Shown here: positions 1 through 64,000 of the stretch, piece by piece | Layout: each line of letters begins with the position of its first letter | How positions within the stretch are numbered: the first letter of the stretch is position 1 | Origin: Cellulophaga lytica DSM 7489 | GTDB lineage: Bacteria > Bacteroidota > Bacteroidia > Flavobacteriales > Flavobacteriaceae | Direction of reading: 5' to 3' | Assembly: GCF_000190595.1 (NCBI RefSeq) | Contig: NC_015167.1 | Span: 248,001 to 312,000, forward strand | DNA: 64,000 nt | Position numbers and translations under genes: made by a program | The notes under the pieces: model-generated | Told to the model about the DNA's origin: nothing | What the model saw: the letters and a program-made list of their open reading frames with translations, nothing else | Database searches by the model: none

Positions 1-2
1 AC

Positions 3-1184
3 ATTGCTAAAGATTGTAAAGATGCTGGTGTACATTGGAACTTGGCTCCAGTTGTAGACATTAATAACAATCCTAAAAATCCGGTAATTGGCTATAGGTC
101 TTTTGGAGAAAACAAAGAACTAGTAACTAAAAATGCCATTGCTTTTGTTAATGGTATGCAAAGCCAAGGTATTATTAGCTGTCTTAAACACTTTCCAGGT
201 CACGGAGACACAGCTACTGACTCGCACATTGGATTGCCTGTAATAAATAAGTCCAAAGAAGCTTTATTAGCAAATGAGTTATACCCTTTTCAGCAACTTA
301 TAAATAACGGAATAGAAAGCGTAATGATAGGCCATTTGGCTGTACCTTCACTAACCGAAGAAAAAAATACACCTACTACCCTATCTAAAAAAACAATAAA
401 AGGACTTTTAAGAGGAGAAATGAATTTTAATAATGTAGTAATTTCTGACGCCTTAAATATGCGTAGTGTATCTAAACTATACCCTACCAAAGGAGAATTG
501 GAGTGGATTGCCTTTGATGCTGGTAATGATGTACTATGTTTTGCAGAAAATACTAAAGAAGGTATTGCTACTATTTTAAAAAATGCCACAGAGCAACAAA
601 TTGAAGAAAGCTTTAAAAGAGTGTGGCAGCTTAAAGAAAAAGCAATGAATACTATTGTTAGTCCGTCTAAAGAGTATTACACTTCAAAAAGTTTAAACAC
701 AAAATTAGCTGCAGAAAGTTTAACTGCTGTTAAAGGTGATACCAATACGATTACTAATTTTAAGTCTGATGGATTTGCTGGTATTGAGATAACTAGTAAT
801 AAAGAGAATCTTTTTTTTAATACGATAAAAGAAGAATTAAAATTTACTAGCTACAACACAACCAAAACTACAGTATCTAAAATAAAAGATGCTGTAAAAA
901 CTGAAGAAAATATAGTTGTAGCTTTATATCCGCCAAGTATTAAACCTAAAAATAACTTTGGAATTTCTGATAATGAATTACAGTTATTAACCAATTTAAT
1001 GGCTACTAAAAATGTAATACTATATGTATTTGGTAACCCTTATGTACTAACTACAATAGATACTAGTAATGCTAAAAATATAATAGTTGCATACCAAGAC
1101 TTTCCTGTTTTTCAGGAATATGCTGCAGAACATTTTTTAGAAAAGGTAAATGCTAAAGGAAAACTATCCGTTTCAATAGATTAA
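3..1184 (+). CDS. GH3 beta-N-acetylglucosaminidase (NagZ-like), 5' end missing
   Basis: The gene enters from the left edge; an open frame runs from base 3, so about 393 C-terminal residues are seen. The stretch KHFPGHGDTATDSHIGLP is the signature of the GH3 N-acetylhexosaminidase branch, whose flexible loop carries the catalytic Asp-His pair, and VVISDALNM holds the expected nucleophile Asp. The family removes GlcNAc from peptidoglycan fragments. The roughly 170 residues after the barrel form an extra C-terminal domain, so it is longer than the minimal NagZ of Proteobacteria. Its stop is 3 bases before anmK, whose product handles the anhydro-MurNAc that such an enzyme helps release. This pairing supports a role in cell-wall recycling. 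Whether it is periplasmic or cytoplasmic cannot be judged without the N terminus. Confidence 0.9.
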   Translation: MAKDCKDAGVHWNLAPVVDINNNPKNPVIGYRSFGENKELVTKNAIAFVNGMQSQGIISCLKHFPGHGDTATDSHIGLPVINKSKEALLANELYPFQQLINNGIESVMIGHLAVPSLTEEKNTPTTLSKKTIKGLLRGEMNFNNVVISDALNMRSVSKLYPTKGELEWIAFDAGNDVLCFAENTKEGIATILKNATEQQIEESFKRVWQLKEKAMNTIVSPSKEYYTSKSLNTKLAAESLTAVKGDTNTITNFKSDGFAGIEITSNKENLFFNTIKEELKFTSYNTTKTTVSKIKDAVKTEENIVVALYPPSIKPKNNFGISDNELQLLTNLMATKNVILYVFGNPYVLTTIDTSNAKNIIVAYQDFPVFQEYAAEHFLEKVNAKGKLSVSID

Positions 1185-1187
1185 TTT

Positions 1188-2264
1188 ATGCATACATACA
1201 ACGTAATAGGGTTAATGTCTGGCACGTCTTTAGATGGTTTAGACCTTGCGTATTGTCAGTTTTTAATAAAGGATAAAGATTGGGAATTTAAAATCCTAAA
1301 CACAAAAAGTGTAGATTATACGCCTCAATTTAAAGCGCAATTAAAAAATGCTATAAATTTAGCTGTTCCAGAGTTTACAGAGCTGCATAACTTTTATGGC
1401 TCTTGGCTAGGGGAACAGGTAAATTTATTTATTAAAGACTATAATTTACAAGTAGACTTTATTGCTAGTCACGGACATACTACACACCATAAACCAGAAA
1501 AGGGTTTTACTTTACAAATTGGATCTGGACAACATTTGGCAAATGTCTGCGGCATAAAAACTATTTGTGATTTTAGAAGTAATGATGTTGCCCTTGGCGG
1601 ACAAGGTGCTCCGTTAGTGCCAATTGGCGATATGCATTTATTTTCTGAATATGATTTTTGTCTTAACCTAGGAGGTATTAGCAATGTATCATTTCAACAA
1701 AACAATAAAAGAGTAGCTTATGATATAGGCATAGCTAATATGGCCTTAAACTATATTACCAATAAAATAAATTTAGCTTACGACAAAAATGGGGAACTCG
1801 GTAAAAGTGGTGTTTTAAATAAGGAGTTATTTTATACTTTAAATAACCTAACTTACTACAAACTACCTTACCCAAAATCTACAGGATATGAGTGGTTTAA
1901 AAAAGAAATTATTCCTGTTTTAGAAAACACTAAAGACACAACAGAAAATATTTTACACACTTTAATACAGCATATATGTAGTAGCATTTCTAATGATTTG
2001 TTGGCTGCATCTACAAAAAAAAATAACACATTATTAGTTACTGGAGGCGGCGCTTTAAATGGCTTTTTAATGAATACTTTAAAAAGTAAATTAGGAACTA
2101 GTTTTACAATAGATACCACATCTAAAACTGTAATAGAATTTAAAGAAGCATTAATTTTCGCTTTTATGGGAGTATTGCGTCATTTAGAGCAACCAAATGC
2201 ATTAGCCTCTGTTACTGGTGCTAAAAAAGATTCTAGTTGTGGTGTAATATATATTCCGCAGTAA
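1188..2264 (+). CDS. anmK: Anhydro-N-acetylmuramic acid kinase
   Basis: The 358-residue product fits the AnmK family, which opens 1,6-anhydro-MurNAc and phosphorylates it to MurNAc-6-phosphate. Visible motifs are MSGTSLDGLDLAYC near the N terminus (phosphate-binding loop of the ASKHA fold), GHTTHHKP, NLGGISNVS and VTGGGALNGFL near the C terminus. The segment that reads DTGPGN in enterobacterial enzymes is DIGIAN here, keeping the Asp and Asn. The ATG lies 3 bases after the GH3 stop, so the two genes are almost certainly co-transcribed as a peptidoglycan recycling pair. The 3' end is 3 bases from the convergent MFS gene with no terminator between. Confidence 0.93.
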   Translation: MHTYNVIGLMSGTSLDGLDLAYCQFLIKDKDWEFKILNTKSVDYTPQFKAQLKNAINLAVPEFTELHNFYGSWLGEQVNLFIKDYNLQVDFIASHGHTTHHKPEKGFTLQIGSGQHLANVCGIKTICDFRSNDVALGGQGAPLVPIGDMHLFSEYDFCLNLGGISNVSFQQNNKRVAYDIGIANMALNYITNKINLAYDKNGELGKSGVLNKELFYTLNNLTYYKLPYPKSTGYEWFKKEIIPVLENTKDTTENILHTLIQHICSSISNDLLAASTKKNNTLLVTGGGALNGFLMNTLKSKLGTSFTIDTTSKTVIEFKEALIFAFMGVLRHLEQPNALASVTGAKKDSSCGVIYIPQ

Positions 2265-2267
2265 AAC

Positions 2268-3479
2268 TTATTTAGACAAAGCAGCTGTTCTTGTTTTTTT
2301 AATAAGCATAAATATAAAAAGAGATAAACTACCACAAACAGCTAAACCTACAAACAAAGGTAATACTGTTGTATGCACATAACTACCTATTAGGGTTGCT
2401 ATTGGTATAGATATTAAAGTAGACACAAAACCATTTATAGCAGCACCAACACCTGCAATATGCCCAATAGGCTCCATTGCTACCGATCTAGAGTTACCCC
2501 AAATAAACCCTAAACAAAAAAACTGTATTGCTAAAAAGCCTATTAAAATTGGTAAAGGTGGGTTTGCTGCACCCCAAAATAAAATAGAATATGTTATACT
2601 TATTACACAAAACAAACTCAGTGCAATAAAAATTAATCTTCGCATTCCAAAGCGTAATACCAATGTACCATTTAAAAAAGTTGCAGAACCTATAGATACT
2701 GCCAAACCAGCAAATATATACGGAAACTCATTTACCAAGTTAAACTGATCTTCAAAAATATGTTGAGCCGCACTTAAATAAACCAAAAAGGCTCCAGTAA
2801 TTAATCCAGATATTAATGTAAAAGCAATAGTTTCCTTATATTTTACAAACTCCTTTAATCCATCTAAAAAAATAGACCACGTAAACGGAATTTTAAATTC
2901 TGGCTTAAGCGTTTCTTTTTGTCTTTTCCAAAACCAAATAGATACAATTAAAGCAAAAAATAATTGCACATAAAATATAGCTTGCCAATTGTACATATTT
3001 AATACAGTTTTTCCAACCGCTGGCGCTACAACAGGAACTAAAATAAAAAAGGCCGTTACAAAAGACATTATTTTTGCCATATAATCTCCTTTGTACATAT
3101 CTCTAATTATAGAAATTGTAATAGTTCTGGGTGCAGACAACCCTATTCCTTGAAAAATACGGCCAACTATCATAACCTCTAAAGATGTTGCATTTACGCA
3201 AACAATACTAGCTACAGTAAATATGGTAAATCCTGTATACACTATTGGTTTTCTACCATAACTGTCTGATAGCGGTCCAAAAAACAATTGACCAACACCT
3301 AAACCCAAAAATATCATTGTAATTAACATCTGATTTTTTGTGGGGTCAACACTATTTATAGCTTCTCCTATATAAGAAATTGCAGGTAACAAAGCATCTA
3401 TTGCTAAAGCCACAATAGACATTAACGATGCCATTAAGGCTACAAATTCAAACTGTTTTTTTGAAGAGTTTTTTTGCAT
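2268..3479 (-). CDS. MFS multidrug efflux transporter, Bcr/CflA type
   Basis: The 403-residue protein has about 12 hydrophobic segments and the MFS motif A loop (GPLSDSYGRKPIV) between helices 2 and 3, followed by IFQGIGLSAPRTITISIIRDMY, typical of the drug:H+ antiporter DHA1 Bcr/CflA group. It should sit in the inner membrane and export small toxic compounds; the substrate cannot be read from sequence. It is a single-gene unit, divergent from udk. A TATTTTTG promoter element on the minus strand at 3484-3491 ends only 4 bases before the ATG, so the mRNA may have almost no leader. Confidence 0.85.
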   Translation of the reverse strand: MQKNSSKKQFEFVALMASLMSIVALAIDALLPAISYIGEAINSVDPTKNQMLITMIFLGLGVGQLFFGPLSDSYGRKPIVYTGFTIFTVASIVCVNATSLEVMIVGRIFQGIGLSAPRTITISIIRDMYKGDYMAKIMSFVTAFFILVPVVAPAVGKTVLNMYNWQAIFYVQLFFALIVSIWFWKRQKETLKPEFKIPFTWSIFLDGLKEFVKYKETIAFTLISGLITGAFLVYLSAAQHIFEDQFNLVNEFPYIFAGLAVSIGSATFLNGTLVLRFGMRRLIFIALSLFCVISITYSILFWGAANPPLPILIGFLAIQFFCLGFIWGNSRSVAMEPIGHIAGVGAAINGFVSTLISIPIATLIGSYVHTTVLPLFVGLAVCGSLSLFIFMLIKKTRTAALSK

Positions 3480-3483
3480 CCTG

Positions 3484-3491
3484 CAAAAATA
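3484..3491 (-). promoter_or_regulatory. Bacteroidota -7 element before the MFS gene
   Basis: TATTTTTG on the minus strand matches TAnnTTTG exactly. It ends 4 bases before the start codon, predicting a leaderless or near-leaderless transcript. No clear -33 TTG was seen. Confidence 0.5.
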
Positions 3492-3609
3492 ACTTACTTG
3501 CTTTAAAATAACAGGCTAACAACATTAAATTTTAAGTTAAAGTAAGTGCGTTTAACGTAATAAAATCAATACTAAACGTAATAATCAAAAATATATAATT
3601 GCAAAATTG

Positions 3610-3617
3610 TATTTTTG
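3610..3617 (+). promoter_or_regulatory. Bacteroidota -7 element before udk
   Basis: TATTTTTG matches TAnnTTTG exactly and lies 18 bases before the ATG at 3636. It overlaps the alternative TTG start at 3615, which argues for the ATG as the real start. Confidence 0.6.
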
Positions 3618-3635
3618 ACAAAAAAAAATAAATTT

Positions 3636-4244
3636 ATGTTAATAATTGGGATAGCTGGTGGTACTGGTTGCGGAAAAACAACTGTTGTAAACCAGATTAT
3701 TAATGAATTACCAGATGATGAAGTATGCGTAATTTCTCAAGACTCTTACTACAATGATCTTTCTCATTTACCATTAGAAGAAAGAAGAAAAACAAATTTT
3801 GACCACCCGCTTTCTATAGACTTTAAATTATTAAAGCAACATTTAGAAGAATTAAGACAAGGTAATACAATACAACAGCCTGTATATTCTTTTTTAGAGT
3901 GTAACAGAACAGCAGAAACTGTGCCTACAGAGCCTAGAAAAGTAGTAATTGTAGAGGGTATTTTAATTATGACAGATCCTGAAATTAGAAAAATGATGGA
4001 TATTAAGATTTTTGTACACGCAGATTCTGATGAGCGCTTAATTAGACGTATAAAAAGAGATGTTAATGAACGTGGCTGGAATTTAGATGAAACTCTAGAA
4101 AAATACCAAAGCACTATTAAACCAATGCATGCAGAGTTTATAGAACCTAGTAAAGAGTATGCAGATATTATTATACCTAACAACAAACACAATACAGTTG
4201 CTATAGATATTGTACGTACCATTATAAACGAAAAATTAGTGTAA
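3636..4244 (+). CDS. udk: Uridine kinase
   Basis: The 202-residue P-loop kinase phosphorylates uridine and cytidine in pyrimidine salvage. The N terminus MLIIGIAGGTGCGKTTVV carries the Walker A loop; SQDSYYNDLSHL, FDHPLSID and VEGILIM are the family's substrate-binding and lid segments, and RRIKRDVNERG is the usual Arg-rich motif. I chose the ATG at 3636 over an in-frame TTG at 3615 because the latter overlaps the promoter and adds seven residues (MTKKNKF) not needed by the fold. The FtsB-like gene starts 7 bases downstream, and the following mutase genes overlap each other, so udk heads a four-gene operon. Confidence 0.95.
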   Translation: MLIIGIAGGTGCGKTTVVNQIINELPDDEVCVISQDSYYNDLSHLPLEERRKTNFDHPLSIDFKLLKQHLEELRQGNTIQQPVYSFLECNRTAETVPTEPRKVVIVEGILIMTDPEIRKMMDIKIFVHADSDERLIRRIKRDVNERGWNLDETLEKYQSTIKPMHAEFIEPSKEYADIIIPNNKHNTVAIDIVRTIINEKLV

Positions 4245-4251
4245 CTTTTAG

Positions 4252-4584
4252 ATGATATTTAAAAAGCTTAGAAATAAAAAATGGTTTGGTATAGCTACAA
4301 ATATGTATGTGCTAGTACTCACCGTTTTTGTTATTTGGATGATTTTTTTTGATACAAACTCGCTCTTTATCCACAACGAATTGCAAAACCAAATTGAAAG
4401 TTTAGAAAAGCAAAAAGAATACTTAAAGGATGAGATAGCAAGGGATAAAAAAATTATTGAAAAACTAAGCGACCCTAAAGAGTTAGAGAAATTTGCTCGT
4501 GAACAATACTTTCTTAAAAAGAAAGATGAAGAAATTTATTTAATAGAATACCAAGACAGCATAAAAACTAAAGAAGATGAGTAA
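4252..4584 (+). CDS. FtsB/DivIC-like septum formation initiator
   Basis: The 110-residue protein has a short basic cytoplasmic N terminus, one membrane helix (about residues 15-35) and a periplasmic coiled coil (ELQNQIESLEKQKEYLKDEI), then a KLSDPKELEKFAREQYFLKK segment typical of the DivIC/FtsB family (septum formation initiator). Such proteins bridge FtsL and FtsQ in the divisome. It lies 7 bases after udk and overlaps the mutase small subunit gene by 8 bases, so it is translationally linked to metabolic genes; the reason for that link is not evident. Confidence 0.85.
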   Translation: MIFKKLRNKKWFGIATNMYVLVLTVFVIWMIFFDTNSLFIHNELQNQIESLEKQKEYLKDEIARDKKIIEKLSDPKELEKFAREQYFLKKKDEEIYLIEYQDSIKTKEDE

Positions 4585-5941
4585 AACAAAATTATTTAAT
4601 GATTTTTCTGAAGTGACTACCAAGGAATGGAAACAAAAAATTCAGGTAGATTTAAAAGGTGCTGACTATAACAACACACTAGTTTGGAAATCTCCAGAAG
4701 ATATTAAAGTTAAGCCGTTTTATAACATAGATGATTTAGACGGAAAAACTACAAATATTAATACTCCAGATTGGAATATTGGTCAGGCTATTTTTGTGCA
4801 AAATGAAAATGCTTCAAACAAAAAAGCCTTAGATGTATTAGACAGAGGTGCAGAAGATTTAATTTTTACCATACCAAATGATAGTATTAAGATTGATGTG
4901 CTTTTAAAAAACATTGATCTTAAAAACAGAACGGTTTATTTTTTCTTTCAGTTTTTATCATCAGAATATATTAGCAAAATTGATGCATTTACCAAAGACC
5001 AATCTGTAACCGTACATTACAATATAGATATTATTGGTAATTTAGCTAGCTCTGGAAACTGGTTTCACAGCCTTGCTAAAGATCACCAAGAACTAGATAA
5101 AATTGCTGCAATTACCAGCACTAAAAATACTATAGGTGTAAACGTTAGCACATACCAAAATGCAGGCGCAACAATGGTACAACAGCTAGCTTATGCAATG
5201 GCACACGCAAATGAGTACTTAAATCATTTTAAAAACAGTACCATTCCTAATATAACATTTACTGTAAGCGTATCTGGCAACTACTTTTTTGAAATAGCAA
5301 AACTTAGAGCTTTACGTTTATTATGGAAAACACTAACTGCAGAATACAACACAAATGCAGACTGTACTATTTTAGCTCTGCCTAGTAAACGAAATAAAAC
5401 GTTGTACGATTATAATGTAAATATGCTACGTACAACTACAGAATGTATGGCAGCAAGTATGGGTGGTGCAAATACAATTTACAACTTAGCTTATGATGCT
5501 ATTTACCATAAAGATAATGAGTTTGGAGAACGTATTGCACGTAACCAATTACTTATTTTAAAAAAGGAAAGTTATTTAGATGTGGTAAACAACCCTGCAG
5601 ATGGTGCATATTATATAGAGTCTCTAACGCATCAATTAGCAGAAAAAGCGTTAGAACTTTTTAAATCTGTAGAAGCAACAGGCGGGTTTTTATCAAACTT
5701 AAAATCTCATCAAATACAGAAAAAAATAAAAGAAAGTGCCGCTAAAGAACAAGAACTTTTTAATACAGAAAAAGAAGTTTTGGTTGGCACCAATAAATAT
5801 CAAAATAAGGAAGACAAAATTAAGGAAGACTTAGAGTTATACCCTTTTGTAAAAACAAATGCACGTAAAACTTTAATAGAACCAATTATTGAAAAGAGAT
5901 TGGCAGAAAGCCTAGAACAAAACAGATTAAAAGATGAGTAG
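4577..5941 (+). CDS. mutA: Methylmalonyl-CoA mutase small subunit, short form
   Basis: The 454-residue product matches the catalytic-barrel region of methylmalonyl-CoA mutase ([58 protein letters not shown]). The small subunit is non-catalytic and pairs with the large subunit in converting methylmalonyl-CoA to succinyl-CoA. Small subunits in many bacteria exceed 600 residues because of a degenerate C-terminal B12-like domain; here the protein stops soon after the barrel, so that domain is absent. The stop is not followed by a remnant: the next gene starts inside its last codons (8-base overlap), so this is a settled short form and not a frameshift. Confidence 0.9.
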
Positions 5942-8081
5942 AAAAGATTTACAACACTTAGAACTAAATATAGATAACAGTGCTAAAAAATCTGATACTT
6001 CAATTTTTAACACTGCAGAAGGTATTCCTGTAAAAAAAACATACACTAAACAAGATTTAAAAGGCGTAGAACATTTAAACTTTGCTGCTGGTTTGGCTCC
6101 AAACTTACGGGGCCCATACTCTACTATGTATGTGCGTAGACCATGGACAATAAGGCAATATGCTGGTTTTTCTACTGCAGAAGAGAGTAATGCTTTTTAC
6201 AGACGTAATTTAGCTGCTGGCCAAAAAGGGTTATCTGTTGCTTTTGATTTACCTACGCATAGAGGGTATGATAGTGACCACGAACGTGTAGTTGGAGATG
6301 TTGGTAAAGCTGGCGTTGCCATTGACTCTGTAGAGGATATGAAAATTTTATTTGGTGGTATTCCGCTAGATAAAATGTCGGTTTCTATGACTATGAATGG
6401 TGCTGTTTTGCCCATTTTAGCGTTTTATATTGTTGCTGCACAAGAACAAGGTGTTGCGTTAGACCAATTAGCAGGTACTATACAAAATGATATTCTAAAA
6501 GAGTTTATGGTGCGTAATACATACATTTACCCACCTACACCATCTATGCAAATTATTGCAGATATTTTTGAGTACACTAGCCAGTTTATGCCTAAATTTA
6601 ACAGTATAAGTATCTCTGGCTACCATATGCAAGAGGCTGGTGCAACAGCAGATATAGAACTTGCTTATACCTTAGCAGATGGTTTAGAATATATTAAAAC
6701 CGGACTAAAAACTGGTATGGATATAGATAGTTTTGCTCCTCGCCTATCTTTCTTTTGGGCTATAGGAATGAACCATTTTATGGAAGTTGCAAAACTACGT
6801 GCTGGCCGTATGCTATGGGCTAAACTGGTAAAGCAATTTAACCCAAAAAATCAAAAATCTTTAGCATTACGTACACATTGCCAAACTAGTGGTTGGAGCT
6901 TAACAGAGCAAGACCCATTTAACAATGTTGCCAGAACCACAATAGAAGCTGCCGCTGCTACCTTTGGAGGTACGCAAAGTTTACACACCAATGCTTTGGA
7001 TGAAGCAATTGCTCTACCAACAGATTTTTCGGCTAGAATTGCACGTAACACACAAATTTACTTGCAAGAAGAAACTAAAATTACAAAAACTGTAGATCCT
7101 TGGGCTGGTAGTTATTATGTAGAAAAACTTACTGAAGAAATTGCACAAAAAGCTTGGACACTAATTGAAGAGGTGGAAGAATTAGGGGGTATGACCAAAG
7201 CTATAGAGGCTGGTATACCTAAAATGAGAATAGAAGAAGCCGCTGCAAAAAAACAAGCTCGTATAGATAGTAATGAAGATGTAATTGTTGGTGTAAATAA
7301 ATACCAATTAGAGAACGAAGATGATTTACACATTTTAGAGGTAGATAATGAGCAAGTACGCAAGCAACAAGTAGAGAGACTTTCACAAATTAAAAGCACC
7401 AGAAATGCTAAGTTAGTTACGCAAGCTTTAGAAAATTTAACTAAAGCTGCCCAACAAAGTAAAAATAACACTACTAGTAAAGAACCTAATAAAAATTTAC
7501 TAGCTTTAGCTGTAGAAGCTGCTAAACACAGAGCAACATTAGGAGAAATTAGTGATGCTTTAGAAAAAGTTTATGGCAGACACAAAGCAAAAATACAATC
7601 ATTTACAGGCGTGTATTCTAAAGAAATTAAAAACGATGAAAGCTTTAAAAAAGCTTTAACAATGGCAGATGCTTTTGCTGAAACCGAAGGAAGAAGACCA
7701 AGAATTATGGTTGCTAAAATGGGACAAGATGGTCATGACCGTGGTGCAAAAGTAGTTGCTACTGGTTACGCAGACTTAGGTTTTGATGTAGATATAGGTC
7801 CACTTTTCCAAACACCAGAAGAAGCTGCCAAACAAGCCGTAGAAAATGATGTACATATATTAGGTGTTTCTTCATTAGCTGCTGGTCATAAAACTCTTGT
7901 ACCTGCAGTTATTAAAGAACTTAAAAAACACGGCAGAGAAGATATAATGGTAATTGTTGGTGGTGTAGTGCCTAAACAAGATTACCAGTTTTTGTTTGAC
8001 GCAGGAGCTGTTGCTGTTTTTGGACCTGGAACAAAAATTAGTGATGCAGCTATTCAAATTTTAGAAATTTTAATGGCATAA
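5934..8081 (+). CDS. mutB: Methylmalonyl-CoA mutase large (B12-binding) subunit
   Basis: The 715-residue catalytic subunit interconverts methylmalonyl-CoA and succinyl-CoA using adenosylcobalamin. The N-terminal two thirds is the substrate barrel ([43 protein letters not shown]). A linker leads to a B12-binding domain from about residue 580: DGHDRG with the cobalt-ligating His at residue 601, then GVSSLAAGH and IVGGVVP, the standard base-off/His-on motifs. It overlaps the small subunit gene by 8 bases. No MeaB chaperone or epimerase gene is seen nearby. A weak hairpin at 8166-8192 may end the operon. Confidence 0.96.
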
Positions 8082-8165
8082 TTTTTTGCCCTTGTTTTAA
8101 AATAAAATGCGCTGAAAATGAGTTAAAAAATTAATATTTAACCGTAATTTTGGCGCTATAAAAAC

Positions 8166-8192
8166 AAAAACAGCTGTGTATAGCTGCTTTTT
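8166..8192 (+). terminator. Possible terminator after the mutase operon
   Basis: CAGCT and AGCTG arms with an A-rich flank on the left, a 6-base loop and a T-run on the right. The stem is short, with one unpaired base before the T-run, so it is only a candidate. It lies between mutB and parA. Confidence 0.4.
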
Positions 8193-8265
8193 ATTTACAA
8201 ACTATTAACAACTTCGGTTTTATATAGTCGTAAAAAAGTGTATTTTTAGCCTCACTAAACTTACT

Positions 8266-9045
8266 ATGACAATGGGCAAAATAATAGCCATAGCTAACCA
8301 AAAAGGTGGAGTTGGAAAAACAACCACCTCTGTTAATCTTGCAGCTTCTTTAGGCGTACTAGAGAAAAAAGTACTGCTAATAGATGCAGATCCCCAAGCA
8401 AACGCAACTTCTGGCTTAGGTATAGATGTTGAAAGTGTTGAAGTTGGTACGTATGAATTGTTAGAGCACACCAAATCTGCTTCTGAAACAATTATGTCTA
8501 CCACATCTCCTAATGTAGATTTAATTCCGTCTCATATTGACTTAGTTGCAATTGAGATAGAATTAGTAGACAAGGAACAACGGGAGTATATGATGCGCAA
8601 AGCAATTGGTGAACTTAAAGATAAGTACGACTATATTCTTATAGATTGTGCTCCTTCCTTAGGACTTTTAACGCTAAATGCACTAACAGCGTCTGACTCT
8701 GTTGTAATTCCAATACAATGTGAGTATTTTGCATTAGAAGGACTTGGTAAATTGTTAAATACTATTAAAAGTGTGCAAAAAATTCATAATCCAGAATTAG
8801 ATATTGAAGGTTTACTACTTACAATGTTTGACTCTAGATTAAGATTATCTAACCAAGTAGTAGAAGAAGTTAAAAAACATTTCTCCGAAATGGTTTTTGA
8901 TACTATTATACAAAGAAATGTTAGATTAAGTGAAGCTCCTAGTTACGGTGAAAGCATTATTAAGTATGATGCCAGTAGTAAAGGTGCTGCCAATTACTTA
9001 AATTTGGCAAACGAAATAATGAAAAAAAATAAGGAGAAAGTATAA
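8266..9045 (+). CDS. parA: ParA family chromosome-partitioning ATPase
   Basis: The 259-residue protein begins MTMGKIIAIANQKGGVGKTT, the deviant Walker A of ParA/Soj/MinD ATPases, followed by LLIDADPQANATSGLG (A') and YILIDCAPSLGLLTLNAL (Walker B). It forms ATP-dependent dimers on DNA and moves ParB-parS complexes toward the cell pole. A second ATG at 8272 (MGKII...) is an equally reasonable start. The stop overlaps the parB ATG by one base. No perfect parS palindrome of the Bacillus TGTTCCACGTGGAACA type was found by eye in the window. Confidence 0.95.
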   Translation: MTMGKIIAIANQKGGVGKTTTSVNLAASLGVLEKKVLLIDADPQANATSGLGIDVESVEVGTYELLEHTKSASETIMSTTSPNVDLIPSHIDLVAIEIELVDKEQREYMMRKAIGELKDKYDYILIDCAPSLGLLTLNALTASDSVVIPIQCEYFALEGLGKLLNTIKSVQKIHNPELDIEGLLLTMFDSRLRLSNQVVEEVKKHFSEMVFDTIIQRNVRLSEAPSYGESIIKYDASSKGAANYLNLANEIMKKNKEKV

Positions 9046-9950
9046 TGGCGAAAGCAACAAAAAAACAGGCTCTTGGTAGAGGTTTATCTGCCTTACTTAA
9101 AGATCCTGAAAATGATATTAATTCTGCTGATGATAAAAATGCAGACAAGGTTGTTGGTAATATAATTGAATTAGATTTAGATTTAATAGAAGTTAACCCT
9201 TTTCAGCCAAGATCTCATTTTAATGAAGAAGCTTTAGTAGAACTTTCTACATCTATAAAAGAACTAGGTGTTATACAGCCTATTACTGTACGTAAATTAG
9301 AATTTAACAAGTACCAACTTGTTTCTGGTGAACGTAGATTTAGAGCTTCTAAACTACTTGGTTTAGAAACAATACCTGCATACATAAGAATTGCTAACGA
9401 CCAAGAATCCTTAGAAATGGCTTTGGTAGAAAATATCCAAAGGCAAGACTTAGATCCTATAGAGATTGCATTATCCTACCAAAGATTAATAGACGAAATA
9501 CAACTTACTCAAGAAAAAATGAGTGAGCGTGTTGGTAAAAAAAGATCTACCATAACAAACTATTTACGTCTTTTAAAATTAGATCCTATTATACAAACCG
9601 GAATTAGAGATGGTTTTGTTAGTATGGGCCACGGTAGAGCATTAATAAATGTTGAGAAAAAATCTGATCAGATAGATTTGTACGAGAAAATTGTAGCCAA
9701 TAATTTATCTGTAAGAGAAACTGAAAAAGCTGTAAAAGAACACCAAGAAGGTGGTAAGTCTGCAAAACCTACTGCAAAAAAAACTACTAAATCTCCAGAT
9801 TTTGTAAAAGAAGGCTCTGCTAAAATAGAAAAACATTTAGCCACCAAAGTAGCCGTAACTGCTACAGAAAAAGGAAAAGGAAAAATTACAATTTCGTTTA
9901 CTTCTGCAGAGGATTTTGATCGATTAAAAAAATTAATTACTGGTGCTTAA
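9045..9950 (+). CDS. parB: ParB/Spo0J chromosome-partitioning protein
   Basis: The 301-residue DNA-binding CTPase starts with the ALGRGLSALL box used to contact ParA. It then has the ParB nuclease-like domain (NPFQPRSHF, LVSGERRFRASKLLG, EMALVENIQRQDLDPIE), a helix-turn-helix (MSERVGKKRSTITNYLRLL) that reads parS, and a Lys-rich linker before a C-terminal dimerisation domain. GERRFRA is the CTP-binding and spreading motif of the family. It overlaps parA by one base and the DUF5683 gene by 8 bases. AAGGAG at 9031-9036 resembles a Shine-Dalgarno site but also encodes the end of ParA, so its role is doubtful. Confidence 0.95.
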   Translation: MAKATKKQALGRGLSALLKDPENDINSADDKNADKVVGNIIELDLDLIEVNPFQPRSHFNEEALVELSTSIKELGVIQPITVRKLEFNKYQLVSGERRFRASKLLGLETIPAYIRIANDQESLEMALVENIQRQDLDPIEIALSYQRLIDEIQLTQEKMSERVGKKRSTITNYLRLLKLDPIIQTGIRDGFVSMGHGRALINVEKKSDQIDLYEKIVANNLSVRETEKAVKEHQEGGKSAKPTAKKTTKSPDFVKEGSAKIEKHLATKVAVTATEKGKGKITISFTSAEDFDRLKKLITGA

Positions 9951-10590
9951 AAACCTAACTACTATACTATTTTTTAGTTTTTTTGTTGCTTTAGGTTGGT
10001 CTCAAGATCTTGAAAAACCTAAGCAAGAGAAAGATTCTATTGCGCAAGATTTAAAAGGTAAAGGTGTACTTGTAGATGAAGCTTTTATAAGTAAAAATCA
10101 AAGAATAGACCCTCTAGAACCAAGTAAAGCAGCTTTTTATTCTGCCATATTACCAGGTTTAGGACAAGTTTACAACGGAGACGTTTGGAAAGTTCCTTTG
10201 GTCTACGCTGCAATAGGTACTGGTGTATATGCATACAGTTTTAACAACAAGCAATACAACAGAACCAGAGATGCTTTTAAAAGAAGAAAAGCTGGTTTTA
10301 TGGATGATGAGTTTTATGCCTTTAATGGGCAAGAAATTGACCCAGGAAACCCAAGGTTAGATGATGATGATTTACAAAGAGCACAAGAACGCTACCAAGA
10401 AGACAGAGATTTATCACTACTAATTACAATTGGACTTTATGCTTTAAATATTATTGAAGCCAATGTAAAAGCACATTTAAGACAGTTTAATGTTGATGAC
10501 AACCTTAGCTTTAATATTAAACCTTATTTAGAATACAACACTATTACAGCAGATCCTAATTATGGTTTTGCTCTACAAATAAAATTTTAA
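9943..10590 (+). CDS. DUF5683 envelope protein
   Basis: The 215-residue product starts with GTG inside the end of parB and has a signal peptide (LTTILFFSFFVALGWSQ). The middle contains KAAFYSAILPGLGQVYNGDVWKVP, the conserved block of DUF5683, followed by hydrophobic stretches and a KQYNRTRDAFKRRK basic region. The function is unknown; the family is regularly found between parB and dapB in Flavobacteriia. The overlap with parB implies co-translation. It probably lies at an envelope membrane. Confidence 0.8.
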   Translation: MLKNLTTILFFSFFVALGWSQDLEKPKQEKDSIAQDLKGKGVLVDEAFISKNQRIDPLEPSKAAFYSAILPGLGQVYNGDVWKVPLVYAAIGTGVYAYSFNNKQYNRTRDAFKRRKAGFMDDEFYAFNGQEIDPGNPRLDDDDLQRAQERYQEDRDLSLLITIGLYALNIIEANVKAHLRQFNVDDNLSFNIKPYLEYNTITADPNYGFALQIKF

Positions 10591-10592
10591 GT

Positions 10593-11294
10593 ATGAATAT
10601 AGCTTTGTTCGGTTACGGAAGAATGGGGAAAATGATAGAACAAATAGCCATTAATAGAAACCATACTATTGTTGCTAAAATTGATGCAGACACTAAAGAA
10701 ATAGACTTTTCTAATATAGATGTTGCTATAGACTTTAGCTTACCAGATGCTGCTTTTAGCAATATTGAAAAATGTATAAACAATAACACTCCTATTATAT
10801 CTGGTACTACTGGATGGTTAAACAGGTATGATGAAGCTGTTACGTTATGCAAGCAAAAGCAAGGTGCTTTTATTTATGCATCTAACTTTAGCTTAGGCGT
10901 TAATATCTTTTTTGAATTAAATAGCTACTTAGCTAAAATGATGAAGTCTTTAGAGCAGTACAATGTTACTATGGAAGAAATTCATCACACAAAAAAATTA
11001 GATGCCCCTAGCGGAACGGCAATTACACTTGCTGAGGGCGTATTAGAACACTCTAAACACAAAGGCTGGCAACTTAATAACGCTGATGAAAATCATATAC
11101 CCATTGTAGCAAAAAGAATACCTGAAGTACCAGGTACACATACTGTAAGCTACAACAGTAAAGTAGATAGTATAGATATTACACATACTGCACACAACAG
11201 AGAAGGTTTTGCTCTTGGCGCTGTTATAGCTGCTGAGTGGATTGTAGGTAAAACTGGTGTTTTTTCTATGAAAGATGTTCTGGAGCTTAATTAA
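10593..11294 (+). CDS. dapB: 4-hydroxy-tetrahydrodipicolinate reductase
   Basis: The 233-residue enzyme reduces the dipicolinate precursor with NAD(P)H in the diaminopimelate/lysine pathway, feeding peptidoglycan. It opens with the Rossmann motif FGYGRMGKMIE and has the catalytic and substrate-binding segment EEIHHTKKLDAPSGTA. It is shorter than the E. coli enzyme (about 270) but typical for Bacteroidota. It starts 2 bases after DUF5683. A small perfect stem ACCGTAA/TTACGGT at 11308-11323 follows the stop and may end or slow transcription before lepB. Confidence 0.95.
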   Translation: MNIALFGYGRMGKMIEQIAINRNHTIVAKIDADTKEIDFSNIDVAIDFSLPDAAFSNIEKCINNNTPIISGTTGWLNRYDEAVTLCKQKQGAFIYASNFSLGVNIFFELNSYLAKMMKSLEQYNVTMEEIHHTKKLDAPSGTAITLAEGVLEHSKHKGWQLNNADENHIPIVAKRIPEVPGTHTVSYNSKVDSIDITHTAHNREGFALGAVIAAEWIVGKTGVFSMKDVLELN

Positions 11295-11396
11295 AAGTTA
11301 AAAATCGACCGTAAGTTTACGGTTTTGCAAAAAATAATTTAGTTTTAAATATTAACTTTTAAAACAACAATAGGTTTTAAACCATAAAATAAAAAA

Positions 11397-13091
11397 ATGA
11401 ATATAACTCAGTGGATCATTTTTATCCTAATTATACAAGTAATACACTTTTTAGGAACTTGGAAATTATATGTAAAAGCAGGCAGAAAAGCTTGGGAAGC
11501 TGCAGTACCAGTATACAATGCTATTGTTTTAATGCAAATTATTAGAAGACCAAAATGGTGGGTTATTCTTCTATTTATACCTATAATTAACCTTTTAATG
11601 TTTCCTGTTATATGGGTTGAAACCATAAGAAGTTATGGTAAAAATAGCTTAGTAGATACTTGGTTGGTGATACTAACACTTGGGTTTTATATTTATTACG
11701 TAAACTACGCATTAGATGTTAAATACATAGAAGACAGAAGCCTACACCCTACTACAGGATTGGGAGAATGGGTAAGCTCTATTGTGTTTGCTATTGTTGC
11801 TGCAACTTTTGTACACACTTATTTTATACAACCATACGTAATCCCTACATCTTCATTAGAAAAAACGCTTTTAGTTGGCGATTTTCTGTTTGTAAGTAAG
11901 TTTCATTACGGGGCACGCACACCTATGACTACAGTTGCCGCTCCTATGGTACATGATACATTACCAATTGTAGGATTAAAATCATACTTAAACAAACCAC
12001 AATTACCATATTTTAGATTACCTGGTTTTCAAAAGATAAAAAGAAATGATATTGTTGTTTTTAGCTGGCCAGCAGATACAGTAAGGCAATTTTTTGTAAA
12101 AGAAAAGGGAGTAAGAAAACCAATAGACAAAAAATCTAACTACGTTAAACGTTGCGTTGGCGTACCAGGCGACACTATCTCTGTTGTAGATGGTTATGTA
12201 CATATTAACGGAGAAAAAACAATTTTGCCAGATAGAGCTAAACCTATGTTTTTTCATGTAGTAACTACCAAAAATGCATTAGACAACAATGTACTTAACG
12301 CTTTAGGTAGAAAAAACTTTACTGGCTATACCATACGCATACCTAAAGAGGTTTTACAAAAAAACAATGTGCCAGAACTAATGGAAAAAGGCACAAGTTT
12401 AGATGAAATTAAACAAGATTCTGCTTATGTCTATTACACAGGAAGTTTTGCAAGTGATAAAATAAAAAACTATTTAAAAGCTGAAGACGTAAGAAATATG
12501 AACCTTTTTAACCTTACTGAGGCAGAAGCTAAAAAGATTCAGAAATTAACAGCTGTAGAAAGTATTACTAAATTTAGCTTTAAAAAGCCATCAACAAAAA
12601 TATTTCCACAAAATGCTAATTTAGCAGGAACAGAAGATAACTTAGGACCTATTTACATTCCTAAAGCTGGTGCTACAATTAACTTGAACGCTAAAAACTT
12701 GCCGCTTTACAAAAAAATAATAACAGAGTATGAAGGCAATACTCTTGCACAAGCTGGCAACCAAATCACTATAAACGGTAGTGTAGCAGATAAGTATACT
12801 TTTAAACAAGATTATTTTTGGATGATGGGTGATAACAGACACCAATCTGAAGATAGTAGATACTGGGGCTTTGTGCCAGAAAACCATATTGTAGGTAAAC
12901 CGGTATTTATTTGGATGAGTATAGATGGTATTAATGATGGTTTTGCAAACTGGAAACCTCGTTGGAACCGTTTTTTTACCACTGTTGGTGGCTCTGGAGA
13001 ACCAGTTTCTTATTTAAAGTACTTTTTACTAATATTAGTAGCGTATTTTCCTTTTGACTATTTTAGAAAAAAGAAAAAGAAAACCAGTTAA
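11397..13091 (+). CDS. lepB: Signal peptidase I, extra-long with N-terminal multi-helix domain
   Basis: The 564-residue protein joins an N-terminal membrane domain of DUF5684 type (about residues 1-105, several helices) to a peptidase S26 domain. The serine-lysine dyad is readable: PTSSLEKTL places the nucleophile at Ser153, and VKRCVGVPGD gives Lys251. The last conserved box, GDNRHQSEDSRYWGFVP, begins at residue 478. Between the Lys box and this box lie about 200 residues with no match to the core, far more than in short signal peptidases, and a final hydrophobic helix ends in a poly-Lys tail. It removes signal peptides from exported proteins. A weak inverted repeat (13115-13152) follows the stop. 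Confidence 0.92.
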   Translation: MNITQWIIFILIIQVIHFLGTWKLYVKAGRKAWEAAVPVYNAIVLMQIIRRPKWWVILLFIPIINLLMFPVIWVETIRSYGKNSLVDTWLVILTLGFYIYYVNYALDVKYIEDRSLHPTTGLGEWVSSIVFAIVAATFVHTYFIQPYVIPTSSLEKTLLVGDFLFVSKFHYGARTPMTTVAAPMVHDTLPIVGLKSYLNKPQLPYFRLPGFQKIKRNDIVVFSWPADTVRQFFVKEKGVRKPIDKKSNYVKRCVGVPGDTISVVDGYVHINGEKTILPDRAKPMFFHVVTTKNALDNNVLNALGRKNFTGYTIRIPKEVLQKNNVPELMEKGTSLDEIKQDSAYVYYTGSFASDKIKNYLKAEDVRNMNLFNLTEAEAKKIQKLTAVESITKFSFKKPSTKIFPQNANLAGTEDNLGPIYIPKAGATINLNAKNLPLYKKIITEYEGNTLAQAGNQITINGSVADKYTFKQDYFWMMGDNRHQSEDSRYWGFVPENHIVGKPVFIWMSIDGINDGFANWKPRWNRFFTTVGGSGEPVSYLKYFLLILVAYFPFDYFRKKKKKTS

Positions 13092-13175
13092 CAACACACT
13101 AAATAAAAATTACCAAAGGTGAAGATGTAGATTTACTTATATACTCACCTTTAATTGCTTTAACATATAAATATA

Positions 13176-13808
13176 ATGTCTGTTTTACTTCATCCTGGAT
13201 ATTTTTTAAATATTGCAAATTTTGTTGCTATAGCAAACAACAATGTATGTTGGGAAGTAAATGATAATTACCAAAAACAAACCTTTAGAAATAGGTCTTA
13301 TATTTCTGCAGATGTAGGCAAACATATGCTAAACATACCTATAAAACACGTTGGCAAAGATAAAGGCAAGCAAAAATACAAAGATGTAAGGGTAGAAAAT
13401 GATTATGCTTGGCAAAGACAACATTGGAGAACCTTAGAAACAGCCTACAGAACATCTGCTTTTTTTGAGTTTTATGAAGACGAAATTGCTCCGTTTTATG
13501 AAAAAAAACATAACTTTTTACTAGATCTAAATTTAGAAACCACTGCTCTAATTTGTGATTGTTTGCAAATTGATATGCCACAAGAGAAAACTACTACTTT
13601 TGAAAAAGAACCTAAAGACTATATAGATGGGCGCTTTTTAATATCATCTAAAAATAAAATAGACTTTAAGCAAGAAAATTATTTTCAGGTATTTAATGAT
13701 CGTAATGGTTTTATAGAAAACTGTAGCATATTAGATTTATTGTTTAATGAAGGAACAAATGCATTGACCTATTTACAAAACCATAATATAGCATTTAAAA
13801 ATGCTTAG
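13176..13808 (+). CDS. WbqC family protein
   Basis: The 210-residue cytoplasmic protein matches the WbqC family: it begins SVLLHPGYFLNIANFVAIAN, where family members have a P-x-Y/F-N-I motif, and carries NRSYISADVGKHMLNIPI and a Trp-rich DYAWQRQHWRTLETAYRTS segment. WbqC-like genes occur in polysaccharide clusters and are proposed to act in sugar-nucleotide or amino-sugar modification; here none of those genes is adjacent. It follows lepB by 84 bases and overlaps the DUF6122 gene by 8 bases. Confidence 0.82.
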   Translation: MSVLLHPGYFLNIANFVAIANNNVCWEVNDNYQKQTFRNRSYISADVGKHMLNIPIKHVGKDKGKQKYKDVRVENDYAWQRQHWRTLETAYRTSAFFEFYEDEIAPFYEKKHNFLLDLNLETTALICDCLQIDMPQEKTTTFEKEPKDYIDGRFLISSKNKIDFKQENYFQVFNDRNGFIENCSILDLLFNEGTNALTYLQNHNIAFKNA

Positions 13809-14115
13809 ATTCTGCTTACATTATGGTATACATTTTATAGCGCCTATTGTAATTGGTTATTTCTTTTACAAAGAGCAACGCTTAAGGGCTATTATAATAC
13901 TTTTAGCTGCTATTTTAATAGATTTAGACCACTTACTTGCCACACCTATTTTTGAAGCCAATAGATGCAGCATTAACTTTCATCCATTACATACTTATTG
14001 GGCAATGGGTATATATATTTCTTTATTATTTTTTAAGAAAACAAGAATTTTTGGCATAGCATTATTACTACATATGCTTGCAGATTTTGTAGACTGCTTA
14101 TTTATTAATTCTTAA
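13801..14115 (+). CDS. DUF6122 small membrane protein
   Basis: The 104-residue protein is mostly hydrophobic with three to four membrane segments and conserved-looking polar residues at helix ends (DLDHLLATPIF, FHPLHTYW, HMLADFVDC). The repeated His/Asp pattern resembles small metal-dependent membrane hydrolases, but no reaction can be assigned. It overlaps WbqC by 8 bases upstream. Its last 18 bases overlap the end of the convergent EEP gene. Confidence 0.7.
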   Translation: MLRFCLHYGIHFIAPIVIGYFFYKEQRLRAIIILLAAILIDLDHLLATPIFEANRCSINFHPLHTYWAMGIYISLLFFKKTRIFGIALLLHMLADFVDCLFINS

Positions 14116-15132
14116 ATTAAAACTAGCCATTACAGGAAAATGGTCTGATAATTTATTATCATAATTTTTATGTGCGATAACTTCAAACTCTTTGCTCGCC
14201 AAAATAAAATCTATACGAACTGGGTAATATTTAAAATTATAAGTTCTGCCATAAGCAGATCCTTTTTCATTAAAAGTATCTAGTAAATCTCCCTTAATTG
14301 TTCTGTACACATTAGAGTATTGATTGTTATTAAAATCCCCGCAAACAATAGTTTTATATGGGTTTCCCTTTATATGCTCTTGTACAATTTTGGCTTGGTC
14401 TTGCTGCTTTTTAAAAGACTTTGTAATTCTACCGTATAATTTAGAAGACTCTTCATTAGAAATTGTCTCCATATCTGGCACAACCTTTAAAGACTCTAAG
14501 TGCAAATTATAAACCCTTATTGTATCGTTCTTATAAGCTATATCTGCAAAACTAGCAATGTTGTTTGTAAGCTTAAATGGCAACTCACCTGTGTTTAGTA
14601 TTGGGTATTTAGAATATATAGCTTGGTTTACTTTATTTACATAAAATCCGGGTGCAACATAATTGTATTTATACCTGTGCTTCAATTGGTGGTAGCGAAC
14701 CCTACTAAACTCTTGTATACAAATAATGTCTGGGTCTTCTTTCAGTACAAAGTCAATAATTTTATCTCCCAAAGCCTTATCACTAGACCATTCATATTTA
14801 TTAAATCCTCTAGTATTGTAAGTCATTACAGTTAAACTAGTTTCATTATTCTTTTCTGTAGAAAAATTAAATTTTATAAATGAATCTACTAAAAAATAGC
14901 CTAAAAAAAGTACAAGTGCAGAAAGTAAAATTCTTTTATTTTTAGCCAATAGCCAATACAAGCAAAAAAGAATATTTACCAAGACCAACAAAGGCAATGA
15001 CAAACTAAAAACTGATAAAAATGGAAGAATTTTGACCGAAACATATGGTGCTAAATAAGAGATACAAAGCAGTAATGCAAACAAATAATTGAGAACAAAC
15101 ACAAATCTGTTAAAAAAAGATTGCTTTTTCAC
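14098..15132 (-). CDS. Membrane-anchored endonuclease/exonuclease/phosphatase family protein
   Basis: The 344-residue protein has three hydrophobic segments in the first 90 residues, then an EEP (DNase I-like) domain: TYNTRGFNKYEW, DIICIQEFSRVR, VCGDFNNNQYS and the terminal KLSDHFPVMASF with the catalytic Asp-His. The Asn, Glu, Asp and His metal and catalytic positions are all present. The substrate could be DNA, RNA or a phospholipid/inositol phosphate; membrane anchoring favours a periplasmic role. It is the last gene of the minus-strand mutL-rhomboid operon, its ATG overlapping the upstream rhomboid stop by one base. Confidence 0.85.
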   Translation of the reverse strand: MKKQSFFNRFVFVLNYLFALLLCISYLAPYVSVKILPFLSVFSLSLPLLVLVNILFCLYWLLAKNKRILLSALVLFLGYFLVDSFIKFNFSTEKNNETSLTVMTYNTRGFNKYEWSSDKALGDKIIDFVLKEDPDIICIQEFSRVRYHQLKHRYKYNYVAPGFYVNKVNQAIYSKYPILNTGELPFKLTNNIASFADIAYKNDTIRVYNLHLESLKVVPDMETISNEESSKLYGRITKSFKKQQDQAKIVQEHIKGNPYKTIVCGDFNNNQYSNVYRTIKGDLLDTFNEKGSAYGRTYNFKYYPVRIDFILASKEFEVIAHKNYDNKLSDHFPVMASFNLRINK

Positions 15133-16013
15133 TAGTCCTCTTTACCTGCTATAAATAAAAAATCTTTTTCTTCTTTAGATAAACTCTCGTATCCAGATTT
15201 GCTAATTTTATCTAAAATAGCATCAATTTTACGCTGTTTATCTGCTTTTTTACGGTCAACGTTAGCTGTGGTAGAGCCAGTAGTTTTAGACTTAGGTTTT
15301 GCGCTTTTATAAACCGTTTTCATAGGCGCTTTTTTATCTCTCCTAAATAAATTTGCTATGCTATCCATAAACCTACCAAAACCAGCTCCTATATCTTTGC
15401 CATTCATAAGTTGCTTGGCGTAAAAATAACCTAATGCTGCACCACCTAAGTGACTCAGCATACCTCCTACATTTTGCCCATTAGACAACCTTAACAAATC
15501 TAAAACAACAATAATAACACCTAAATGCCATAATTTTAAATCTATAATTAGTAAACGTACAGTTTGGTTTGGCAAATAAGTACATACATAAATTAAAATT
15601 GCAGTTACGCCTGCAGAAGCACCTATTAATACTCCATTCTGATTTAGCAAAGCAGGTATTGTATTATAGCCTATCATAAACAGAAACCCGCCTACTATTA
15701 CGCCTAAAAAGTATACATTTAAAAACTTTTTAGCATCAAATAAATTTAAAAATGTTCTTCCAAAAAAGTATAGCATTAGCATATTCCAAAAAATATGACC
15801 AAAACCACTATGAAAAAAAGAATAAGTTACTATAGACCAAGGTTGCAGAATAAAATCACCAATATTTTCTGGCAAATTAAACCAGTTTACAATGTTGGGC
15901 AATCTAAAAAGATTAACCAATATTAAATTAAGTAGAAAAATAACAACATTAATAGCTATTAATTTTTCAGCAATATTTAATCTTGCGTATTGATATTTTA
16001 AATCTCCGTTCAT
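15132..16013 (-). CDS. Rhomboid family intramembrane serine protease with C-terminal tail
   Basis: The 293-residue protein has about six membrane helices. GASAGVTAIL carries the nucleophile Ser of GxSxG, and SHLGGAALGYFYAK the partner His, so the protease should be active. After residue 210 a basic, Ser/Thr/Lys-rich linker leads to a conserved helical end (DAILDKISKSGYESLSKEEKDFL), similar to the small tail domain (DUF6576-type) on flavobacterial rhomboids. Substrates are unknown. It lies 2 bases downstream of a second rhomboid gene; the pair share fold but little obvious sequence outside the catalytic motifs. Confidence 0.9.
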   Translation of the reverse strand: MNGDLKYQYARLNIAEKLIAINVVIFLLNLILVNLFRLPNIVNWFNLPENIGDFILQPWSIVTYSFFHSGFGHIFWNMLMLYFFGRTFLNLFDAKKFLNVYFLGVIVGGFLFMIGYNTIPALLNQNGVLIGASAGVTAILIYVCTYLPNQTVRLLIIDLKLWHLGVIIVVLDLLRLSNGQNVGGMLSHLGGAALGYFYAKQLMNGKDIGAGFGRFMDSIANLFRRDKKAPMKTVYKSAKPKSKTTGSTTANVDRKKADKQRKIDAILDKISKSGYESLSKEEKDFLFIAGKED

Positions 16014-16015
16014 TT

Positions 16016-16759
16016 TTAATTCCAGCGATTGTTATTAAACTGATTTTTTTTCCAGTACCACATCATTATAAAACCAAATATAGCACCACCTATATGTGCA
16101 AAATGTGCAATACCTCCACCAAATAAAGAATAGCCTGTTAAGCCTGAAAACAAATCTATACCAATTAAAACAGGAATAAAGTACTTAGCTTTTATAGGTA
16201 TAGGTAAAAATATCATCATTAATTCTGCATTAGGGAACATCATACCAAAAGCAACTAAAATACCATAAATAGCACCAGAAGCACCTACAGCAGGCGTGTT
16301 ATATGCGCTTAAAAAATTATCTATTGTACTTTTAGATGCTACGTTATACCAATCTGGCATATATTTTCCTTCAGCAACAATACCCATTACTTGCTCTTTA
16401 GAAACACCAGAGTTTACAATGGCATCTAAACCTTGGTTAAAGTAAAAATAGTTAACACCTGTATGTATTAACGCCGCACCAATACCTGCAGAAAAGTAAA
16501 AGAATAAGAACTTGTTTTTACCCCACATTTGCTCTAAAGGTGTACCAAAAGCATATAAAGCATACATATTAAATGCTATATGCATAAAACCACCGTGCAT
16601 AAACATATGTGATACTAACTGCCATAGCTGAAAATTTTCATTTTCTGGAAACCACAAAGAAAACCATTGGTACATTTGGTCTCCTAATGTTTGTGTTGCT
16701 AAAAAGAAAATAACATTTATTATTATTAAATGTTTTATAACATCTGTAAGTCTACCCAT
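16016..16759 (-). CDS. Rhomboid family intramembrane serine protease
   Basis: The 247-residue protein has about six membrane segments with the family signatures FMHGGFMHIAFNMYALYAFG (HxxxN loop 1 region), GASGAIYGILVAFG with the catalytic Ser, and AHIGGAIFGFIMMW with the catalytic His. It contains an extra loop of about 50 residues (around 95-145) before the catalytic helix that the neighbouring rhomboid lacks. Its start overlaps the mutL stop by one base, so both are in one transcript with mutL. Confidence 0.9.
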   Translation of the reverse strand: MGRLTDVIKHLIIINVIFFLATQTLGDQMYQWFSLWFPENENFQLWQLVSHMFMHGGFMHIAFNMYALYAFGTPLEQMWGKNKFLFFYFSAGIGAALIHTGVNYFYFNQGLDAIVNSGVSKEQVMGIVAEGKYMPDWYNVASKSTIDNFLSAYNTPAVGASGAIYGILVAFGMMFPNAELMMIFLPIPIKAKYFIPVLIGIDLFSGLTGYSLFGGGIAHFAHIGGAIFGFIMMWYWKKNQFNNNRWN

Positions 16760-18639
16760 TACATAAATTTTTTATCAATATCGTTTTCTGTGATGGTAAC
16801 ATAAATTGGTTTGTTAAACGGGCTAACCATAGACTCTGTACAAGCAAACAAATCGTTTACCAACGCAGCCTGAGATAATTTATCTAGAACGTCTCCTGTT
16901 TTAACAGCCAAAGATTTACACAAAGCTTTACTTAAAATATCTGCTTGTGAAAAACCATCTGCACCAACATTTTGTTGGCAATCTGCCATTAATTCATCAA
17001 AAATAGTATCTACCTCTGCTTCTGCAACCATTGGCGGAATACCATTTATTTCTACTATATTTTCATTTATTTGTCCAAAAACAAAACCCATAGTAGTTAA
17101 ATTGTCTTTTATATCTTTTAAAATATCAATTTCTGCTAAAGAAAATGACAATTGTATAGGAAAAAGTAGCTGCTGACTTAAACCTTCATTTAAAGTAACT
17201 GTTCTTAAAAACTTCTCGTACAGCACACGTTGGTGGGCTCTTCCTTGGTCTATAACAACCATACCAGATTTTATGGTAGTTACAATATACTTTCTTTTTA
17301 ACTGAAAAGTAATTGCAGAAGTATCTAAATCATCTTCTGTATCATCAAAAATAGACTTTGCACTTACTTCAGACTCAAAACTTACTCCTTCAAAACCAGT
17401 AGATTTTACCTCTGTATTGGGCGTTTCTACATAAAGACTCTCCCAACTTTGCGGACTAGGCTTTTTGTAAGATGAAAAAGAACTTGAAGACGCCGAAGGG
17501 CTATTGCTAGCGGTTGTTGGCTTGGTTTCTTCTGCAAACGGATTAAAAGTTGAATCTACGGTTACCTTTGGTAAAACAGCATTTTTATTTTTATACTCGT
17601 ATGGTGTTTGCAAATTACTATCATGATCAAAATCTAAAGTAGGCGCAACATTAAATTGCCCCAAACTATGTTTTATAGTAGACCTTAAAATAGCATACAA
17701 CGTTTGTTCATCATCAAACTTCACCTCTGTTTTAGTTGGGTGTATATTTATATCTATTGATGAAGGATCTACCTCTAAATTTAAAAAATAACCAGGATGA
17801 GTCCCAGGTTTAATTAAGCCTTCAAAAGCAGCAAGTACTGCATAATGAAGATAATGACTTTTTATAAACCTGTTATTTACAAAAAAGTATTGTTCACCTC
17901 TACTCTTTTTAGCAAACTCAGACTTACATATAAAACCAGAAACTTTTACAACTTGTGTATCCTCATTAACAGGAACCAATTTCTCATTAGACTTTTTTCC
18001 AAAAATATTTACTATTCTTTGTCTAAAATTAGATTCTGGCAAGTTAAAAAGTTCACTGCCGTTATTGTAGTAATTAAATGCTATAGATGGGTGAGCTAAA
18101 GCTACTCTATGAAACTCATCTGTAATATGGCGTAATTCTACGGCGTCTGACTTTAAAAAATTTCTACGTGCAGGAATATTAAAAAATAAGTGCTTAACAG
18201 CCAAAGAAGTTCCTTGTGGCGTAGCTACTACCTCTTGAGATTTAATTTCACTACCCTCAATTTCTATAGCAGTTCCAATTTCTTCGTTGGCAGTTTTTGT
18301 TTGCAAATCTACACGTGCTATTGCTGCAATAGAAGCTAAAGCTTCTCCTCTAAACCCTTTTGTGTTTAGATTAAACAAATCTTCTGCGCTTTGTATTTTA
18401 GATGTTGCGTGGCGCTCAAAACTAAGTCTTGCATCTGTAGCACTCATACCAATACCGTTATCTACAACTTGTATTAGAGATTTACCACCATCTTTAATTA
18501 TTAATTTTATGCTAGTTGCTCCTGCATCAATTGCATTTTCTAGTAGTTCTTTAACTACAGAAGCTGGTCGCTGAACAACTTCACCCGCTGCAATTTGGTT
18601 TGCAACGTGGTCCGGTAAAAGTTTTATGATATCTGCCAT
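16759..18639 (-). CDS. mutL: DNA mismatch repair protein MutL without endonuclease motifs
   Basis: The 626-residue protein has an intact GHKL ATPase domain (ELLENAIDAGATSIKL, VDNGIGM, TKGFRGEALASIA) and the transducer domain, then a linker of about 100 Ser/Pro-rich residues and a C-terminal dimerisation domain. In endonuclease-type MutL the latter carries DQHA(X)2E(X)4E; here residues 464-475 read DQGRAHQRVLYE, losing the His, Ala and first Glu. The CPHGRP box near the C terminus reads SPFNKP (606-611). It should still couple MutS to downstream repair, but probably does not cut DNA itself. No mutH was seen in the window. It overlaps its neighbours by one base on each side. Confidence 0.95.
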   Translation of the reverse strand: MADIIKLLPDHVANQIAAGEVVQRPASVVKELLENAIDAGATSIKLIIKDGGKSLIQVVDNGIGMSATDARLSFERHATSKIQSAEDLFNLNTKGFRGEALASIAAIARVDLQTKTANEEIGTAIEIEGSEIKSQEVVATPQGTSLAVKHLFFNIPARRNFLKSDAVELRHITDEFHRVALAHPSIAFNYYNNGSELFNLPESNFRQRIVNIFGKKSNEKLVPVNEDTQVVKVSGFICKSEFAKKSRGEQYFFVNNRFIKSHYLHYAVLAAFEGLIKPGTHPGYFLNLEVDPSSIDINIHPTKTEVKFDDEQTLYAILRSTIKHSLGQFNVAPTLDFDHDSNLQTPYEYKNKNAVLPKVTVDSTFNPFAEETKPTTASNSPSASSSSFSSYKKPSPQSWESLYVETPNTEVKSTGFEGVSFESEVSAKSIFDDTEDDLDTSAITFQLKRKYIVTTIKSGMVVIDQGRAHQRVLYEKFLRTVTLNEGLSQQLLFPIQLSFSLAEIDILKDIKDNLTTMGFVFGQINENIVEINGIPPMVAEAEVDTIFDELMADCQQNVGADGFSQADILSKALCKSLAVKTGDVLDKLSQAALVNDLFACTESMVSPFNKPIYVTITENDIDKKFM

Positions 18640-18929
18640 TATTTTATGGAGAATATTGAAAGATCAAAGTCTATAATGTATAAAAAAGCGAAAACCAAAA
18701 CAGCTATTATAATTGCCATTCGTATTTTCATATTTCTGTCTCCCTCTTTACGCAGATCAGAAAAAGCGTTTCCAAACTTACTTTTTAATCCTTGTTTTGG
18801 GCCAACAGTTGTACGGTATTTATCTAGTTTGTGCTGAATTTTATACGGGTTACCCTCACCTTTATCATCATAGTAACGAGGCTTATAGTCGTACGACTTA
18901 TTTTTCCGTAATCTTGTAAATTTTCCCAT
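18639..18929 (-). CDS. Small basic single-helix membrane protein
   Basis: From the ATG at 18929 the product is 96 residues: a strongly basic N terminus (MGKFTRLRKNKSYDYKPRYY), a Lys/Arg-rich middle with DLRKEGDRN, and one C-terminal membrane helix ending IDFDLSIFSIK. A longer reading to 19001 exists, but a TACCTTTG promoter element lies between the two starts and supports the short form. Similar small proteins are often labelled riboflavin synthase subunit beta in databases, probably by transfer from the nearby ribH; nothing in this sequence resembles a lumazine synthase. It heads the mutL operon. Function unknown. Confidence 0.75.
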   Translation of the reverse strand: MGKFTRLRKNKSYDYKPRYYDDKGEGNPYKIQHKLDKYRTTVGPKQGLKSKFGNAFSDLRKEGDRNMKIRMAIIIAVLVFAFLYIIDFDLSIFSIK

Positions 18930-18943
18930 AATAACTAGATTTT

Positions 18944-18951
18944 CAAAGGTA
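18944..18951 (-). promoter_or_regulatory. Bacteroidota -7 element of the mutL operon
   Basis: TACCTTTG on the minus strand matches TAnnTTTG and lies 14 bases before the ATG at 18929. All five genes down to 14098 overlap or nearly overlap, so it probably drives the whole operon. Confidence 0.55.
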
Positions 18952-19037
18952 CTTAAAAACACAAAAAATAGCACAGATACTATGCCAAAACTTGTTAACA
19001 AGTCAAATTAACATAAAAACAAAAAAGATGTATAAAA

Positions 19038-19083
19038 AAATACTCTTAAAAAATCTTATTTAAAAGACTTTTTAAGAGTATTT
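19038..19083 (-). terminator. Terminator after ribH
   Basis: A 15-base perfect inverted repeat (AAATACTCTTAAAAA and its complement) with extra pairing inside. Read on the minus strand it is followed by a run of seven T. It separates ribH from the mutL operon promoter. Confidence 0.65.
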
Positions 19084-19103
19084 AATAAGTGTATTTGGCA
19101 GTA

Positions 19104-19586
19104 TTAGTTTCCTAAAGCAGCCATTTTTATTGCTGCTATTGCAGCTTCTGTTCCTTTATTACCGTGTTTACCTCCACTACGGTCTATTGCTTGTTGCAAG
19201 TTATTGTCTGTAAGTACACAAAAAATAACAGGTGTATCTGTTAAAACATTTAGGTCTTTTATACCCTGTGCTGTTGCACTACATACAAAATCAAAATGTT
19301 TAGTTTCTCCTTGTATAACACTACCAATAGCTATAACTGCATCTACTTTTTTAGTTGCAATCATTTTTTTACTACCGTAAGTAAGTTCAAAACTCCCGGG
19401 AACATCCCATCTTACAATGCTTTCTTTTACAGCTCCGCAATCTAAAAGAGCTTCTATAGCTCCATTATATAGCCCTTCTGTAACTTCTGTGTTCCATTCT
19501 GAAACAACAATCCCAAACCGAAAATCTTTCGCGTTTGGGATAGAAGTTTTATCGTATACTGATAAATTTTTATTAGCCGTAGCCAT
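19104..19586 (-). CDS. ribH: 6,7-dimethyl-8-ribityllumazine synthase
   Basis: The 160-residue enzyme condenses the ribityl-aminouracil intermediate with dihydroxybutanone phosphate in riboflavin synthesis and assembles into capsids or pentamers. Visible segments are FGIVVSEWNTEVTEGLYNGA (substrate Trp loop), VPGSFELTYGSKKM, AIGSVIQGETKHFDFVC with the catalytic His, and PVIFCVLTDNNLQQAIDRSG. Length is typical. It begins 7 bases after the TPR membrane protein and is followed by a strong hairpin. No other rib genes are nearby. Confidence 0.96.
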   Translation of the reverse strand: MATANKNLSVYDKTSIPNAKDFRFGIVVSEWNTEVTEGLYNGAIEALLDCGAVKESIVRWDVPGSFELTYGSKKMIATKKVDAVIAIGSVIQGETKHFDFVCSATAQGIKDLNVLTDTPVIFCVLTDNNLQQAIDRSGGKHGNKGTEAAIAAIKMAALGN

Positions 19587-19593
19587 ATCTATG

Positions 19594-20355
19594 TTATTTA
19601 GCTTTTCCTATAAATGCATCAATTGTTGAAGCCTCTAAAGAAGTAGAAAATTCATTTTTCACTCTCTCAAAGTACTTTAATGCCTTATCTTTTTCACCTA
19701 ACTCTAATGCTGCAACACCAGCTTTGTATAAATATCTTGGAGTTGTAAAATCGTTATCTCCCTGAGCAACTGCTTTTTCATAATACTCTAAAGCATCTTC
19801 AGTTTGGTTTAACTGCATAAAAGCATCACCTATACCACCTTTAGCTAAAGCTCCTAAAGTAACATTACTAGTACTAAAATCTTCTAAATGATTAATAGCC
19901 TCTTGGTAGTTTTTTAAATTTAAGTAAGCCATACCAGCAGAGTAATTTGCTAGGTTAGCAGTTGGTGTACCACCGTAATTTTTTATAATATCTAAAAATC
20001 CGTATTTACCTTCAGACCCGTTTAAGGCTAAAGTTAATAAAGAATCTTTATTCGCAGATGCATCATTTAACGCTTGGTCTAAATACTGTTGTGGGTAGTA
20101 CATTTCGTTATTAGCATCGTTAATTTTAGGATTTTGAACAAAATTAACATAAGCTAAATAAGCTAAAACTCCAACAGCAATAACACCTATAACGCCTAAA
20201 ATTGCTTTTTGATTTTTTGCAACCCACTCCTCAGATTTGGACGCACTTTCATCTAAAGTATTAAAAACCTCTGCAGTTGTACTATCTTGTTCTTGTATTT
20301 CTACTTCTTCTTCTTTAGTCTTTGGTTTGTATCCTCGCTTTTTATATGTAGCCAT
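19594..20355 (-). CDS. Membrane-anchored tetratricopeptide protein (YfgM-like)
   Basis: The 253-residue protein has a charged cytoplasmic N terminus (about 50 residues, Lys then Glu rich), one membrane helix (about 52-72) and a periplasmic part with TPR-like helices ([67 protein letters not shown]). The layout resembles E. coli YfgM, an ancillary partner of envelope chaperones, so a scaffold role is likely. It is transcribed with ribH and divergently from recF. A TATTTTTG element lies 20 bases upstream. Confidence 0.82.
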
Positions 20356-20375
20356 AGTTAATTTTATTAATCGCG

Positions 20376-20383
20376 CAAAAATA
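20376..20383 (-). promoter_or_regulatory. Bacteroidota -7 element of the TPR-ribH operon
   Basis: TATTTTTG on the minus strand, exact TAnnTTTG match, 20 bases before the ATG at 20355. Confidence 0.55.
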
Positions 20384-20479
20384 AAGTTTTTATTGAAATC
20401 TAAAACCTTATTTATTCGTTATTTTTCAATAATTTGCGACTTCTCTTATATTTTTAAAATAAAACTTGCCAAAAACAGA

Positions 20480-21559
20480 ATGCTTTTAAAGAAATTATCG
20501 CTTGTAAATTATAAAAATTTTGACTCTAAAGAATTTGATTTTGACGCTAAAATAAACTGCTTTGTTGGCAGTAATGGCGTAGGAAAAACAAATATTTTAG
20601 ATGCTATTTACCATTTATCTTTTGGCAAAAGTTACTTTAATCCTATTGCGTCACAAAATATAAAACACGGTGAAGATTTTTTTGTTGTTGATGGATTGTT
20701 TTTTAAAAACGATAGGGAAGAAAAAATTATTTGCAGTTTAAAAAAAGGTGCTAAAAAGGTTATTAAAAAAAATGGTAAGGCATATGATAAGTTTTCTGAC
20801 CATATTGGTTTTTTACCGTTGGTAATTATTTCTCCGGCAGACCGCGACCTTATTTTAGAAGGTAGTGACACAAGACGTAAGTTTATAGACGGTGTAATAT
20901 CTCAATCTAATAAAGAATATTTAACTGCTCTTTTAAAATATAATAAAATACTTTTACAACGTAATTCTCTTTTAAAATACTTTGCTGTAAACCATACTTT
21001 TGACAAAACTACACTAAGTGTTTATAATGAGCAATTACAAGAATATGGTACAATTATACACAAAGAACGTGTTGCATTTTTAAATGAATTTATTCCTATT
21101 TTTAAAGAACAATATGCTGCAATATCTGGCGGAAAAGAAGATGTAACAATTACATACAACAGCAAGCTACTAGACAAAGATTTACTGCAATTATTTAATG
21201 AAAGTTTAGAAAAAGATAGGGCTGTGCAATACACTACAGTTGGTACTCATAAAGATGATTTGTCTTTTGAAATTAACAATTACCCTGTAAAGAAATTTGG
21301 TAGCCAAGGGCAGCAAAAATCCTTTTTAATAGCCTTAAAACTGGCTCAATTTAACTTTATTAAAGCGCAAGCAAAAACAACTCCTATTCTATTGTTAGAC
21401 GATATTTTTGACAAGTTAGATGAAAACCGCGTAGCACAAATTGTATCTTTAGTAGATGACGATAATTTTGGACAAATTTTTATTAGTGATACGCACGCAG
21501 ACCGAACTGAAAATGTGGTAAAAAATATACACCAGAGTTACAAAATATTTAAAATATAA
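20480..21559 (+). CDS. recF: DNA replication and repair protein RecF
   Basis: The 359-residue SMC-like ATPase loads RecA at gapped DNA together with RecO and RecR. The N terminus from the ATG at 20480, [19 protein letters not shown], is the canonical RecF start and is followed by Walker [21 protein letters not shown]; later [28 protein letters not shown] is the ABC signature region and [15 protein letters not shown] the Walker B and D-loop. The open frame extends upstream to 20237 but that part overlaps the divergent TPR gene and its promoter, so I exclude it. A lipoprotein gene and a DUF721 gene follow. Confidence 0.95.
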
Positions 21560-21632
21560 CTAGTTATACTTACAGTTTATATTTTATATTCATAAAACAA
21601 AATAACATTAAAAGTTGCCGTTATTTTATACT

Positions 21633-21640
21633 TAAATTTG
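21633..21640 (+). promoter_or_regulatory. Bacteroidota -7 element before the lipoprotein/DUF721 pair
   Basis: TAAATTTG matches TAnnTTTG, with a TTG at 21615-21617 upstream (15-base spacer, a little short). It lies 45 bases before the ATG at 21686. Confidence 0.5.
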
Positions 21641-21685
21641 CATTTTCCAAGTCACTGTACATCCTTTAAACAAGAAACTTTAACA

Positions 21686-22111
21686 ATGAAAAAGCTAGCA
21701 ATTATATGTTTAACAATACTATTTATAGCCTGTAGCAACTCATCTACTGTAAAAAAAGAAGATATACACTTGCTTAATGGCTACTGGGAAATTACTCAAG
21801 TTTTTTTTGCTGATGGCAGAAGCAAAGAGTATAAAGCAAGCCCTATTATAGATTTTTTTGAAATTAATAACCAAAAAGGATTTAGAACAAAAGTACAGCC
21901 AAAAATTGGAGGCACTTTTACCACAAATAAAGATGTAGATAAAGTTACTATTACACAAAAACAAAGTACCTTTACCATAACATACAGCAATAACCTTACA
22001 GAAAGAGAAGAAGAGTTATTAAGCCTTACCAAAAACTCTTTTACAGTTAAGGATACAGAGCAAATTACATACGTTTACAAACGCTACCAACCTATACAAA
22101 TAGAGCAATAA
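21686..22111 (+). CDS. Small lipocalin-like lipoprotein
   Basis: The 141-residue product starts with a lipoprotein signal (MKKLAIICLTILFIACSNSS, lipobox Cys at residue 16). The mature part opens LLNGYWEITQVFFADG, resembling the first strand of lipocalin-like beta-barrel domains, and continues as alternating strands. No function can be assigned. The ATG at 21686 is preferred over the longer frame from 21638 because the latter lacks a signal peptide and overlaps the promoter. Its stop overlaps the start of the DUF721 gene (TAATG). Confidence 0.72.
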   Translation: MKKLAIICLTILFIACSNSSTVKKEDIHLLNGYWEITQVFFADGRSKEYKASPIIDFFEINNQKGFRTKVQPKIGGTFTTNKDVDKVTITQKQSTFTITYSNNLTEREEELLSLTKNSFTVKDTEQITYVYKRYQPIQIEQ

Positions 22112-22407
22112 TGGCAAAACGCAAAAAAGAAAATCTGCAATTAGGAGATCTTTTACAAGATTTTATAAAAGAAAATAGATTAGACCGTGGTATAGACGGT
22201 GTAGATACACGTGCTGCTTGGAAAAACCTTATGGGACCTGGTGTAAATAATTATACTACTGCTGTAGAATTACGTAATGGCACTTTGTACGTATCTCTAA
22301 GTTCTTCTGTATTAAGAGAAGAATTAAGTCACGGCAATTCAAAAATTATTAAAATGATAAATGAAGATTTAGGAAAAGAAGTGGTAAAAAAATTAGTACT
22401 ACGTTAA
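22111..22407 (+). CDS. DUF721/DciA-like protein
   Basis: The 98-residue protein has the DUF721 pattern: LGDLLQDFIKENRLDRGIDGVDTRAAWKNLMG, then NYTTAVELRNGTLYVSLSSSVLREELSHG. DUF721 includes DciA, which interacts with the replicative helicase DnaB in bacteria without DnaC. The location close to recF supports a link to replication. It lacks the C-terminal extension of longer DciA proteins, so helicase loading remains inferred. Confidence 0.8.
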   Translation: MAKRKKENLQLGDLLQDFIKENRLDRGIDGVDTRAAWKNLMGPGVNNYTTAVELRNGTLYVSLSSSVLREELSHGNSKIIKMINEDLGKEVVKKLVLR

Positions 22408-22421
22408 ATACTTTTCATTTT

Positions 22422-22472
22422 AAAACATAAAAAAAACCATCAAGCAAAAACTTGATGGTTTTTTTATGTTTT
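22422..22472. terminator. Bidirectional terminator between DUF721 gene and ndk
   Basis: A long stem (CCATCAAG/CTTGATGG core, extended by A-run/T-run and ACAT/ATGT pairs) with loop CAAAAA. A-rich left and T-rich right flanks let it work on both convergent genes. Confidence 0.85.
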
Positions 22473-22481
22473 GGTATATAT

Positions 22482-22901
22482 CTAGAAAATTTCTCTTCCA
22501 GAAAAATGGAAAGCTCCTTCAATAGCAGCATTCTCATCACTATCAGATCCGTGAACTGCATTTTCTCCTATAGAAGTTGCATATAATTTACGAATAGTAC
22601 CTTCTGCAGCTTCTGCTGGGTTAGTTGCACCAATAAGAGCTCTAAAATCTTCAACAGCGTTATCTTTTTCTAAGATAGCAGCAACAATAGGACCTCTTGT
22701 CATAAATTCTACTAACTCTCCAAAAAACGGACGCTCGCTATGTACAGCATAAAATGCTTCTGCATCTCTTTTGCTTAACTGCGTATATTTCATAGCTACA
22801 ATTTTAAAACCTGCAGATGTAATTTTTTCTAAAATACCACCAATGTGACCATTTTCTACACCGTCTGGCTTAATCATTGTAAAAGTTCTGTTTGTAATCA
22901 T
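22482..22901 (-). CDS. ndk: Nucleoside diphosphate kinase
   Basis: The 139-residue enzyme transfers the gamma phosphate among nucleoside di- and triphosphates. It shows [16 protein letters not shown] at the N terminus, [15 protein letters not shown], and the active-site segment [14 protein letters not shown] with the phosphorylated His. Length is normal for the tetramer/hexamer family. It is a single-gene unit with a promoter 18 bases upstream and a shared terminator downstream. Confidence 0.97.
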
Positions 22902-22919
22902 CGTCTTTTAAATTTTTTG

Positions 22920-22949
22920 CAAAAATAATGCTTTTAATATAACACGCAA
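22920..22949 (-). promoter_or_regulatory. Promoter of ndk with both elements
   Basis: On the minus strand TTG (22947-22949) is separated by 19 bases from TATTTTTG (22920-22927), matching the Bacteroidota -33/-7 layout. The -7 element is 18 bases before the ATG. Confidence 0.65.
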
Positions 22950-23014
22950 CAAATTAGTTTAAAAGCTTGTAAAGCAACTGTTAATAGATTGTTAGGTTAA
23001 TGATATTAAGCTGC

Positions 23015-24049
23015 TTAGTAGGTTTGTTTTAATTCTCCTAGCACCTTACCATTATCACCTATCATTTTAAAGTTTACTGTTTTAGTGTCAAAATCAAAAT
23101 TTAACAAACCAAAACTCTTAACAAAAACAACTTCTCCTACCCTGTATGGATTTTCTTCTCCAGAAAAACCAGTGTAAGTATGTGTTAACCCACTACTTGT
23201 AAAATCTACCAGCGGATAATTTAAATCTTTTACTGTGTCTACAGAAAACTCAGATATATGTCGGTCTCCAGATAATATCATTGCGCCTTTAGCCTTAGTT
23301 TTTACTAAAAGTTTTTTAAGTTTGTCTACCTCATGCGGAAAATTTCCCCATCCTTCAAAACCGTGCTTGTTAGATAAATATTGTACACTACTAATTAAAA
23401 TATTAAAATCTGCTTCAGAATTATTTAGCTCTTCTGTTAACCATTTCCATTGCTCTTCTCCTAAAATAGTTCCTTCTCCGTAAACATTTGGTTGCACACG
23501 CCTTTTGTTGTCTGTAGCTGGTGTTAGTGCTGTTCTAAAATAGCGCGTATCTAAAACTAATACCTTTACTTTTGCTTTTGGCAAGTTGTAATTATGTACT
23601 GCATAAACACCTTCTCTTTGTCTACGCGGACTATCTTTAGCAACATCCATAAAGTCTAAAAACTCTTGTTCACTTTCTTTTTTAGCCTTAAACTCTACTC
23701 CACCGTCATTTAAACCATAATCATGATCATCCCAAGTACCAATTACTGGTACAGTTTCTTTTAACTTTTTGTAACCAGGCACATTGTCTTGAGCTGCATA
23801 TATAGCTCTTAACTGCTGCATATTATCTGTATCTGCATAAATATTATCTCCTCCCCAAATCCACAAATTAGGATTGGCTGCTAAAACATCATCCCACAAA
23901 GGGTTTACCTCATCATGTTTGTTACAAGATCCAAAAGCAATGGTAAAATCTGGCTTAGTTTCTGTAGTTACAGTAGTTTCTACAGGTTTTACTGTTTTAC
24001 ATGCGCTAAAAGCAACCAATAAACCAAGTACAAAAATAGTTTTCTTCAA
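23015..24049 (-). CDS. PhoD-like alkaline phosphatase lipoprotein
   Basis: The 344-residue product starts at TTG with a lipoprotein signal (KKTIFVLGLLVAFSACKT, lipobox Cys). The mature part is a PhoD-family metallophosphatase: FGSCNKHDEVNPLW, NLWIWGGDNIYADT, GTWDDHDYGLNDGG and MILSGDRHISEFS supply the metal-binding Asp, His and Asn residues. It probably releases phosphate from diesters or monoesters at the outer membrane or in the periplasm. No ATG is available in frame near the signal peptide, so the TTG start is accepted. It stands alone; a Pho box was not recognised. Confidence 0.88.
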   Translation of the reverse strand: MKKTIFVLGLLVAFSACKTVKPVETTVTTETKPDFTIAFGSCNKHDEVNPLWDDVLAANPNLWIWGGDNIYADTDNMQQLRAIYAAQDNVPGYKKLKETVPVIGTWDDHDYGLNDGGVEFKAKKESEQEFLDFMDVAKDSPRRQREGVYAVHNYNLPKAKVKVLVLDTRYFRTALTPATDNKRRVQPNVYGEGTILGEEQWKWLTEELNNSEADFNILISSVQYLSNKHGFEGWGNFPHEVDKLKKLLVKTKAKGAMILSGDRHISEFSVDTVKDLNYPLVDFTSSGLTHTYTGFSGEENPYRVGEVVFVKSFGLLNFDFDTKTVNFKMIGDNGKVLGELKQTY

Positions 24050-24164
24050 AATATTAAAATTATAGTTTAAGTAACAATTTTAAGACTATTTTTTCACATA
24101 CTAAAGCATTACATAAGGTATTAACCAAAACATAAGATTGGCAGTTATAAAAAGCTACCGGTAT

Positions 24165-24194
24165 TTTGAGCATTTACTAAAAACACTATCTTTG
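24165..24194 (+). promoter_or_regulatory. Two-element Bacteroidota promoter of the nrnA-gldI operon
   Basis: TTTG (24165-24168), 18-base spacer, TATCTTTG (24187-24194). This is the best -33/-7 match in the window. The -7 element ends 6 bases before the ATG at 24201, so the transcript should begin at or next to the start codon. Confidence 0.7.
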
Positions 24195-24200
24195 GTGCAT

Positions 24201-25220
24201 ATGAATAAAGAAGATAGTAAAACGGTGAAGTCCTTACTTAGCTCACCACACAAAATAGTTATAATACCACACAAAAATCCAGATGGTGACGCCATAGGTT
24301 CTACCTTAGGACTAATGCATTACCTTAAAAACAAAGGACAACAAGCAGTTGTAATAGCTCCTAATGACTTTCCTAAGTTTTTAAAATGGATGCCAGGACA
24401 AGAAGAAATTATCATTTTTGAAAATGACAAAGAAGTAGCTGAAAAATATATTACAGAAGCTAGTATAATTTTTACACTAGATTTTAATCATTTATCTAGG
24501 GTTGGTTTTATGCAAGAAACCTTAGAAGCTGCAGAAGGTACCTTTATTATGATAGATCATCACCAAGCACCATCAGACTACGCAAAAGTTACATATTCTG
24601 ATGTGCATATGAGTTCTACTTGTGAAATGGTATATAATTTTATTGAAGCCATTGAACAAGACACTAGCAAAATTACAAGTAAAATAGCAAACTGCTTGTA
24701 TACTGGTATAATGACAGATACTGGATCTTTTAAATACTCATCTACAACAAGCAGAACACACCGCGTAGTTGCAGATTTAATTGATAAAGGAGCAGAAAAT
24801 ATGGCTATACACAATAAGGTGTTTGACACCAATTCTCCTAGTAGATTACATATTTTAGGTTGTGCCCTAAAAAATATGGTTATACTAGAAGATTACCATA
24901 CTGCATACATTACACTTAGCCAAGAAGAGTTAGATGAAAATGAATTTAAAAAAGGAGATACAGAGGGTATAGTTAATTACGGACTTACTTTAGACAATAT
25001 TATTTTTGCTGTTATTTTTATTGAAAATAAAGATGAAGGAATTATAAAAATATCATTTAGATCTCAAGGCAATTTTTCTGTAAACGAATTTGCAAGAGCG
25101 CATTTTGAAGGTGGCGGGCACGACAATGCTGCTGGTGGTAAAAGCAATGTTTCTTTAGAAGAAACCACAGCAAAATTTGTTGCTTTGTTAGACAGTTATA
25201 AAGATCAATTAAAAGGATGA
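24201..25220 (+). CDS. DHH family phosphoesterase, NrnA-like
   Basis: The 339-residue protein has the DHH domain motifs HKNPDGDAIGSTLGLMHYL, FTLDFNH, IDHHQAP (the DHH motif itself) and MTDTGSFKYS, and the DHHA1 motif GGGHDNAAGG at the C terminus. This set matches NrnA-type enzymes that degrade nano-RNA or linear dinucleotides and can dephosphorylate pAp. The start at 24201 is set by the promoter; the longer frame from a TTG at 24138 would include the promoter. Its stop overlaps the gldI start (ATGA), so they are co-translated. Confidence 0.9.
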   Translation: MNKEDSKTVKSLLSSPHKIVIIPHKNPDGDAIGSTLGLMHYLKNKGQQAVVIAPNDFPKFLKWMPGQEEIIIFENDKEVAEKYITEASIIFTLDFNHLSRVGFMQETLEAAEGTFIMIDHHQAPSDYAKVTYSDVHMSSTCEMVYNFIEAIEQDTSKITSKIANCLYTGIMTDTGSFKYSSTTSRTHRVVADLIDKGAENMAIHNKVFDTNSPSRLHILGCALKNMVILEDYHTAYITLSQEELDENEFKKGDTEGIVNYGLTLDNIIFAVIFIENKDEGIIKISFRSQGNFSVNEFARAHFEGGGHDNAAGGKSNVSLEETTAKFVALLDSYKDQLKG

Positions 25221-25762
25221 AAAAAGTTATATACTTAGCACTAATACTTTGCTTTATAAGTTGTGATGGTCCAGAACCAAGAAGACCTATAGAAGTAAAA
25301 ACAGGTAGTTACATAAAACAATCTATAAAACGAAATAAATTACTACTTGCAGAAGAAGAAGCAATTATACAACGAATAATAAAAAAAGATACTGCCCACA
25401 ACTACACAAGTGGCACAAATGGAGCTTGGTATTTTTACAATAAAAAAAACCAAGAGCAAACACAAACCATAAAACCAGATGATTTGGTTACTATGCGTTA
25501 TAGTTTATTAGACCTTAATAATGATACTATTTATGGTTTTAATGAAATTGGGACCATACAATATAAAGTAGACAAGCAAGAACTATTTTTAGGCCTACGT
25601 ACAAGTGTAAAACTCTTAAAAGAAAATGAGACTGCTACCTTTTTATTTCCTTCTTCTTTAGGCTACGGCTACCACGGAGACGATAATAAAATAGGAACCA
25701 ACATACCTTTAAAAGCAGTAGTATCTATATTAAAAGTAGAAAAAGATAGTATTCTAAATTAA
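25217..25762 (+). CDS. gldI: Gliding motility lipoprotein GldI, FKBP-type prolyl isomerase
   Basis: The 181-residue lipoprotein (MKKVIYLALILCFISCDG, lipobox Cys) has an FKBP fold in its C-terminal half: DDLVTMRYSLLDLNNDTIYG, then FLGLRTSVKLLKENETATFLFPSSLGYG. GldI of Flavobacterium johnsoniae is a peptidyl-prolyl isomerase lipoprotein needed for gliding, and it is thought to help fold type IX secretion and gliding machinery in the periplasm. The overlap with the DHH gene and the following PPIase gene reproduce the usual flavobacterial arrangement. Presence of gldI suggests a type IX secretion/gliding system elsewhere in the genome. Confidence 0.9.
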   Translation: MKKVIYLALILCFISCDGPEPRRPIEVKTGSYIKQSIKRNKLLLAEEEAIIQRIIKKDTAHNYTSGTNGAWYFYNKKNQEQTQTIKPDDLVTMRYSLLDLNNDTIYGFNEIGTIQYKVDKQELFLGLRTSVKLLKENETATFLFPSSLGYGYHGDDNKIGTNIPLKAVVSILKVEKDSILN

Positions 25763-25783
25763 AAATCAACTAAAAAAGTAAAA

Positions 25784-26959
25784 ATGAAAAAAAGTTTTTT
25801 AATCTTATTAATAGCTGTATCTGCAATGGTAGGCTGTAAATCTGGACAATATGCAGACTTAGAAGATGGGTTGTATGCAGATATAAAAACCAATAAAGGA
25901 GATATGCTAGTAAAGTTAGAGTACAATTTAGCACCAGTTACTGTTGCTAATTTTGTTTCTTTAGCAGAAGGTAAAAGTCCGTTTGTTAGTGAAGAATACA
26001 AAGGTAAAAAATACTACGATGGTATTATTTTTCATAGAGTAATGAAAGATTTTATGATTCAGGGTGGAGATCCAACAGGAACAGGTATGGGTAACCCTGG
26101 TTATAAATTTAAAGACGAGTTTAACGATTCTCTTCGTCACACAAAAAAAGGTATTATATCTATGGCTAACTCTGGACCCAAAACTAATGGCAGCCAGTTT
26201 TTTATTACTCACGCTCCTACTCCTTTCTTAGATGGTTTAGATGAGTTTGGTAATTTAAAAAATTGTGATAATCCTAGAGTTGGATGTCATTCTGTTTTTG
26301 GTGAAGTTGTTAAAGGTTTAGAAGTTGTAGACTCTATTGCAAATGTAAAAGTAGCTGCAAAAAACAGACCTATAGAAGATGTTGTTATCTCTACCATAGA
26401 AATAGTAAAAAAAGGTAAAGAGGCTAAAAAGTTTGATGCAATTAAAGTAATGACAGCTTACTTTGAAGAAGAAAAAGAAGAAGAAAAAAGACAACTTGCT
26501 TTAGCTGAAGAAGCTAAAAAAACAGAAGCTGCTTTTGCTGCAGAAACTGCCGAGCAAATTAAAAAAGCAGAAACTTTACCTTCTGGCTTAAAAGTGCTTG
26601 TTTTAAAAGAAGGTACTGGTAAAAAACCAAAAATTGGACAAAAAGCTTTGGTAAACTATGCTGGTTGGTTAAGCAATGGCACTTTGTTTGATACCACAAT
26701 GGAAGACGTTGCTAAAGAGTTTGGAAAATATGATATTATTTACAAAATGCACGGTAACGATTTAAGCCCATACCCAATGGAATACAGTCCAGAGTCTAGA
26801 TTAACTGCTGGTTTTAAAGAAGGGCTATTACGTATGAGAGTTGGCGATAAAGTTCGTTTGTTTATTCCACCTCACTTAGGTTACGGAGAACAAGGAGGCG
26901 GACCAATACCTCCAAACGCCGATTTAATTTTTGATGTAGAAATCACTGGTATTCAATAA
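25784..26959 (+). CDS. Cyclophilin-FKBP fusion peptidyl-prolyl isomerase lipoprotein
   Basis: The 391-residue lipoprotein (MKKSFLILLIAVSAMVGCKS) joins two unrelated prolyl isomerase folds. Residues about 30-210 are a cyclophilin domain (FHRVMKDFMIQGGDPTGTG, NSGPKTNGSQFFI, FGEVVKGLEVVDSI). A charged helical linker (about 215-265, Glu/Lys/Ala rich) leads to an FKBP domain (GQKALVNYAGWLSNGTLFD, LRMRVGDKVRLFIPPHLGYG). It probably acts as a periplasmic folding factor together with GldI, whose gene ends 21 bases upstream. A clear terminator follows. Confidence 0.92.
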   Translation: MKKSFLILLIAVSAMVGCKSGQYADLEDGLYADIKTNKGDMLVKLEYNLAPVTVANFVSLAEGKSPFVSEEYKGKKYYDGIIFHRVMKDFMIQGGDPTGTGMGNPGYKFKDEFNDSLRHTKKGIISMANSGPKTNGSQFFITHAPTPFLDGLDEFGNLKNCDNPRVGCHSVFGEVVKGLEVVDSIANVKVAAKNRPIEDVVISTIEIVKKGKEAKKFDAIKVMTAYFEEEKEEEKRQLALAEEAKKTEAAFAAETAEQIKKAETLPSGLKVLVLKEGTGKKPKIGQKALVNYAGWLSNGTLFDTTMEDVAKEFGKYDIIYKMHGNDLSPYPMEYSPESRLTAGFKEGLLRMRVGDKVRLFIPPHLGYGEQGGGPIPPNADLIFDVEITGIQ

Positions 26960-26995
26960 ACTACACGTTTCTTAACAAAAAAGTTTCAATAAATT

Positions 26996-27023
26996 AAAAG
27001 ACTGCTTTTGGCAGTCTTTTTTA
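26996..27023 (+). terminator. Terminator of the nrnA-gldI-PPIase operon
   Basis: Ten-base perfect stem AAAAGACTGC/GCAGTCTTTT with a 5-base loop and a T-run. Confidence 0.85.
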
Positions 27024-27084
27024 TTTGTAATACATTTACTACAAATAATTCTCCCCAAGTAAACCTTTAATAATAAAAAACGCT

Positions 27085-28161
27085 ATGAAAACATTTGCAT
27101 TAAAAACAGTATTACTCGTATTTTTTTTATCTTTTTTATCTTGTGACAATTCATCTAACGACCTAATAGATGCAATTAATGATAATAACGAAGAAACTAA
27201 AGAAGAAGAAAACACCAATGAAGATGAAAACAACAGTAACAACACTGCAAAAACTGTTGTAGATGCGTACGGACAACTACGCATTAAAGGAAGTAAAATT
27301 GTAGACAAAAATGACAACGCAATACAATTACGTGGTATGTCTTTATTTTGGAGCCAATGGATGCCACAATACTACACAACAGGCACCGTATCATGGCTAA
27401 AAGAGGATTGGAACGTTACCATTGTAAGAGCAGCTATGGCTGTAGAAGATAATGATGGTTACCTAAGCAACCCAGAAAGAGAAAAAGCTAAAATATTTAC
27501 AGTTATAGATGCCGCTATAGAACAAGGTATTTATGTTATTGTAGATTGGCACAGTCACCACGCAGAAAATCACCTAAGTGAAGCAAAAAGTTTTTTTGCA
27601 GAAGTTGCCCAAAAATACGGAGACAAGCCTAACATTATCTACGAAATTTACAACGAACCTTTAGATGGTGTTTCATGGAACAACACACTTAAGCCATACC
27701 ATGAAGCTGTTATTAAAGAAATTAGAAAGTATGACCCAGACAATATTGTAGTTTGTGGTACTAGAGTATGGTCTCAACGTGTTGATGAAGTAATTGGCAA
27801 TGAAATTAATGATGCCAACGTAGCGTATACTCTTCATTACTATGCAGCTAGTCACAAGCAATATTTAAGAGATATTGCCAAACAAGCCATAGACAACAAC
27901 TTGGCTATTTTTGTTACAGAATATGGCACAACAGAATACACTGGTGATGGGTATGTAGACACTGCAGAGAGTAAAGCTTGGTGGAAATTTTTAGACGATA
28001 ACAAAATATCATGGTGTAATTGGTCTATAGCAGATAAAAACGAAAAATCTGCGGCATTAACTCCTGGAGCTAGTGGCAATGGTAATTGGAGCTTAGATCA
28101 AGTAACGGAATCTGGAAAATTAGTACGAACAGAATTAATAGAAAAGAATCCTACTTTTTAA
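27085..28161 (+). CDS. GH5 endoglucanase lipoprotein
   Basis: The 358-residue protein has a lipoprotein signal (lipobox FLSFLSC), an acidic Asn/Glu-rich linker of about 35 residues and one GH5 domain, probably subfamily 2. The acid/base Glu is in IYEIYNEPLDG (Glu191) and the nucleophile in FVTEYGTTEY (Glu279); VDWHSHHAE and NWSIADKNEKSAAL are other GH5_2 marks. It should cut beta-1,4-glucan or a related mixed glucan at the cell surface or in the periplasm. There is no SusCD or other carbohydrate gene beside it, so it looks like an isolated enzyme. It is flanked by strong terminators on both sides. Confidence 0.9.
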   Translation: MKTFALKTVLLVFFLSFLSCDNSSNDLIDAINDNNEETKEEENTNEDENNSNNTAKTVVDAYGQLRIKGSKIVDKNDNAIQLRGMSLFWSQWMPQYYTTGTVSWLKEDWNVTIVRAAMAVEDNDGYLSNPEREKAKIFTVIDAAIEQGIYVIVDWHSHHAENHLSEAKSFFAEVAQKYGDKPNIIYEIYNEPLDGVSWNNTLKPYHEAVIKEIRKYDPDNIVVCGTRVWSQRVDEVIGNEINDANVAYTLHYYAASHKQYLRDIAKQAIDNNLAIFVTEYGTTEYTGDGYVDTAESKAWWKFLDDNKISWCNWSIADKNEKSAALTPGASGNGNWSLDQVTESGKLVRTELIEKNPTF

Positions 28162-28177
28162 ATAAAACCTTAATACT

Positions 28178-28220
28178 AAAAATCCCCATTTGATGTTTTC
28201 AAACGGGGATTTTTTTTTAT
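28178..28220. terminator. Terminator between the GH5 gene and pepD
   Basis: Stem AAAAATCCCCATTTGA against TCAAACGGGGATTTTT with one mismatch, 5-base loop, T-run on the right and A-run on the left. It can serve both convergent genes. Confidence 0.8.
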
Positions 28221-28236
28221 AAAGTTATATAATGCT

Positions 28237-29688
28237 TTAAGCCGGACTATTTTTTAGCACTTCTAAAGTAAATTTCCAAAACTTTTGTACAGAAGAAATA
28301 CTAACACGTTCATCTGGTGAGTGAGCTCCTTTTATAGTTGGCCCAAAACTAATCATATCCATATCTGGGTAATTCTGACCTAAAATACCACACTCTAAAC
28401 CAGCATGGCAAGCCACCACCTTTGCATCTGTACCAAAAACGGTTTTATACTGTGCACTTAACACTTTTAAAATAGCCGAATCTGGATTAGGATTCCATCC
28501 TGGATATTCACCACTAAAGTCTACCTTAAAATCTGCTAATTCAAAAGCAGACTTTAATGCGTTAGCTAAATCCATTTTTCCAGAGTTTACAGAAGACCTA
28601 GTTAGGCATCCTATTTTTATTGCTCCGTCTTTAACTATAACTCTTGCTATGTTGTTAGATGTCTCTACCAAATCTGCCATACTAGCACTCATTGCATACA
28701 CACCGTTATGTGCTGTGTAAATACCACGTAACATTTTTTGTTGAGCCTCTTTTTCCATAACATTTTCTGGCAAGGCAACCTCTGTTAAAGAGATAATTAA
28801 ATTTGGCTCCGTAACTTTCAATTCAGATTTAATAGTATTTACCAACTTTTCAAAATTAGCCAAAAACTCATCTGTAACTTTTACAGCAACAATAGCATTG
28901 CTTTCTCTTGGTATTGCATTACGCAAACTACCACCATCAATCTCAGAAATGGCCAAATCAGTATGTAAGCTTATGTTATAAAGCAGCCTATTCATTATTT
29001 TATTAGCATTGCCCAAACCACGGTGTATATCCATACCACTATGACCACCATTTAATCCTTTAACAGTTACTTTATATCCTGTAAAGTTTGCCTGCACAGG
29101 CTCTAATTCATAAATTCTTCTTGCAGTAATATCTACACCTCCTGCACAACCTATATCAATCTCATCATCTTCTTCTGTGTCTAAATTTAAAAGGATATCG
29201 CCTTGCAAAACGCCACCTTTTAACCCCATAGCACCAGTCATTCCTGTTTCTTCATCAATAGTAAATAAAGCTTCTAAAGCAGGGTGTGGTATATCTGTGC
29301 TTTCTAACAAAGCCATTATTGTAGCAACACCCATACCGTTATCGGCTCCTAACGTAGTTCCTTGAGCTCTAACCCAGTCACCATCTATGTACATTTGTAT
29401 GCCTTGAGTATCAAAATCAAAAACAGTATCGTTATTTTTTTGGTGTACCATATCTAAATGAGACTGCAACGTAACCATTTTTTTATTTTCTAAACCTGGT
29501 GTTGCTGGCTTTCTAATAATAACATTACCAACCTCATCTTTTAAAGTTTCTAATTGTAAAGAAGCGCCAAAATCTAACATAAACTGTATAACACGTTCTT
29601 CTTTTTTAGAAGGTCTTGGTACTGCATTTAAGTCTGCAAATTTGTTCCAAACTGCTTTTGGTTCTAACTCTCTTATATCTTTACTCAT
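28237..29688 (-). CDS. pepD: Aminoacyl-histidine dipeptidase (Xaa-His dipeptidase)
   Basis: The 483-residue cytosolic metallopeptidase of the M20 clan has LQSHLDMVHQKN and GTTLGADNGMGVA (first zinc ligands), FTIDEETGMTGAMGL (catalytic Glu-Glu), LLNLDTEEDDEIDIGCAGG and a C-terminal GPTIKGAHSPDERVSI with a His ligand. PepD hydrolyses carnosine-like and other dipeptides for amino-acid supply. Length and motif order match E. coli PepD. It is monocistronic with a promoter 21 bases upstream and shares its terminator with the GH5 gene. Confidence 0.94.
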   Translation of the reverse strand: MSKDIRELEPKAVWNKFADLNAVPRPSKKEERVIQFMLDFGASLQLETLKDEVGNVIIRKPATPGLENKKMVTLQSHLDMVHQKNNDTVFDFDTQGIQMYIDGDWVRAQGTTLGADNGMGVATIMALLESTDIPHPALEALFTIDEETGMTGAMGLKGGVLQGDILLNLDTEEDDEIDIGCAGGVDITARRIYELEPVQANFTGYKVTVKGLNGGHSGMDIHRGLGNANKIMNRLLYNISLHTDLAISEIDGGSLRNAIPRESNAIVAVKVTDEFLANFEKLVNTIKSELKVTEPNLIISLTEVALPENVMEKEAQQKMLRGIYTAHNGVYAMSASMADLVETSNNIARVIVKDGAIKIGCLTRSSVNSGKMDLANALKSAFELADFKVDFSGEYPGWNPNPDSAILKVLSAQYKTVFGTDAKVVACHAGLECGILGQNYPDMDMISFGPTIKGAHSPDERVSISSVQKFWKFTLEVLKNSPA

Positions 29689-29709
29689 TTCTTTTTATTT
29701 TCTAGGCCT

Positions 29710-29717
29710 CAAAATTA
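29710..29717 (-). promoter_or_regulatory. Bacteroidota -7 element of pepD
   Basis: TAATTTTG on the minus strand, exact TAnnTTTG match, 21 bases before the ATG at 29688. Confidence 0.5.
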
Positions 29718-29751
29718 CATAATAGAAAACGATTATATGTCTTGTATTGTT

Positions 29752-29759
29752 TATTTTTG
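29752..29759 (+). promoter_or_regulatory. Bacteroidota -7 element of the DUF3810 gene
   Basis: TATTTTTG ends 5 bases before the ATG at 29765, predicting a leaderless mRNA. It also falls inside the longer open frame from 29747, arguing for the shorter start. Confidence 0.55.
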
Positions 29760-29764
29760 ATGTA

Positions 29765-30832
29765 ATGAAGTCAAAATTAAAAAATGGTATTGCTCTTTTG
29801 TTGCCTATACAAATAGTATTGGTAAAATGGTTGGCCAACTATCCTTCATTTATTGAAAAATATTACAGTAATGGTTTGTACCAATACACTTCTAAGTTTT
29901 TTAGGTATTTATTAGGTTGGATACCATTTTCTGTTGGCGATATTTTATACGCTGCATTAATTATATTTGCTCTTAAATACGTTATTAAAAAAAGAAAATA
30001 TATAAAGCAAAAACCTCTCATTTTTTTAAGAAATATTCTGGTAGTTTTATCTATTGCTTATTTTACTTTTCATTTTTGTTGGGGGTTAAACTACTACAGA
30101 GAACCACTATACAAAACATTACAAATTAAAGAGAATCATTCTTTAGCAGAATTAGAATCTTTTGTTTCTAGGTTAATAGAAAAAACAAATACCATACATA
30201 AAACTATTACAGAAGACAGTACTAAAGCTGTTGTTATGCCCTATAACAAAGCAGAGATTTATGATTTAACAACCGTAGGGTACACAGAATTACAAAAAAA
30301 ATACCCATTTTTAAATTATCAAACACCTAGCTTAAAAACCTCTTTATATAGTACAGGTTTAAGCTATGCAGGTTACGGTGGCTACCTTAACCCTTTTACT
30401 AATGAAGCTCAGGTAAATGGTAAAATTCCACTGTACAGGTATCCTGTAATTGCAGGTCATGAAGCCGGACACCAAATTGGATATTCTGCAGAAAATGAAA
30501 CCAATTTTATTGGGTATTTGGTAACTGCTAACAATACAGATATTTACTTTAAATATGCTGCCTACTCATACGCATTAAGCTATTGTTTAAGTGATATTAG
30601 ATACAATAATCCAGAATTATTTAATCAACTTTATAGTAATTTAAATGTTGGAGTTAAAAAAAACTATCAAGAATTAAGTACTTTTTGGGGTAATTATGAA
30701 AACCCTATGGAGCCTGTTTTAAAATCTGTTTACAGCACTTTTTTAAAAGCAAACAACCAAACAGATGGTATGAAAAGCTACAGCAGAATTGTAACATTAT
30801 TGGTTGCCTACCATCAAAAACACCCATTATAA
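29765..30832 (+). CDS. DUF3810 membrane protein with metallopeptidase-like motif
   Basis: The 355-residue protein has three hydrophobic segments in the first 105 residues, then a globular domain containing AGHEAGHQIGYSAENETNFIGY. The HEAGH motif followed by a downstream ExxF segment is the zinc-binding signature of gluzincin-like peptidases, and is characteristic of DUF3810. A membrane-bound zinc peptidase is likely but not shown for the family as far as I know. The start at 29765 is chosen from promoter placement. It is a single-gene unit. Confidence 0.85.
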   Translation: MKSKLKNGIALLLPIQIVLVKWLANYPSFIEKYYSNGLYQYTSKFFRYLLGWIPFSVGDILYAALIIFALKYVIKKRKYIKQKPLIFLRNILVVLSIAYFTFHFCWGLNYYREPLYKTLQIKENHSLAELESFVSRLIEKTNTIHKTITEDSTKAVVMPYNKAEIYDLTTVGYTELQKKYPFLNYQTPSLKTSLYSTGLSYAGYGGYLNPFTNEAQVNGKIPLYRYPVIAGHEAGHQIGYSAENETNFIGYLVTANNTDIYFKYAAYSYALSYCLSDIRYNNPELFNQLYSNLNVGVKKNYQELSTFWGNYENPMEPVLKSVYSTFLKANNQTDGMKSYSRIVTLLVAYHQKHPL

Positions 30833-30969
30833 AATATTAAGATCTATAGAATAGCGGTACATTTACATACGTACGCACAGTAATTTTAACATTTTATTAC
30901 GATTTTCAAATGCCTGTTTACATATCTTTAGACAGACTAATTTACTAATCAACTCAAAAAGAAACCGAT

Positions 30970-33927
30970 ATGAGAATACGACTCCTATCGCTTGCCCTAT
31001 TTTTGGCAAGTGCTACCGTGTTTGCACAGGATTATTTCCCTACAAACACTGGTGTAAAATCTAAAAACAACAATTACACCGCCTTTACAAATGCTAAAAT
31101 ATTTGTTACTCCTACACAAGTTGTAGAAAACGGAACTCTACTTATTAAAAACGGAAAAGTAGTACAAGTAGGTAAAAGTGTTACTGTACCTAAAAATACA
31201 GTAACTGTAAACCTAAAAGGAAAATCTATTTACCCTTCGTTTATAGATATTTACTCAGACTTTGGTGTAAAAAAGCCTAAAGCATCTGGCGGTAGATCTA
31301 CACAGTATGAAGCTACAAGACACGGTTATTATTGGAATGACCATATAATGCCAGAAAATAATGCTATATCTGTTTTTAAGTTTGATGCTAAAAAAGCTGC
31401 TGAATACCAAAAAGCAGGTTTTGGTGTTGTAAACTCTCATATACAAGATGGTATTGCTCGTGGTACAGGTATACTTGTTACTTTAAATGATGATGGTACA
31501 AATAGCGATCGTATTTTAGATGACAAATCTGCACAATATTTTTCTTTAACTAGAAGCGCCATAAAAAAACAATCTTACCCTTCTTCATTAATGGGTTCTT
31601 TGGCTTTACTAAGGCAAATGTATTCTGATGCTGCTTGGTATGCAAATGGCAATAGTGACACAAAAGATTTGTCTTTAGAAGCTTTAAATAAAAATAAAGG
31701 TTTGGTTCAAATTTTTGAAGCTGGTGATAAGGGTCACGCTTTAAGAGCAGATAAAATAGGAGACGCAAACAATATACAATATGTAATTTTAGCTGGTGGT
31801 AATGAGTATGAGAGCATTGCAGATATTAAAGCTACAAATGCTACTTACATTGTACCTATTAACTTTCCAGATGCTTATGATGTATCTAACCCATACCAAG
31901 CAGATAATGTTTCTTTAGCAGATATGAGACGTTGGAACCAAGCACCTTCTAACCCAAAAGTACTTGCAGATAACAGTGTTCCTTTTACGTTTACTACGTA
32001 TGACCTTAAATCTCCTGCTGCTTTTAAAAGTAAATTATTAAAAGCTATTGCATACGGTTTACCAAAAACAAAAGCTCTAGAGGCTTTAACAACTGTACCT
32101 GCGCAAATACTTGGTAAATCTAACCAAATAGGTTCTCTTAAAAGTGGCAGCTACGCAAACTTTTTAATTACTTCTGGTGATGTTTTTGACAAAAACACTA
32201 CACTTTACGAAAACTGGGTTCAAGGACAAAAAAATGTAATAACAGATAAAGATGTTAAAGACATAAATGGAACCTATAATTTAGCTGTAGATGGCACAAC
32301 TTATAAGTTAGAAATTAAAGGGGCTACAGATAAACCTTCTGCTACTTTAAAACAAGACTCTACCACTATTAAGTCTAAATTCTCATATAAAGAGAATTGG
32401 ATAGATCTTGCCTTTGCCACTAATAAAGGAGAAAAAAGATATAGAATGACGGGTATTGTTACCCCTAACTCTAACAATATTAGCGGTAAATTAGTATTAC
32501 CAAACGGAACTGAATCTACTTTTGTTGCTACAAAAACAGGAGATGTAGATAAAAAAGAGAAAAACAAAAAAGAAACTACTACACCAGATTTAATGCCGGT
32601 TACCTACCCTAACGTTGGTTATGGTTACGCAAACAAACCAAAACAAGAAAACATATTGTTTAAAAACGCTACAGTTTGGACAAGTGAAGATGCTGGTATT
32701 TTAAAAAATACAGATGTACTTGTAAAAAAGGGTAAAATTGTAAAAATAGGTACCAACTTAAGTGCAGGTGGAGCAACAGTTATAGATGCAACTGGTAAGC
32801 ATTTAACAGCTGGTATTATAGATGAGCACTCACATATTGCAGGCTTAAGTATTAATGAAGGCGGGCAAAACTCTTCTGCAGAAGTAAAAATGGAAGATGT
32901 AGTAGATAACGAAGATGTAGACATTTACCGCAATCTTGCTGGTGGTGTAACAACTATACAATTATTACACGGTTCTGCTAACCCTATTGGAGGGCGTTCT
33001 GCTTTATTAAAGTTAAAGTGGGGAGAAAGTGCAGATGAAATGATTTACGATAATTCTCCTAAATTTATAAAATTTGCTTTAGGTGAAAATGTAAAACAAA
33101 GCAACTGGGGCAGTCGTTCTCGTTTTCCTCAAACAAGAATGGGTGTAGAACAAATGTTTATAGATTACTTTCAACGTGGTAAGGAATATGACGAAAAGAA
33201 AAAAAGTGGTGAACCATACCGTTATGATGAAGAAATGGAAGTAATTGCAGAAATAATTAACGGAGAACGTTTTATTAGTTGCCACTCTTACGTACAGTCA
33301 GAAATTAATATGTTAATGAAAGTTGCAGAAAAGTTCAACTTTAAAGTAAACACTTTTACACATATTTTAGAAGGTTACAAGGTTGCAGATAAAATGAAAG
33401 AACACGGGGTTGGAGCATCTACATTTAGCGATTGGTGGGCTTACAAGTATGAGGTTAATGATGCTATACCATACAATGCAGCTATAATGCAAAGTCAAGG
33501 TGTTACTGTTGCTATTAACAGTGATGATGCAGAAATGTCTAGAAGGTTAAACCAAGAAGCTGCCAAAACTGTTAAATACGGAGATATGACAGAGCTTGAG
33601 GCTTGGAAAATGGTAACTATTAATCCTGCTAAATTATTACACCTAGACAATCGTGTAGGTAGTATTAAAGAAGGTAAAGATGCAGATTTAGTGCTTTGGA
33701 ACAACCATCCACTATCTGTTTATGCAAAAGCAGAAAAAACATTAATAGAAGGTGTTGTATATTTTGATTTAGAAAAAGACAAACAACAAAGAACTGCTAT
33801 TAAAAACGAAAGAAACAAGCTTATTACAATGATGCTTGAAGAAAAAGAAGGTGGCAAACCAACACAAAAGCCTATTAAGAAACAAAAACCTAAGTTCCAT
33901 TGTGATACTATGGATGCTGAGTGGTAA
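30970..33927 (+). CDS. Exported double amidohydrolase, N-terminal half degenerate
   Basis: The 985-residue protein has a signal peptide (MRIRLLSLALFLASATVFAQ) and two amidohydrolase units. The first (about 35-420) has the flanking beta-sandwich (AKIFVTPTQVVENGTLLIKNGKVVQVG) but its HxH position reads YSD (95-97) and later ligands are absent. A beta-rich insert follows (about 425-535). The second (about 555-960) is complete: HSH at 620-622, CHSYVQSE, FTHILEGYK and INSDDAEMSRR supply the metal and catalytic residues. Imidazolonepropionase/prolidase-like enzymes are the nearest relatives; the substrate is unknown. It lies 30 bases before another amidohydrolase-like gene. Confidence 0.88.
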   Translation: MRIRLLSLALFLASATVFAQDYFPTNTGVKSKNNNYTAFTNAKIFVTPTQVVENGTLLIKNGKVVQVGKSVTVPKNTVTVNLKGKSIYPSFIDIYSDFGVKKPKASGGRSTQYEATRHGYYWNDHIMPENNAISVFKFDAKKAAEYQKAGFGVVNSHIQDGIARGTGILVTLNDDGTNSDRILDDKSAQYFSLTRSAIKKQSYPSSLMGSLALLRQMYSDAAWYANGNSDTKDLSLEALNKNKGLVQIFEAGDKGHALRADKIGDANNIQYVILAGGNEYESIADIKATNATYIVPINFPDAYDVSNPYQADNVSLADMRRWNQAPSNPKVLADNSVPFTFTTYDLKSPAAFKSKLLKAIAYGLPKTKALEALTTVPAQILGKSNQIGSLKSGSYANFLITSGDVFDKNTTLYENWVQGQKNVITDKDVKDINGTYNLAVDGTTYKLEIKGATDKPSATLKQDSTTIKSKFSYKENWIDLAFATNKGEKRYRMTGIVTPNSNNISGKLVLPNGTESTFVATKTGDVDKKEKNKKETTTPDLMPVTYPNVGYGYANKPKQENILFKNATVWTSEDAGILKNTDVLVKKGKIVKIGTNLSAGGATVIDATGKHLTAGIIDEHSHIAGLSINEGGQNSSAEVKMEDVVDNEDVDIYRNLAGGVTTIQLLHGSANPIGGRSALLKLKWGESADEMIYDNSPKFIKFALGENVKQSNWGSRSRFPQTRMGVEQMFIDYFQRGKEYDEKKKSGEPYRYDEEMEVIAEIINGERFISCHSYVQSEINMLMKVAEKFNFKVNTFTHILEGYKVADKMKEHGVGASTFSDWWAYKYEVNDAIPYNAAIMQSQGVTVAINSDDAEMSRRLNQEAAKTVKYGDMTELEAWKMVTINPAKLLHLDNRVGSIKEGKDADLVLWNNHPLSVYAKAEKTLIEGVVYFDLEKDKQQRTAIKNERNKLITMMLEEKEGGKPTQKPIKKQKPKFHCDTMDAEW

Positions 33928-33957
33928 ACCTAATAGACAACATATAAAATAACAGAA

Positions 33958-35253
33958 ATGAAAAGAATTATATACATACTGCTAGTATTTTGCTTTACCG
34001 CAAATGGGTTTGCACAACAAACACCAGCTAGCCCACAAAAAGAAGCCATTACCATAGAGGGTGCAGTTGCCCACTTAGGTGACGGTACAGTTATAGAAAA
34101 CTCTCTTATTATGTTTGAAGGTGGTAAAATTACCTTTGTAGGAGATGCTAAAATGAGAATTGCTCGTAAAGGAAAGGTTATTAATGCTAAAGGAAAACAT
34201 GTATACCCTGGTTTTATTGCCGCATGTACGGTTTTAGGTCTGGTAGAAGTAGATGCTGTAAGAGCTAGTGATGACCAAGCAGAAATTGGTGGAATGATAC
34301 CACACGTAAGAAGTTTAATTGCTTATAACTCAGAATCTAAAGTAATAGAGAGTATGCGCCCTAATGGTGTACTTATGGCACAAATAGCTCCAAGAGGTGG
34401 TGTTATACCTGGTACATCTTCTGTAGTACAATTAGATGCTTGGAACTGGGAAGATGCTGCTGTAAAAACCGATGACGGTATACATTTACACTGGCCAAAC
34501 TCATACAGAAGAGGCCGTTGGTGGCTAGGTGAACCAAGAGGTTTACAACCAAATAAAAATTACAAAAAAGACATTTCTAATGTGGTAGATTTTATTGTAA
34601 ACGCTAAAGCTTATAATGAAACCACAGCCAAACCTTTTCATCAAGAGTTTGCTGCTATGGAAGGACTTTTTTCTGGAGAACAAAAATTATATGTGTATGC
34701 AGATGGTGAAAAAGAAATTATAGACGCTGTAACAACTTTAAAAGAAAATGACATTAAAAATGTTGTTTTAGTTGGCGGATATAATGCCTATAAAATTACA
34801 GACTTTCTAAAAAAACACAATATTCCTGTTTTAGTAAGAGCAATGCATAATTTACCAAGTAATAATGATGATGATTATGACTTACCATATAAAATGGCTA
34901 AGCTATTAACAGAAGGCGGATTGCTGGTTGGTATACAAAATAATGGTGAAGCAAATTTCCAGAACAGAAACTTACCTTTTTACGCTGGTCAAGCTGTAGC
35001 TTACGGTATGGAAAAAGAAGCTGCTTTGCAATTAATTACTAGTAATACAGCTAAAATTTTAGGAATTGATGATACACACGGTACGTTGGCTGTTGGCAAA
35101 AGTGCTACTTTATTTATTTCTGAAGGAGATGCCTTAGAAATGCGTACTAATAAACTACAAAAAGCTTTTATAGACGGTAGAGATGTGTCTTTAGAAACAC
35201 ACCAAACAGAATTGTATAAAAGATATATGGGTAAATATAATAGAGGAGAGTAA
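33958..35253 (+). CDS. Exported amidohydrolase-like protein lacking metal ligands
   Basis: The 431-residue protein has a signal peptide (MKRIIYILLVFCFTANGFAQ) and the amidohydrolase frame (GAVAHLGDGTVIENSLIMFEGGKITFVG, then KHVYPGFIAACTVLG). Where active enzymes have HxH it reads AAC (88-90); the usual catalytic Asp segment reads IQNNGEA. The C-terminal part TSNTAKILGIDDTHGTLAVGKSATLFI is normal for the superfamily. It is probably a pseudoenzyme that partners the 985-residue protein encoded 30 bases upstream. A perfect terminator follows. Confidence 0.85.
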   Translation: MKRIIYILLVFCFTANGFAQQTPASPQKEAITIEGAVAHLGDGTVIENSLIMFEGGKITFVGDAKMRIARKGKVINAKGKHVYPGFIAACTVLGLVEVDAVRASDDQAEIGGMIPHVRSLIAYNSESKVIESMRPNGVLMAQIAPRGGVIPGTSSVVQLDAWNWEDAAVKTDDGIHLHWPNSYRRGRWWLGEPRGLQPNKNYKKDISNVVDFIVNAKAYNETTAKPFHQEFAAMEGLFSGEQKLYVYADGEKEIIDAVTTLKENDIKNVVLVGGYNAYKITDFLKKHNIPVLVRAMHNLPSNNDDDYDLPYKMAKLLTEGGLLVGIQNNGEANFQNRNLPFYAGQAVAYGMEKEAALQLITSNTAKILGIDDTHGTLAVGKSATLFISEGDALEMRTNKLQKAFIDGRDVSLETHQTELYKRYMGKYNRGE

Positions 35254-35274
35254 TACTTTTGTCTACTTAGAAAT

Positions 35275-35314
35275 AAAAGCCTCCAAAACATATGTTTTGG
35301 AGGCTTTTTTATTT
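35275..35314. terminator. Perfect palindromic bidirectional terminator
   Basis: 35275-35308 is fully self-complementary (AAAAGCCTCCAAAACA arm, centre CATATG), followed by T-rich sequence. It serves the amidohydrolase operon and the convergent DUF6503-like gene. Confidence 0.88.
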
Positions 35315-35330
35315 TGTGCGTTACAGTAAC

Positions 35331-36140
35331 TTATTCCTGTATTTTACCCTCTACAAAAACTGCAGCTTCTGGCTTAGCAAAAAATGATGATGGCTTTGCC
35401 TCTTTACTAATCTCAATATTTTCAAATGTAACTGTATTTCTTGCATCTTTAATAACACCTTCTTTTACATTGTGCCACGTAATAGACTTTGGTAACAATA
35501 AACCATTTACAGTAGCCCAATCATTATAATGTATCCAACTGTACTTATTACTAACTTCTCCGCTTCTGTAACTAACGCTATAACCTAACCAAGCCATTTG
35601 CTTTGTATCCGGATCAAAATGTATAAAGTATAAATCTTTATAAGATGCTCCTACGCCAGGGTTGTAACTAATTTTTACTCCAGGATAACTTTTCCCCTCA
35701 TAAACTACAGGTTCTGTTTCACCGTAAACAATACCATCATCACCTAAAACAAAAGGCATTGCATAAAAGTAAAACATAAGGTTATGGTAAAAAACAGCAT
35801 CGCCTTTAAATTCTCCTTCAGTATCTAACAACCAAGTTTTAGAGCCGTTATGCCCAATAGTATGTTTTGGGGTAACTATTTTATCTTCTCTTGTGTGTAA
35901 GTTTATAATATGTGTTTCTCTAGCATCTGGTTTAGGAATGTCAAAAACCAAACTTTTCATATTTTTCCAAGCACTTATACCTCCGTGAGCATCAAAAACT
36001 TGTTGCAACTCATTAGGGTAAGCGTTAATTTTTACTTCTAATATTTCCTTTGTCTCAGCTTTTTCTGTTGTAGTTTGTTTTTTTTCTTGTTTGCAAGAAA
36101 CAATTAAAACAGAAAATAAGGCCAATGCTAAATACTTCAT
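35331..36140 (-). CDS. Uncharacterised lipoprotein (DUF6503-like)
   Basis: The 269-residue lipoprotein (MKYLALALFSVLIVSCKQEKK, lipobox Cys) is a beta-rich protein with VFDAHGGISAWKNMKSLVFD, GHNGSKTWLLDTEGEF and NDWATVNGLLLPKSITWHN. The pattern resembles outer-membrane lipoprotein-binding folds of the LolA/LolB kind and the flavobacterial DUF6503 family; the family assignment is from memory and tentative. It is a single gene, with no partner that indicates a role. Confidence 0.7.
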   Translation of the reverse strand: MKYLALALFSVLIVSCKQEKKQTTTEKAETKEILEVKINAYPNELQQVFDAHGGISAWKNMKSLVFDIPKPDARETHIINLHTREDKIVTPKHTIGHNGSKTWLLDTEGEFKGDAVFYHNLMFYFYAMPFVLGDDGIVYGETEPVVYEGKSYPGVKISYNPGVGASYKDLYFIHFDPDTKQMAWLGYSVSYRSGEVSNKYSWIHYNDWATVNGLLLPKSITWHNVKEGVIKDARNTVTFENIEISKEAKPSSFFAKPEAAVFVEGKIQE

Positions 36141-36215
36141 TTTTTAAAAAATTTAATTTATTAGTTATAATTTACAATTCGTCGTAATGCTAATCTATAA
36201 TTTACAATATTACAT

Positions 36216-36223
36216 TACTTTTG
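36216..36223 (+). promoter_or_regulatory. Bacteroidota -7 element of the RNA methyltransferase gene
   Basis: TACTTTTG ends 5 bases before the ATG at 36229, predicting a leaderless transcript and excluding the longer frame from 36187. Confidence 0.55.
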
Positions 36224-36228
36224 TTGTA

Positions 36229-37032
36229 ATGAATACATTTAAACAAATAACAAGCTTACAAAATCCGCTAATTAAAAAAACTTTAGTACTAAAAGACAAG
36301 TCTAGAGAGCGTAAAAAAAGTAATCTTTTTGTGCTAGAAGGTGCCAGAGAGTTACAACTTGCTTTAAAAGGAAACTATAGTATTGAAACCTTGTTTTTTT
36401 GTAAAGATTTAATTTCTGAGCAGGCTATTACAGACTTAATTAAAAATAATAGCACTACAAATGTTATAGAGGTTAACTTAGATGTGTACCAAAAAATAGC
36501 ATACAGAGCTACTACAGAAGGTGTAGTAGCACTTGTAAAAAGTAAAAATCATACTATAAACAACTTACAACTAAGCTCAAAAAAACCTCTAATTTTAATA
36601 GCAGAAGCTCCAGAAAAACCAGGTAATATTGGTGCGTTATTGCGTACAGCAGATGCTGCAAATTTAGATGCTGTTATTATTGCCAATCCTAAGACAGACC
36701 TTTATAATCCTAATATTATACGTTCTAGCGTAGGTTGCGTTTTTACTACTAAAATTGCAACGGGTACAACGTCTGAAATTATAGCGTACTTAAAAGAACA
36801 TAATATTGCTACGTATTGTGCTGCGCTAACCGCTTCAAAAATATATACAACTGTAGATTATACCAGCGGATCTGCCATTGTAGTGGGTACAGAGGCAACA
36901 GGTTTATCTAAAGAGTGGTTAAGCAACTCTAACCAAAATATTATAATTCCTATGGAAGGCCAAATAGACTCCATGAACGTTTCTGTAGCTGCTGCTGTAG
37001 TTATTTTTGAAGCAAAACGACAAAGAAGTTAG
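36229..37032 (+). CDS. TrmH/SpoU family RNA 2'-O-methyltransferase
   Basis: The 267-residue enzyme has an N-terminal L30e-like substrate domain (MNTFKQITSLQNPLIKK, VLEGARELQLALKG) and the C-terminal SPOUT knot: GNIGALLRTADAANLDAVII (motif 1), VVGTEATGLSKEWL (motif 2) and IPMEGQIDSMNVSVAAAVVIFE (motif 3). It uses S-adenosylmethionine to methylate a ribose in rRNA or tRNA; the exact site cannot be read. The ATG at 36229 is chosen because the promoter lies just before it. The M48 gene follows after 46 bases. Confidence 0.92.
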   Translation: MNTFKQITSLQNPLIKKTLVLKDKSRERKKSNLFVLEGARELQLALKGNYSIETLFFCKDLISEQAITDLIKNNSTTNVIEVNLDVYQKIAYRATTEGVVALVKSKNHTINNLQLSSKKPLILIAEAPEKPGNIGALLRTADAANLDAVIIANPKTDLYNPNIIRSSVGCVFTTKIATGTTSEIIAYLKEHNIATYCAALTASKIYTTVDYTSGSAIVVGTEATGLSKEWLSNSNQNIIIPMEGQIDSMNVSVAAAVVIFEAKRQRS

Positions 37033-37078
37033 TATTTACTATTTTTACAAAACCAAACCACCACCAATAACTATATTT

Positions 37079-38305
37079 ATGAGTATTCTTTTTTATGTAA
37101 TACTAAGCATTATTATACTGCAATTTGTAATAGATGCTGCTGTAGATTATTTAAACGCTAAAAAATTTAAAGAAGCTATACCACAGGAGCTAAACGGCAT
37201 TTTTAATGAAGAAGAGTACATTAAATCTCAGCGTTACAAAACTGCAAACTATAGATTTGGTGTATTTTCTGGTAGTTTTTCTGTACTACTAACACTGTCG
37301 TTTTTAATTTTTGGAGGGTTTGCTTGGGTAGATAATTTTGCGCGTAGCATAACAGACAATCCTATTTTAGTTGCTATTATTTTTTTTGGTATTATAATGA
37401 TAGGCAACAGTATTTTAAATGTACCCTTATCTTACTACAGCACCTTTGTAATAGAAGAAAAATTTGGGTTTAATAAAACTACTAAAAAGTTATTTTTTTT
37501 AGACCTAATTAAGAGTTGGTTTTTAACTGCCATTATTGGCGGTGCTCTTTTAGCATTAGTTATTTGGTTTTACAACTGGGCTGGTACAAATTTTTGGATA
37601 TATGCTTGGGTGGCAATTTCTATTATTTCAATTTTCATGAATATGTTTTACAGCAAGTTAATTGTACCCCTTTTTAACAAACAAACGCCTTTAGAAAATG
37701 GTAGTCTTAAAACTAAAATTGAAGAATACGCTCAAAAAGTTGGTTTTGAACTCCAAAATATTTTTATAATAGATGGTTCTAAAAGATCTACCAAAGCTAA
37801 CGCATATTTCTCTGGTTTTGGAAAACAAAAAAGAGTTACGTTGTATGACACGCTTGTTAAAGATTTAGACGAAGAGGAGATAATTGCCGTTTTAGCGCAT
37901 GAGGTTGGGCATTACAAACGCAAGCATATTTTATTTAATTTAACTGCTTCAATTTTACTTACTGGTTTAACATTGTACATTTTATCAATTTTTATAAATA
38001 CACCTAGTATTTCTTTAGCAATTGGTGTAACCGTACCTAGTTTTCATGCTGCTTTAATAGGTTTTGGCATATTGTACAGTCCTATATCAGAAACTACAAG
38101 CTTAATAATGAACTACTTATCTAGAAAGTTTGAATACCAAGCAGATGATTATGCTAAAAAAACATACGCTTCAATGCCATTAATTACATCATTAAAAAAG
38201 TTGTCAAAAACAAGCTTAAGCAACCTTACGCCCCACCCAGCATATGTTTTTATGAACTATTCTCACCCTACTCTAATTGACAGAATTAACAATTTAAAAA
38301 AATAA
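37079..38305 (+). CDS. M48 family (Ste24-type) membrane zinc protease
   Basis: The 408-residue protein from the ATG at 37079 has about seven hydrophobic segments and the catalytic VLAHEVGHYKRKH (HExxH, His274, Glu275, His278), with the third ligand in KFEYQADDYAKK. The full-length Ste24 architecture (NVPLSYYSTFVIEEKFGFNK, SKRSTKANAYFSGFGKQKR) distinguishes it from shorter HtpX. In bacteria these enzymes are thought to act in membrane protein quality control. The longer frame from 37007 adds no recognisable sequence and overlaps the preceding gene. Confidence 0.93.
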   Translation: MSILFYVILSIIILQFVIDAAVDYLNAKKFKEAIPQELNGIFNEEEYIKSQRYKTANYRFGVFSGSFSVLLTLSFLIFGGFAWVDNFARSITDNPILVAIIFFGIIMIGNSILNVPLSYYSTFVIEEKFGFNKTTKKLFFLDLIKSWFLTAIIGGALLALVIWFYNWAGTNFWIYAWVAISIISIFMNMFYSKLIVPLFNKQTPLENGSLKTKIEEYAQKVGFELQNIFIIDGSKRSTKANAYFSGFGKQKRVTLYDTLVKDLDEEEIIAVLAHEVGHYKRKHILFNLTASILLTGLTLYILSIFINTPSISLAIGVTVPSFHAALIGFGILYSPISETTSLIMNYLSRKFEYQADDYAKKTYASMPLITSLKKLSKTSLSNLTPHPAYVFMNYSHPTLIDRINNLKK

Positions 38306-38348
38306 TTTTTGTTGATTATTACCAAAGTTTAATGTAATTTTAGTTTAT

Positions 38349-40553
38349 ATGACAGAAGCTGAAATAGAAAAAGAAAACAAAGAAATTACACGCCAGTATA
38401 AAGAATTACTGCGCGTTAGTTACTTAACACTTTCTGATGAAGATAAAAAACTCATTAGATCTGCTTTTGAAATTGCTGTAGACGCACATAAAGATCAGCG
38501 CAGAAAATCTGGTGAAGCCTATATTTTTCATCCAATAGCTGTTGCAAGAATTGTAGCTTCAGAAATAGGGTTAGATGCTGTATCTATTGCCTCTGCCCTA
38601 CTACATGATGTTGTAGAAGACACAGAATATACTCTGGCAGATATAGAGCGTTTGTTTGGTGAAACTGTAGCTAAAATTGTAGATGGCTTAACCAAAATTG
38701 CTCACCTAAAAAAGGATATGAATGTATCCCAACAGGCAGAAAATTTTAGAAAAATGCTTTTAACCTTAAATGATGATGTTAGGGTTATTATTATTAAAAT
38801 AGCAGACCGTTACCACAATATGCTCACTATGGATTCTATGCCAGAGCATAAACAGTTAAAAATAGCTTCTGAAACACTTTATATTTATGCGCCTCTTGCA
38901 CACAGAATTGGGCTTTACAACATAAAAACAGAACTTGAAGATTTAAGTTTAAAGTATACTGAGCCCGAAGTCTATAATGACATTCAGGATAAAATTGAAG
39001 AAACTAAAGAAGAGCAACAAGAGTACATTGACTCTTTCTCACATACCATACAAGACTCTTTAGATAAAGAAGGGTTAAATTACACCATTAAAGGCCGTAT
39101 GAAGTCTATTTTTTCTATTCGTAGAAAAATGAAAGTACAAAATGTGCCTTTTGATGAAATTTATGACAAGTTTGCTATTCGTATTATTTACAAATCAGAT
39201 AAAGCAAATGAAAAGTTTTTAGCGTGGAAAATTTACTCTGTAGTAACAGACAATTTTACTCCTAACCCCGTACGTTTACGAGATTGGATATCTTCTCCTA
39301 AATCTACAGGTTATGAAGCCTTGCACATTACCGTTATGGGGCCAGATGCCAAATGGGTAGAGGTGCAAATACGTAGTGAGCGTATGCATGAAATTGCAGA
39401 AAAAGGTTATGCTGCACACTTTAAATACAAACACGGAGACCAAAAGGAACAAGGTATAGAAGTTTGGTTAAACAGACTACAAGAAGCATTAGAAAATGCA
39501 AATACAAATGCAGTAGATTTTGTTGAAGAGTTTAAACTAAACCTGTACTCTAAAGAAATATTTGTTTTTACACCTCAAGGAGATTTAAAATCCTTACCAA
39601 AAGGTGCTACATCTTTAGATTTTGCTTTTCATATACACTCAGAAATTGGATTAAAAACCAGAGGAACAAAAGTAAATGGTAAGCTTGTACCTTTAAATAC
39701 TATTTTGCATAGTGGAGACCAAGTAGAGGTTATTACATCAGAAAAAAGTAAACCCAACCAAAGTTGGTTAGACTATGCAACAACGGCACGTGCAAGATCT
39801 AAAATTAAATCTTCTTTAAGAGAAGAGAAAAAAGAAATTGCAGAAGAAGGCAAAGAAATTTTACGTCGTAAATTAAAATCGCAAAAAATTAGTTTTAATG
39901 AAGATACCATTAACAAAATGGTGTATCATTTTAAACTAAGAACCAGCTTAGATTTATTTTACAGAATTGCCACTGGATCTATAGATAATAACCAAATAAA
40001 AGAATTTGCATCATCTTATAGCAACGCCTTTATTAGTTTCTTTAAAAATAGAATTAGAAGAAATACGGCTCCAGACAATATAGATAAAGAAGAGATTACT
40101 GCAAAGTATGACCAGTTAGTGTTTGGTAAAGAAGAAGAAAAACTAAAGTATAAGCTATCACAATGTTGTAACCCTATACCTGGTGATGATGTATTTGGTT
40201 TTATTAGTGTAAATGAAGGTATTAAAGTGCACACAAAAAATTGCCCAAATGCCATATCTTTACAATCTAATTATGCATATAGAATTATACAGGCTAAGTG
40301 GATAGATTCTTCACAACAAGAATTTACAGCAAACATAAAACTAACAGGAATAGACAATATTGGTTTAATTAGCGACTTAACTTCAATTATTTCTCAACAA
40401 ATGCACGTGAACATGAGAAGCGTTAACTTTAGTACAGATGGCGGCACTTTCTCAGGAAAAATCACGGTTGTAGTTAAAAATAATTCTATCTTAATTAAGC
40501 TTATTAACAATTTAAAGAAAATTAACGGTATAGATAAAGTAGTTAGACTTTAA
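38349..40553 (+). CDS. Bifunctional (p)ppGpp synthetase/hydrolase, Rel/SpoT type
   Basis: The 734-residue stringent-response enzyme has an N-terminal HD hydrolase domain (FHPIAVARIVA, ALLHDVVEDTEYTL, KIADRYHNMLTM), a synthetase domain (YDKFAIRIIYKS, SSPKSTGYEALHITVMGP, VEVQIRSERMHEIAEKGYAAH), then TGS (FVFTPQGDLKSLPKGATSLDFAF), a Cys-containing zinc-finger/RIS region (LSQCCNPIPGDDVFGFI) and a C-terminal ACT domain. Both catalytic halves keep their key residues, so it should be bifunctional. It is followed by a fur-type gene with its own promoter. Confidence 0.95.
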   Translation: MTEAEIEKENKEITRQYKELLRVSYLTLSDEDKKLIRSAFEIAVDAHKDQRRKSGEAYIFHPIAVARIVASEIGLDAVSIASALLHDVVEDTEYTLADIERLFGETVAKIVDGLTKIAHLKKDMNVSQQAENFRKMLLTLNDDVRVIIIKIADRYHNMLTMDSMPEHKQLKIASETLYIYAPLAHRIGLYNIKTELEDLSLKYTEPEVYNDIQDKIEETKEEQQEYIDSFSHTIQDSLDKEGLNYTIKGRMKSIFSIRRKMKVQNVPFDEIYDKFAIRIIYKSDKANEKFLAWKIYSVVTDNFTPNPVRLRDWISSPKSTGYEALHITVMGPDAKWVEVQIRSERMHEIAEKGYAAHFKYKHGDQKEQGIEVWLNRLQEALENANTNAVDFVEEFKLNLYSKEIFVFTPQGDLKSLPKGATSLDFAFHIHSEIGLKTRGTKVNGKLVPLNTILHSGDQVEVITSEKSKPNQSWLDYATTARARSKIKSSLREEKKEIAEEGKEILRRKLKSQKISFNEDTINKMVYHFKLRTSLDLFYRIATGSIDNNQIKEFASSYSNAFISFFKNRIRRNTAPDNIDKEEITAKYDQLVFGKEEEKLKYKLSQCCNPIPGDDVFGFISVNEGIKVHTKNCPNAISLQSNYAYRIIQAKWIDSSQQEFTANIKLTGIDNIGLISDLTSIISQQMHVNMRSVNFSTDGGTFSGKITVVVKNNSILIKLINNLKKINGIDKVVRL

Positions 40554-40562
40554 AATTTACAC

Positions 40563-40570
40563 TACATTTG
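40563..40570 (+). promoter_or_regulatory. Bacteroidota -7 element of the fur-purA operon
   Basis: TACATTTG matches TAnnTTTG, begins 10 bases after the rel stop and lies 25 bases before the fur-family ATG. Confidence 0.5.
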
Positions 40571-40595
40571 CAAACCGAAAAGCTGTAGAAATACT

Positions 40596-41045
40596 ATGGG
40601 TAGTAACAAAAATCAAGACATTGTAAAGAATGTCTTCACGACTTTTTTAGAGGAAAACGGACACAGAAAAACACCCGAACGCTACGCTATACTCCAAGAA
40701 ATTTACGAAAGTGAAGATCATTTTGATATAGAATCTCTTTATATTAAAATGAAAAACAAAAACTATAGAGTAAGTAGAGCAACCTTATACAACACTATTG
40801 AACTTTTATTAGATTGTAAATTGGTACGTAAGCACCAGTTTGGCAAAAATCAGGCTCAATATGAGAAATCTTATTTTGATAGGCAACATGATCATGTTAT
40901 TCTAACAGATACGGGTGAGGTAATGGAGTTTTGTGACCCTAGAATACAGTCAATTAAAAAAACAATAGAGGATGTGTTTGATATTAAAATAACAAACCAC
41001 TCGCTATACTTTTACGGAACAAAAAATAAAAAAGAAAACAACTAA
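40596..41045 (+). CDS. Fur family transcriptional regulator lacking the CxxC zinc motifs
   Basis: The 149-residue protein has the Fur winged-helix ([54 protein letters not shown]) and part of the regulatory domain ([23 protein letters not shown]). In many Fur proteins the segment after HDH reads CxxCG and a second CxxC lies at the C terminus; here they read LTDTG and end GTKNKKENN, so the structural zinc cysteines are gone. The HDH and other metal-sensing His residues remain. Iron, zinc or peroxide sensing cannot be decided. purA begins 13 bases downstream, so the regulator and purA share a transcript. Confidence 0.9.
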
Positions 41046-41058
41046 CCAATTACAAGTA

Positions 41059-42330
41059 ATGGCAGTAGATTTACTACTAGGACTCCAATGGGGAGACGAA
41101 GGAAAAGGAAAAATTGTTGATGTACTAACTAAAGATTACGATATTATTGCGCGTTTTCAGGGTGGACCAAATGCTGGTCACACCTTAGAATTTGACGGCA
41201 TTAAACACGTGCTTAGAACAATTCCATCTGGAATTTTCCACAAAAAAGCAATGAACGTTATTGGTAACGGTGTTGTAATAGATCCAGTTGTTTTTGTTAA
41301 AGAACTAGAAGGTTTAGATCAGTTTAATATAGACTACAAGGCTAAACTAATTATATCTAGAAAAGCACATTTAATTTTACCAACACACCGTTTATTAGAT
41401 GCTGCATCTGAAGCATCTAAAGGAAAAGCTAAAATTGGTTCTACATTAAAAGGTATTGGTCCAACTTATATGGACAAAACTGGTAGAAACGGTATGCGTG
41501 TTGGCGATTTAGAATTGGATTCTTGGAAAGAAAAGTACCGTCATTTAGCAGATAAGCATGAAACTATGATTAGTTTCTACAATGTAGATGTACAGTATGA
41601 TTTAGAAGAAATGGAAGTTGAGTTTTTTGATGCTGTAGAGCGTTTAAAAGAATTAACTTTTATAGATAGTGAAGAGTATTTAAACCAAGCTATTAAAGAG
41701 GGTAAAACTATTTTAGCAGAAGGTGCACAAGGGTCTTTATTAGATATTGATTTTGGCACGTACCCATTTGTAACTTCTTCTAACACAACAGCAGCTGGTG
41801 CTTGCACTGGTTTAGGCATTGCTCCTAACAAAGTAAAAGAAGTATACGGTATTTTTAAAGCTTACACTACACGTGTTGGTTCTGGCCCATTCCCTACAGA
41901 ATTGTTTGATGAAGTTGGAGCTAATATGGCTAAAGTAGGTCATGAGTTTGGCGCAGTAACTGGTAGACCTCGCCGTTGTGGTTGGTTAGACCTTGTTGCT
42001 CTAAAATATGCCTGCCAAGTTAACGGTGTTACACAATTAAATATGATGAAGGGCGATGTACTTTCTGGTTTTGACAGCCTACAAGTATGTACTGCTTATG
42101 AGTATAAAGGAGAAACAATTTCTCATTTACCTTATAATATAGAACCTGAAAATGTAAAACCTATTTACACAGAGTTCCCTTGTTGGAAAGAAGATTTAAC
42201 CAAAATGACAGATCCATCTCAGTTTCCAAAAGAATTAAATGAGTATATAGATTTTCTAGAAAAAGAATTAGAAATTCCTATTAAAATTATTTCTGTTGGT
42301 CCAGATAGAAAACAGACAATTAATAGATAA
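41059..42330 (+). CDS. purA: Adenylosuccinate synthetase
   Basis: The 423-residue GTP-dependent enzyme makes adenylosuccinate from IMP and aspartate, the first committed step to AMP. It shows LLLGLQWGDEGKGKIVD (phosphate loop with catalytic Asp), NAGHTLEFDGIKHVLRTIPSG (catalytic His), STLKGIGPTYMDKTGRNG, EGAQGSLLDIDFGTYPFVTSSN and GRPRRCGWLDLVALKYA. Length is normal. It is the second gene of the fur-purA unit and ends in a strong terminator. Confidence 0.97.
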   Translation: MAVDLLLGLQWGDEGKGKIVDVLTKDYDIIARFQGGPNAGHTLEFDGIKHVLRTIPSGIFHKKAMNVIGNGVVIDPVVFVKELEGLDQFNIDYKAKLIISRKAHLILPTHRLLDAASEASKGKAKIGSTLKGIGPTYMDKTGRNGMRVGDLELDSWKEKYRHLADKHETMISFYNVDVQYDLEEMEVEFFDAVERLKELTFIDSEEYLNQAIKEGKTILAEGAQGSLLDIDFGTYPFVTSSNTTAAGACTGLGIAPNKVKEVYGIFKAYTTRVGSGPFPTELFDEVGANMAKVGHEFGAVTGRPRRCGWLDLVALKYACQVNGVTQLNMMKGDVLSGFDSLQVCTAYEYKGETISHLPYNIEPENVKPIYTEFPCWKEDLTKMTDPSQFPKELNEYIDFLEKELEIPIKIISVGPDRKQTINR

Positions 42331-42334
42331 ACAT

Positions 42335-42369
42335 AAAAAGCCACATTTTAAAAATGTGGCTTTTTTTTA
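42335..42369 (+). terminator. Terminator after purA
   Basis: Stem AAAAAGCCACATTTT/AAAATGTGGCTTTTT with a very small loop and a run of T. Confidence 0.85.
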
Positions 42370-42441
42370 CGCTACAATAGACTAAAAAGAGCATAATCTT
42401 AAATCTATGCCAATCTGTTATCAGAACAATCAAAAAAAACC

Positions 42442-42449
42442 TATTTTTG
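42442..42449 (+). promoter_or_regulatory. Bacteroidota -7 element of the OstA-like gene
   Basis: TATTTTTG exact match, 16 bases before the TTG start at 42466. Confidence 0.5.
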
Positions 42450-42465
42450 ACCAAAATTTTAAGAC

Positions 42466-44193
42466 TTGTTTAAATACAAATTAGTTATTGGCTTAATCTT
42501 ATTTGTTTTTAGTGTTAACGCACAAGATAAATCAACAGAAAAAAAACAAATAAAAATAGTACACGGTGCTAACTTCACTAAAGATGAAGTTAAGCTACCT
42601 GGCGCATCTATATTTAGTAGAGATAGTGAAAGACAAGTAGAGTTTGAACACCAAGGAGCAACCCTTTGGTGTGATGTTGCTGTGTTTTATCCAAAAGAAA
42701 ACAGACTTCTTGCTATAGACAATGTACGTATGCAGCAAGGAGACTCTATACAAATGGACAGTGGCAAATTAGAATATTTTGGAGATATTAAACTTGCAAA
42801 GGCATCTAAAAATGTAGTTTTACAAAGTCCAGATGCTACACTTACTACAGATACTTTGTATTTTGATAGAGAAAAACAGGAGTCGTACTACAGACATTTT
42901 GGAACTATAGTAGATACTGCAAATACTATAAAAAGTAGAATTGGTAGGTTTTTTATGGAAACCAACAAATACCAGTTGTTAGATAGTGTTACTGTAGAAA
43001 ATCCTAAATACCACGTATTATCTGAACAAATGGATTATTACACAGACTCTGAACACGTGTATATGTATGGTCCGTCTACAATTACAGGTAAAGACTATGT
43101 CATGTATTGTGAACGTGGTTATTATGACTCTAAAGTAGAAACCGGCTACGGTATAAAAAACACACGTATAGATTATAGCAATAAAATTATTGAGGGAGAC
43201 AGTGTTTATTTTAATAAAAGAAAACAATTTGCATCTGCAACAAATAATATAGTAGTTACAGATACCGTAAACGATGGTGTTATTAGAGCTCATTATGCAG
43301 AAGTATACAAAGAAAAGGACTCTGTTTTTGCTACCAAAAGAGCTGTTGCTATTAATGTAATGGAGAAAGACTCATTATACATGCACGGAGATACCTTAAT
43401 GGTTACAGGAAAACCAGACAATAGAATTATACGTGCGTTTAGGGATGCAAAGTTTTTTAAAACAGATATAAGTGGTAAGTGTGATTCTATTCACTTTGAT
43501 CAAAAAACTGGAATAACACAACTTATTACAAACCCTATTATTTGGAATATTGACAACCAAATGACAGGAGATAGCATACATTTAATAAGCGATTTAGAGA
43601 CGGATAAATTAGACTCTTTAAAGGTAATTAATAATGCTTTTATAATATCTTTAGATACAATTAGTAAAACCGGCTACAACCAAGCAAAAGGTAAAAACCT
43701 ATTTGGCAAATTTATAAACAATGAGCTAAACTTTATAGATCTTGTACAAAATGTAGAGGTTATTTATTATTCATATAACGACCAAAATGAGTTTGTTGGG
43801 ATAGATAAATCACTTTGTGGTAAAGTTACTATGGAGATGAAAGAAAACGCTATAGATGTTATAACGTATTACATTAACCCTAGCGGACAAACTTTTCCTG
43901 AAGGCCAAGAACCAGAAACAGGTGTTAAATTAAAAGGTTTTGTGTGGTACGGAGACCAGCGTATTTATACCAAAGACGATATTTTTGGTGAGGATGACAA
44001 CAATCTTGTTTTACCTATAATTAGAGGCATTAGTAACCCTATAGATATTGATGCAGAAGAGCAAGAGCGACATAAAAACCAAGGAGATCCCATAAATAAC
44101 CCGCCCAATACCAAGGCTACAAGAAAAAAAGGGGTACCTAAACCTACATTATCTAAGCCAGTACCAAGTACAAAACTAAAGCAACAAAAATAA
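42466..44193 (+). CDS. OstA/LptA-like periplasmic protein
   Basis: The 575-residue product starts at TTG with a signal peptide (FKYKLVIGLILFVFSVNAQ). The mature part consists of repeating short beta segments (AVFYPKENRLLAIDNVRMQQGDS, ADNVRM-like and TTDTLYFDREKQESYY blocks) of the OstA/LptA beta-jellyroll used to shuttle lipopolysaccharide across the periplasm. It is much longer than LptA, and the C-terminal 90 residues are Pro/Lys rich and probably disordered. No ATG occurs near the signal peptide; promoter spacing supports TTG. The aminotransferase gene begins 7 bases downstream. Confidence 0.82.
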   Translation: MFKYKLVIGLILFVFSVNAQDKSTEKKQIKIVHGANFTKDEVKLPGASIFSRDSERQVEFEHQGATLWCDVAVFYPKENRLLAIDNVRMQQGDSIQMDSGKLEYFGDIKLAKASKNVVLQSPDATLTTDTLYFDREKQESYYRHFGTIVDTANTIKSRIGRFFMETNKYQLLDSVTVENPKYHVLSEQMDYYTDSEHVYMYGPSTITGKDYVMYCERGYYDSKVETGYGIKNTRIDYSNKIIEGDSVYFNKRKQFASATNNIVVTDTVNDGVIRAHYAEVYKEKDSVFATKRAVAINVMEKDSLYMHGDTLMVTGKPDNRIIRAFRDAKFFKTDISGKCDSIHFDQKTGITQLITNPIIWNIDNQMTGDSIHLISDLETDKLDSLKVINNAFIISLDTISKTGYNQAKGKNLFGKFINNELNFIDLVQNVEVIYYSYNDQNEFVGIDKSLCGKVTMEMKENAIDVITYYINPSGQTFPEGQEPETGVKLKGFVWYGDQRIYTKDDIFGEDDNNLVLPIIRGISNPIDIDAEEQERHKNQGDPINNPPNTKATRKKGVPKPTLSKPVPSTKLKQQK

Positions 44194-44200
44194 ATTACAG

Positions 44201-45382
44201 GTGAAAAAGGACTTTTTACACTACCAAGCACAAACTAGTCCGCATCCTTTAACTTTACAAGTTTCTAGAGCTAGCGGCAGTTATATTTACGATCAAGACA
44301 ACAATGCACATTTAGATTTTGTAGCAGGTGTATCTGCTTGTACACTTGGCCATTGCCACCCAAAAGTAGTAGATGCAATAACCAAGCAAGCATCAGAATA
44401 TATGCATGTCATGGTTTATGGAGAATATGTACAAGAACCAGCTGTAACCTATACAAAGTTTTTAGCTTCTCTACTACCCTCTAATTTAGAAACCACCTAT
44501 TTGGTTAACTCTGGAACAGAAGCTATTGAAGGAGCCTTAAAATTAGCTAAAAGAACTACAAAAAGACATAAAATTGTAGCTGCACACAACTCTTACCACG
44601 GTAATACTATGGGTAGTATGAGTGTTTCTGGAGCAGAATCTCAAAAAAGTGCATATAGGCCACTTGTGCCTGGCACAACATTTATTAATTTTAATTCTGA
44701 TAAAGATTTAGAGAAAATTACAACAGATACTGCTGCTGTAATTTTAGAAACCATACAAGGTGGCGCAGGTTTTATAGTGCCTAAAAATAATTTTTTACAA
44801 AAGGTAAGAGCACGCTGTACAGCTGTAGGCGCCTTATTAATTTTAGACGAAATACAACCAGGGTTTGGTAGAACAGGTAAGCTATTTGCTTTTGAACACT
44901 ACAACTGTGTACCAGACATTTTAGTTATAGGTAAAGGAATGGCATCTGGTATGCCAGTTGGCGCATTTGTGGCATCAAACCAAATAATGAAAAATTTACA
45001 ATCTAATCCTAAACTAGGACATATTACCACTTTTGGCGGCAACCCTGTAATTGCTGCTGCAAGTTTAGCTACATTACAAGAACTAACTAGTAGTAACTTA
45101 ATAATAGAAACTCTAGAAAAAGAAAAACTATTTAAAAAACTACTAAAACACAAGTACATTACAGAAATACGGGGCAAAGGTTTAATGCTAGCTGTTATGC
45201 TAGTAAATGCAGATATTACAAACTATGTTGTAATGCATTGTGCTAAAAACAGACTAATATTATTCTGGCTATTGTTTGAGCCTAAAGCGCTGCGTATTTC
45301 TCCTCCTTTAACCATTTCTAATGAAGAAATTAGACAAGGATGTGCACTTATTTTAGAAGCTTTAGACTCCTACAAAAAGTAA
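44201..45382 (+). CDS. Class III pyridoxal-phosphate aminotransferase
   Basis: The 393-residue protein is of the acetylornithine/ornithine/4-aminobutyrate aminotransferase group: YLVNSGTEAIEGALKLA, AHNSYHGNTMGSMSVSG, LILDEIQPGFGRTGKLFAFEH (cofactor Asp) and DILVIGKGMASGMPVGAFVA, where the Lys forms the Schiff base. The start is GTG. The substrate is not evident; no arginine or GABA genes are adjacent. It is linked to the OstA-like gene by a 7-base gap, a layout I recall as common in flavobacteria. Confidence 0.9.
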   Translation: MKKDFLHYQAQTSPHPLTLQVSRASGSYIYDQDNNAHLDFVAGVSACTLGHCHPKVVDAITKQASEYMHVMVYGEYVQEPAVTYTKFLASLLPSNLETTYLVNSGTEAIEGALKLAKRTTKRHKIVAAHNSYHGNTMGSMSVSGAESQKSAYRPLVPGTTFINFNSDKDLEKITTDTAAVILETIQGGAGFIVPKNNFLQKVRARCTAVGALLILDEIQPGFGRTGKLFAFEHYNCVPDILVIGKGMASGMPVGAFVASNQIMKNLQSNPKLGHITTFGGNPVIAAASLATLQELTSSNLIIETLEKEKLFKKLLKHKYITEIRGKGLMLAVMLVNADITNYVVMHCAKNRLILFWLLFEPKALRISPPLTISNEEIRQGCALILEALDSYKK

Positions 45383-45483
45383 TTTGTTAACTATTTTGTT
45401 AATAATATACACGGTAGCAATCAAAAAAAAGTAACCTAAAACCTTACTTTTATTTTAATCTTATCAAGCAAGAAAGAATTTAT

Positions 45484-46884
45484 ATGGCATTTGAAGCTGA
45501 AGAAAGACCTGACAGACCAATAGCAAAATTTGAGTCAATGCTAAAGACAGATGACGTCTACTTCTTTGACGCGGAAGATTTTGAAGACATTATTCACCAT
45601 TATTTAAACAATGGAAAAATGTCATTGGCAAAAAAAGCCATTAAAATTGGCTTAACCCAACACCCAAGTACCATAGAGTTAAAACTTTTAGAAGTAGAGG
45701 TTCACGTTTTTGAAAATAACCTTGAACTTGCAGAAAGTATGCTAGATAGTTTACAAACTATTGATAGCAATAATGAAGAAATATACATACAAAGAGCAAA
45801 TATATTTTCTAAAAAAGACGACCATAATAAAGCAATACAGTTATTAGAAAAGGCCTTAACCTTATCTGATGATTCTATAGACATACACTCTCTATTAGGT
45901 ATGGAACACCTTTTTATGGACAATTTTGAAGAAGCAAAAAAACATTTTATACAATGTGTTTTGTTTGATGAACACGATTACGCATCTCTTTACAACATTA
46001 TTTATTGTTTTGACTTTTTAGAAGATTTTGATGGTGCCATTGTGTTTTTAAATGATTACCTAGAAAAAAACCCATACTGTGAGGTAGCTTGGCATCAACT
46101 AGGTAAGCAGTACATAGAAAAAGGAATGTACAAAGAAGCCATTGCTGCTTTTGATTTTGCTATTATTTCTGATGATAGTTTTGTTGGCGCTTATTTTGAG
46201 AAAGGAAAAATTCTTGAAAAATTAAAACGCTACAATGAAGCTATAGAAAATTATGAAATTACTATAGAAATTGAAGATCCGTCTGCTTTTGCATATTTAC
46301 GTATTGGCAAATGTCATGAAAAAATAGGCAATACAGAGCTAGCTAGGCTATTCTATTATAAAACCGTTCATGAAGATCCTTTGTTAGATAAAGGATGGTT
46401 AGCAATTACCAGCTTTTATATTAAGCAAAAAGATTATGTTAAAGCAAAAGAATACATAACTAAAGCAATTAATATAGAGGAAGAAAATTTATTCTATTGG
46501 GTGAAAAGCGCACTAATACATGAAGCCTTAGGTTTGGTTGAAGATGCAGAGGTTGCATATCAAAAAATGGTAGATTTAGGAGATTGCGAGTTAAAAACAT
46601 GGCTAAATTGGAGCACCTTAGTAATAAAAAAAGGAGACTTACATTCTGCTATTCAAATACTACAACAAGCCTTAGAGTTTTACCCAAACAATGCAGATAT
46701 TTTATACAAAATTGCGGGTTCACATATGGCCCTAAATCAGACTATAAAAACAAAAGAATATTTGGTTAAAGCACTAAGTGTTAACACAAAAAAGGTAGCT
46801 ACATTTAAGTTAGATTTTCCTCAGTTTAAAAATAACACGTGGATTAACAACATTATTATAGAATATAGTAACTCTTCCAAATAA
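45484..46884 (+). CDS. Tetratricopeptide repeat protein
   Basis: The 466-residue protein has no signal peptide or membrane helix and about ten TPR-like helix pairs from residue 35 onward, for example AWHQLGKQYIEKGMYKEAIAAFDFAI, AYFEKGKILEKLKRYNEAIENYEITI, AYLRIGKCHEKIGNTELARLFYYKTV and DILYKIAGSHMALNQTIKTKEYLVKAL. It is a cytoplasmic scaffold of unknown partner. The N-terminal 30 residues are acidic. The DUF368 genes follow 30 bases later and may be in the same transcript. Confidence 0.85.
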   Translation: MAFEAEERPDRPIAKFESMLKTDDVYFFDAEDFEDIIHHYLNNGKMSLAKKAIKIGLTQHPSTIELKLLEVEVHVFENNLELAESMLDSLQTIDSNNEEIYIQRANIFSKKDDHNKAIQLLEKALTLSDDSIDIHSLLGMEHLFMDNFEEAKKHFIQCVLFDEHDYASLYNIIYCFDFLEDFDGAIVFLNDYLEKNPYCEVAWHQLGKQYIEKGMYKEAIAAFDFAIISDDSFVGAYFEKGKILEKLKRYNEAIENYEITIEIEDPSAFAYLRIGKCHEKIGNTELARLFYYKTVHEDPLLDKGWLAITSFYIKQKDYVKAKEYITKAINIEEENLFYWVKSALIHEALGLVEDAEVAYQKMVDLGDCELKTWLNWSTLVIKKGDLHSAIQILQQALEFYPNNADILYKIAGSHMALNQTIKTKEYLVKALSVNTKKVATFKLDFPQFKNNTWINNIIIEYSNSSK

Positions 46885-46914
46885 ATCTATATTTTTACGT
46901 TTTTTATTACAATT

Positions 46915-47928
46915 ATGAAAGAACGTAACTTACTACAGTATTTAATTATTACGCTAAAAGGTTTAGCTATGGGTGCCGCAGATGCTGTACCAGGTGTTTC
47001 TGGAGGTACAATTGCATTTATTTCTGGTATTTATGAAGAACTAATAAATAGTATAAGCAACATAAACTTATCTCTATTTAAAACGTTAAAAAATGATGGT
47101 ATTAAAGCATTTTGGAAGCAAGCAAATGGCAATTTTGTATTAGCCTTACTAACAGGGATAATAATAAGTTTTATTTCCTTTATGCGTTTGGCTAAATATT
47201 TAATAGAATACCACCCAATTTTAATTTGGTCGTTCTTTTTTGGTTTAATTGTAGTGAGTATTTACTTTGTAGGCAAACAAATTACAAAGTGGAATGCACT
47301 AACAGTAATAGCTTTAATTATTGGTGCTGGGTTAGCATATTATATTACAAGTTTACCAGCTTTAGCAGCCAATACTAACCCATATTATTTACTTTTTGCT
47401 GGAGCTGTTGCCATTTGCGCAATGATTTTGCCTGGTATATCTGGTTCTTTTATTTTAGTAATTATGGGAGCTTACAAAACATTAAGTGACGCTTTTCATG
47501 ATTTTGATTTAAAAAAAATAGCCTTGTTTGCTACTGGTGCTTTAATTGGGTTATTAAGTTTTAGTAGAGTTTTAAAATGGCTATTTAAAAATTATCACAA
47601 TACTACACTAGCACTTTTAACTGGTTTTATTTTAGGTTCTTTAAACAAAGTTTGGCCTTGGAAAAAAACAGTAACTGTAATGGTAGATGAAACAGGAGAA
47701 ATTGTACCTTTTAATACCATATCTGATCTTGGAACATTAGCTGTTTATCAAAAAAACATACATAATTTTGAATCGTTTAAAACGGTTACAGAAGAAAGTA
47801 TTCTGCCAATAAAATACTCAGAGTTAAACCATTATATAGATCCGCAAACTATGATTGCAATTGCACTAATGGTGACAGGTTTTTTAACTATTTTTATACT
47901 AGAAAAAATAGCTACAAAAAACAAATAA
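46915..47928 (+). CDS. DUF368 polyprenyl-phosphate translocase-like membrane protein, copy 1
   Basis: The 337-residue protein has about eight to nine hydrophobic segments and the two DUF368 signatures: GAADAVPGVSGGTIAFISGIYEEL near the N terminus and MILPGISGSFILVIMGAYK in the middle, an internal repeat of a PG(V/I)SG re-entrant motif. DUF368 proteins (PopT) have been identified as undecaprenyl-phosphate recyclers in the cytoplasmic membrane of other bacteria. The next gene, 5 bases downstream, is a paralogue. Confidence 0.88.
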   Translation: MKERNLLQYLIITLKGLAMGAADAVPGVSGGTIAFISGIYEELINSISNINLSLFKTLKNDGIKAFWKQANGNFVLALLTGIIISFISFMRLAKYLIEYHPILIWSFFFGLIVVSIYFVGKQITKWNALTVIALIIGAGLAYYITSLPALAANTNPYYLLFAGAVAICAMILPGISGSFILVIMGAYKTLSDAFHDFDLKKIALFATGALIGLLSFSRVLKWLFKNYHNTTLALLTGFILGSLNKVWPWKKTVTVMVDETGEIVPFNTISDLGTLAVYQKNIHNFESFKTVTEESILPIKYSELNHYIDPQTMIAIALMVTGFLTIFILEKIATKNK

Positions 47929-47933
47929 ACACA

Positions 47934-48953
47934 ATGGCACATACTAGAACAGTTTTAGACAAGTTTCTCCTTGTTGTTAAAGGACTATGTATGGGTGCTG
48001 CAAATAAAGTACCTGGTGTTTCTGGCGGTATTGTTGCATTTGTGGGAGGCTTTTATGAAGAGTTTATATACTCACTACAAAAATTTAACTTTAAAGCTCT
48101 AAAACTGCTTTTAAATGGCAGACTCAAGAGTTTTTACAATTACATTAACGGCACATTTATTACGTTACTAATTTTTGGTATGCTGGTAAGCTATTTTAGC
48201 GTTTCAAAAATTTTAGACTACTTTTTAGAGCATAATGAGTTATATGTTTGGTCTTGTTTTTTTGGAATGATTGTAGGTTCTATTTATTACATTGCCAAGG
48301 GGTTTGATCATTGGAACAAAAAAACCTTTTTTGCTGCCCTAGTTGGTTTAGCAATAGGGATTTCTATAAGTTTCTTAAATCCGGCTAAAGAAAATGACAA
48401 TCTTTTTTTTATTTTCTTTTGTGGAATTATTAGTGTATCTGGTATGACGCTCCCAGGATTATCTGGATCTTTTATATTAATTCTTTTAGGCAATTATGTA
48501 CTACTTTTGGTAGACTCCGTTAATGCCTTGTATGACACATTTACAGAAATAATTAAAGGCGACTTTAGTTTTACCAAAAACACAGAACGCTTAAATACCT
48601 TAACCGTACTTGGTGTTTTTACAGCAGGTTCTGCCATTGGTTTGGTAACATTGTCTCACATTATAAGTTACGTTTTAAAACACTTTAAACACATAACAAC
48701 AGCTGTTATTTTGGGCTTTATAACGGGGTCTTTGGGAGTTGTTTGGCCTTGGAAAAAAACTGTATATAAAGTAGATGCTGTTGGGAATATTTTAATAGAC
48801 TCTAACGGAAACAAAATTATCAAGAATTATTCTCGCTATTTTCCCGATTTTGTGATTTCTGAAACTTGGTGGGCAGTTTTTTTTGTAGTTATAGGAATAA
48901 GTATTTTATTGGTCCTAGATTGGTATGGAAAAAACAGAAAAAAAACAGTATAA
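47934..48953 (+). CDS. DUF368 polyprenyl-phosphate translocase-like membrane protein, copy 2
   Basis: The 339-residue paralogue of the preceding protein keeps GAANKVPGVSGGIVAFVGGFYEEF and MTLPGLSGSFILILLGNY, and the shared late motif SLGVVWPWKKTV (SLNKVWPWKKTV in copy 1). Elsewhere it is clearly diverged, so this is an old duplication and not a recent one. It probably also handles undecaprenyl phosphate or another polyprenyl carrier. Its 3' end overlaps aroE by 29 bases. Confidence 0.88.
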   Translation: MAHTRTVLDKFLLVVKGLCMGAANKVPGVSGGIVAFVGGFYEEFIYSLQKFNFKALKLLLNGRLKSFYNYINGTFITLLIFGMLVSYFSVSKILDYFLEHNELYVWSCFFGMIVGSIYYIAKGFDHWNKKTFFAALVGLAIGISISFLNPAKENDNLFFIFFCGIISVSGMTLPGLSGSFILILLGNYVLLLVDSVNALYDTFTEIIKGDFSFTKNTERLNTLTVLGVFTAGSAIGLVTLSHIISYVLKHFKHITTAVILGFITGSLGVVWPWKKTVYKVDAVGNILIDSNGNKIIKNYSRYFPDFVISETWWAVFFVVIGISILLVLDWYGKNRKKTV

Positions 48954-49677
48954 GTTTGGGTTAATAGGAAAAGATATTGAATATTCTTTTTCTAGAAATT
49001 ACTTTACACACAAGTTTAAAAAACTTGGGTTAACAAACTATGTCTATGTAAATTTTGACTATCAAAAAATTGAAGAGTTTAAAACTACATTAGAAAATAA
49101 CTCTAATATTAAAGGCTGTAATGTTACCATTCCTTATAAAGAAAGTGTAATTCCGTTTTTAACTAGTTTAGATGCAAAAGCCAAAGCTATTGGAGCTGTA
49201 AATACTATAAAATTTACAGAAAACGGATTAATTGGTTACAATACTGATGCCTATGGATTTAAAAAATCCATAGAACCTCATCTAAAAAAACACCATACAA
49301 AAGCATTAATTTTAGGTACCGGTGGTGCATCTAAGGCAGTAAAATATGTTTTAGAAGATTTGGGCATTGTATGTACATATGTATCCAGAAAACCTAAAAA
49401 AAATCAATTTACATATACAGATTTAAATAATAATATTATTAAAGAGTATACCGTAATAATTAACTGTACTCCTTTAGGAACACACCCAAAAATTACAGAT
49501 AAGCCCACTATCCCTTATTTGCATTTAACAGAAAAACATTTGCTTTTTGATCTTATATACAACCCAGACAAAACAGCATTTTTAAGTGCAGGAGAAGCCC
49601 AAGGAGCTACTATTAGTAACGGACAACATATGCTAGAGCACCAAGCAGAAGAATCATGGAGAATTTGGAATAGCTAG
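48925..49677 (+). CDS. aroE: Shikimate dehydrogenase
   Basis: The 250-residue enzyme reduces 3-dehydroshikimate with NADPH in aromatic amino-acid synthesis. Readable parts are FGLIGKDIEYSFSRNYFTHKF (substrate Ser residues; the common SLSP reads SFSR), GCNVTIPYKESVIPF with the catalytic Lys, IGAVNTIKF, GYNTDAYGFKKS with the catalytic Asp, and the nucleotide loop LGTGGASKAVKYVL. It is slightly shorter than E. coli AroE. The unusual 29-base overlap with the DUF368 gene in a different frame ties their translation. thrC follows after 29 bases. Confidence 0.93.
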   Translation: MEKTEKKQYKFGLIGKDIEYSFSRNYFTHKFKKLGLTNYVYVNFDYQKIEEFKTTLENNSNIKGCNVTIPYKESVIPFLTSLDAKAKAIGAVNTIKFTENGLIGYNTDAYGFKKSIEPHLKKHHTKALILGTGGASKAVKYVLEDLGIVCTYVSRKPKKNQFTYTDLNNNIIKEYTVIINCTPLGTHPKITDKPTIPYLHLTEKHLLFDLIYNPDKTAFLSAGEAQGATISNGQHMLEHQAEESWRIWNS

Positions 49678-49706
49678 CACATAATAAATTTAGAATACCT
49701 TAAAAA

Positions 49707-51002
49707 ATGAATTACTACTCGTTAAACAAAAAAGCGCCTAATACTACATTTAAAAATGCAGTTATAAAAGGCTTGGCACCAGATAAAGGATTGTACTTTC
49801 CTGAAAGTATAACACCTTTACCTGCAGATTTCTTTAAAAATTTAGACAATTTATCTAATTCAGAAATTGCTTTTACAGCCATTAAACAATTTGTTTCTCC
49901 TGAAATTCCAGAGGATGTTCTAAAAACCATTGTAGAGGAAACATTATCCTTTAATTTTCCTGTGGTTAAGTTAGATGAGAATGTGTCTACATTAGAGCTT
50001 TTTCACGGACCAACAATGGCATTTAAAGATGTTGGGGCACGTTTTATGGCTCGTTGTCTTGGCTATTTTAATAAAAATAACACTAATGAGGTTACTGTAT
50101 TGGTAGCTACATCTGGAGATACAGGTGGCGCTGTTGCCAATGGATTTTTAGGTGTAAAAGGTGTAAACGTGGTTATTTTATATCCTAGCGGAAAAGTAAG
50201 TGATATACAAGAAAAACAATTAACAACTTTAGGGCAAAATATAACTGCTTTAGAAGTAGACGGTGTTTTTGATGATTGCCAAGATATGGTTAAACGCGCA
50301 TTTTTAGACGAAGAATTAACTAGCAAAATGCAATTAACATCTGCAAACTCAATTAACGTAGCGCGTTGGCTACCACAATTATTTTACTTTATTTTTGCTT
50401 ATAAGCAGTTACATAACACGCACAAAAAAATAGTTTTTTCTGTTCCTAGTGGTAATTTTGGTAACATATGTGCTGGTATGATGGCGCAGCAATTGGGTTT
50501 ACCTATTCATCATTTTATAGCATCTAACAATAAAAATAATGTTGTTACTACATATTTAAAAACAGAAGAATATAATCCAAAACCATCTGTACAAACTATA
50601 AGCAATGCTATGGATGTTGGTAACCCTAGTAACTTTATTCGTATACAAGAAATACACAAAAATGACTTTGGCGCTTTAACTGAAAATTTATCTTCTTATA
50701 GTTTTTCTGATGAAGAAACAAAAGAAGCATTAGCGCATATTTACAAAACTTATAACTATGTAGCTGACCCACACGGAGCTGTTGGTTATTTAGGTTGCAA
50801 AGCATATTTAAAAAATAATAATGATGTACATTGTGTATTTTTAGAAACTGCTCACCCAACAAAATTTTTAGATGTAGTTGAAGACGTAATTAAAGAAAAA
50901 CAACCATTGCCAGAGCAAATACAAGAAGTAATGCACAAAACAAAAGTAGCCACCAAAATTGGCAGCTACAATGACTTAAAATCTTACTTATTAAATAACT
51001 AA
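49707..51002 (+). CDS. thrC: Threonine synthase
   Basis: The 431-residue PLP enzyme turns O-phosphohomoserine into threonine. It begins MNYYSLNKKAPNTTFKNAVIKGLAPDKGLYFPE, has the Schiff-base segment FHGPTMAFKDVGARFMARCL, the phosphate-binding VATSGDTGGAVANGF, and NFGNICAGMMAQQLGLP. This is the longer, E. coli-like type. The stop codon directly abuts the stop of the convergent NAD(P)-binding gene with no gap and no terminator. Confidence 0.96.
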   Translation: MNYYSLNKKAPNTTFKNAVIKGLAPDKGLYFPESITPLPADFFKNLDNLSNSEIAFTAIKQFVSPEIPEDVLKTIVEETLSFNFPVVKLDENVSTLELFHGPTMAFKDVGARFMARCLGYFNKNNTNEVTVLVATSGDTGGAVANGFLGVKGVNVVILYPSGKVSDIQEKQLTTLGQNITALEVDGVFDDCQDMVKRAFLDEELTSKMQLTSANSINVARWLPQLFYFIFAYKQLHNTHKKIVFSVPSGNFGNICAGMMAQQLGLPIHHFIASNNKNNVVTTYLKTEEYNPKPSVQTISNAMDVGNPSNFIRIQEIHKNDFGALTENLSSYSFSDEETKEALAHIYKTYNYVADPHGAVGYLGCKAYLKNNNDVHCVFLETAHPTKFLDVVEDVIKEKQPLPEQIQEVMHKTKVATKIGSYNDLKSYLLNN

Positions 51003-51653
51003 CTAAGCATTTACAGTAGAAAATTTATCTAAGGCCTCACCTATTAAGGTATCACCCTTAATAATTTCAAAAGTGGCCTTGTTTGCTACGTCATCATTTA
51101 GTGTTCTCACTAATGTTTGTGCAACATCATTTCTACTAATTTCACCTCTTTTATTTAACTTTTCTTGGAGCTCTATTTGGTTATGGGGCTCCTTATTGGT
51201 TAAAGAACCAGGGCGTACAATACTGTAATTTAATCCACTTTCTTTTAAGTATTCATCTGCGTTATGCTTTGCTTTTAAATACTCTTGCAGTTGTTCTGCT
51301 TCTTCAGGCTTGTCTGCTCCCATAGAGCTTAACATAACAAACTTTTTAATGTTATTTTCTTTAGATGCATCAATTAACCTCTTTGCTCCTTCTTGGTCTA
51401 CTTCTACTACTTTTTTTCCTCCAGATCCGGCAGCAAAAAGCACCTTATCTACATTTTCTATTTTATTAAATACTTTATCTACATCGCCCTCTAAGTCTCC
51501 AAGAACAGTATCTATTTGTTTTGCTTTAAAATATTCTTTTTGCTCTTCTTTTCTAACCATTGCAATAGGGTTAAAATACTGAGATTCTTTTAAAAGGTTC
51601 ACTATTTGTTTTCCTGTGGTACCATTGGCACCGGCTACTAATATGTTTTCCAT
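51003..51653 (-). CDS. NAD(P)-binding NmrA/SDR-like protein
   Basis: The 216-residue protein from the ATG at 51653 has the Rossmann start MENILVAGANGTTGKQIVNLL and continues AMVRKEEQKEYFKAKQIDTVLGDLEGDVDKVF, FVMLSSMGADKPEEAEQLQEYLKAKHNADEYLKESGLNYSIVRPGSL, a pattern of atypical SDRs of the NAD(P)H-binding/NmrA type (YhfK-like). Such proteins act as redox sensors, isomerases or reductases; none can be assigned. Five codons further upstream (51668) is another ATG but MENILVAGANG is the usual family start. It is a single gene. Confidence 0.85.
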   Translation of the reverse strand: MENILVAGANGTTGKQIVNLLKESQYFNPIAMVRKEEQKEYFKAKQIDTVLGDLEGDVDKVFNKIENVDKVLFAAGSGGKKVVEVDQEGAKRLIDASKENNIKKFVMLSSMGADKPEEAEQLQEYLKAKHNADEYLKESGLNYSIVRPGSLTNKEPHNQIELQEKLNKRGEISRNDVAQTLVRTLNDDVANKATFEIIKGDTLIGEALDKFSTVNA

Positions 51654-51844
51654 ACCTAAGAATAACATTCCTTTAAGGCAATTCCTAAAATCTTAACTGG
51701 TTTAACGTTAGTTTAATACAAATTAACAAAGCCTTTGTACTTTGTTTTTAGCGTATTTTACACAGCCATACTTCCTAGCAGGTACAACTAAAAAAACAAC
51801 TTATTTTAATACCTGAGCTAATTTATAAAACAAACAATTTTCGA

Positions 51845-51852
51845 TACCTTTG
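51845..51852 (+). promoter_or_regulatory. Bacteroidota -7 element of the gcvT operon
   Basis: TACCTTTG exact match, 40 bases before the gcvT ATG at 51893. The 224-base gap before gcvT otherwise shows nothing I can identify; I saw no glycine riboswitch. Confidence 0.5.
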
Positions 51853-51892
51853 ACAAAAAACTAACAATAGTCTAATTATATAAATTGTTTTA

Positions 51893-52978
51893 ATGAAAAA
51901 TACTGCATTAACATCTACTCACGAGGCACTTGGCGCTAAAATGGTTCCTTTTGCTGGTTACAATATGCCTGTTTCTTATGCTGGTGTAAATATAGAACAC
52001 GAAACTGTACGTAACGGTGTTGGAGTTTTTGATGTGTCGCATATGGGAGAATTTTTAATTGAAGGTCCTAATGCATTAGATTTAATACAAAAAGTAACAT
52101 CTAACGATGCATCTAAACTAGTAGTTGGTAAAGCTCAGTACAGCTGTTTACCTAATGAAACTGGTGGTATTGTAGATGACCTTATTGTTTACAAACTTAA
52201 AGATGAACAATATTTACTAGTTGTTAATGCTTCTAATATTGATAAGGATTGGAACCACATATCTAAATACAATGAAACTATAAATGCAGAAATGCGTAAC
52301 ATATCTGAAGGATACTCTTTATTAGCTATACAAGGTCCTAAGGCTATTGAAGCTATGCAGTCTGTTACATCTGTAGATTTAGCAGCAATTAAATTTTACA
52401 CATTTGAGGTTGCAGATTTTGCAGGTATTGATAATGTAATTATTTCTGCTACTGGTTACACTGGTTCTGGCGGATTTGAAATTTATTGCAAAAACGAAGA
52501 CGTAAAACAAATTTGGGATAATGTTTTTAAGGCAGGTTTAGATTTTGGTATTGCTCCAATTGGTTTAGCTGCCAGAGATACTTTACGTTTAGAAATGGGT
52601 TATTGCTTATATGGTAATGACATTAATGACAACACTTCTCCTTTTGAAGCTGGGTTAGGTTGGATTACCAAGTTTACAAAAGACTTTGTAAATAGTGAAG
52701 CTTTAGCTGAGCAAAAAGCAAATGGTACTGAGCGTAAATTAATTGCTTTTGAACTTACTGAAAGAGGTATTCCTAGACACGATTATGATATAGTAGATGC
52801 AGATGGTGCTAAAATTGGTGTAGTTACCTCTGGTACTATGTCTCCGTCTTTAAACAAAGGTATTGGGTTAGGTTATGTGCCAACGGCATTATCTAGTGCT
52901 GGTACAGAAATTTTTATTCAGATTAGAAAAAAAGCAGTTGCTGCAACTGTTGTAAAATTACCTTTTTATAAGGCATAA
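51893..52978 (+). CDS. gcvT: Glycine cleavage system T protein (aminomethyltransferase)
   Basis: The 361-residue enzyme passes the aminomethyl carbon from the H protein to tetrahydrofolate. Typical segments are [76 protein letters not shown] and [17 protein letters not shown]. Length is normal. The glutaminase gene begins 7 bases downstream. The gcvH and gcvP genes are not in the window, which is usual for Bacteroidota where gcv genes are scattered. Confidence 0.96.
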
Positions 52979-52985
52979 TTTTTAT

Positions 52986-53900
52986 ATGATAGATTTTCAA
53001 GGTATTATCAACAACATTCATAACAACTTAATTAAGGAAGAGGTTAAGGGTGTTGTTGCATCTTACATTCCAGAACTGTACAAACAGAGTACTAATAGTT
53101 TTGGCATTTATTTACAGTGTATTAACGGAGAAACTTATGCTGCTGGTGACGCATACACTCCTTTTTCTATACAAAGTATTTCTAAAGTTTTAGCACTATC
53201 TAAAGCTATAGCTTTTGAAGATAACCGTATTTGGGAACGTGTAGATGTAGAACCATCTGGCAACCCATTTAACCATTTGTCTTTATTGGAGTTAGAAAAT
53301 GGAATACCAAGAAATCCGTTAATTAATTCTGGTGCTCTTGTAATTGCAGATATGCTTGTAACACATTTAAAAAACCCTAAACAAGATTTTTTAAACTATG
53401 TTAGAACCATTGCTAATGACCAGACAATAAATTACAATACAGATGTAGCTGCATCTGAAAAAAGAACTGGTTACGGAAACTTTGCTGCAGCCAACCTTTT
53501 AAAGTCTTTTAACAACCTAAATAATAATGTAGAGGATGTTTTAGATTTTTATTTTCACCAGTGCGCTATAGATATGAGCTGCGCACAATTAGCAAAAGCT
53601 TTTTATTTGTTTGCCAATGGTGGAAAGTGTGTAAATAACGTACAGCACATACCTGTTAGTCAGGCAAAACGTATTAACGCAATTATGCTTACTTGTGGTT
53701 TTTATGATGAAGCGGGTGAGTTTGCTTTTAGAGTAGGTTTGCCTGGAAAAAGTGGCGTTGGTGGCGGAATTGTGGCCTTACTACCTAATAACTTTATTAT
53801 CTCTACTTGGGCTCCGGGTCTTAATGCTAAAGGAAATTCCTTGTTGGGAATGCAAGCATTGGAGCAATTTACGACTGAGACTAAGATCTCTATTTTTTAA
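52986..53900 (+). CDS. glsA: Glutaminase
   Basis: The 304-residue serine-dependent glutaminase hydrolyses glutamine to glutamate and ammonia. PFSIQSISKVLALSKAI contains the catalytic SxxK, and EPSGNPFNHLSLLELENGIPRNPLINSGALVI is the strongly conserved block around the substrate pocket; GLPGKSGVGGGIVALLP closes the active site. Length matches the GlsA family. It is co-transcribed with gcvT and with the SDR gene 15 bases downstream. Confidence 0.95.
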   Translation: MIDFQGIINNIHNNLIKEEVKGVVASYIPELYKQSTNSFGIYLQCINGETYAAGDAYTPFSIQSISKVLALSKAIAFEDNRIWERVDVEPSGNPFNHLSLLELENGIPRNPLINSGALVIADMLVTHLKNPKQDFLNYVRTIANDQTINYNTDVAASEKRTGYGNFAAANLLKSFNNLNNNVEDVLDFYFHQCAIDMSCAQLAKAFYLFANGGKCVNNVQHIPVSQAKRINAIMLTCGFYDEAGEFAFRVGLPGKSGVGGGIVALLPNNFIISTWAPGLNAKGNSLLGMQALEQFTTETKISIF

Positions 53901-53915
53901 GAACCAAAGTGAGTA

Positions 53916-54749
53916 ATGAAAGAGAAGAAATCTAAAGATAGAATTTTAATTCTAGGTGCCAGCGGCTTTATAGGTAATGCCATTTATAAAGAATTGTATG
54001 CCTATTATGATACTTATGGAACCTATTGTTTTAACCAAAAAGATTTTGAAGACAACGGTCAGTTTTTTTATTATAATGTAGAAGAAACAGATATTTACGA
54101 ATTGTTAGAAATTGTAAAACCAGATTACATTATATCTGCTATACGTGGTAATTTTGCAGCACAAATACTAGCACACCAACACATAATAGAATACGTAACT
54201 ACCCACAAAGCCAAGTTGTTATTTTTATCTTCTGCAAATGTTTTTGATGCTTACAGCAAATACCCATCTTATGAGTTAGACAAAACACTGTCTTTAAGTA
54301 TTTACGGACGTTTAAAAATTAAGATTGAAAATATGCTGCTTAGATTACCAAAAAACAAAGCAATAATTATACGCTTACCAATGGTTTTTGGTAATAACAC
54401 TCCCAGAATTAAAGAGATTAAAACACTACTGCAAAACAAAGAACCTGTAGAGGTTTTCCCTAATTTGGTTTTTAATGTTACTTATATAGATAAATTAACG
54501 CAACAACTACATTATATTATTAATCATAAAAAAACTGGTATTTTTCATTTAGGAAGTGAAGATTTGGTACATCATGAAGATTTTATAAAAGAAATAGTAT
54601 CTAAAATAGGATTGTATAACCCTGTATATAAAAGAGTTTTTACCTCTAATGATGATAGGTATTTAGCTGTGCTTCCAAAAAGCAATAAACTACCTAAACA
54701 TTTACAAATTACTTACCAAGATACTATAGATCATCATCTTTTTTCCTAA
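53916..54749 (+). CDS. RmlD-like NAD(P)-dependent sugar-nucleotide reductase
   Basis: The 277-residue protein is an extended SDR: RILILGASGFIGNAIYKEL is the nucleotide loop, DYIISAIRGNFAAQILAHQHIIEYV and LLFLSSANVFDAYSKYPSYELDKTLS fit dTDP-4-dehydrorhamnose reductase relatives, and IYGRLKIKIENMLLRL contains the YxxxK dyad. PMVFGNNTPRIKEIK and VFNVTYIDKLTQQLHYI follow as in RmlD. The real substrate is unknown because no nucleotide-sugar genes are adjacent. It lies 15 bases after glsA. Confidence 0.8.
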   Translation: MKEKKSKDRILILGASGFIGNAIYKELYAYYDTYGTYCFNQKDFEDNGQFFYYNVEETDIYELLEIVKPDYIISAIRGNFAAQILAHQHIIEYVTTHKAKLLFLSSANVFDAYSKYPSYELDKTLSLSIYGRLKIKIENMLLRLPKNKAIIIRLPMVFGNNTPRIKEIKTLLQNKEPVEVFPNLVFNVTYIDKLTQQLHYIINHKKTGIFHLGSEDLVHHEDFIKEIVSKIGLYNPVYKRVFTSNDDRYLAVLPKSNKLPKHLQITYQDTIDHHLFS

Positions 54750-54778
54750 TAAATAGATTATTACATAACTACTTCTTG

Positions 54779-54786
54779 TAACTTTG
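54779..54786 (+). promoter_or_regulatory. Bacteroidota -7 element of the pterin dehydratase gene
   Basis: TAACTTTG exact match, 22 bases before the ATG at 54809. Confidence 0.5.
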
Positions 54787-54808
54787 TAATACACTAAATT
54801 TTATACCG

Positions 54809-55096
54809 ATGCAAAAATATACAACTGAAGAAATAACAAGTAAATTAAACAATTTAGATGGTTGGGATTATACTGATGGTGCTTTAGAAACTACTTTTGA
54901 GTTTAAAAATTTTAAAGAAACCTTTTGTGTAATGACACGTATTGCTTTTGAATGTGAATTGCAAGGTCATCACCCAGACTGGACCAATGTATACAACACG
55001 CTAACTATACGCTTAAACACTCATGATGCAGGTGGAGTTACAGAAAAGGACTTTGTACTAGCCAAAACAATTGAAGAAATTATAGACAGTGAGTAA
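54809..55096 (+). CDS. phhB: Pterin-4a-carbinolamine dehydratase
   Basis: The 95-residue protein has the PCD/DCoH pattern: LNNLDGWDYTDGALETTFEFKNFKETFCVMTRIAFECELQGHHPDWTNVYNTLTIRL, in which the HHPDW block and the later THDAGGVTEKDFVLA hold the catalytic His residues. It regenerates tetrahydropterin after aromatic amino-acid hydroxylation, or has a pterin role in other enzymes; no phenylalanine hydroxylase gene is in the window. It is monocistronic between its own promoter and a terminator. Confidence 0.93.
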   Translation: MQKYTTEEITSKLNNLDGWDYTDGALETTFEFKNFKETFCVMTRIAFECELQGHHPDWTNVYNTLTIRLNTHDAGGVTEKDFVLAKTIEEIIDSE

Positions 55097-55102
55097 ATAA
55101 AT

Positions 55103-55131
55103 AACCTAGCCATTATGCGCTAGGTTTTTTT
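55103..55131. terminator. Terminator after phhB
   Basis: AACCTAGC/GCTAGGTT stem, 8-base loop, followed by seven T. It overlaps the last bases of the convergent transporter gene, so it may not terminate that one. Confidence 0.8.
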
Positions 55132-56080
55132 ATACTTTTCTTTTTGCTAGTTTGCTTGCAATTACACTTATTATTAAAATTTGTGTTGCGTGAAAAAGCA
55201 TTATAGGCAGTAATATAATGCCTATTGCTGCCATATTACCAAATATTATTTTAGAAAAAACAGTACCATGTACTAATGATTTTTTTGTGCCGCAAAACTG
55301 AGCCGTAATTTTATCTTCTATATTAAAATTAAGCTTTGTAGCTATAAAGCCTGTACTAAAGTAAGTAATGGTAAAAAGAACCAATACACCTGCTAAAAGT
55401 AGTACTAAATCTAATGCAGAGACTGTACTAAAAATATTATTTGTAAAGGATGACGCAAAACTTTTGTAAATTATTAATAATATAATAGACTTGTCAAACA
55501 ATGTAATTTTACTACTGTGTTTTTGTGCAAATGTACCAAGGTAACGTTGCAACAATAAACCTAATACTACAGGCAATATTATTTGTACAATTAGCTTTGT
55601 ATAAATATCTATAAAATTAAAACTTGTTTGGTCATTAGTAACAAATAACCCCATCCATAAGGGTGTAACTAAAATCCCTATAATGCCAGATATACTTGCA
55701 TTAAAAATAGCTGCAGGCATATTACCTTTTGCTATAGAAACCATTACAACAGATGAAGATACTGTAGATGGTAATGCTGCTAAAAAAAAGAATGCAAGCC
55801 AAATAGTTTCTTGCTCTTGGTTTTGTAAAAATGGTTTAACTATTAATACCAAAAGAGGAAACAATATAAAGGTAGCTACTTGCACTAAAATATGCAGTTT
55901 CCAATTCTTTAAACCAGCTTTTAATTTAGACGGACTTAATTTTAATCCGTAAAAAAAGAAAATTAAAGATATACCAACACTACTAATTGTATTTATAACC
56001 TGTTTTACTCCTAGTTCTGGAAAAAAATAGGCCAAAACAATTGCTACAATTATAAACAGTACAAACTTATCAATCTTCAT
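55130..56080 (-). CDS. Bile acid:sodium symporter family (BASS/SBF) transporter
   Basis: The 316-residue protein has about nine to ten hydrophobic segments, with FFFYGLKLSPSKLKAGLKNWKLHILVQ, FFLAALPSTVSSSVVMVSIAKGNMPAAIFNASISGIIGILVTPLW and FCGTKKSLVHGTVFSKIIFG. This is the SBF-like 7 (BASS/YfeH-type) subgroup of putative Na+-coupled organic anion transporters. The cargo is unknown and bile acids are unlikely in this organism. It is a single gene with no recognised promoter element. Confidence 0.88.
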   Translation of the reverse strand: MKIDKFVLFIIVAIVLAYFFPELGVKQVINTISSVGISLIFFFYGLKLSPSKLKAGLKNWKLHILVQVATFILFPLLVLIVKPFLQNQEQETIWLAFFFLAALPSTVSSSVVMVSIAKGNMPAAIFNASISGIIGILVTPLWMGLFVTNDQTSFNFIDIYTKLIVQIILPVVLGLLLQRYLGTFAQKHSSKITLFDKSIILLIIYKSFASSFTNNIFSTVSALDLVLLLAGVLVLFTITYFSTGFIATKLNFNIEDKITAQFCGTKKSLVHGTVFSKIIFGNMAAIGIILLPIMLFHATQILIISVIASKLAKRKV

Positions 56081-56153
56081 AATCTACTTTTCTAAAATAC
56101 AATATTAAGCACTTGTTACTTCACATTAAAAATAATCTCTCTTAAAATACTTT

Positions 56154-56161
56154 TATTTTTG
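56154..56161 (+). promoter_or_regulatory. Possible -7 element upstream of xth
   Basis: TATTTTTG exact match but 75 bases before the ATG at 56237, further than is typical here. Low certainty. Confidence 0.35.
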
Positions 56162-56236
56162 AGGTTAAACCAATTCAATTTTTTAATTTCATCCTAGAAA
56201 TACAATATTTTATTTTAACCCATAAAGTAACGACTA

Positions 56237-57001
56237 ATGCACATAGTATCTTGGAATGTAAATGGTGTACGCGCTGTAGTAAAAAAAGAGTTTTTTGAAT
56301 CTGTAAAATATATGAATCCAGATATACTTTGTATTCAAGAAACTAAAGCACAAGATAATGAGGTTGCGAAGGCACTTTCTCCATTAGAAAACTTTAGTTT
56401 AGCATCTAACTCTGCCAATAAAAAAGGGTATTCTGGTACTGCAACATTAAGTAGCACAAAACCCCTTACTATTAAAGCAGATATTGGTATAGAAGCACAC
56501 GATACTGAAGGTAGAGTACTTTGTACTGAGTATGAAAATTTTTACTTGGTAAATGTTTACGTACCTAATTCTGGTCAAAAATTAGATAGGTTAGAGTACA
56601 GAAAACAGTGGGATAAAGACTTTTTAGACTATTTAAAAAATTTAGAAAAGAAAAAGCCTGTAATTGCTTGTGGCGATTTTAACGTAGCACACAAAGCAAT
56701 AGACCTAAAAAATGATAAAAGTAACTACAATAAAACTGCTGGTTATACACAAACAGAAATTGATGGTATGAACAATTTTATAGCTGATGGTTTTGTAGAT
56801 TCTTTTAGAATGCTACACCCAGATGAAGTTGTTTATACGTTTTGGAGCTACCGTTTTAAATCTAGAGAACGCAATACCGGTTGGCGTATAGATTATTTTT
56901 TAGTAAGCCAATCTATAAAAGACAAAGTTAAAGAGGTAACTGTTTTCTCTGACATTATGGGATCTGACCACTGCCCTATTGGACTTAAAATTGATTTTTA
57001 A
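56237..57001 (+). CDS. xth: Exodeoxyribonuclease III (AP endonuclease)
   Basis: The 254-residue EEP-fold enzyme acts at abasic sites and as a 3'-5' exonuclease in base excision repair. MHIVSWNVNGVRAVVKKEFF, DILCIQETKAQD, NVYVPNSGQKLDRLEYRKQWD, VIACGDFNVAHKAIDL and the final SDIMGSDHCPIGLKIDF contain every metal and catalytic residue. It is typical of the family in length. It precedes the 433-base gap before the alginate locus, and no terminator was recognised behind it. Confidence 0.95.
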   Translation: MHIVSWNVNGVRAVVKKEFFESVKYMNPDILCIQETKAQDNEVAKALSPLENFSLASNSANKKGYSGTATLSSTKPLTIKADIGIEAHDTEGRVLCTEYENFYLVNVYVPNSGQKLDRLEYRKQWDKDFLDYLKNLEKKKPVIACGDFNVAHKAIDLKNDKSNYNKTAGYTQTEIDGMNNFIADGFVDSFRMLHPDEVVYTFWSYRFKSRERNTGWRIDYFLVSQSIKDKVKEVTVFSDIMGSDHCPIGLKIDF

Positions 57002-57152
57002 TTTAAGGTATTAAGTATATAGAATAAAAATTTCTATAGGCGTTTTTTAGTGTTATTAATTATCATAATTTATTAAATATTTATAAATGCAAATTTATAT
57101 TTTAGTCACTACCTTAAATTGTAACATTGTATTTATATAAGGTCAATTATAA

Positions 57153-57179
57153 AAGTTATAAAACAATATTTTATAACTT
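57153..57179. repeat. AT-only inverted repeat
   Basis: AAGTTATAAAA, spacer CAATA, TTTTATAACTT: an 11-base perfect inverted repeat. Without G+C in the stem it is a poor terminator; it could bind a dimeric regulator or simply be chance in AT-rich DNA. Confidence 0.4.
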
Positions 57180-57392
57180 AAAACTGATATTCTGTTATAG
57201 AGTTAAAATTCTTCATTTTTAGGTATTCTATAAATTACTAGCGTACAATCCTCTAGCACGCCAGTATTAACAATGCAATAATAAAAAAATAACACCTTAA
57301 TAACCCATTAGCAACTACGTATTTTTTTATTTATTTTTTTACACTATTAGTAATTTAACAGTCAATAAATTACATTTTTAATTTATAATATA

Positions 57393-57400
57393 TATATTTG
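57393..57400 (+). promoter_or_regulatory. -7 promoter element of the PL6 gene
   Basis: TATATTTG matches TAnnTTTG exactly. It overlaps the left palindrome of the operator (57398-57409), so a bound protein would block polymerase. The ATG is 34 bases downstream. Confidence 0.6.
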
Positions 57401-57421
57401 GTAAACCAATCTGGTTAACCA
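57398..57421. promoter_or_regulatory. Paired palindromic operator before the PL6-PL17 genes
   Basis: Two palindromes, TTGGTAAACCAA (57398-57409) and TGGTTAACCA (57412-57421), whose cores begin 13 bases apart. The same arrangement occurs at 62158-62186 before susC, with 21 of 24 aligned bases identical. TGGT-nn-ACCA symmetry fits a dimeric regulator, for example GntR/FadR type or LacI type. Position over the -7 element suggests repression in the absence of alginate products. Confidence 0.75.
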
Positions 57422-57434
57422 ATTTTATATTTTT

Positions 57435-59762
57435 ATGCAAAAACATACATTATACTTAGCTTTTATACTACTTTTTAGTATTACTTCATGCACACAAAAA
57501 AAGAATACCGTAGCTACTTTACAACAATTTAACACTGCAGTAAAAAATGCACAACCTGGAGATGTAATTACACTGGCTAATGGCGTATGGAACAATACCG
57601 AATTACTTTTTGCTGCAAAAGGCACAGCAGAAAAGCCAATAACTTTAACTGTAGAAGAAAAAGGTAAGGTAACTTTAGAAGGGCAAAGTAACTTACGTAT
57701 TGCAGGTGAACACTTAATTATTAATGGTTTGGTATTTAAAAATGGTTATACTCCCACTAATGAAGTTATCTCTTTTAAACAAAATGCTAAAACTCTTGCA
57801 AATAACACTAGACTAACAGAATGTGTTATAGATAATTTTAGTAACCCAGAACGTCACGAACCAGATACTTGGGTTGCTATATACGGTAAAAATAACCGAA
57901 TTGACCACAACCATTTAACTGGTAAAAAAAATAGAGGTGTTACTATGACGGTTAGGTTAAATTCTAAAGAAAGTCAAGACAACAATCATAAAATAGATCA
58001 CAACTATTTTGGACCTAGACAAAACTTAGGCTCTAACGGTGGTGAGACTTTACGTATTGGAACTAGCCATTTTTCTAGAACAAACTCTAATACTATTGTA
58101 GAAAATAATTATTTTGATAGGTGTAACGGAGAACATGAAATAATCTCTAACAAATCATGTCAAAACACATACAAAAACAATGTTTTTTATGAGTGTACAG
58201 GTACATTAACTATGCGCCACGGTAACAGAACTATGGTAGATGGCAACATATTTATTGGCAACAATAAACCTAGCACAGGTGGTATTAGGATTATTAATGG
58301 TGAGCAAACTGTTATAAATAATTATGGTATTGGATTAACTGGTTACCGTTTTAGAGGTGCTTTTGTTATTATGAACGGAATTTACAATTCTCCTATTAAT
58401 AGGTATGACCAAGTTAAAGATGCTGTTGTAAAAAATAACACTTTTGTTAATAGTAACCACATTCAGTTATGTGCAGGTAGTGATGAAGAACGTAGTGCTC
58501 CTCCTGTAAACTCTGTTATGGAAAATAATATTTTTTATAATGAGAGTAAAGATTCAATTTTTACGGTTTATGATGATATTAATGGTATTACATTTACAAA
58601 TAACATTATTAGTAAAAACATAAAACCAATTACTGATACTGGATTTGTAAGTAAAGATATTGAGTGGGTAAAAAATACAGACGGATTGCTAGTTCCTGCT
58701 AACTCTAACTTAAGAGCTGGTGCTAAATTACCAGGTGAAATTCTTAAAAAAGAAGATACAGGTGTTAACTGGTACTCTAAAAAAAATACTGCTGTTGCCT
58801 TTGGTACTGGTAAAAAAATTACAGTAGAACCAGGTTTAAATACTTTGTTTGAAGCTGTAAATAATTCTTCAGCCGGAGACGTAGTAGAGCTTACTGCTGG
58901 CGAAACTTATACTTTATCAAAAACTATAGCTATAAATCATCCTATTACTATCCTTTCTAATTCAGATAAAAAACCTACTATTTTATTTGAAAAGAAAACC
59001 TTATTTGAAATTAACAATGGAGGCAGCTTAAAATTAACTGGAATTAATTTTGATGGTGAAAGCGCCCCAGACAGAACAGGAAATTCTGTAATTACTACTA
59101 GTAAATACTCAATGAACAAAAATTACAAATTGTTTATAGATAATTGTGACTTTGTAAACTTAGATGTTAACCATTCTTTTGATGCTGTAATGGTGTACAA
59201 AAACACATTTGCAGACACAATTAGTATTAAAAATTCAAAATTTAATACTATTAGTGGTAACGTTTTGGCTTTAGATAAAGAAACTGAAGATATTGGTATC
59301 TATAATGCAGAATATGTAATCTTAAAAAATAATAGTTTTAACAATGTAAATGGTGCTGTTTTAAGTTTACACAGAGGTGGTAAGGATGAAAGTACTTTTG
59401 GTCCGTTTTTAGAATTAGACCATAACACTTTTGACGCTATTGGTTACGGTAAAAGAAATAAATACAATGCTGCAATTAACTTATATGGTGTGCAAGTAAA
59501 TACTATTACCAACAATATATTTAACAACACAAAATCGTTAAAAATGCATTTAGTTGTTGGTGAGCCAATAGTAGATATTTTAAACAATAATTTTTACAAA
59601 TCTGATGGTTTAGAAGTTACTGGTGATCAAAAATACAATGTTAAAAACCTATGGACATTAGATCCTAAATTTAAAGAAGGTACTTATACATTATCTAAAA
59701 ATTCTGACCTTTTAAATAAAGGTACAGATGGCAAAAATTTAGGATTAATTAGTAATAACTAG
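57435..59762 (+). CDS. PL6 alginate lyase lipoprotein (two beta-helix domains)
   Basis: The 775-residue lipoprotein (MQKHTLYLAFILLFSITSCTQ, lipobox Cys) has an N-terminal parallel beta-helix of polysaccharide lyase family 6 and a second beta-helix from about residue 450. HKIDHNYFGPRQNLGSNGGE, HEIISNKSCQNTYKNNVF and LTMRHGNRTMVDGN are PL6 signatures. Lys240 and Arg261 correspond to the catalytic Lys220 and Arg241 reported for the alginate lyase AlyGC, with the same 21-residue spacing. It cleaves alginate (often polyguluronate or mixed blocks) by beta-elimination at the cell surface or in the periplasm. PL17 starts 3 bases downstream, so their products would be processed in series. Confidence 0.93.
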   Translation: MQKHTLYLAFILLFSITSCTQKKNTVATLQQFNTAVKNAQPGDVITLANGVWNNTELLFAAKGTAEKPITLTVEEKGKVTLEGQSNLRIAGEHLIINGLVFKNGYTPTNEVISFKQNAKTLANNTRLTECVIDNFSNPERHEPDTWVAIYGKNNRIDHNHLTGKKNRGVTMTVRLNSKESQDNNHKIDHNYFGPRQNLGSNGGETLRIGTSHFSRTNSNTIVENNYFDRCNGEHEIISNKSCQNTYKNNVFYECTGTLTMRHGNRTMVDGNIFIGNNKPSTGGIRIINGEQTVINNYGIGLTGYRFRGAFVIMNGIYNSPINRYDQVKDAVVKNNTFVNSNHIQLCAGSDEERSAPPVNSVMENNIFYNESKDSIFTVYDDINGITFTNNIISKNIKPITDTGFVSKDIEWVKNTDGLLVPANSNLRAGAKLPGEILKKEDTGVNWYSKKNTAVAFGTGKKITVEPGLNTLFEAVNNSSAGDVVELTAGETYTLSKTIAINHPITILSNSDKKPTILFEKKTLFEINNGGSLKLTGINFDGESAPDRTGNSVITTSKYSMNKNYKLFIDNCDFVNLDVNHSFDAVMVYKNTFADTISIKNSKFNTISGNVLALDKETEDIGIYNAEYVILKNNSFNNVNGAVLSLHRGGKDESTFGPFLELDHNTFDAIGYGKRNKYNAAINLYGVQVNTITNNIFNNTKSLKMHLVVGEPIVDILNNNFYKSDGLEVTGDQKYNVKNLWTLDPKFKEGTYTLSKNSDLLNKGTDGKNLGLISNN

Positions 59763-59765
59763 ATA

Positions 59766-62030
59766 ATGATTGTAAAAAAATATATATGCTTTATTTTAAT
59801 ATGTTTTCTTTTTGCTTGCAAAAAAGATAATAAAGCTGCCATTAAAAATAATGTAGAACAAAATACTGCAAGCCACCCTAGTTTAATACTTACCCAAAAA
59901 GGCGTAAAAAATATTAAAGCACAGTTAGGAACAATTCCTTTGTTTGATAAAACTTTAGAAGATGTTAAACAAGATGTAGATGCAGAGATTAGTAAAGGTA
60001 TTGCTGTTCCTATTCCTAAAGATTTTTCTGGAGGTTATACGCATGAACAGCACAAAAAAAACTTTCTAATACTACAAAAAGCTGGTGTGCTTTATCAAAT
60101 TTTAGATGATGAAAAATATGCTGTATATGTAAGAGATATGTTTTTAGAGTACGCAAAATTATACCCTACTCTTCCTTTACACCCACAAGAAAGATCTTAT
60201 GCAAGAGGAAAACTTTTTTGGCAGTGTTTAAATGATTCTAACTGGTTGGTATATGCTAGCCAAGCATACGATTGTATCTATAATTGGTTATCAAAAGAAG
60301 AAAGAGAACATTTAGAAAATGATTTATTTATTCCGTTTGCCAATTTTATATCAGAAAAAAATCCACAGTTTTTTAATAGAGTACACAACCATAGTACCTG
60401 GGGTAATGTTGCTGTAGGAATGATTGCTCTTGTAATGGATAATGATGAGCTATTACAAAAAGCTCTATACGGACTAAAAACAGATTCTATTGCGGCTAAT
60501 TTAAAAGATGATGATGGTGGATTTATAAAAAATAAAGATCAGAAAGTTGGTTTTTTAGCAAACTTAGATGAACCATTTTCTCCTGACGGATATTATACTG
60601 AAGGTCCTTATTACCAAAGGTATGCTATGTACCCATTTTTAATTTTTGCACAAGCACTAGAAAATAAAAAACCTGAACTTAAAATTTTTGAGCATAAAAA
60701 TGCAGTACTAACAAAAGCTGTAGAAGCATTAATTAACCTAACTGATAAAGACGGAGAGTTTTACACAATTAATGATGCACAAAAAGGAATGTCTTACTAC
60801 TCCAGAGAATTAGTAACAGCTGTAGATATTGCTTACCATTACGGAGGCAATAACCCAGAACTATTAAGTATTGCAAAAAAACAAAATAAAGTAAATTTAG
60901 ACGATACAGGTTTAGCAGTAGCATTGGGTTTAAAAAACAATCTAGATAAACCTTTTAGAAAAAAATCTATTACTTTAACAGATGGTCCAAATGGCAACCA
61001 AGGTGGCATAAGTATATTACGCAATAATAATTTAGAGGTTATTTTTAAATATACAGCACAAGGTCTTAGTCACGGTCATTATGACAAGTTATCTTTTTTT
61101 ATGTACAATAATGGTACAGAGGTTATACAAGATTATGGCTTGGCAAGGTTTGTTAATATAGAACAAAAAGGTGGCGGTAACTACTTAAAAGAAAATACTA
61201 CTTGGGCAAAACAAACAATAGCGCATAATACCGTTATACAAAATGAAACTTCTCATTTTAATGGCAAGTATAGTATAGGTAGCAAAAACCACTCTAACCA
61301 ATACTTATTTAATATTTCTGAAAAAATTAAAGTGGTTAGCGCTAAAGAAAATAACGCATACCCTGGCACAGAGTTACACAGGACTATGGCTATAGTGACA
61401 GACTCTTCTTTTATTAAACAACCATTTGTTTTAGATATTTTTAATGTTATTGGTACATCAACAAACAAATACGATTTGCCTTTCTATTACAAGGGGCAAA
61501 TAATGCAAACAAATTTTAAGTATACACAACAAGCTACATTAAAAACATTAGGAGACAAAAATGGCTATCAACATTTATTTGTAGAGGCTTTAGCAGACGC
61601 ACCAAATAGTAACTTAAAATTTAATTGGATGCACAATAATGTATTTTACACATTAACTTCTGCTACACAAGCAACAGACAAAATTATTTTTGCCAGAATT
61701 GGTGCTAACGATCCAGAATATAATTTAAGAAGAGATCCTACTTTAATCATTAGAAAAACTAATACTAAAAACGCATTATACGTAAATGCCATAGAAGCAC
61801 ATGGTAGCTACAGTCCTGTATCAGAGTTCTCTGTAAATGCTTACAGTAGTATTGCTAAAATAGAAACCCTTTTAAATACTAAAGACTATACAGCTATACG
61901 CATTACAAACAATAATAAACAGTCTAAACTATTTATTTTTTCTAATACAAACCCAGACAAAACTACAGCACATTCAATTACAATTAATGATAATGAATTT
62001 AACTGGGTAGGTTCATACACTTATAACTAA
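59766..62030 (+). CDS. PL17 oligoalginate lyase lipoprotein
   Basis: The 754-residue lipoprotein (VKKYICFILICFLFACKKD, lipobox Cys) has an alpha/alpha-toroid N-terminal domain (DSNWLVYASQAYDCIYNWLS, RVHNHSTWGNVAVGMIAL with Asn208-His209, SPDGYYTEGPYYQRYAMYPF) and a C-terminal beta-sandwich of heparinase II/III type (GLSHGHYDKLSFFMYNNGTE, WAKQTIAHNTVIQNE). Family PL17 enzymes act mainly as exolytic oligoalginate lyases and release unsaturated uronate monomers, which become DEH. It is paired with the endolytic PL6 enzyme 3 bases upstream. Further catabolic genes are not in view. Confidence 0.93.
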   Translation: MIVKKYICFILICFLFACKKDNKAAIKNNVEQNTASHPSLILTQKGVKNIKAQLGTIPLFDKTLEDVKQDVDAEISKGIAVPIPKDFSGGYTHEQHKKNFLILQKAGVLYQILDDEKYAVYVRDMFLEYAKLYPTLPLHPQERSYARGKLFWQCLNDSNWLVYASQAYDCIYNWLSKEEREHLENDLFIPFANFISEKNPQFFNRVHNHSTWGNVAVGMIALVMDNDELLQKALYGLKTDSIAANLKDDDGGFIKNKDQKVGFLANLDEPFSPDGYYTEGPYYQRYAMYPFLIFAQALENKKPELKIFEHKNAVLTKAVEALINLTDKDGEFYTINDAQKGMSYYSRELVTAVDIAYHYGGNNPELLSIAKKQNKVNLDDTGLAVALGLKNNLDKPFRKKSITLTDGPNGNQGGISILRNNNLEVIFKYTAQGLSHGHYDKLSFFMYNNGTEVIQDYGLARFVNIEQKGGGNYLKENTTWAKQTIAHNTVIQNETSHFNGKYSIGSKNHSNQYLFNISEKIKVVSAKENNAYPGTELHRTMAIVTDSSFIKQPFVLDIFNVIGTSTNKYDLPFYYKGQIMQTNFKYTQQATLKTLGDKNGYQHLFVEALADAPNSNLKFNWMHNNVFYTLTSATQATDKIIFARIGANDPEYNLRRDPTLIIRKTNTKNALYVNAIEAHGSYSPVSEFSVNAYSSIAKIETLLNTKDYTAIRITNNNKQSKLFIFSNTNPDKTTAHSITINDNEFNWVGSYTYN

Positions 62031-62157
62031 CTTAATTTTATCTATATGAAAAAAAATGAAATGTCTTTTATCCTAATACAGAGAGTTTTACAAAAAAACT
62101 TATTAATGTGTATTTAATTTTTTTTTAACAAAATTTTTACATATATTCGAAAAGTAT

Positions 62158-62186
62158 AAACTGGTTAACCAGTTTGGTTAACCAAA
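62158..62186. promoter_or_regulatory. Paired palindromic operator before susC
   Basis: AAACTGGTTAACCAGTTT (18-base perfect palindrome, 62158-62175) overlaps TTTGGTTAACCAAA (14-base perfect palindrome, 62173-62186). The cores begin at 62162 and 62175, again 13 bases apart as in the copy before PL6. This is the stronger of the two copies. Confidence 0.78.
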
Positions 62187-62203
62187 TTTAAATAGAGCAC
62201 AAA

Positions 62204-62231
62204 AAAAGGATAGGTGCACGCCTATCCTTTT
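62204..62231 (+). other. Strong hairpin in the presumed susC leader
   Basis: AAAAGGATAGG and CCTATCCTTTT form an 11-bp perfect stem around a TGCACG loop. It has an A-run before and four T after. It lies 17 bases beyond the operator and about 150 bases before the susC ATG, so it could be a terminator/attenuator or an mRNA-stabilising structure. Confidence 0.65.
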
Positions 62232-62378
62232 ACAAATACTTCTTTGGAGGGAAGTAATAAATATGTAGTATAAAAACATATTCTTTACAAAAGTAATGAT
62301 TATTTGCTTTTAGCCTAGAGAAATGGTTTTTAAGTTACTACAGAACACTATTAACTCAATTAAACTAAACAATTAATT

Positions 62379-64000
62379 ATGAACTTAAAAACAAAGCTAA
62401 TTTTGGTTATGACACTATTTTGTAGTGCTATAACTATAGCTCAAGAAAGCTTTCCTATAAAAGGTACGGTAGTCTCTTCTGCAGACAACTTACCTATTTT
62501 AGGAGTAAACATTATCATTAAAAATACTGCTACAGGCACAACTACAGATTTTGATGGCAACTATGAAATTAAAGCTAAAAAAGGTGATGTTCTTCAATTT
62601 TCTTTTATTGGATTTATTACTAAAAGTATTACTGTAGCAGACCAAACTACCATTAATGTTACTTTAGATGAAGATGCTAGTAAGTTAGATGAAGTTGTGG
62701 TTATTGGTTATGGTACACAAAAAAAATCTCACCTAACAGGTTCTATTTCTAAAGTAGTAAACGAAGATTTAGGACAAATTGCTGTTTCTAGGGTAGATGA
62801 TGCCTTAGTAGGTCAAGTATCTGGTGTTAACATACAAGCTACAGAAGGTGAAGCTGGTTCTGATCCTACAATTAGAATTAGAGGAACAGGTTCTATTACA
62901 GGTAACTCTGGACCACTAGTTGTTGTAGATGGTGTTGTGGTTCCTAATGACTATTTGGGTTCTTTAGATATGAATGACGTTGAATCTTTTGAAATTTTAA
63001 AAGATGCAGCTTCTGGTGCTATTTATGGTTCTAGAGGTGGTAATGGTATTATACAAATTACTACAAAATCTGGTAAATCGGGTGAAACTAGGTTTAGCTA
63101 CTCTACATTAACTGGTGTTAAAACAGCAAGACAGAGTGATGCTTACTACTCTACAGTAGCAGAAACTGCCGCTGCAGAATTACAGTTTACACATACACTT
63201 TCAGACCGTACAAGATACAAACAGTTAATTGGCGTAGATACCAACTGGCAAGAAATTATTTTTGATGGTGGTATTATTACAAACCACTCTTTAGGTATTA
63301 GAGGTGGTAATGATAAATTAAGATTTAGTACAAACCTAAACTACAACCATGATGAAGGGGTTTTACTTACTGATGATTTTAAAAAATACAGTGTAAAAGT
63401 TAGATTAGATTATGATGTTACAGATAACTTAACAATTGGTCTTAGTGCTACTCCTTCTTACACAGAACGTAGACGTTTTGATGGTAGTACACATGATATT
63501 TTAAGACAACCTTCATGGCTACCAGTTTACCATGATGAAAACACTATACAATTTGTAAACAGAGTGCAAGATGGTGGTAAATGGGCAGACGTACAAGTTG
63601 GCGATTATGCTTTACAATACCATTTTGATGGGTATGATTTAGATGCTGGTGCTCCTGCAGACAGTGGAGGTACAAGTATTAGTAACACTTCTAACACTAA
63701 CCCTGCTGCAAAAGTACTAGAAAGAGACCGTAGAGATTTTAGAAGTAAAATTCTTGGTAGCTTTTATGCTAAATACAAAATTAATGACGATTTAAGCTTT
63801 AAAACTACACTTTCTGGTGATTACCAAAGATACAGACAACAAAGATGGCAAGGTGTAGAGGCTAACAGAAACGGAGCAAGTGCTGCTCAGTTAGATAGTA
63901 CAAATACCAGAACACAACACTTAGCTTTAGATAATGTATTATCATACAACAAAACTTTTGATAAGCATGATCTTGGCATAGTATTAGGTGCATCTGGTGA
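62379..64000 (+). CDS. SusC/RagA family TonB-dependent outer-membrane receptor, 3' end missing
   Basis: The frame opens at the ATG at 62379 and runs off the window (about 540 residues). A signal peptide (MNLKTKLILVMTLFCSAITIAQ) is followed by a carboxypeptidase-D-like domain (VVSSADNLPILGVNIIIKNTATG, FDGNYEIKAKKGDVLQFSFIGF), the SusC marker LDEVVVIGYGTQKK, and a plug domain (VSGVNIQATEGEAGSDPTIRIRGTG, GPLVVVDGVVVP, FEILKDAASGAIYGSRGGNGII) leading into barrel strands. It should import alginate oligosaccharides with a SusD partner, expected just outside the window, energised by TonB. Substrate is inferred from the adjacent PL6 and PL17 genes and the shared operator. Confidence 0.93.
   Translation, partial: MNLKTKLILVMTLFCSAITIAQESFPIKGTVVSSADNLPILGVNIIIKNTATGTTTDFDGNYEIKAKKGDVLQFSFIGFITKSITVADQTTINVTLDEDASKLDEVVVIGYGTQKKSHLTGSISKVVNEDLGQIAVSRVDDALVGQVSGVNIQATEGEAGSDPTIRIRGTGSITGNSGPLVVVDGVVVPNDYLGSLDMNDVESFEILKDAASGAIYGSRGGNGIIQITTKSGKSGETRFSYSTLTGVKTARQSDAYYSTVAETAAAELQFTHTLSDRTRYKQLIGVDTNWQEIIFDGGIITNHSLGIRGGNDKLRFSTNLNYNHDEGVLLTDDFKKYSVKVRLDYDVTDNLTIGLSATPSYTERRRFDGSTHDILRQPSWLPVYHDENTIQFVNRVQDGGKWADVQVGDYALQYHFDGYDLDAGAPADSGGTSISNTSNTNPAAKVLERDRRDFRSKILGSFYAKYKINDDLSFKTTLSGDYQRYRQQRWQGVEANRNGASAAQLDSTNTRTQHLALDNVLSYNKTFDKHDLGIVLGASG

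Follow-up and report, generated by a model that had tools for sequence, protein, structure and literature searches.

Two pairs of palindromes in the alginate locus of Cellulophaga lytica DSM 7489, one before the gene for a PL6-type alginate lyase and the other before a susC-type gene, are very probably (we put the probability at roughly 0.92, judging from sequence) double operators of a GntR/FadR-subfamily repressor encoded at the same locus, a candidate orthologue of AusR. The AusR alginate regulon of Zobellia galactanivorans was reportedly described by Dudek et al. in 2020. The AusR system and its basic mechanism are thus already published for Zobellia, and C. lytica is a further instance. 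The anatomy and uniqueness of the sites, the regulator, its co-occurrence with the sites, their fixed spacing and their fusion to the -7 box were computed in this analysis, whereas repression, and its predicted release by metabolic intermediates in C. lytica, are taken from the AusR literature.

Probable operator pairs and their place in the genome

The window analysed here, a 64-kb stretch of the C. lytica chromosome, holds part of an alginate locus with the gene order PL6, PL17, followed by susC, susD, PKD, PL7, gntR, MFS and SDR; alginate degradation has been reported for C. lytica LIM-21T (PMC3111997). The PL6-type alginate lyase (57435..59762, plus strand; 775 aa, chondroitinase B fold, PF14592 at 1.1e-117) is the first gene of its operon and the PL17-type oligoalginate lyase (59766..62030, plus strand; PF05426, PF07940), which starts 3 bp after it, is the second; the latter matches NF042990 at 3.7e-203 but below the cut-off of that model. 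The gene for the susC-type TonB-dependent receptor (62379..63998, plus strand) extends beyond the window end, past which follow, in order, susD, the genes for a PKD protein, a PL7 lyase, the GntR regulator and an MFS transporter, and the SDR gene, which probably encodes a DEH reductase. The SDR gene is cut off by a run of exactly 2500 N (L008:15002-17501), which covers its remainder and the DNA beyond, probably including kdgF, kdgK and kdgA. Directly 3' of the locus, on the opposite strand, there is an rRNA operon that includes two tRNAs (L008:17489-20000 and L009:1-959). Elsewhere the genome encodes a protein closely related to porphyranase B (PDB 3juu, E 6e-150; G000:C1:465481, L197) and a kappa-carrageenase-like GH16 protein (G000:C1:3334025, L199), and at 46915-48953 of the window two adjacent undecaprenyl-phosphate translocase-like genes of the same family (PF04018) stand in tandem.

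The first operator pair lies 23-36 bp upstream of the PL6-type gene and consists of TTGGTAAACCAA at 57398..57409 (core 57399-57408) and CTGGTTAACCAA at 57411..57422 (core 57412-57421). The second, approximately 200 bp upstream of susC, consists of CTGGTTAACCAG at 62161..62172 (core 62162-62171) and TTGGTTAACCAA at 62174..62185 (core 62175-62184); none of the four is assigned to a strand. The core of a single operator is TGGTNNACCA (TGGT-N2-ACCA), such that a pair reads TGGTNNACCA-N3-TGGTNNACCA, and each repeat unit of the arrays is the 12-bp palindrome YTGGTNNACCAR; the 13-bp pitch therefore leaves one base between neighbouring palindromes. The preliminary description had placed palindromes with cores 13 bases apart before both genes, and all of its coordinates are correct. 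A recount likewise agrees with its three differing positions between the two copies over 24 bases, and the first operator before susC is indeed the centre of an 18-bp perfect palindrome, AAACTGGTTAACCAGTTT (62158-62175).

That description had also seen no further full pair in the 64 kb. The present search agrees and extends the result to the whole 3,765,936-bp genome, in which exact 13-bp-spaced pairs of TGGTNNACCA are confined to two places, the PL6 and susC promoters. By chance, approximately 0.007 such pairs would be expected genome-wide from the 163 single cores present, and simulation with an order-3 Markov model returned one pair in 6.4 Mb. Single exact TGGTNNACCA occurrences number 163 in the genome versus 132 for a reversed control, and the longer YTGGTNNACCAR occurs 60 times versus 16 for its control. 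About 20 of these 60 extended sites, chiefly those with AT-type centres, were inspected, and all lie inside long open frames, so that they do not represent a scattered regulon; the many unpaired copies over unrelated genes that were named at the outset as counting against the proposal are therefore not seen among them. The next-best pair, with two mismatches (C1:976444), was rejected as it falls within an 890-codon open frame. The regulon identified in C. lytica by exact matches comprises two operons.

Perfect inverted repeats could in principle reflect RNA or DNA structure (a terminator, a hairpin or an inverted-repeat element) as opposed to sites for a protein. Such a reading is extremely improbable, since the repeats are only 10-18 bp long with no loop and no T-run, keep a rigid 13-bp pitch and always stand at promoters, are not mobile, with only four copies in the genome, and are tied in their presence to one regulator gene.

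A GntR/FCD regulator and its probable operators across the family

The preliminary description had supposed a GntR- or FadR-type regulator, out of its view, and had proposed looking for a GntR or LacI gene downstream near susC and susD. A gene for a 234-aa regulator was found in the same cluster as susC, 5 kb past the window end and between the PL7 and MFS genes (G000:C1:317055-317759, equivalent to 69055-69759 in window numbering). The protein has a GntR domain (PF00392, 1.6e-17) and an FCD domain (PF07729, 3.2e-23), and its winged HTH together with the FCD domain assigns it to the FadR subfamily. Its closest named relative, at 94% identity, is from Cellulophaga omnivescoria. The arginines of the HTH in the PSER and VSRSNVR motifs are invariant in 13 aligned orthologues; in Escherichia coli FadR the matching residues contact the guanines. 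Identity with the E. coli-type FadR, the fatty acid regulator, was nonetheless rejected, given a score of 29 bits against the equivalog cut-off of 249 and an operator centre of 2 rather than 3 nt. NCBIfam contains no AusR model, and the best matches there (NanR, LldR and PdhR) are far below cut-off.

To our knowledge, no 13-bp tandem arrays have been described for UxuR/GntR/PrpR or FadR/PdhR/LldR operators. Sites of the FadR subfamily have the form TKGT/ACMA with centres of 2 nt (UxuR/GntR/PrpR type) or 3 nt (FadR/PdhR/LldR type) (PMC4494728), a signature that the TGGT-nn-ACCA symmetry fits, as had been suspected from the first reading. The C. lytica system is thus like the subfamily in its half-sites, FCD effector domain and winged HTH, and like the UxuR group in its 2-nt centre, but differs from the UxuR- and PdhR-type systems in regulon and phylum.

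The distribution of regulator and pair was compared across 299 Flavobacteriaceae genomes, with orthologues called at E below 1e-30. The regulator has an orthologue in 74 genomes and the exact pair pattern occurs in 69, the two coinciding such that the pair is present in 68 of the 74 regulator-bearing genomes versus one of the 225 others (68/1/6/224; Fisher p ~5e-59, a value that overstates the case because the genomes are related and not independent, although the matches nevertheless span 56 genera). Among the six regulator-bearing genomes that do not have the exact pair, those fetched show single sites or mismatched arrays. The sole genome of the 225 with a pair is G154 (G154:C1:406020).

Within 61 alginate loci (60 fetched, plus that of C. 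lytica), TGGTNNACCA occurs 250 times, and wherever neighbours lie within 60 bp of one another the spacing is 13 bp (78 cases) or 26 bp (3 cases), with no other value; six rearranged versions of the motif, used as controls, gave 2-30 sites, none of them closely paired. Sites stand before susC in 52 of the 61 loci, often as triplets once units with at most two mismatches are admitted; in relatives they also precede PL6, PL17 and PL7 genes. A site, mostly single, lies about 20 bp before the start of gntR in 40 of 61 loci. In C. lytica itself no autoregulatory site within two mismatches is present before gntR (L008:11866-12055), unlike Cellulophaga sp. 20_2_10, which has one (L165:9964). The co-occurrence of pair and regulator, and the arrays before susC, PL6, PL17 and gntR in relatives, bear out the proposal of an alginate regulon, and conservation, the lack of which would have spoken against it, is very strong. 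Judged on sequence, the comparison shows the putative AusR operator code to be strongly conserved across marine Flavobacteriaceae.

A different regulator, of another GntR, LacI or Crp type, could feasibly bind the sites while the local GntR protein acts elsewhere: three further genes with GntR domains are present in the C. lytica genome, and LacI and Crp regulators, the Crp type in Cellulophaga, are reported for some alginate clusters (PMC7874173). This appears very unlikely, however, given the near-perfect co-occurrence of the pair with the local GntR orthologue, the position of a site directly before gntR in so many loci, as autoregulation would need, and the agreement of TGGT/ACCA with the FadR-subfamily signature.

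The assignment of the local GntR protein to AusR draws on two genomes that were taken as Zobellia via a porphyranase B marker (PDB 3juu, which we take to be the Z. galactanivorans enzyme), to which they show 99% and 80% identity. Both carry an orthologue of the regulator (66%) in an alginate locus with the same 13-bp arrays, indicating that the C. lytica system is very probably the AusR system; in one of them (G001) a single array, before susC, is fused to TATATTTG. AusR is reported to be a GntR-family repressor encoded in the Z. galactanivorans alginate PUL (PMC7874173, PMC8286568, PMC8073546), and its operators at alginate promoters are described as single, double or triple (PMC7874173). The C. 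lytica regulator is likewise of the GntR family and encoded inside the alginate PUL, and its double operators, next to single, double and triple copies per alginate promoter in relatives, fit that account. Conversely, C. lytica differs from it in that its exact double operators number only two, gntR is not preceded by a site, and the susC array stands away from the -7 box. On these comparisons, the C. lytica sites are very probably AusR-type operators.

Promoter geometry

The flavobacterial sigma-A -7 consensus is TAnnTTTG, at approximately -12 to -5 (PMC9723704). The -7 box of the PL6 promoter, TATATTTG (57393..57400, plus strand), shares bases with the first operator, in agreement with the overlap noted in the preliminary description. 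The same fusion, TAnnTTTGGT with the TG shared and the TA at -6 from TGGT, is found in 66 of 72 multi-site arrays, and in 39 of these 66 a -33 TTG also stands 22 bp 5' of the TA (∼1.2 expected); the PL6 promoter has no TTG at the expected -33 place. Given the usual position of the -7 box, the fusion places the start site inside the array, and hence a bound repressor must cover both the promoter core and the start.

Promoter-proximal binding does not in itself fix the sign of regulation, and the regulator might activate from the pair. Activators normally sit upstream, though, and in 66 of 72 arrays the first operator shares bases of the -7 box and the sites extend across the transcription start. 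AusR is, moreover, reported as a repressor (PMC7874173, PMC8286568), and activation is accordingly considered very unlikely. The repression suggested at the outset is thus supported by the fusion of the first operator to the -7 box.

At susC the geometry in C. lytica is different. The probable -7 box, TATATTCG (62142..62149, plus strand), which has one mismatch to TAnnTTTG and is found in two other Cellulophaga, lies 20 bp rather than 6 bp ahead of the first core, with no such overlap. Relative to the usual -7-fused position, the susC pair of three Cellulophaga is shifted 14 bp downstream (62142-62161; L115:4966; L165:3085), a form that C. lytica shares with C. omnivescoria (L115) and Cellulophaga sp. 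20_2_10 (L165). Most other flavobacteria retain the fusion. In some relatives the linker that follows the second site of an array (e.g. L061) is ACCAGTTTGG, identical to the linker inside the Cellulophaga pair, and from this match the Cellulophaga susC promoter may have lost its first, fused site.

A family-wide cassette can be suggested tentatively, although we hold it to be doubtful overall, in which the -7 box and first AusR operator form one sequence (TAnnTTTGGTnnACCA) and further operators follow at the rigid 13-bp pitch, implying an array of repressors that winds round the DNA downstream from the -7 box; Cellulophaga susC, without a fused site, would then perhaps be repressed by blocking of early transcription and be leakier. 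If true, leakage from the Cellulophaga susC promoter would keep uptake going at a basal level. Both the fusion to the -7 box and the displaced susC array of Cellulophaga may be details not yet reported.

Proposed mechanism and its meaning

In the proposed mechanism each YTGGTNNACCAR palindrome would be bound by one dimer through the winged HTH, and the two abutting palindromes, at their 13-bp pitch, would hold two dimers. That two dimers sit side by side on a pair, and perhaps cooperate, is suggested by the invariant pitch: 13 bp amounts to approximately 1.24 turns, which would set neighbouring dimers some 86 degrees apart and close enough for contact. A precedent is provided by E. coli NanR, three dimers of which pack cooperatively on a (GGTATA)3 repeat operator (PMC8012715); NanR is similarly a FadR-subfamily repressor with several dimers on close repeats, released by a sugar-acid effector, but its repeats are direct as opposed to the repeated palindromes of C. 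lytica, the pitch is different, and the two regulators share only distant sequence similarity.

When alginate is absent, dimers at the PL6 promoter would occlude its -7 box together with the start site, and those at susC would sit over the start and the early part of the transcribed region, keeping both operons off. By analogy with the AusR model, in which repression is reported to be relieved by alginate metabolic intermediates (PMC7874173, PMC8286568), the effector is presumably an alginate catabolic intermediate that would bind the FCD domain, free the repressor and so induce both operons.

The alginate locus of C. lytica thereby gains a putative regulator and a compact two-operon regulon. 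Since the operator code appears strongly conserved, alginate induction should be predictable from sequence in many genera, and the constant 13-bp pitch, together with the fusion to the -7 box, offers a testable structural model.
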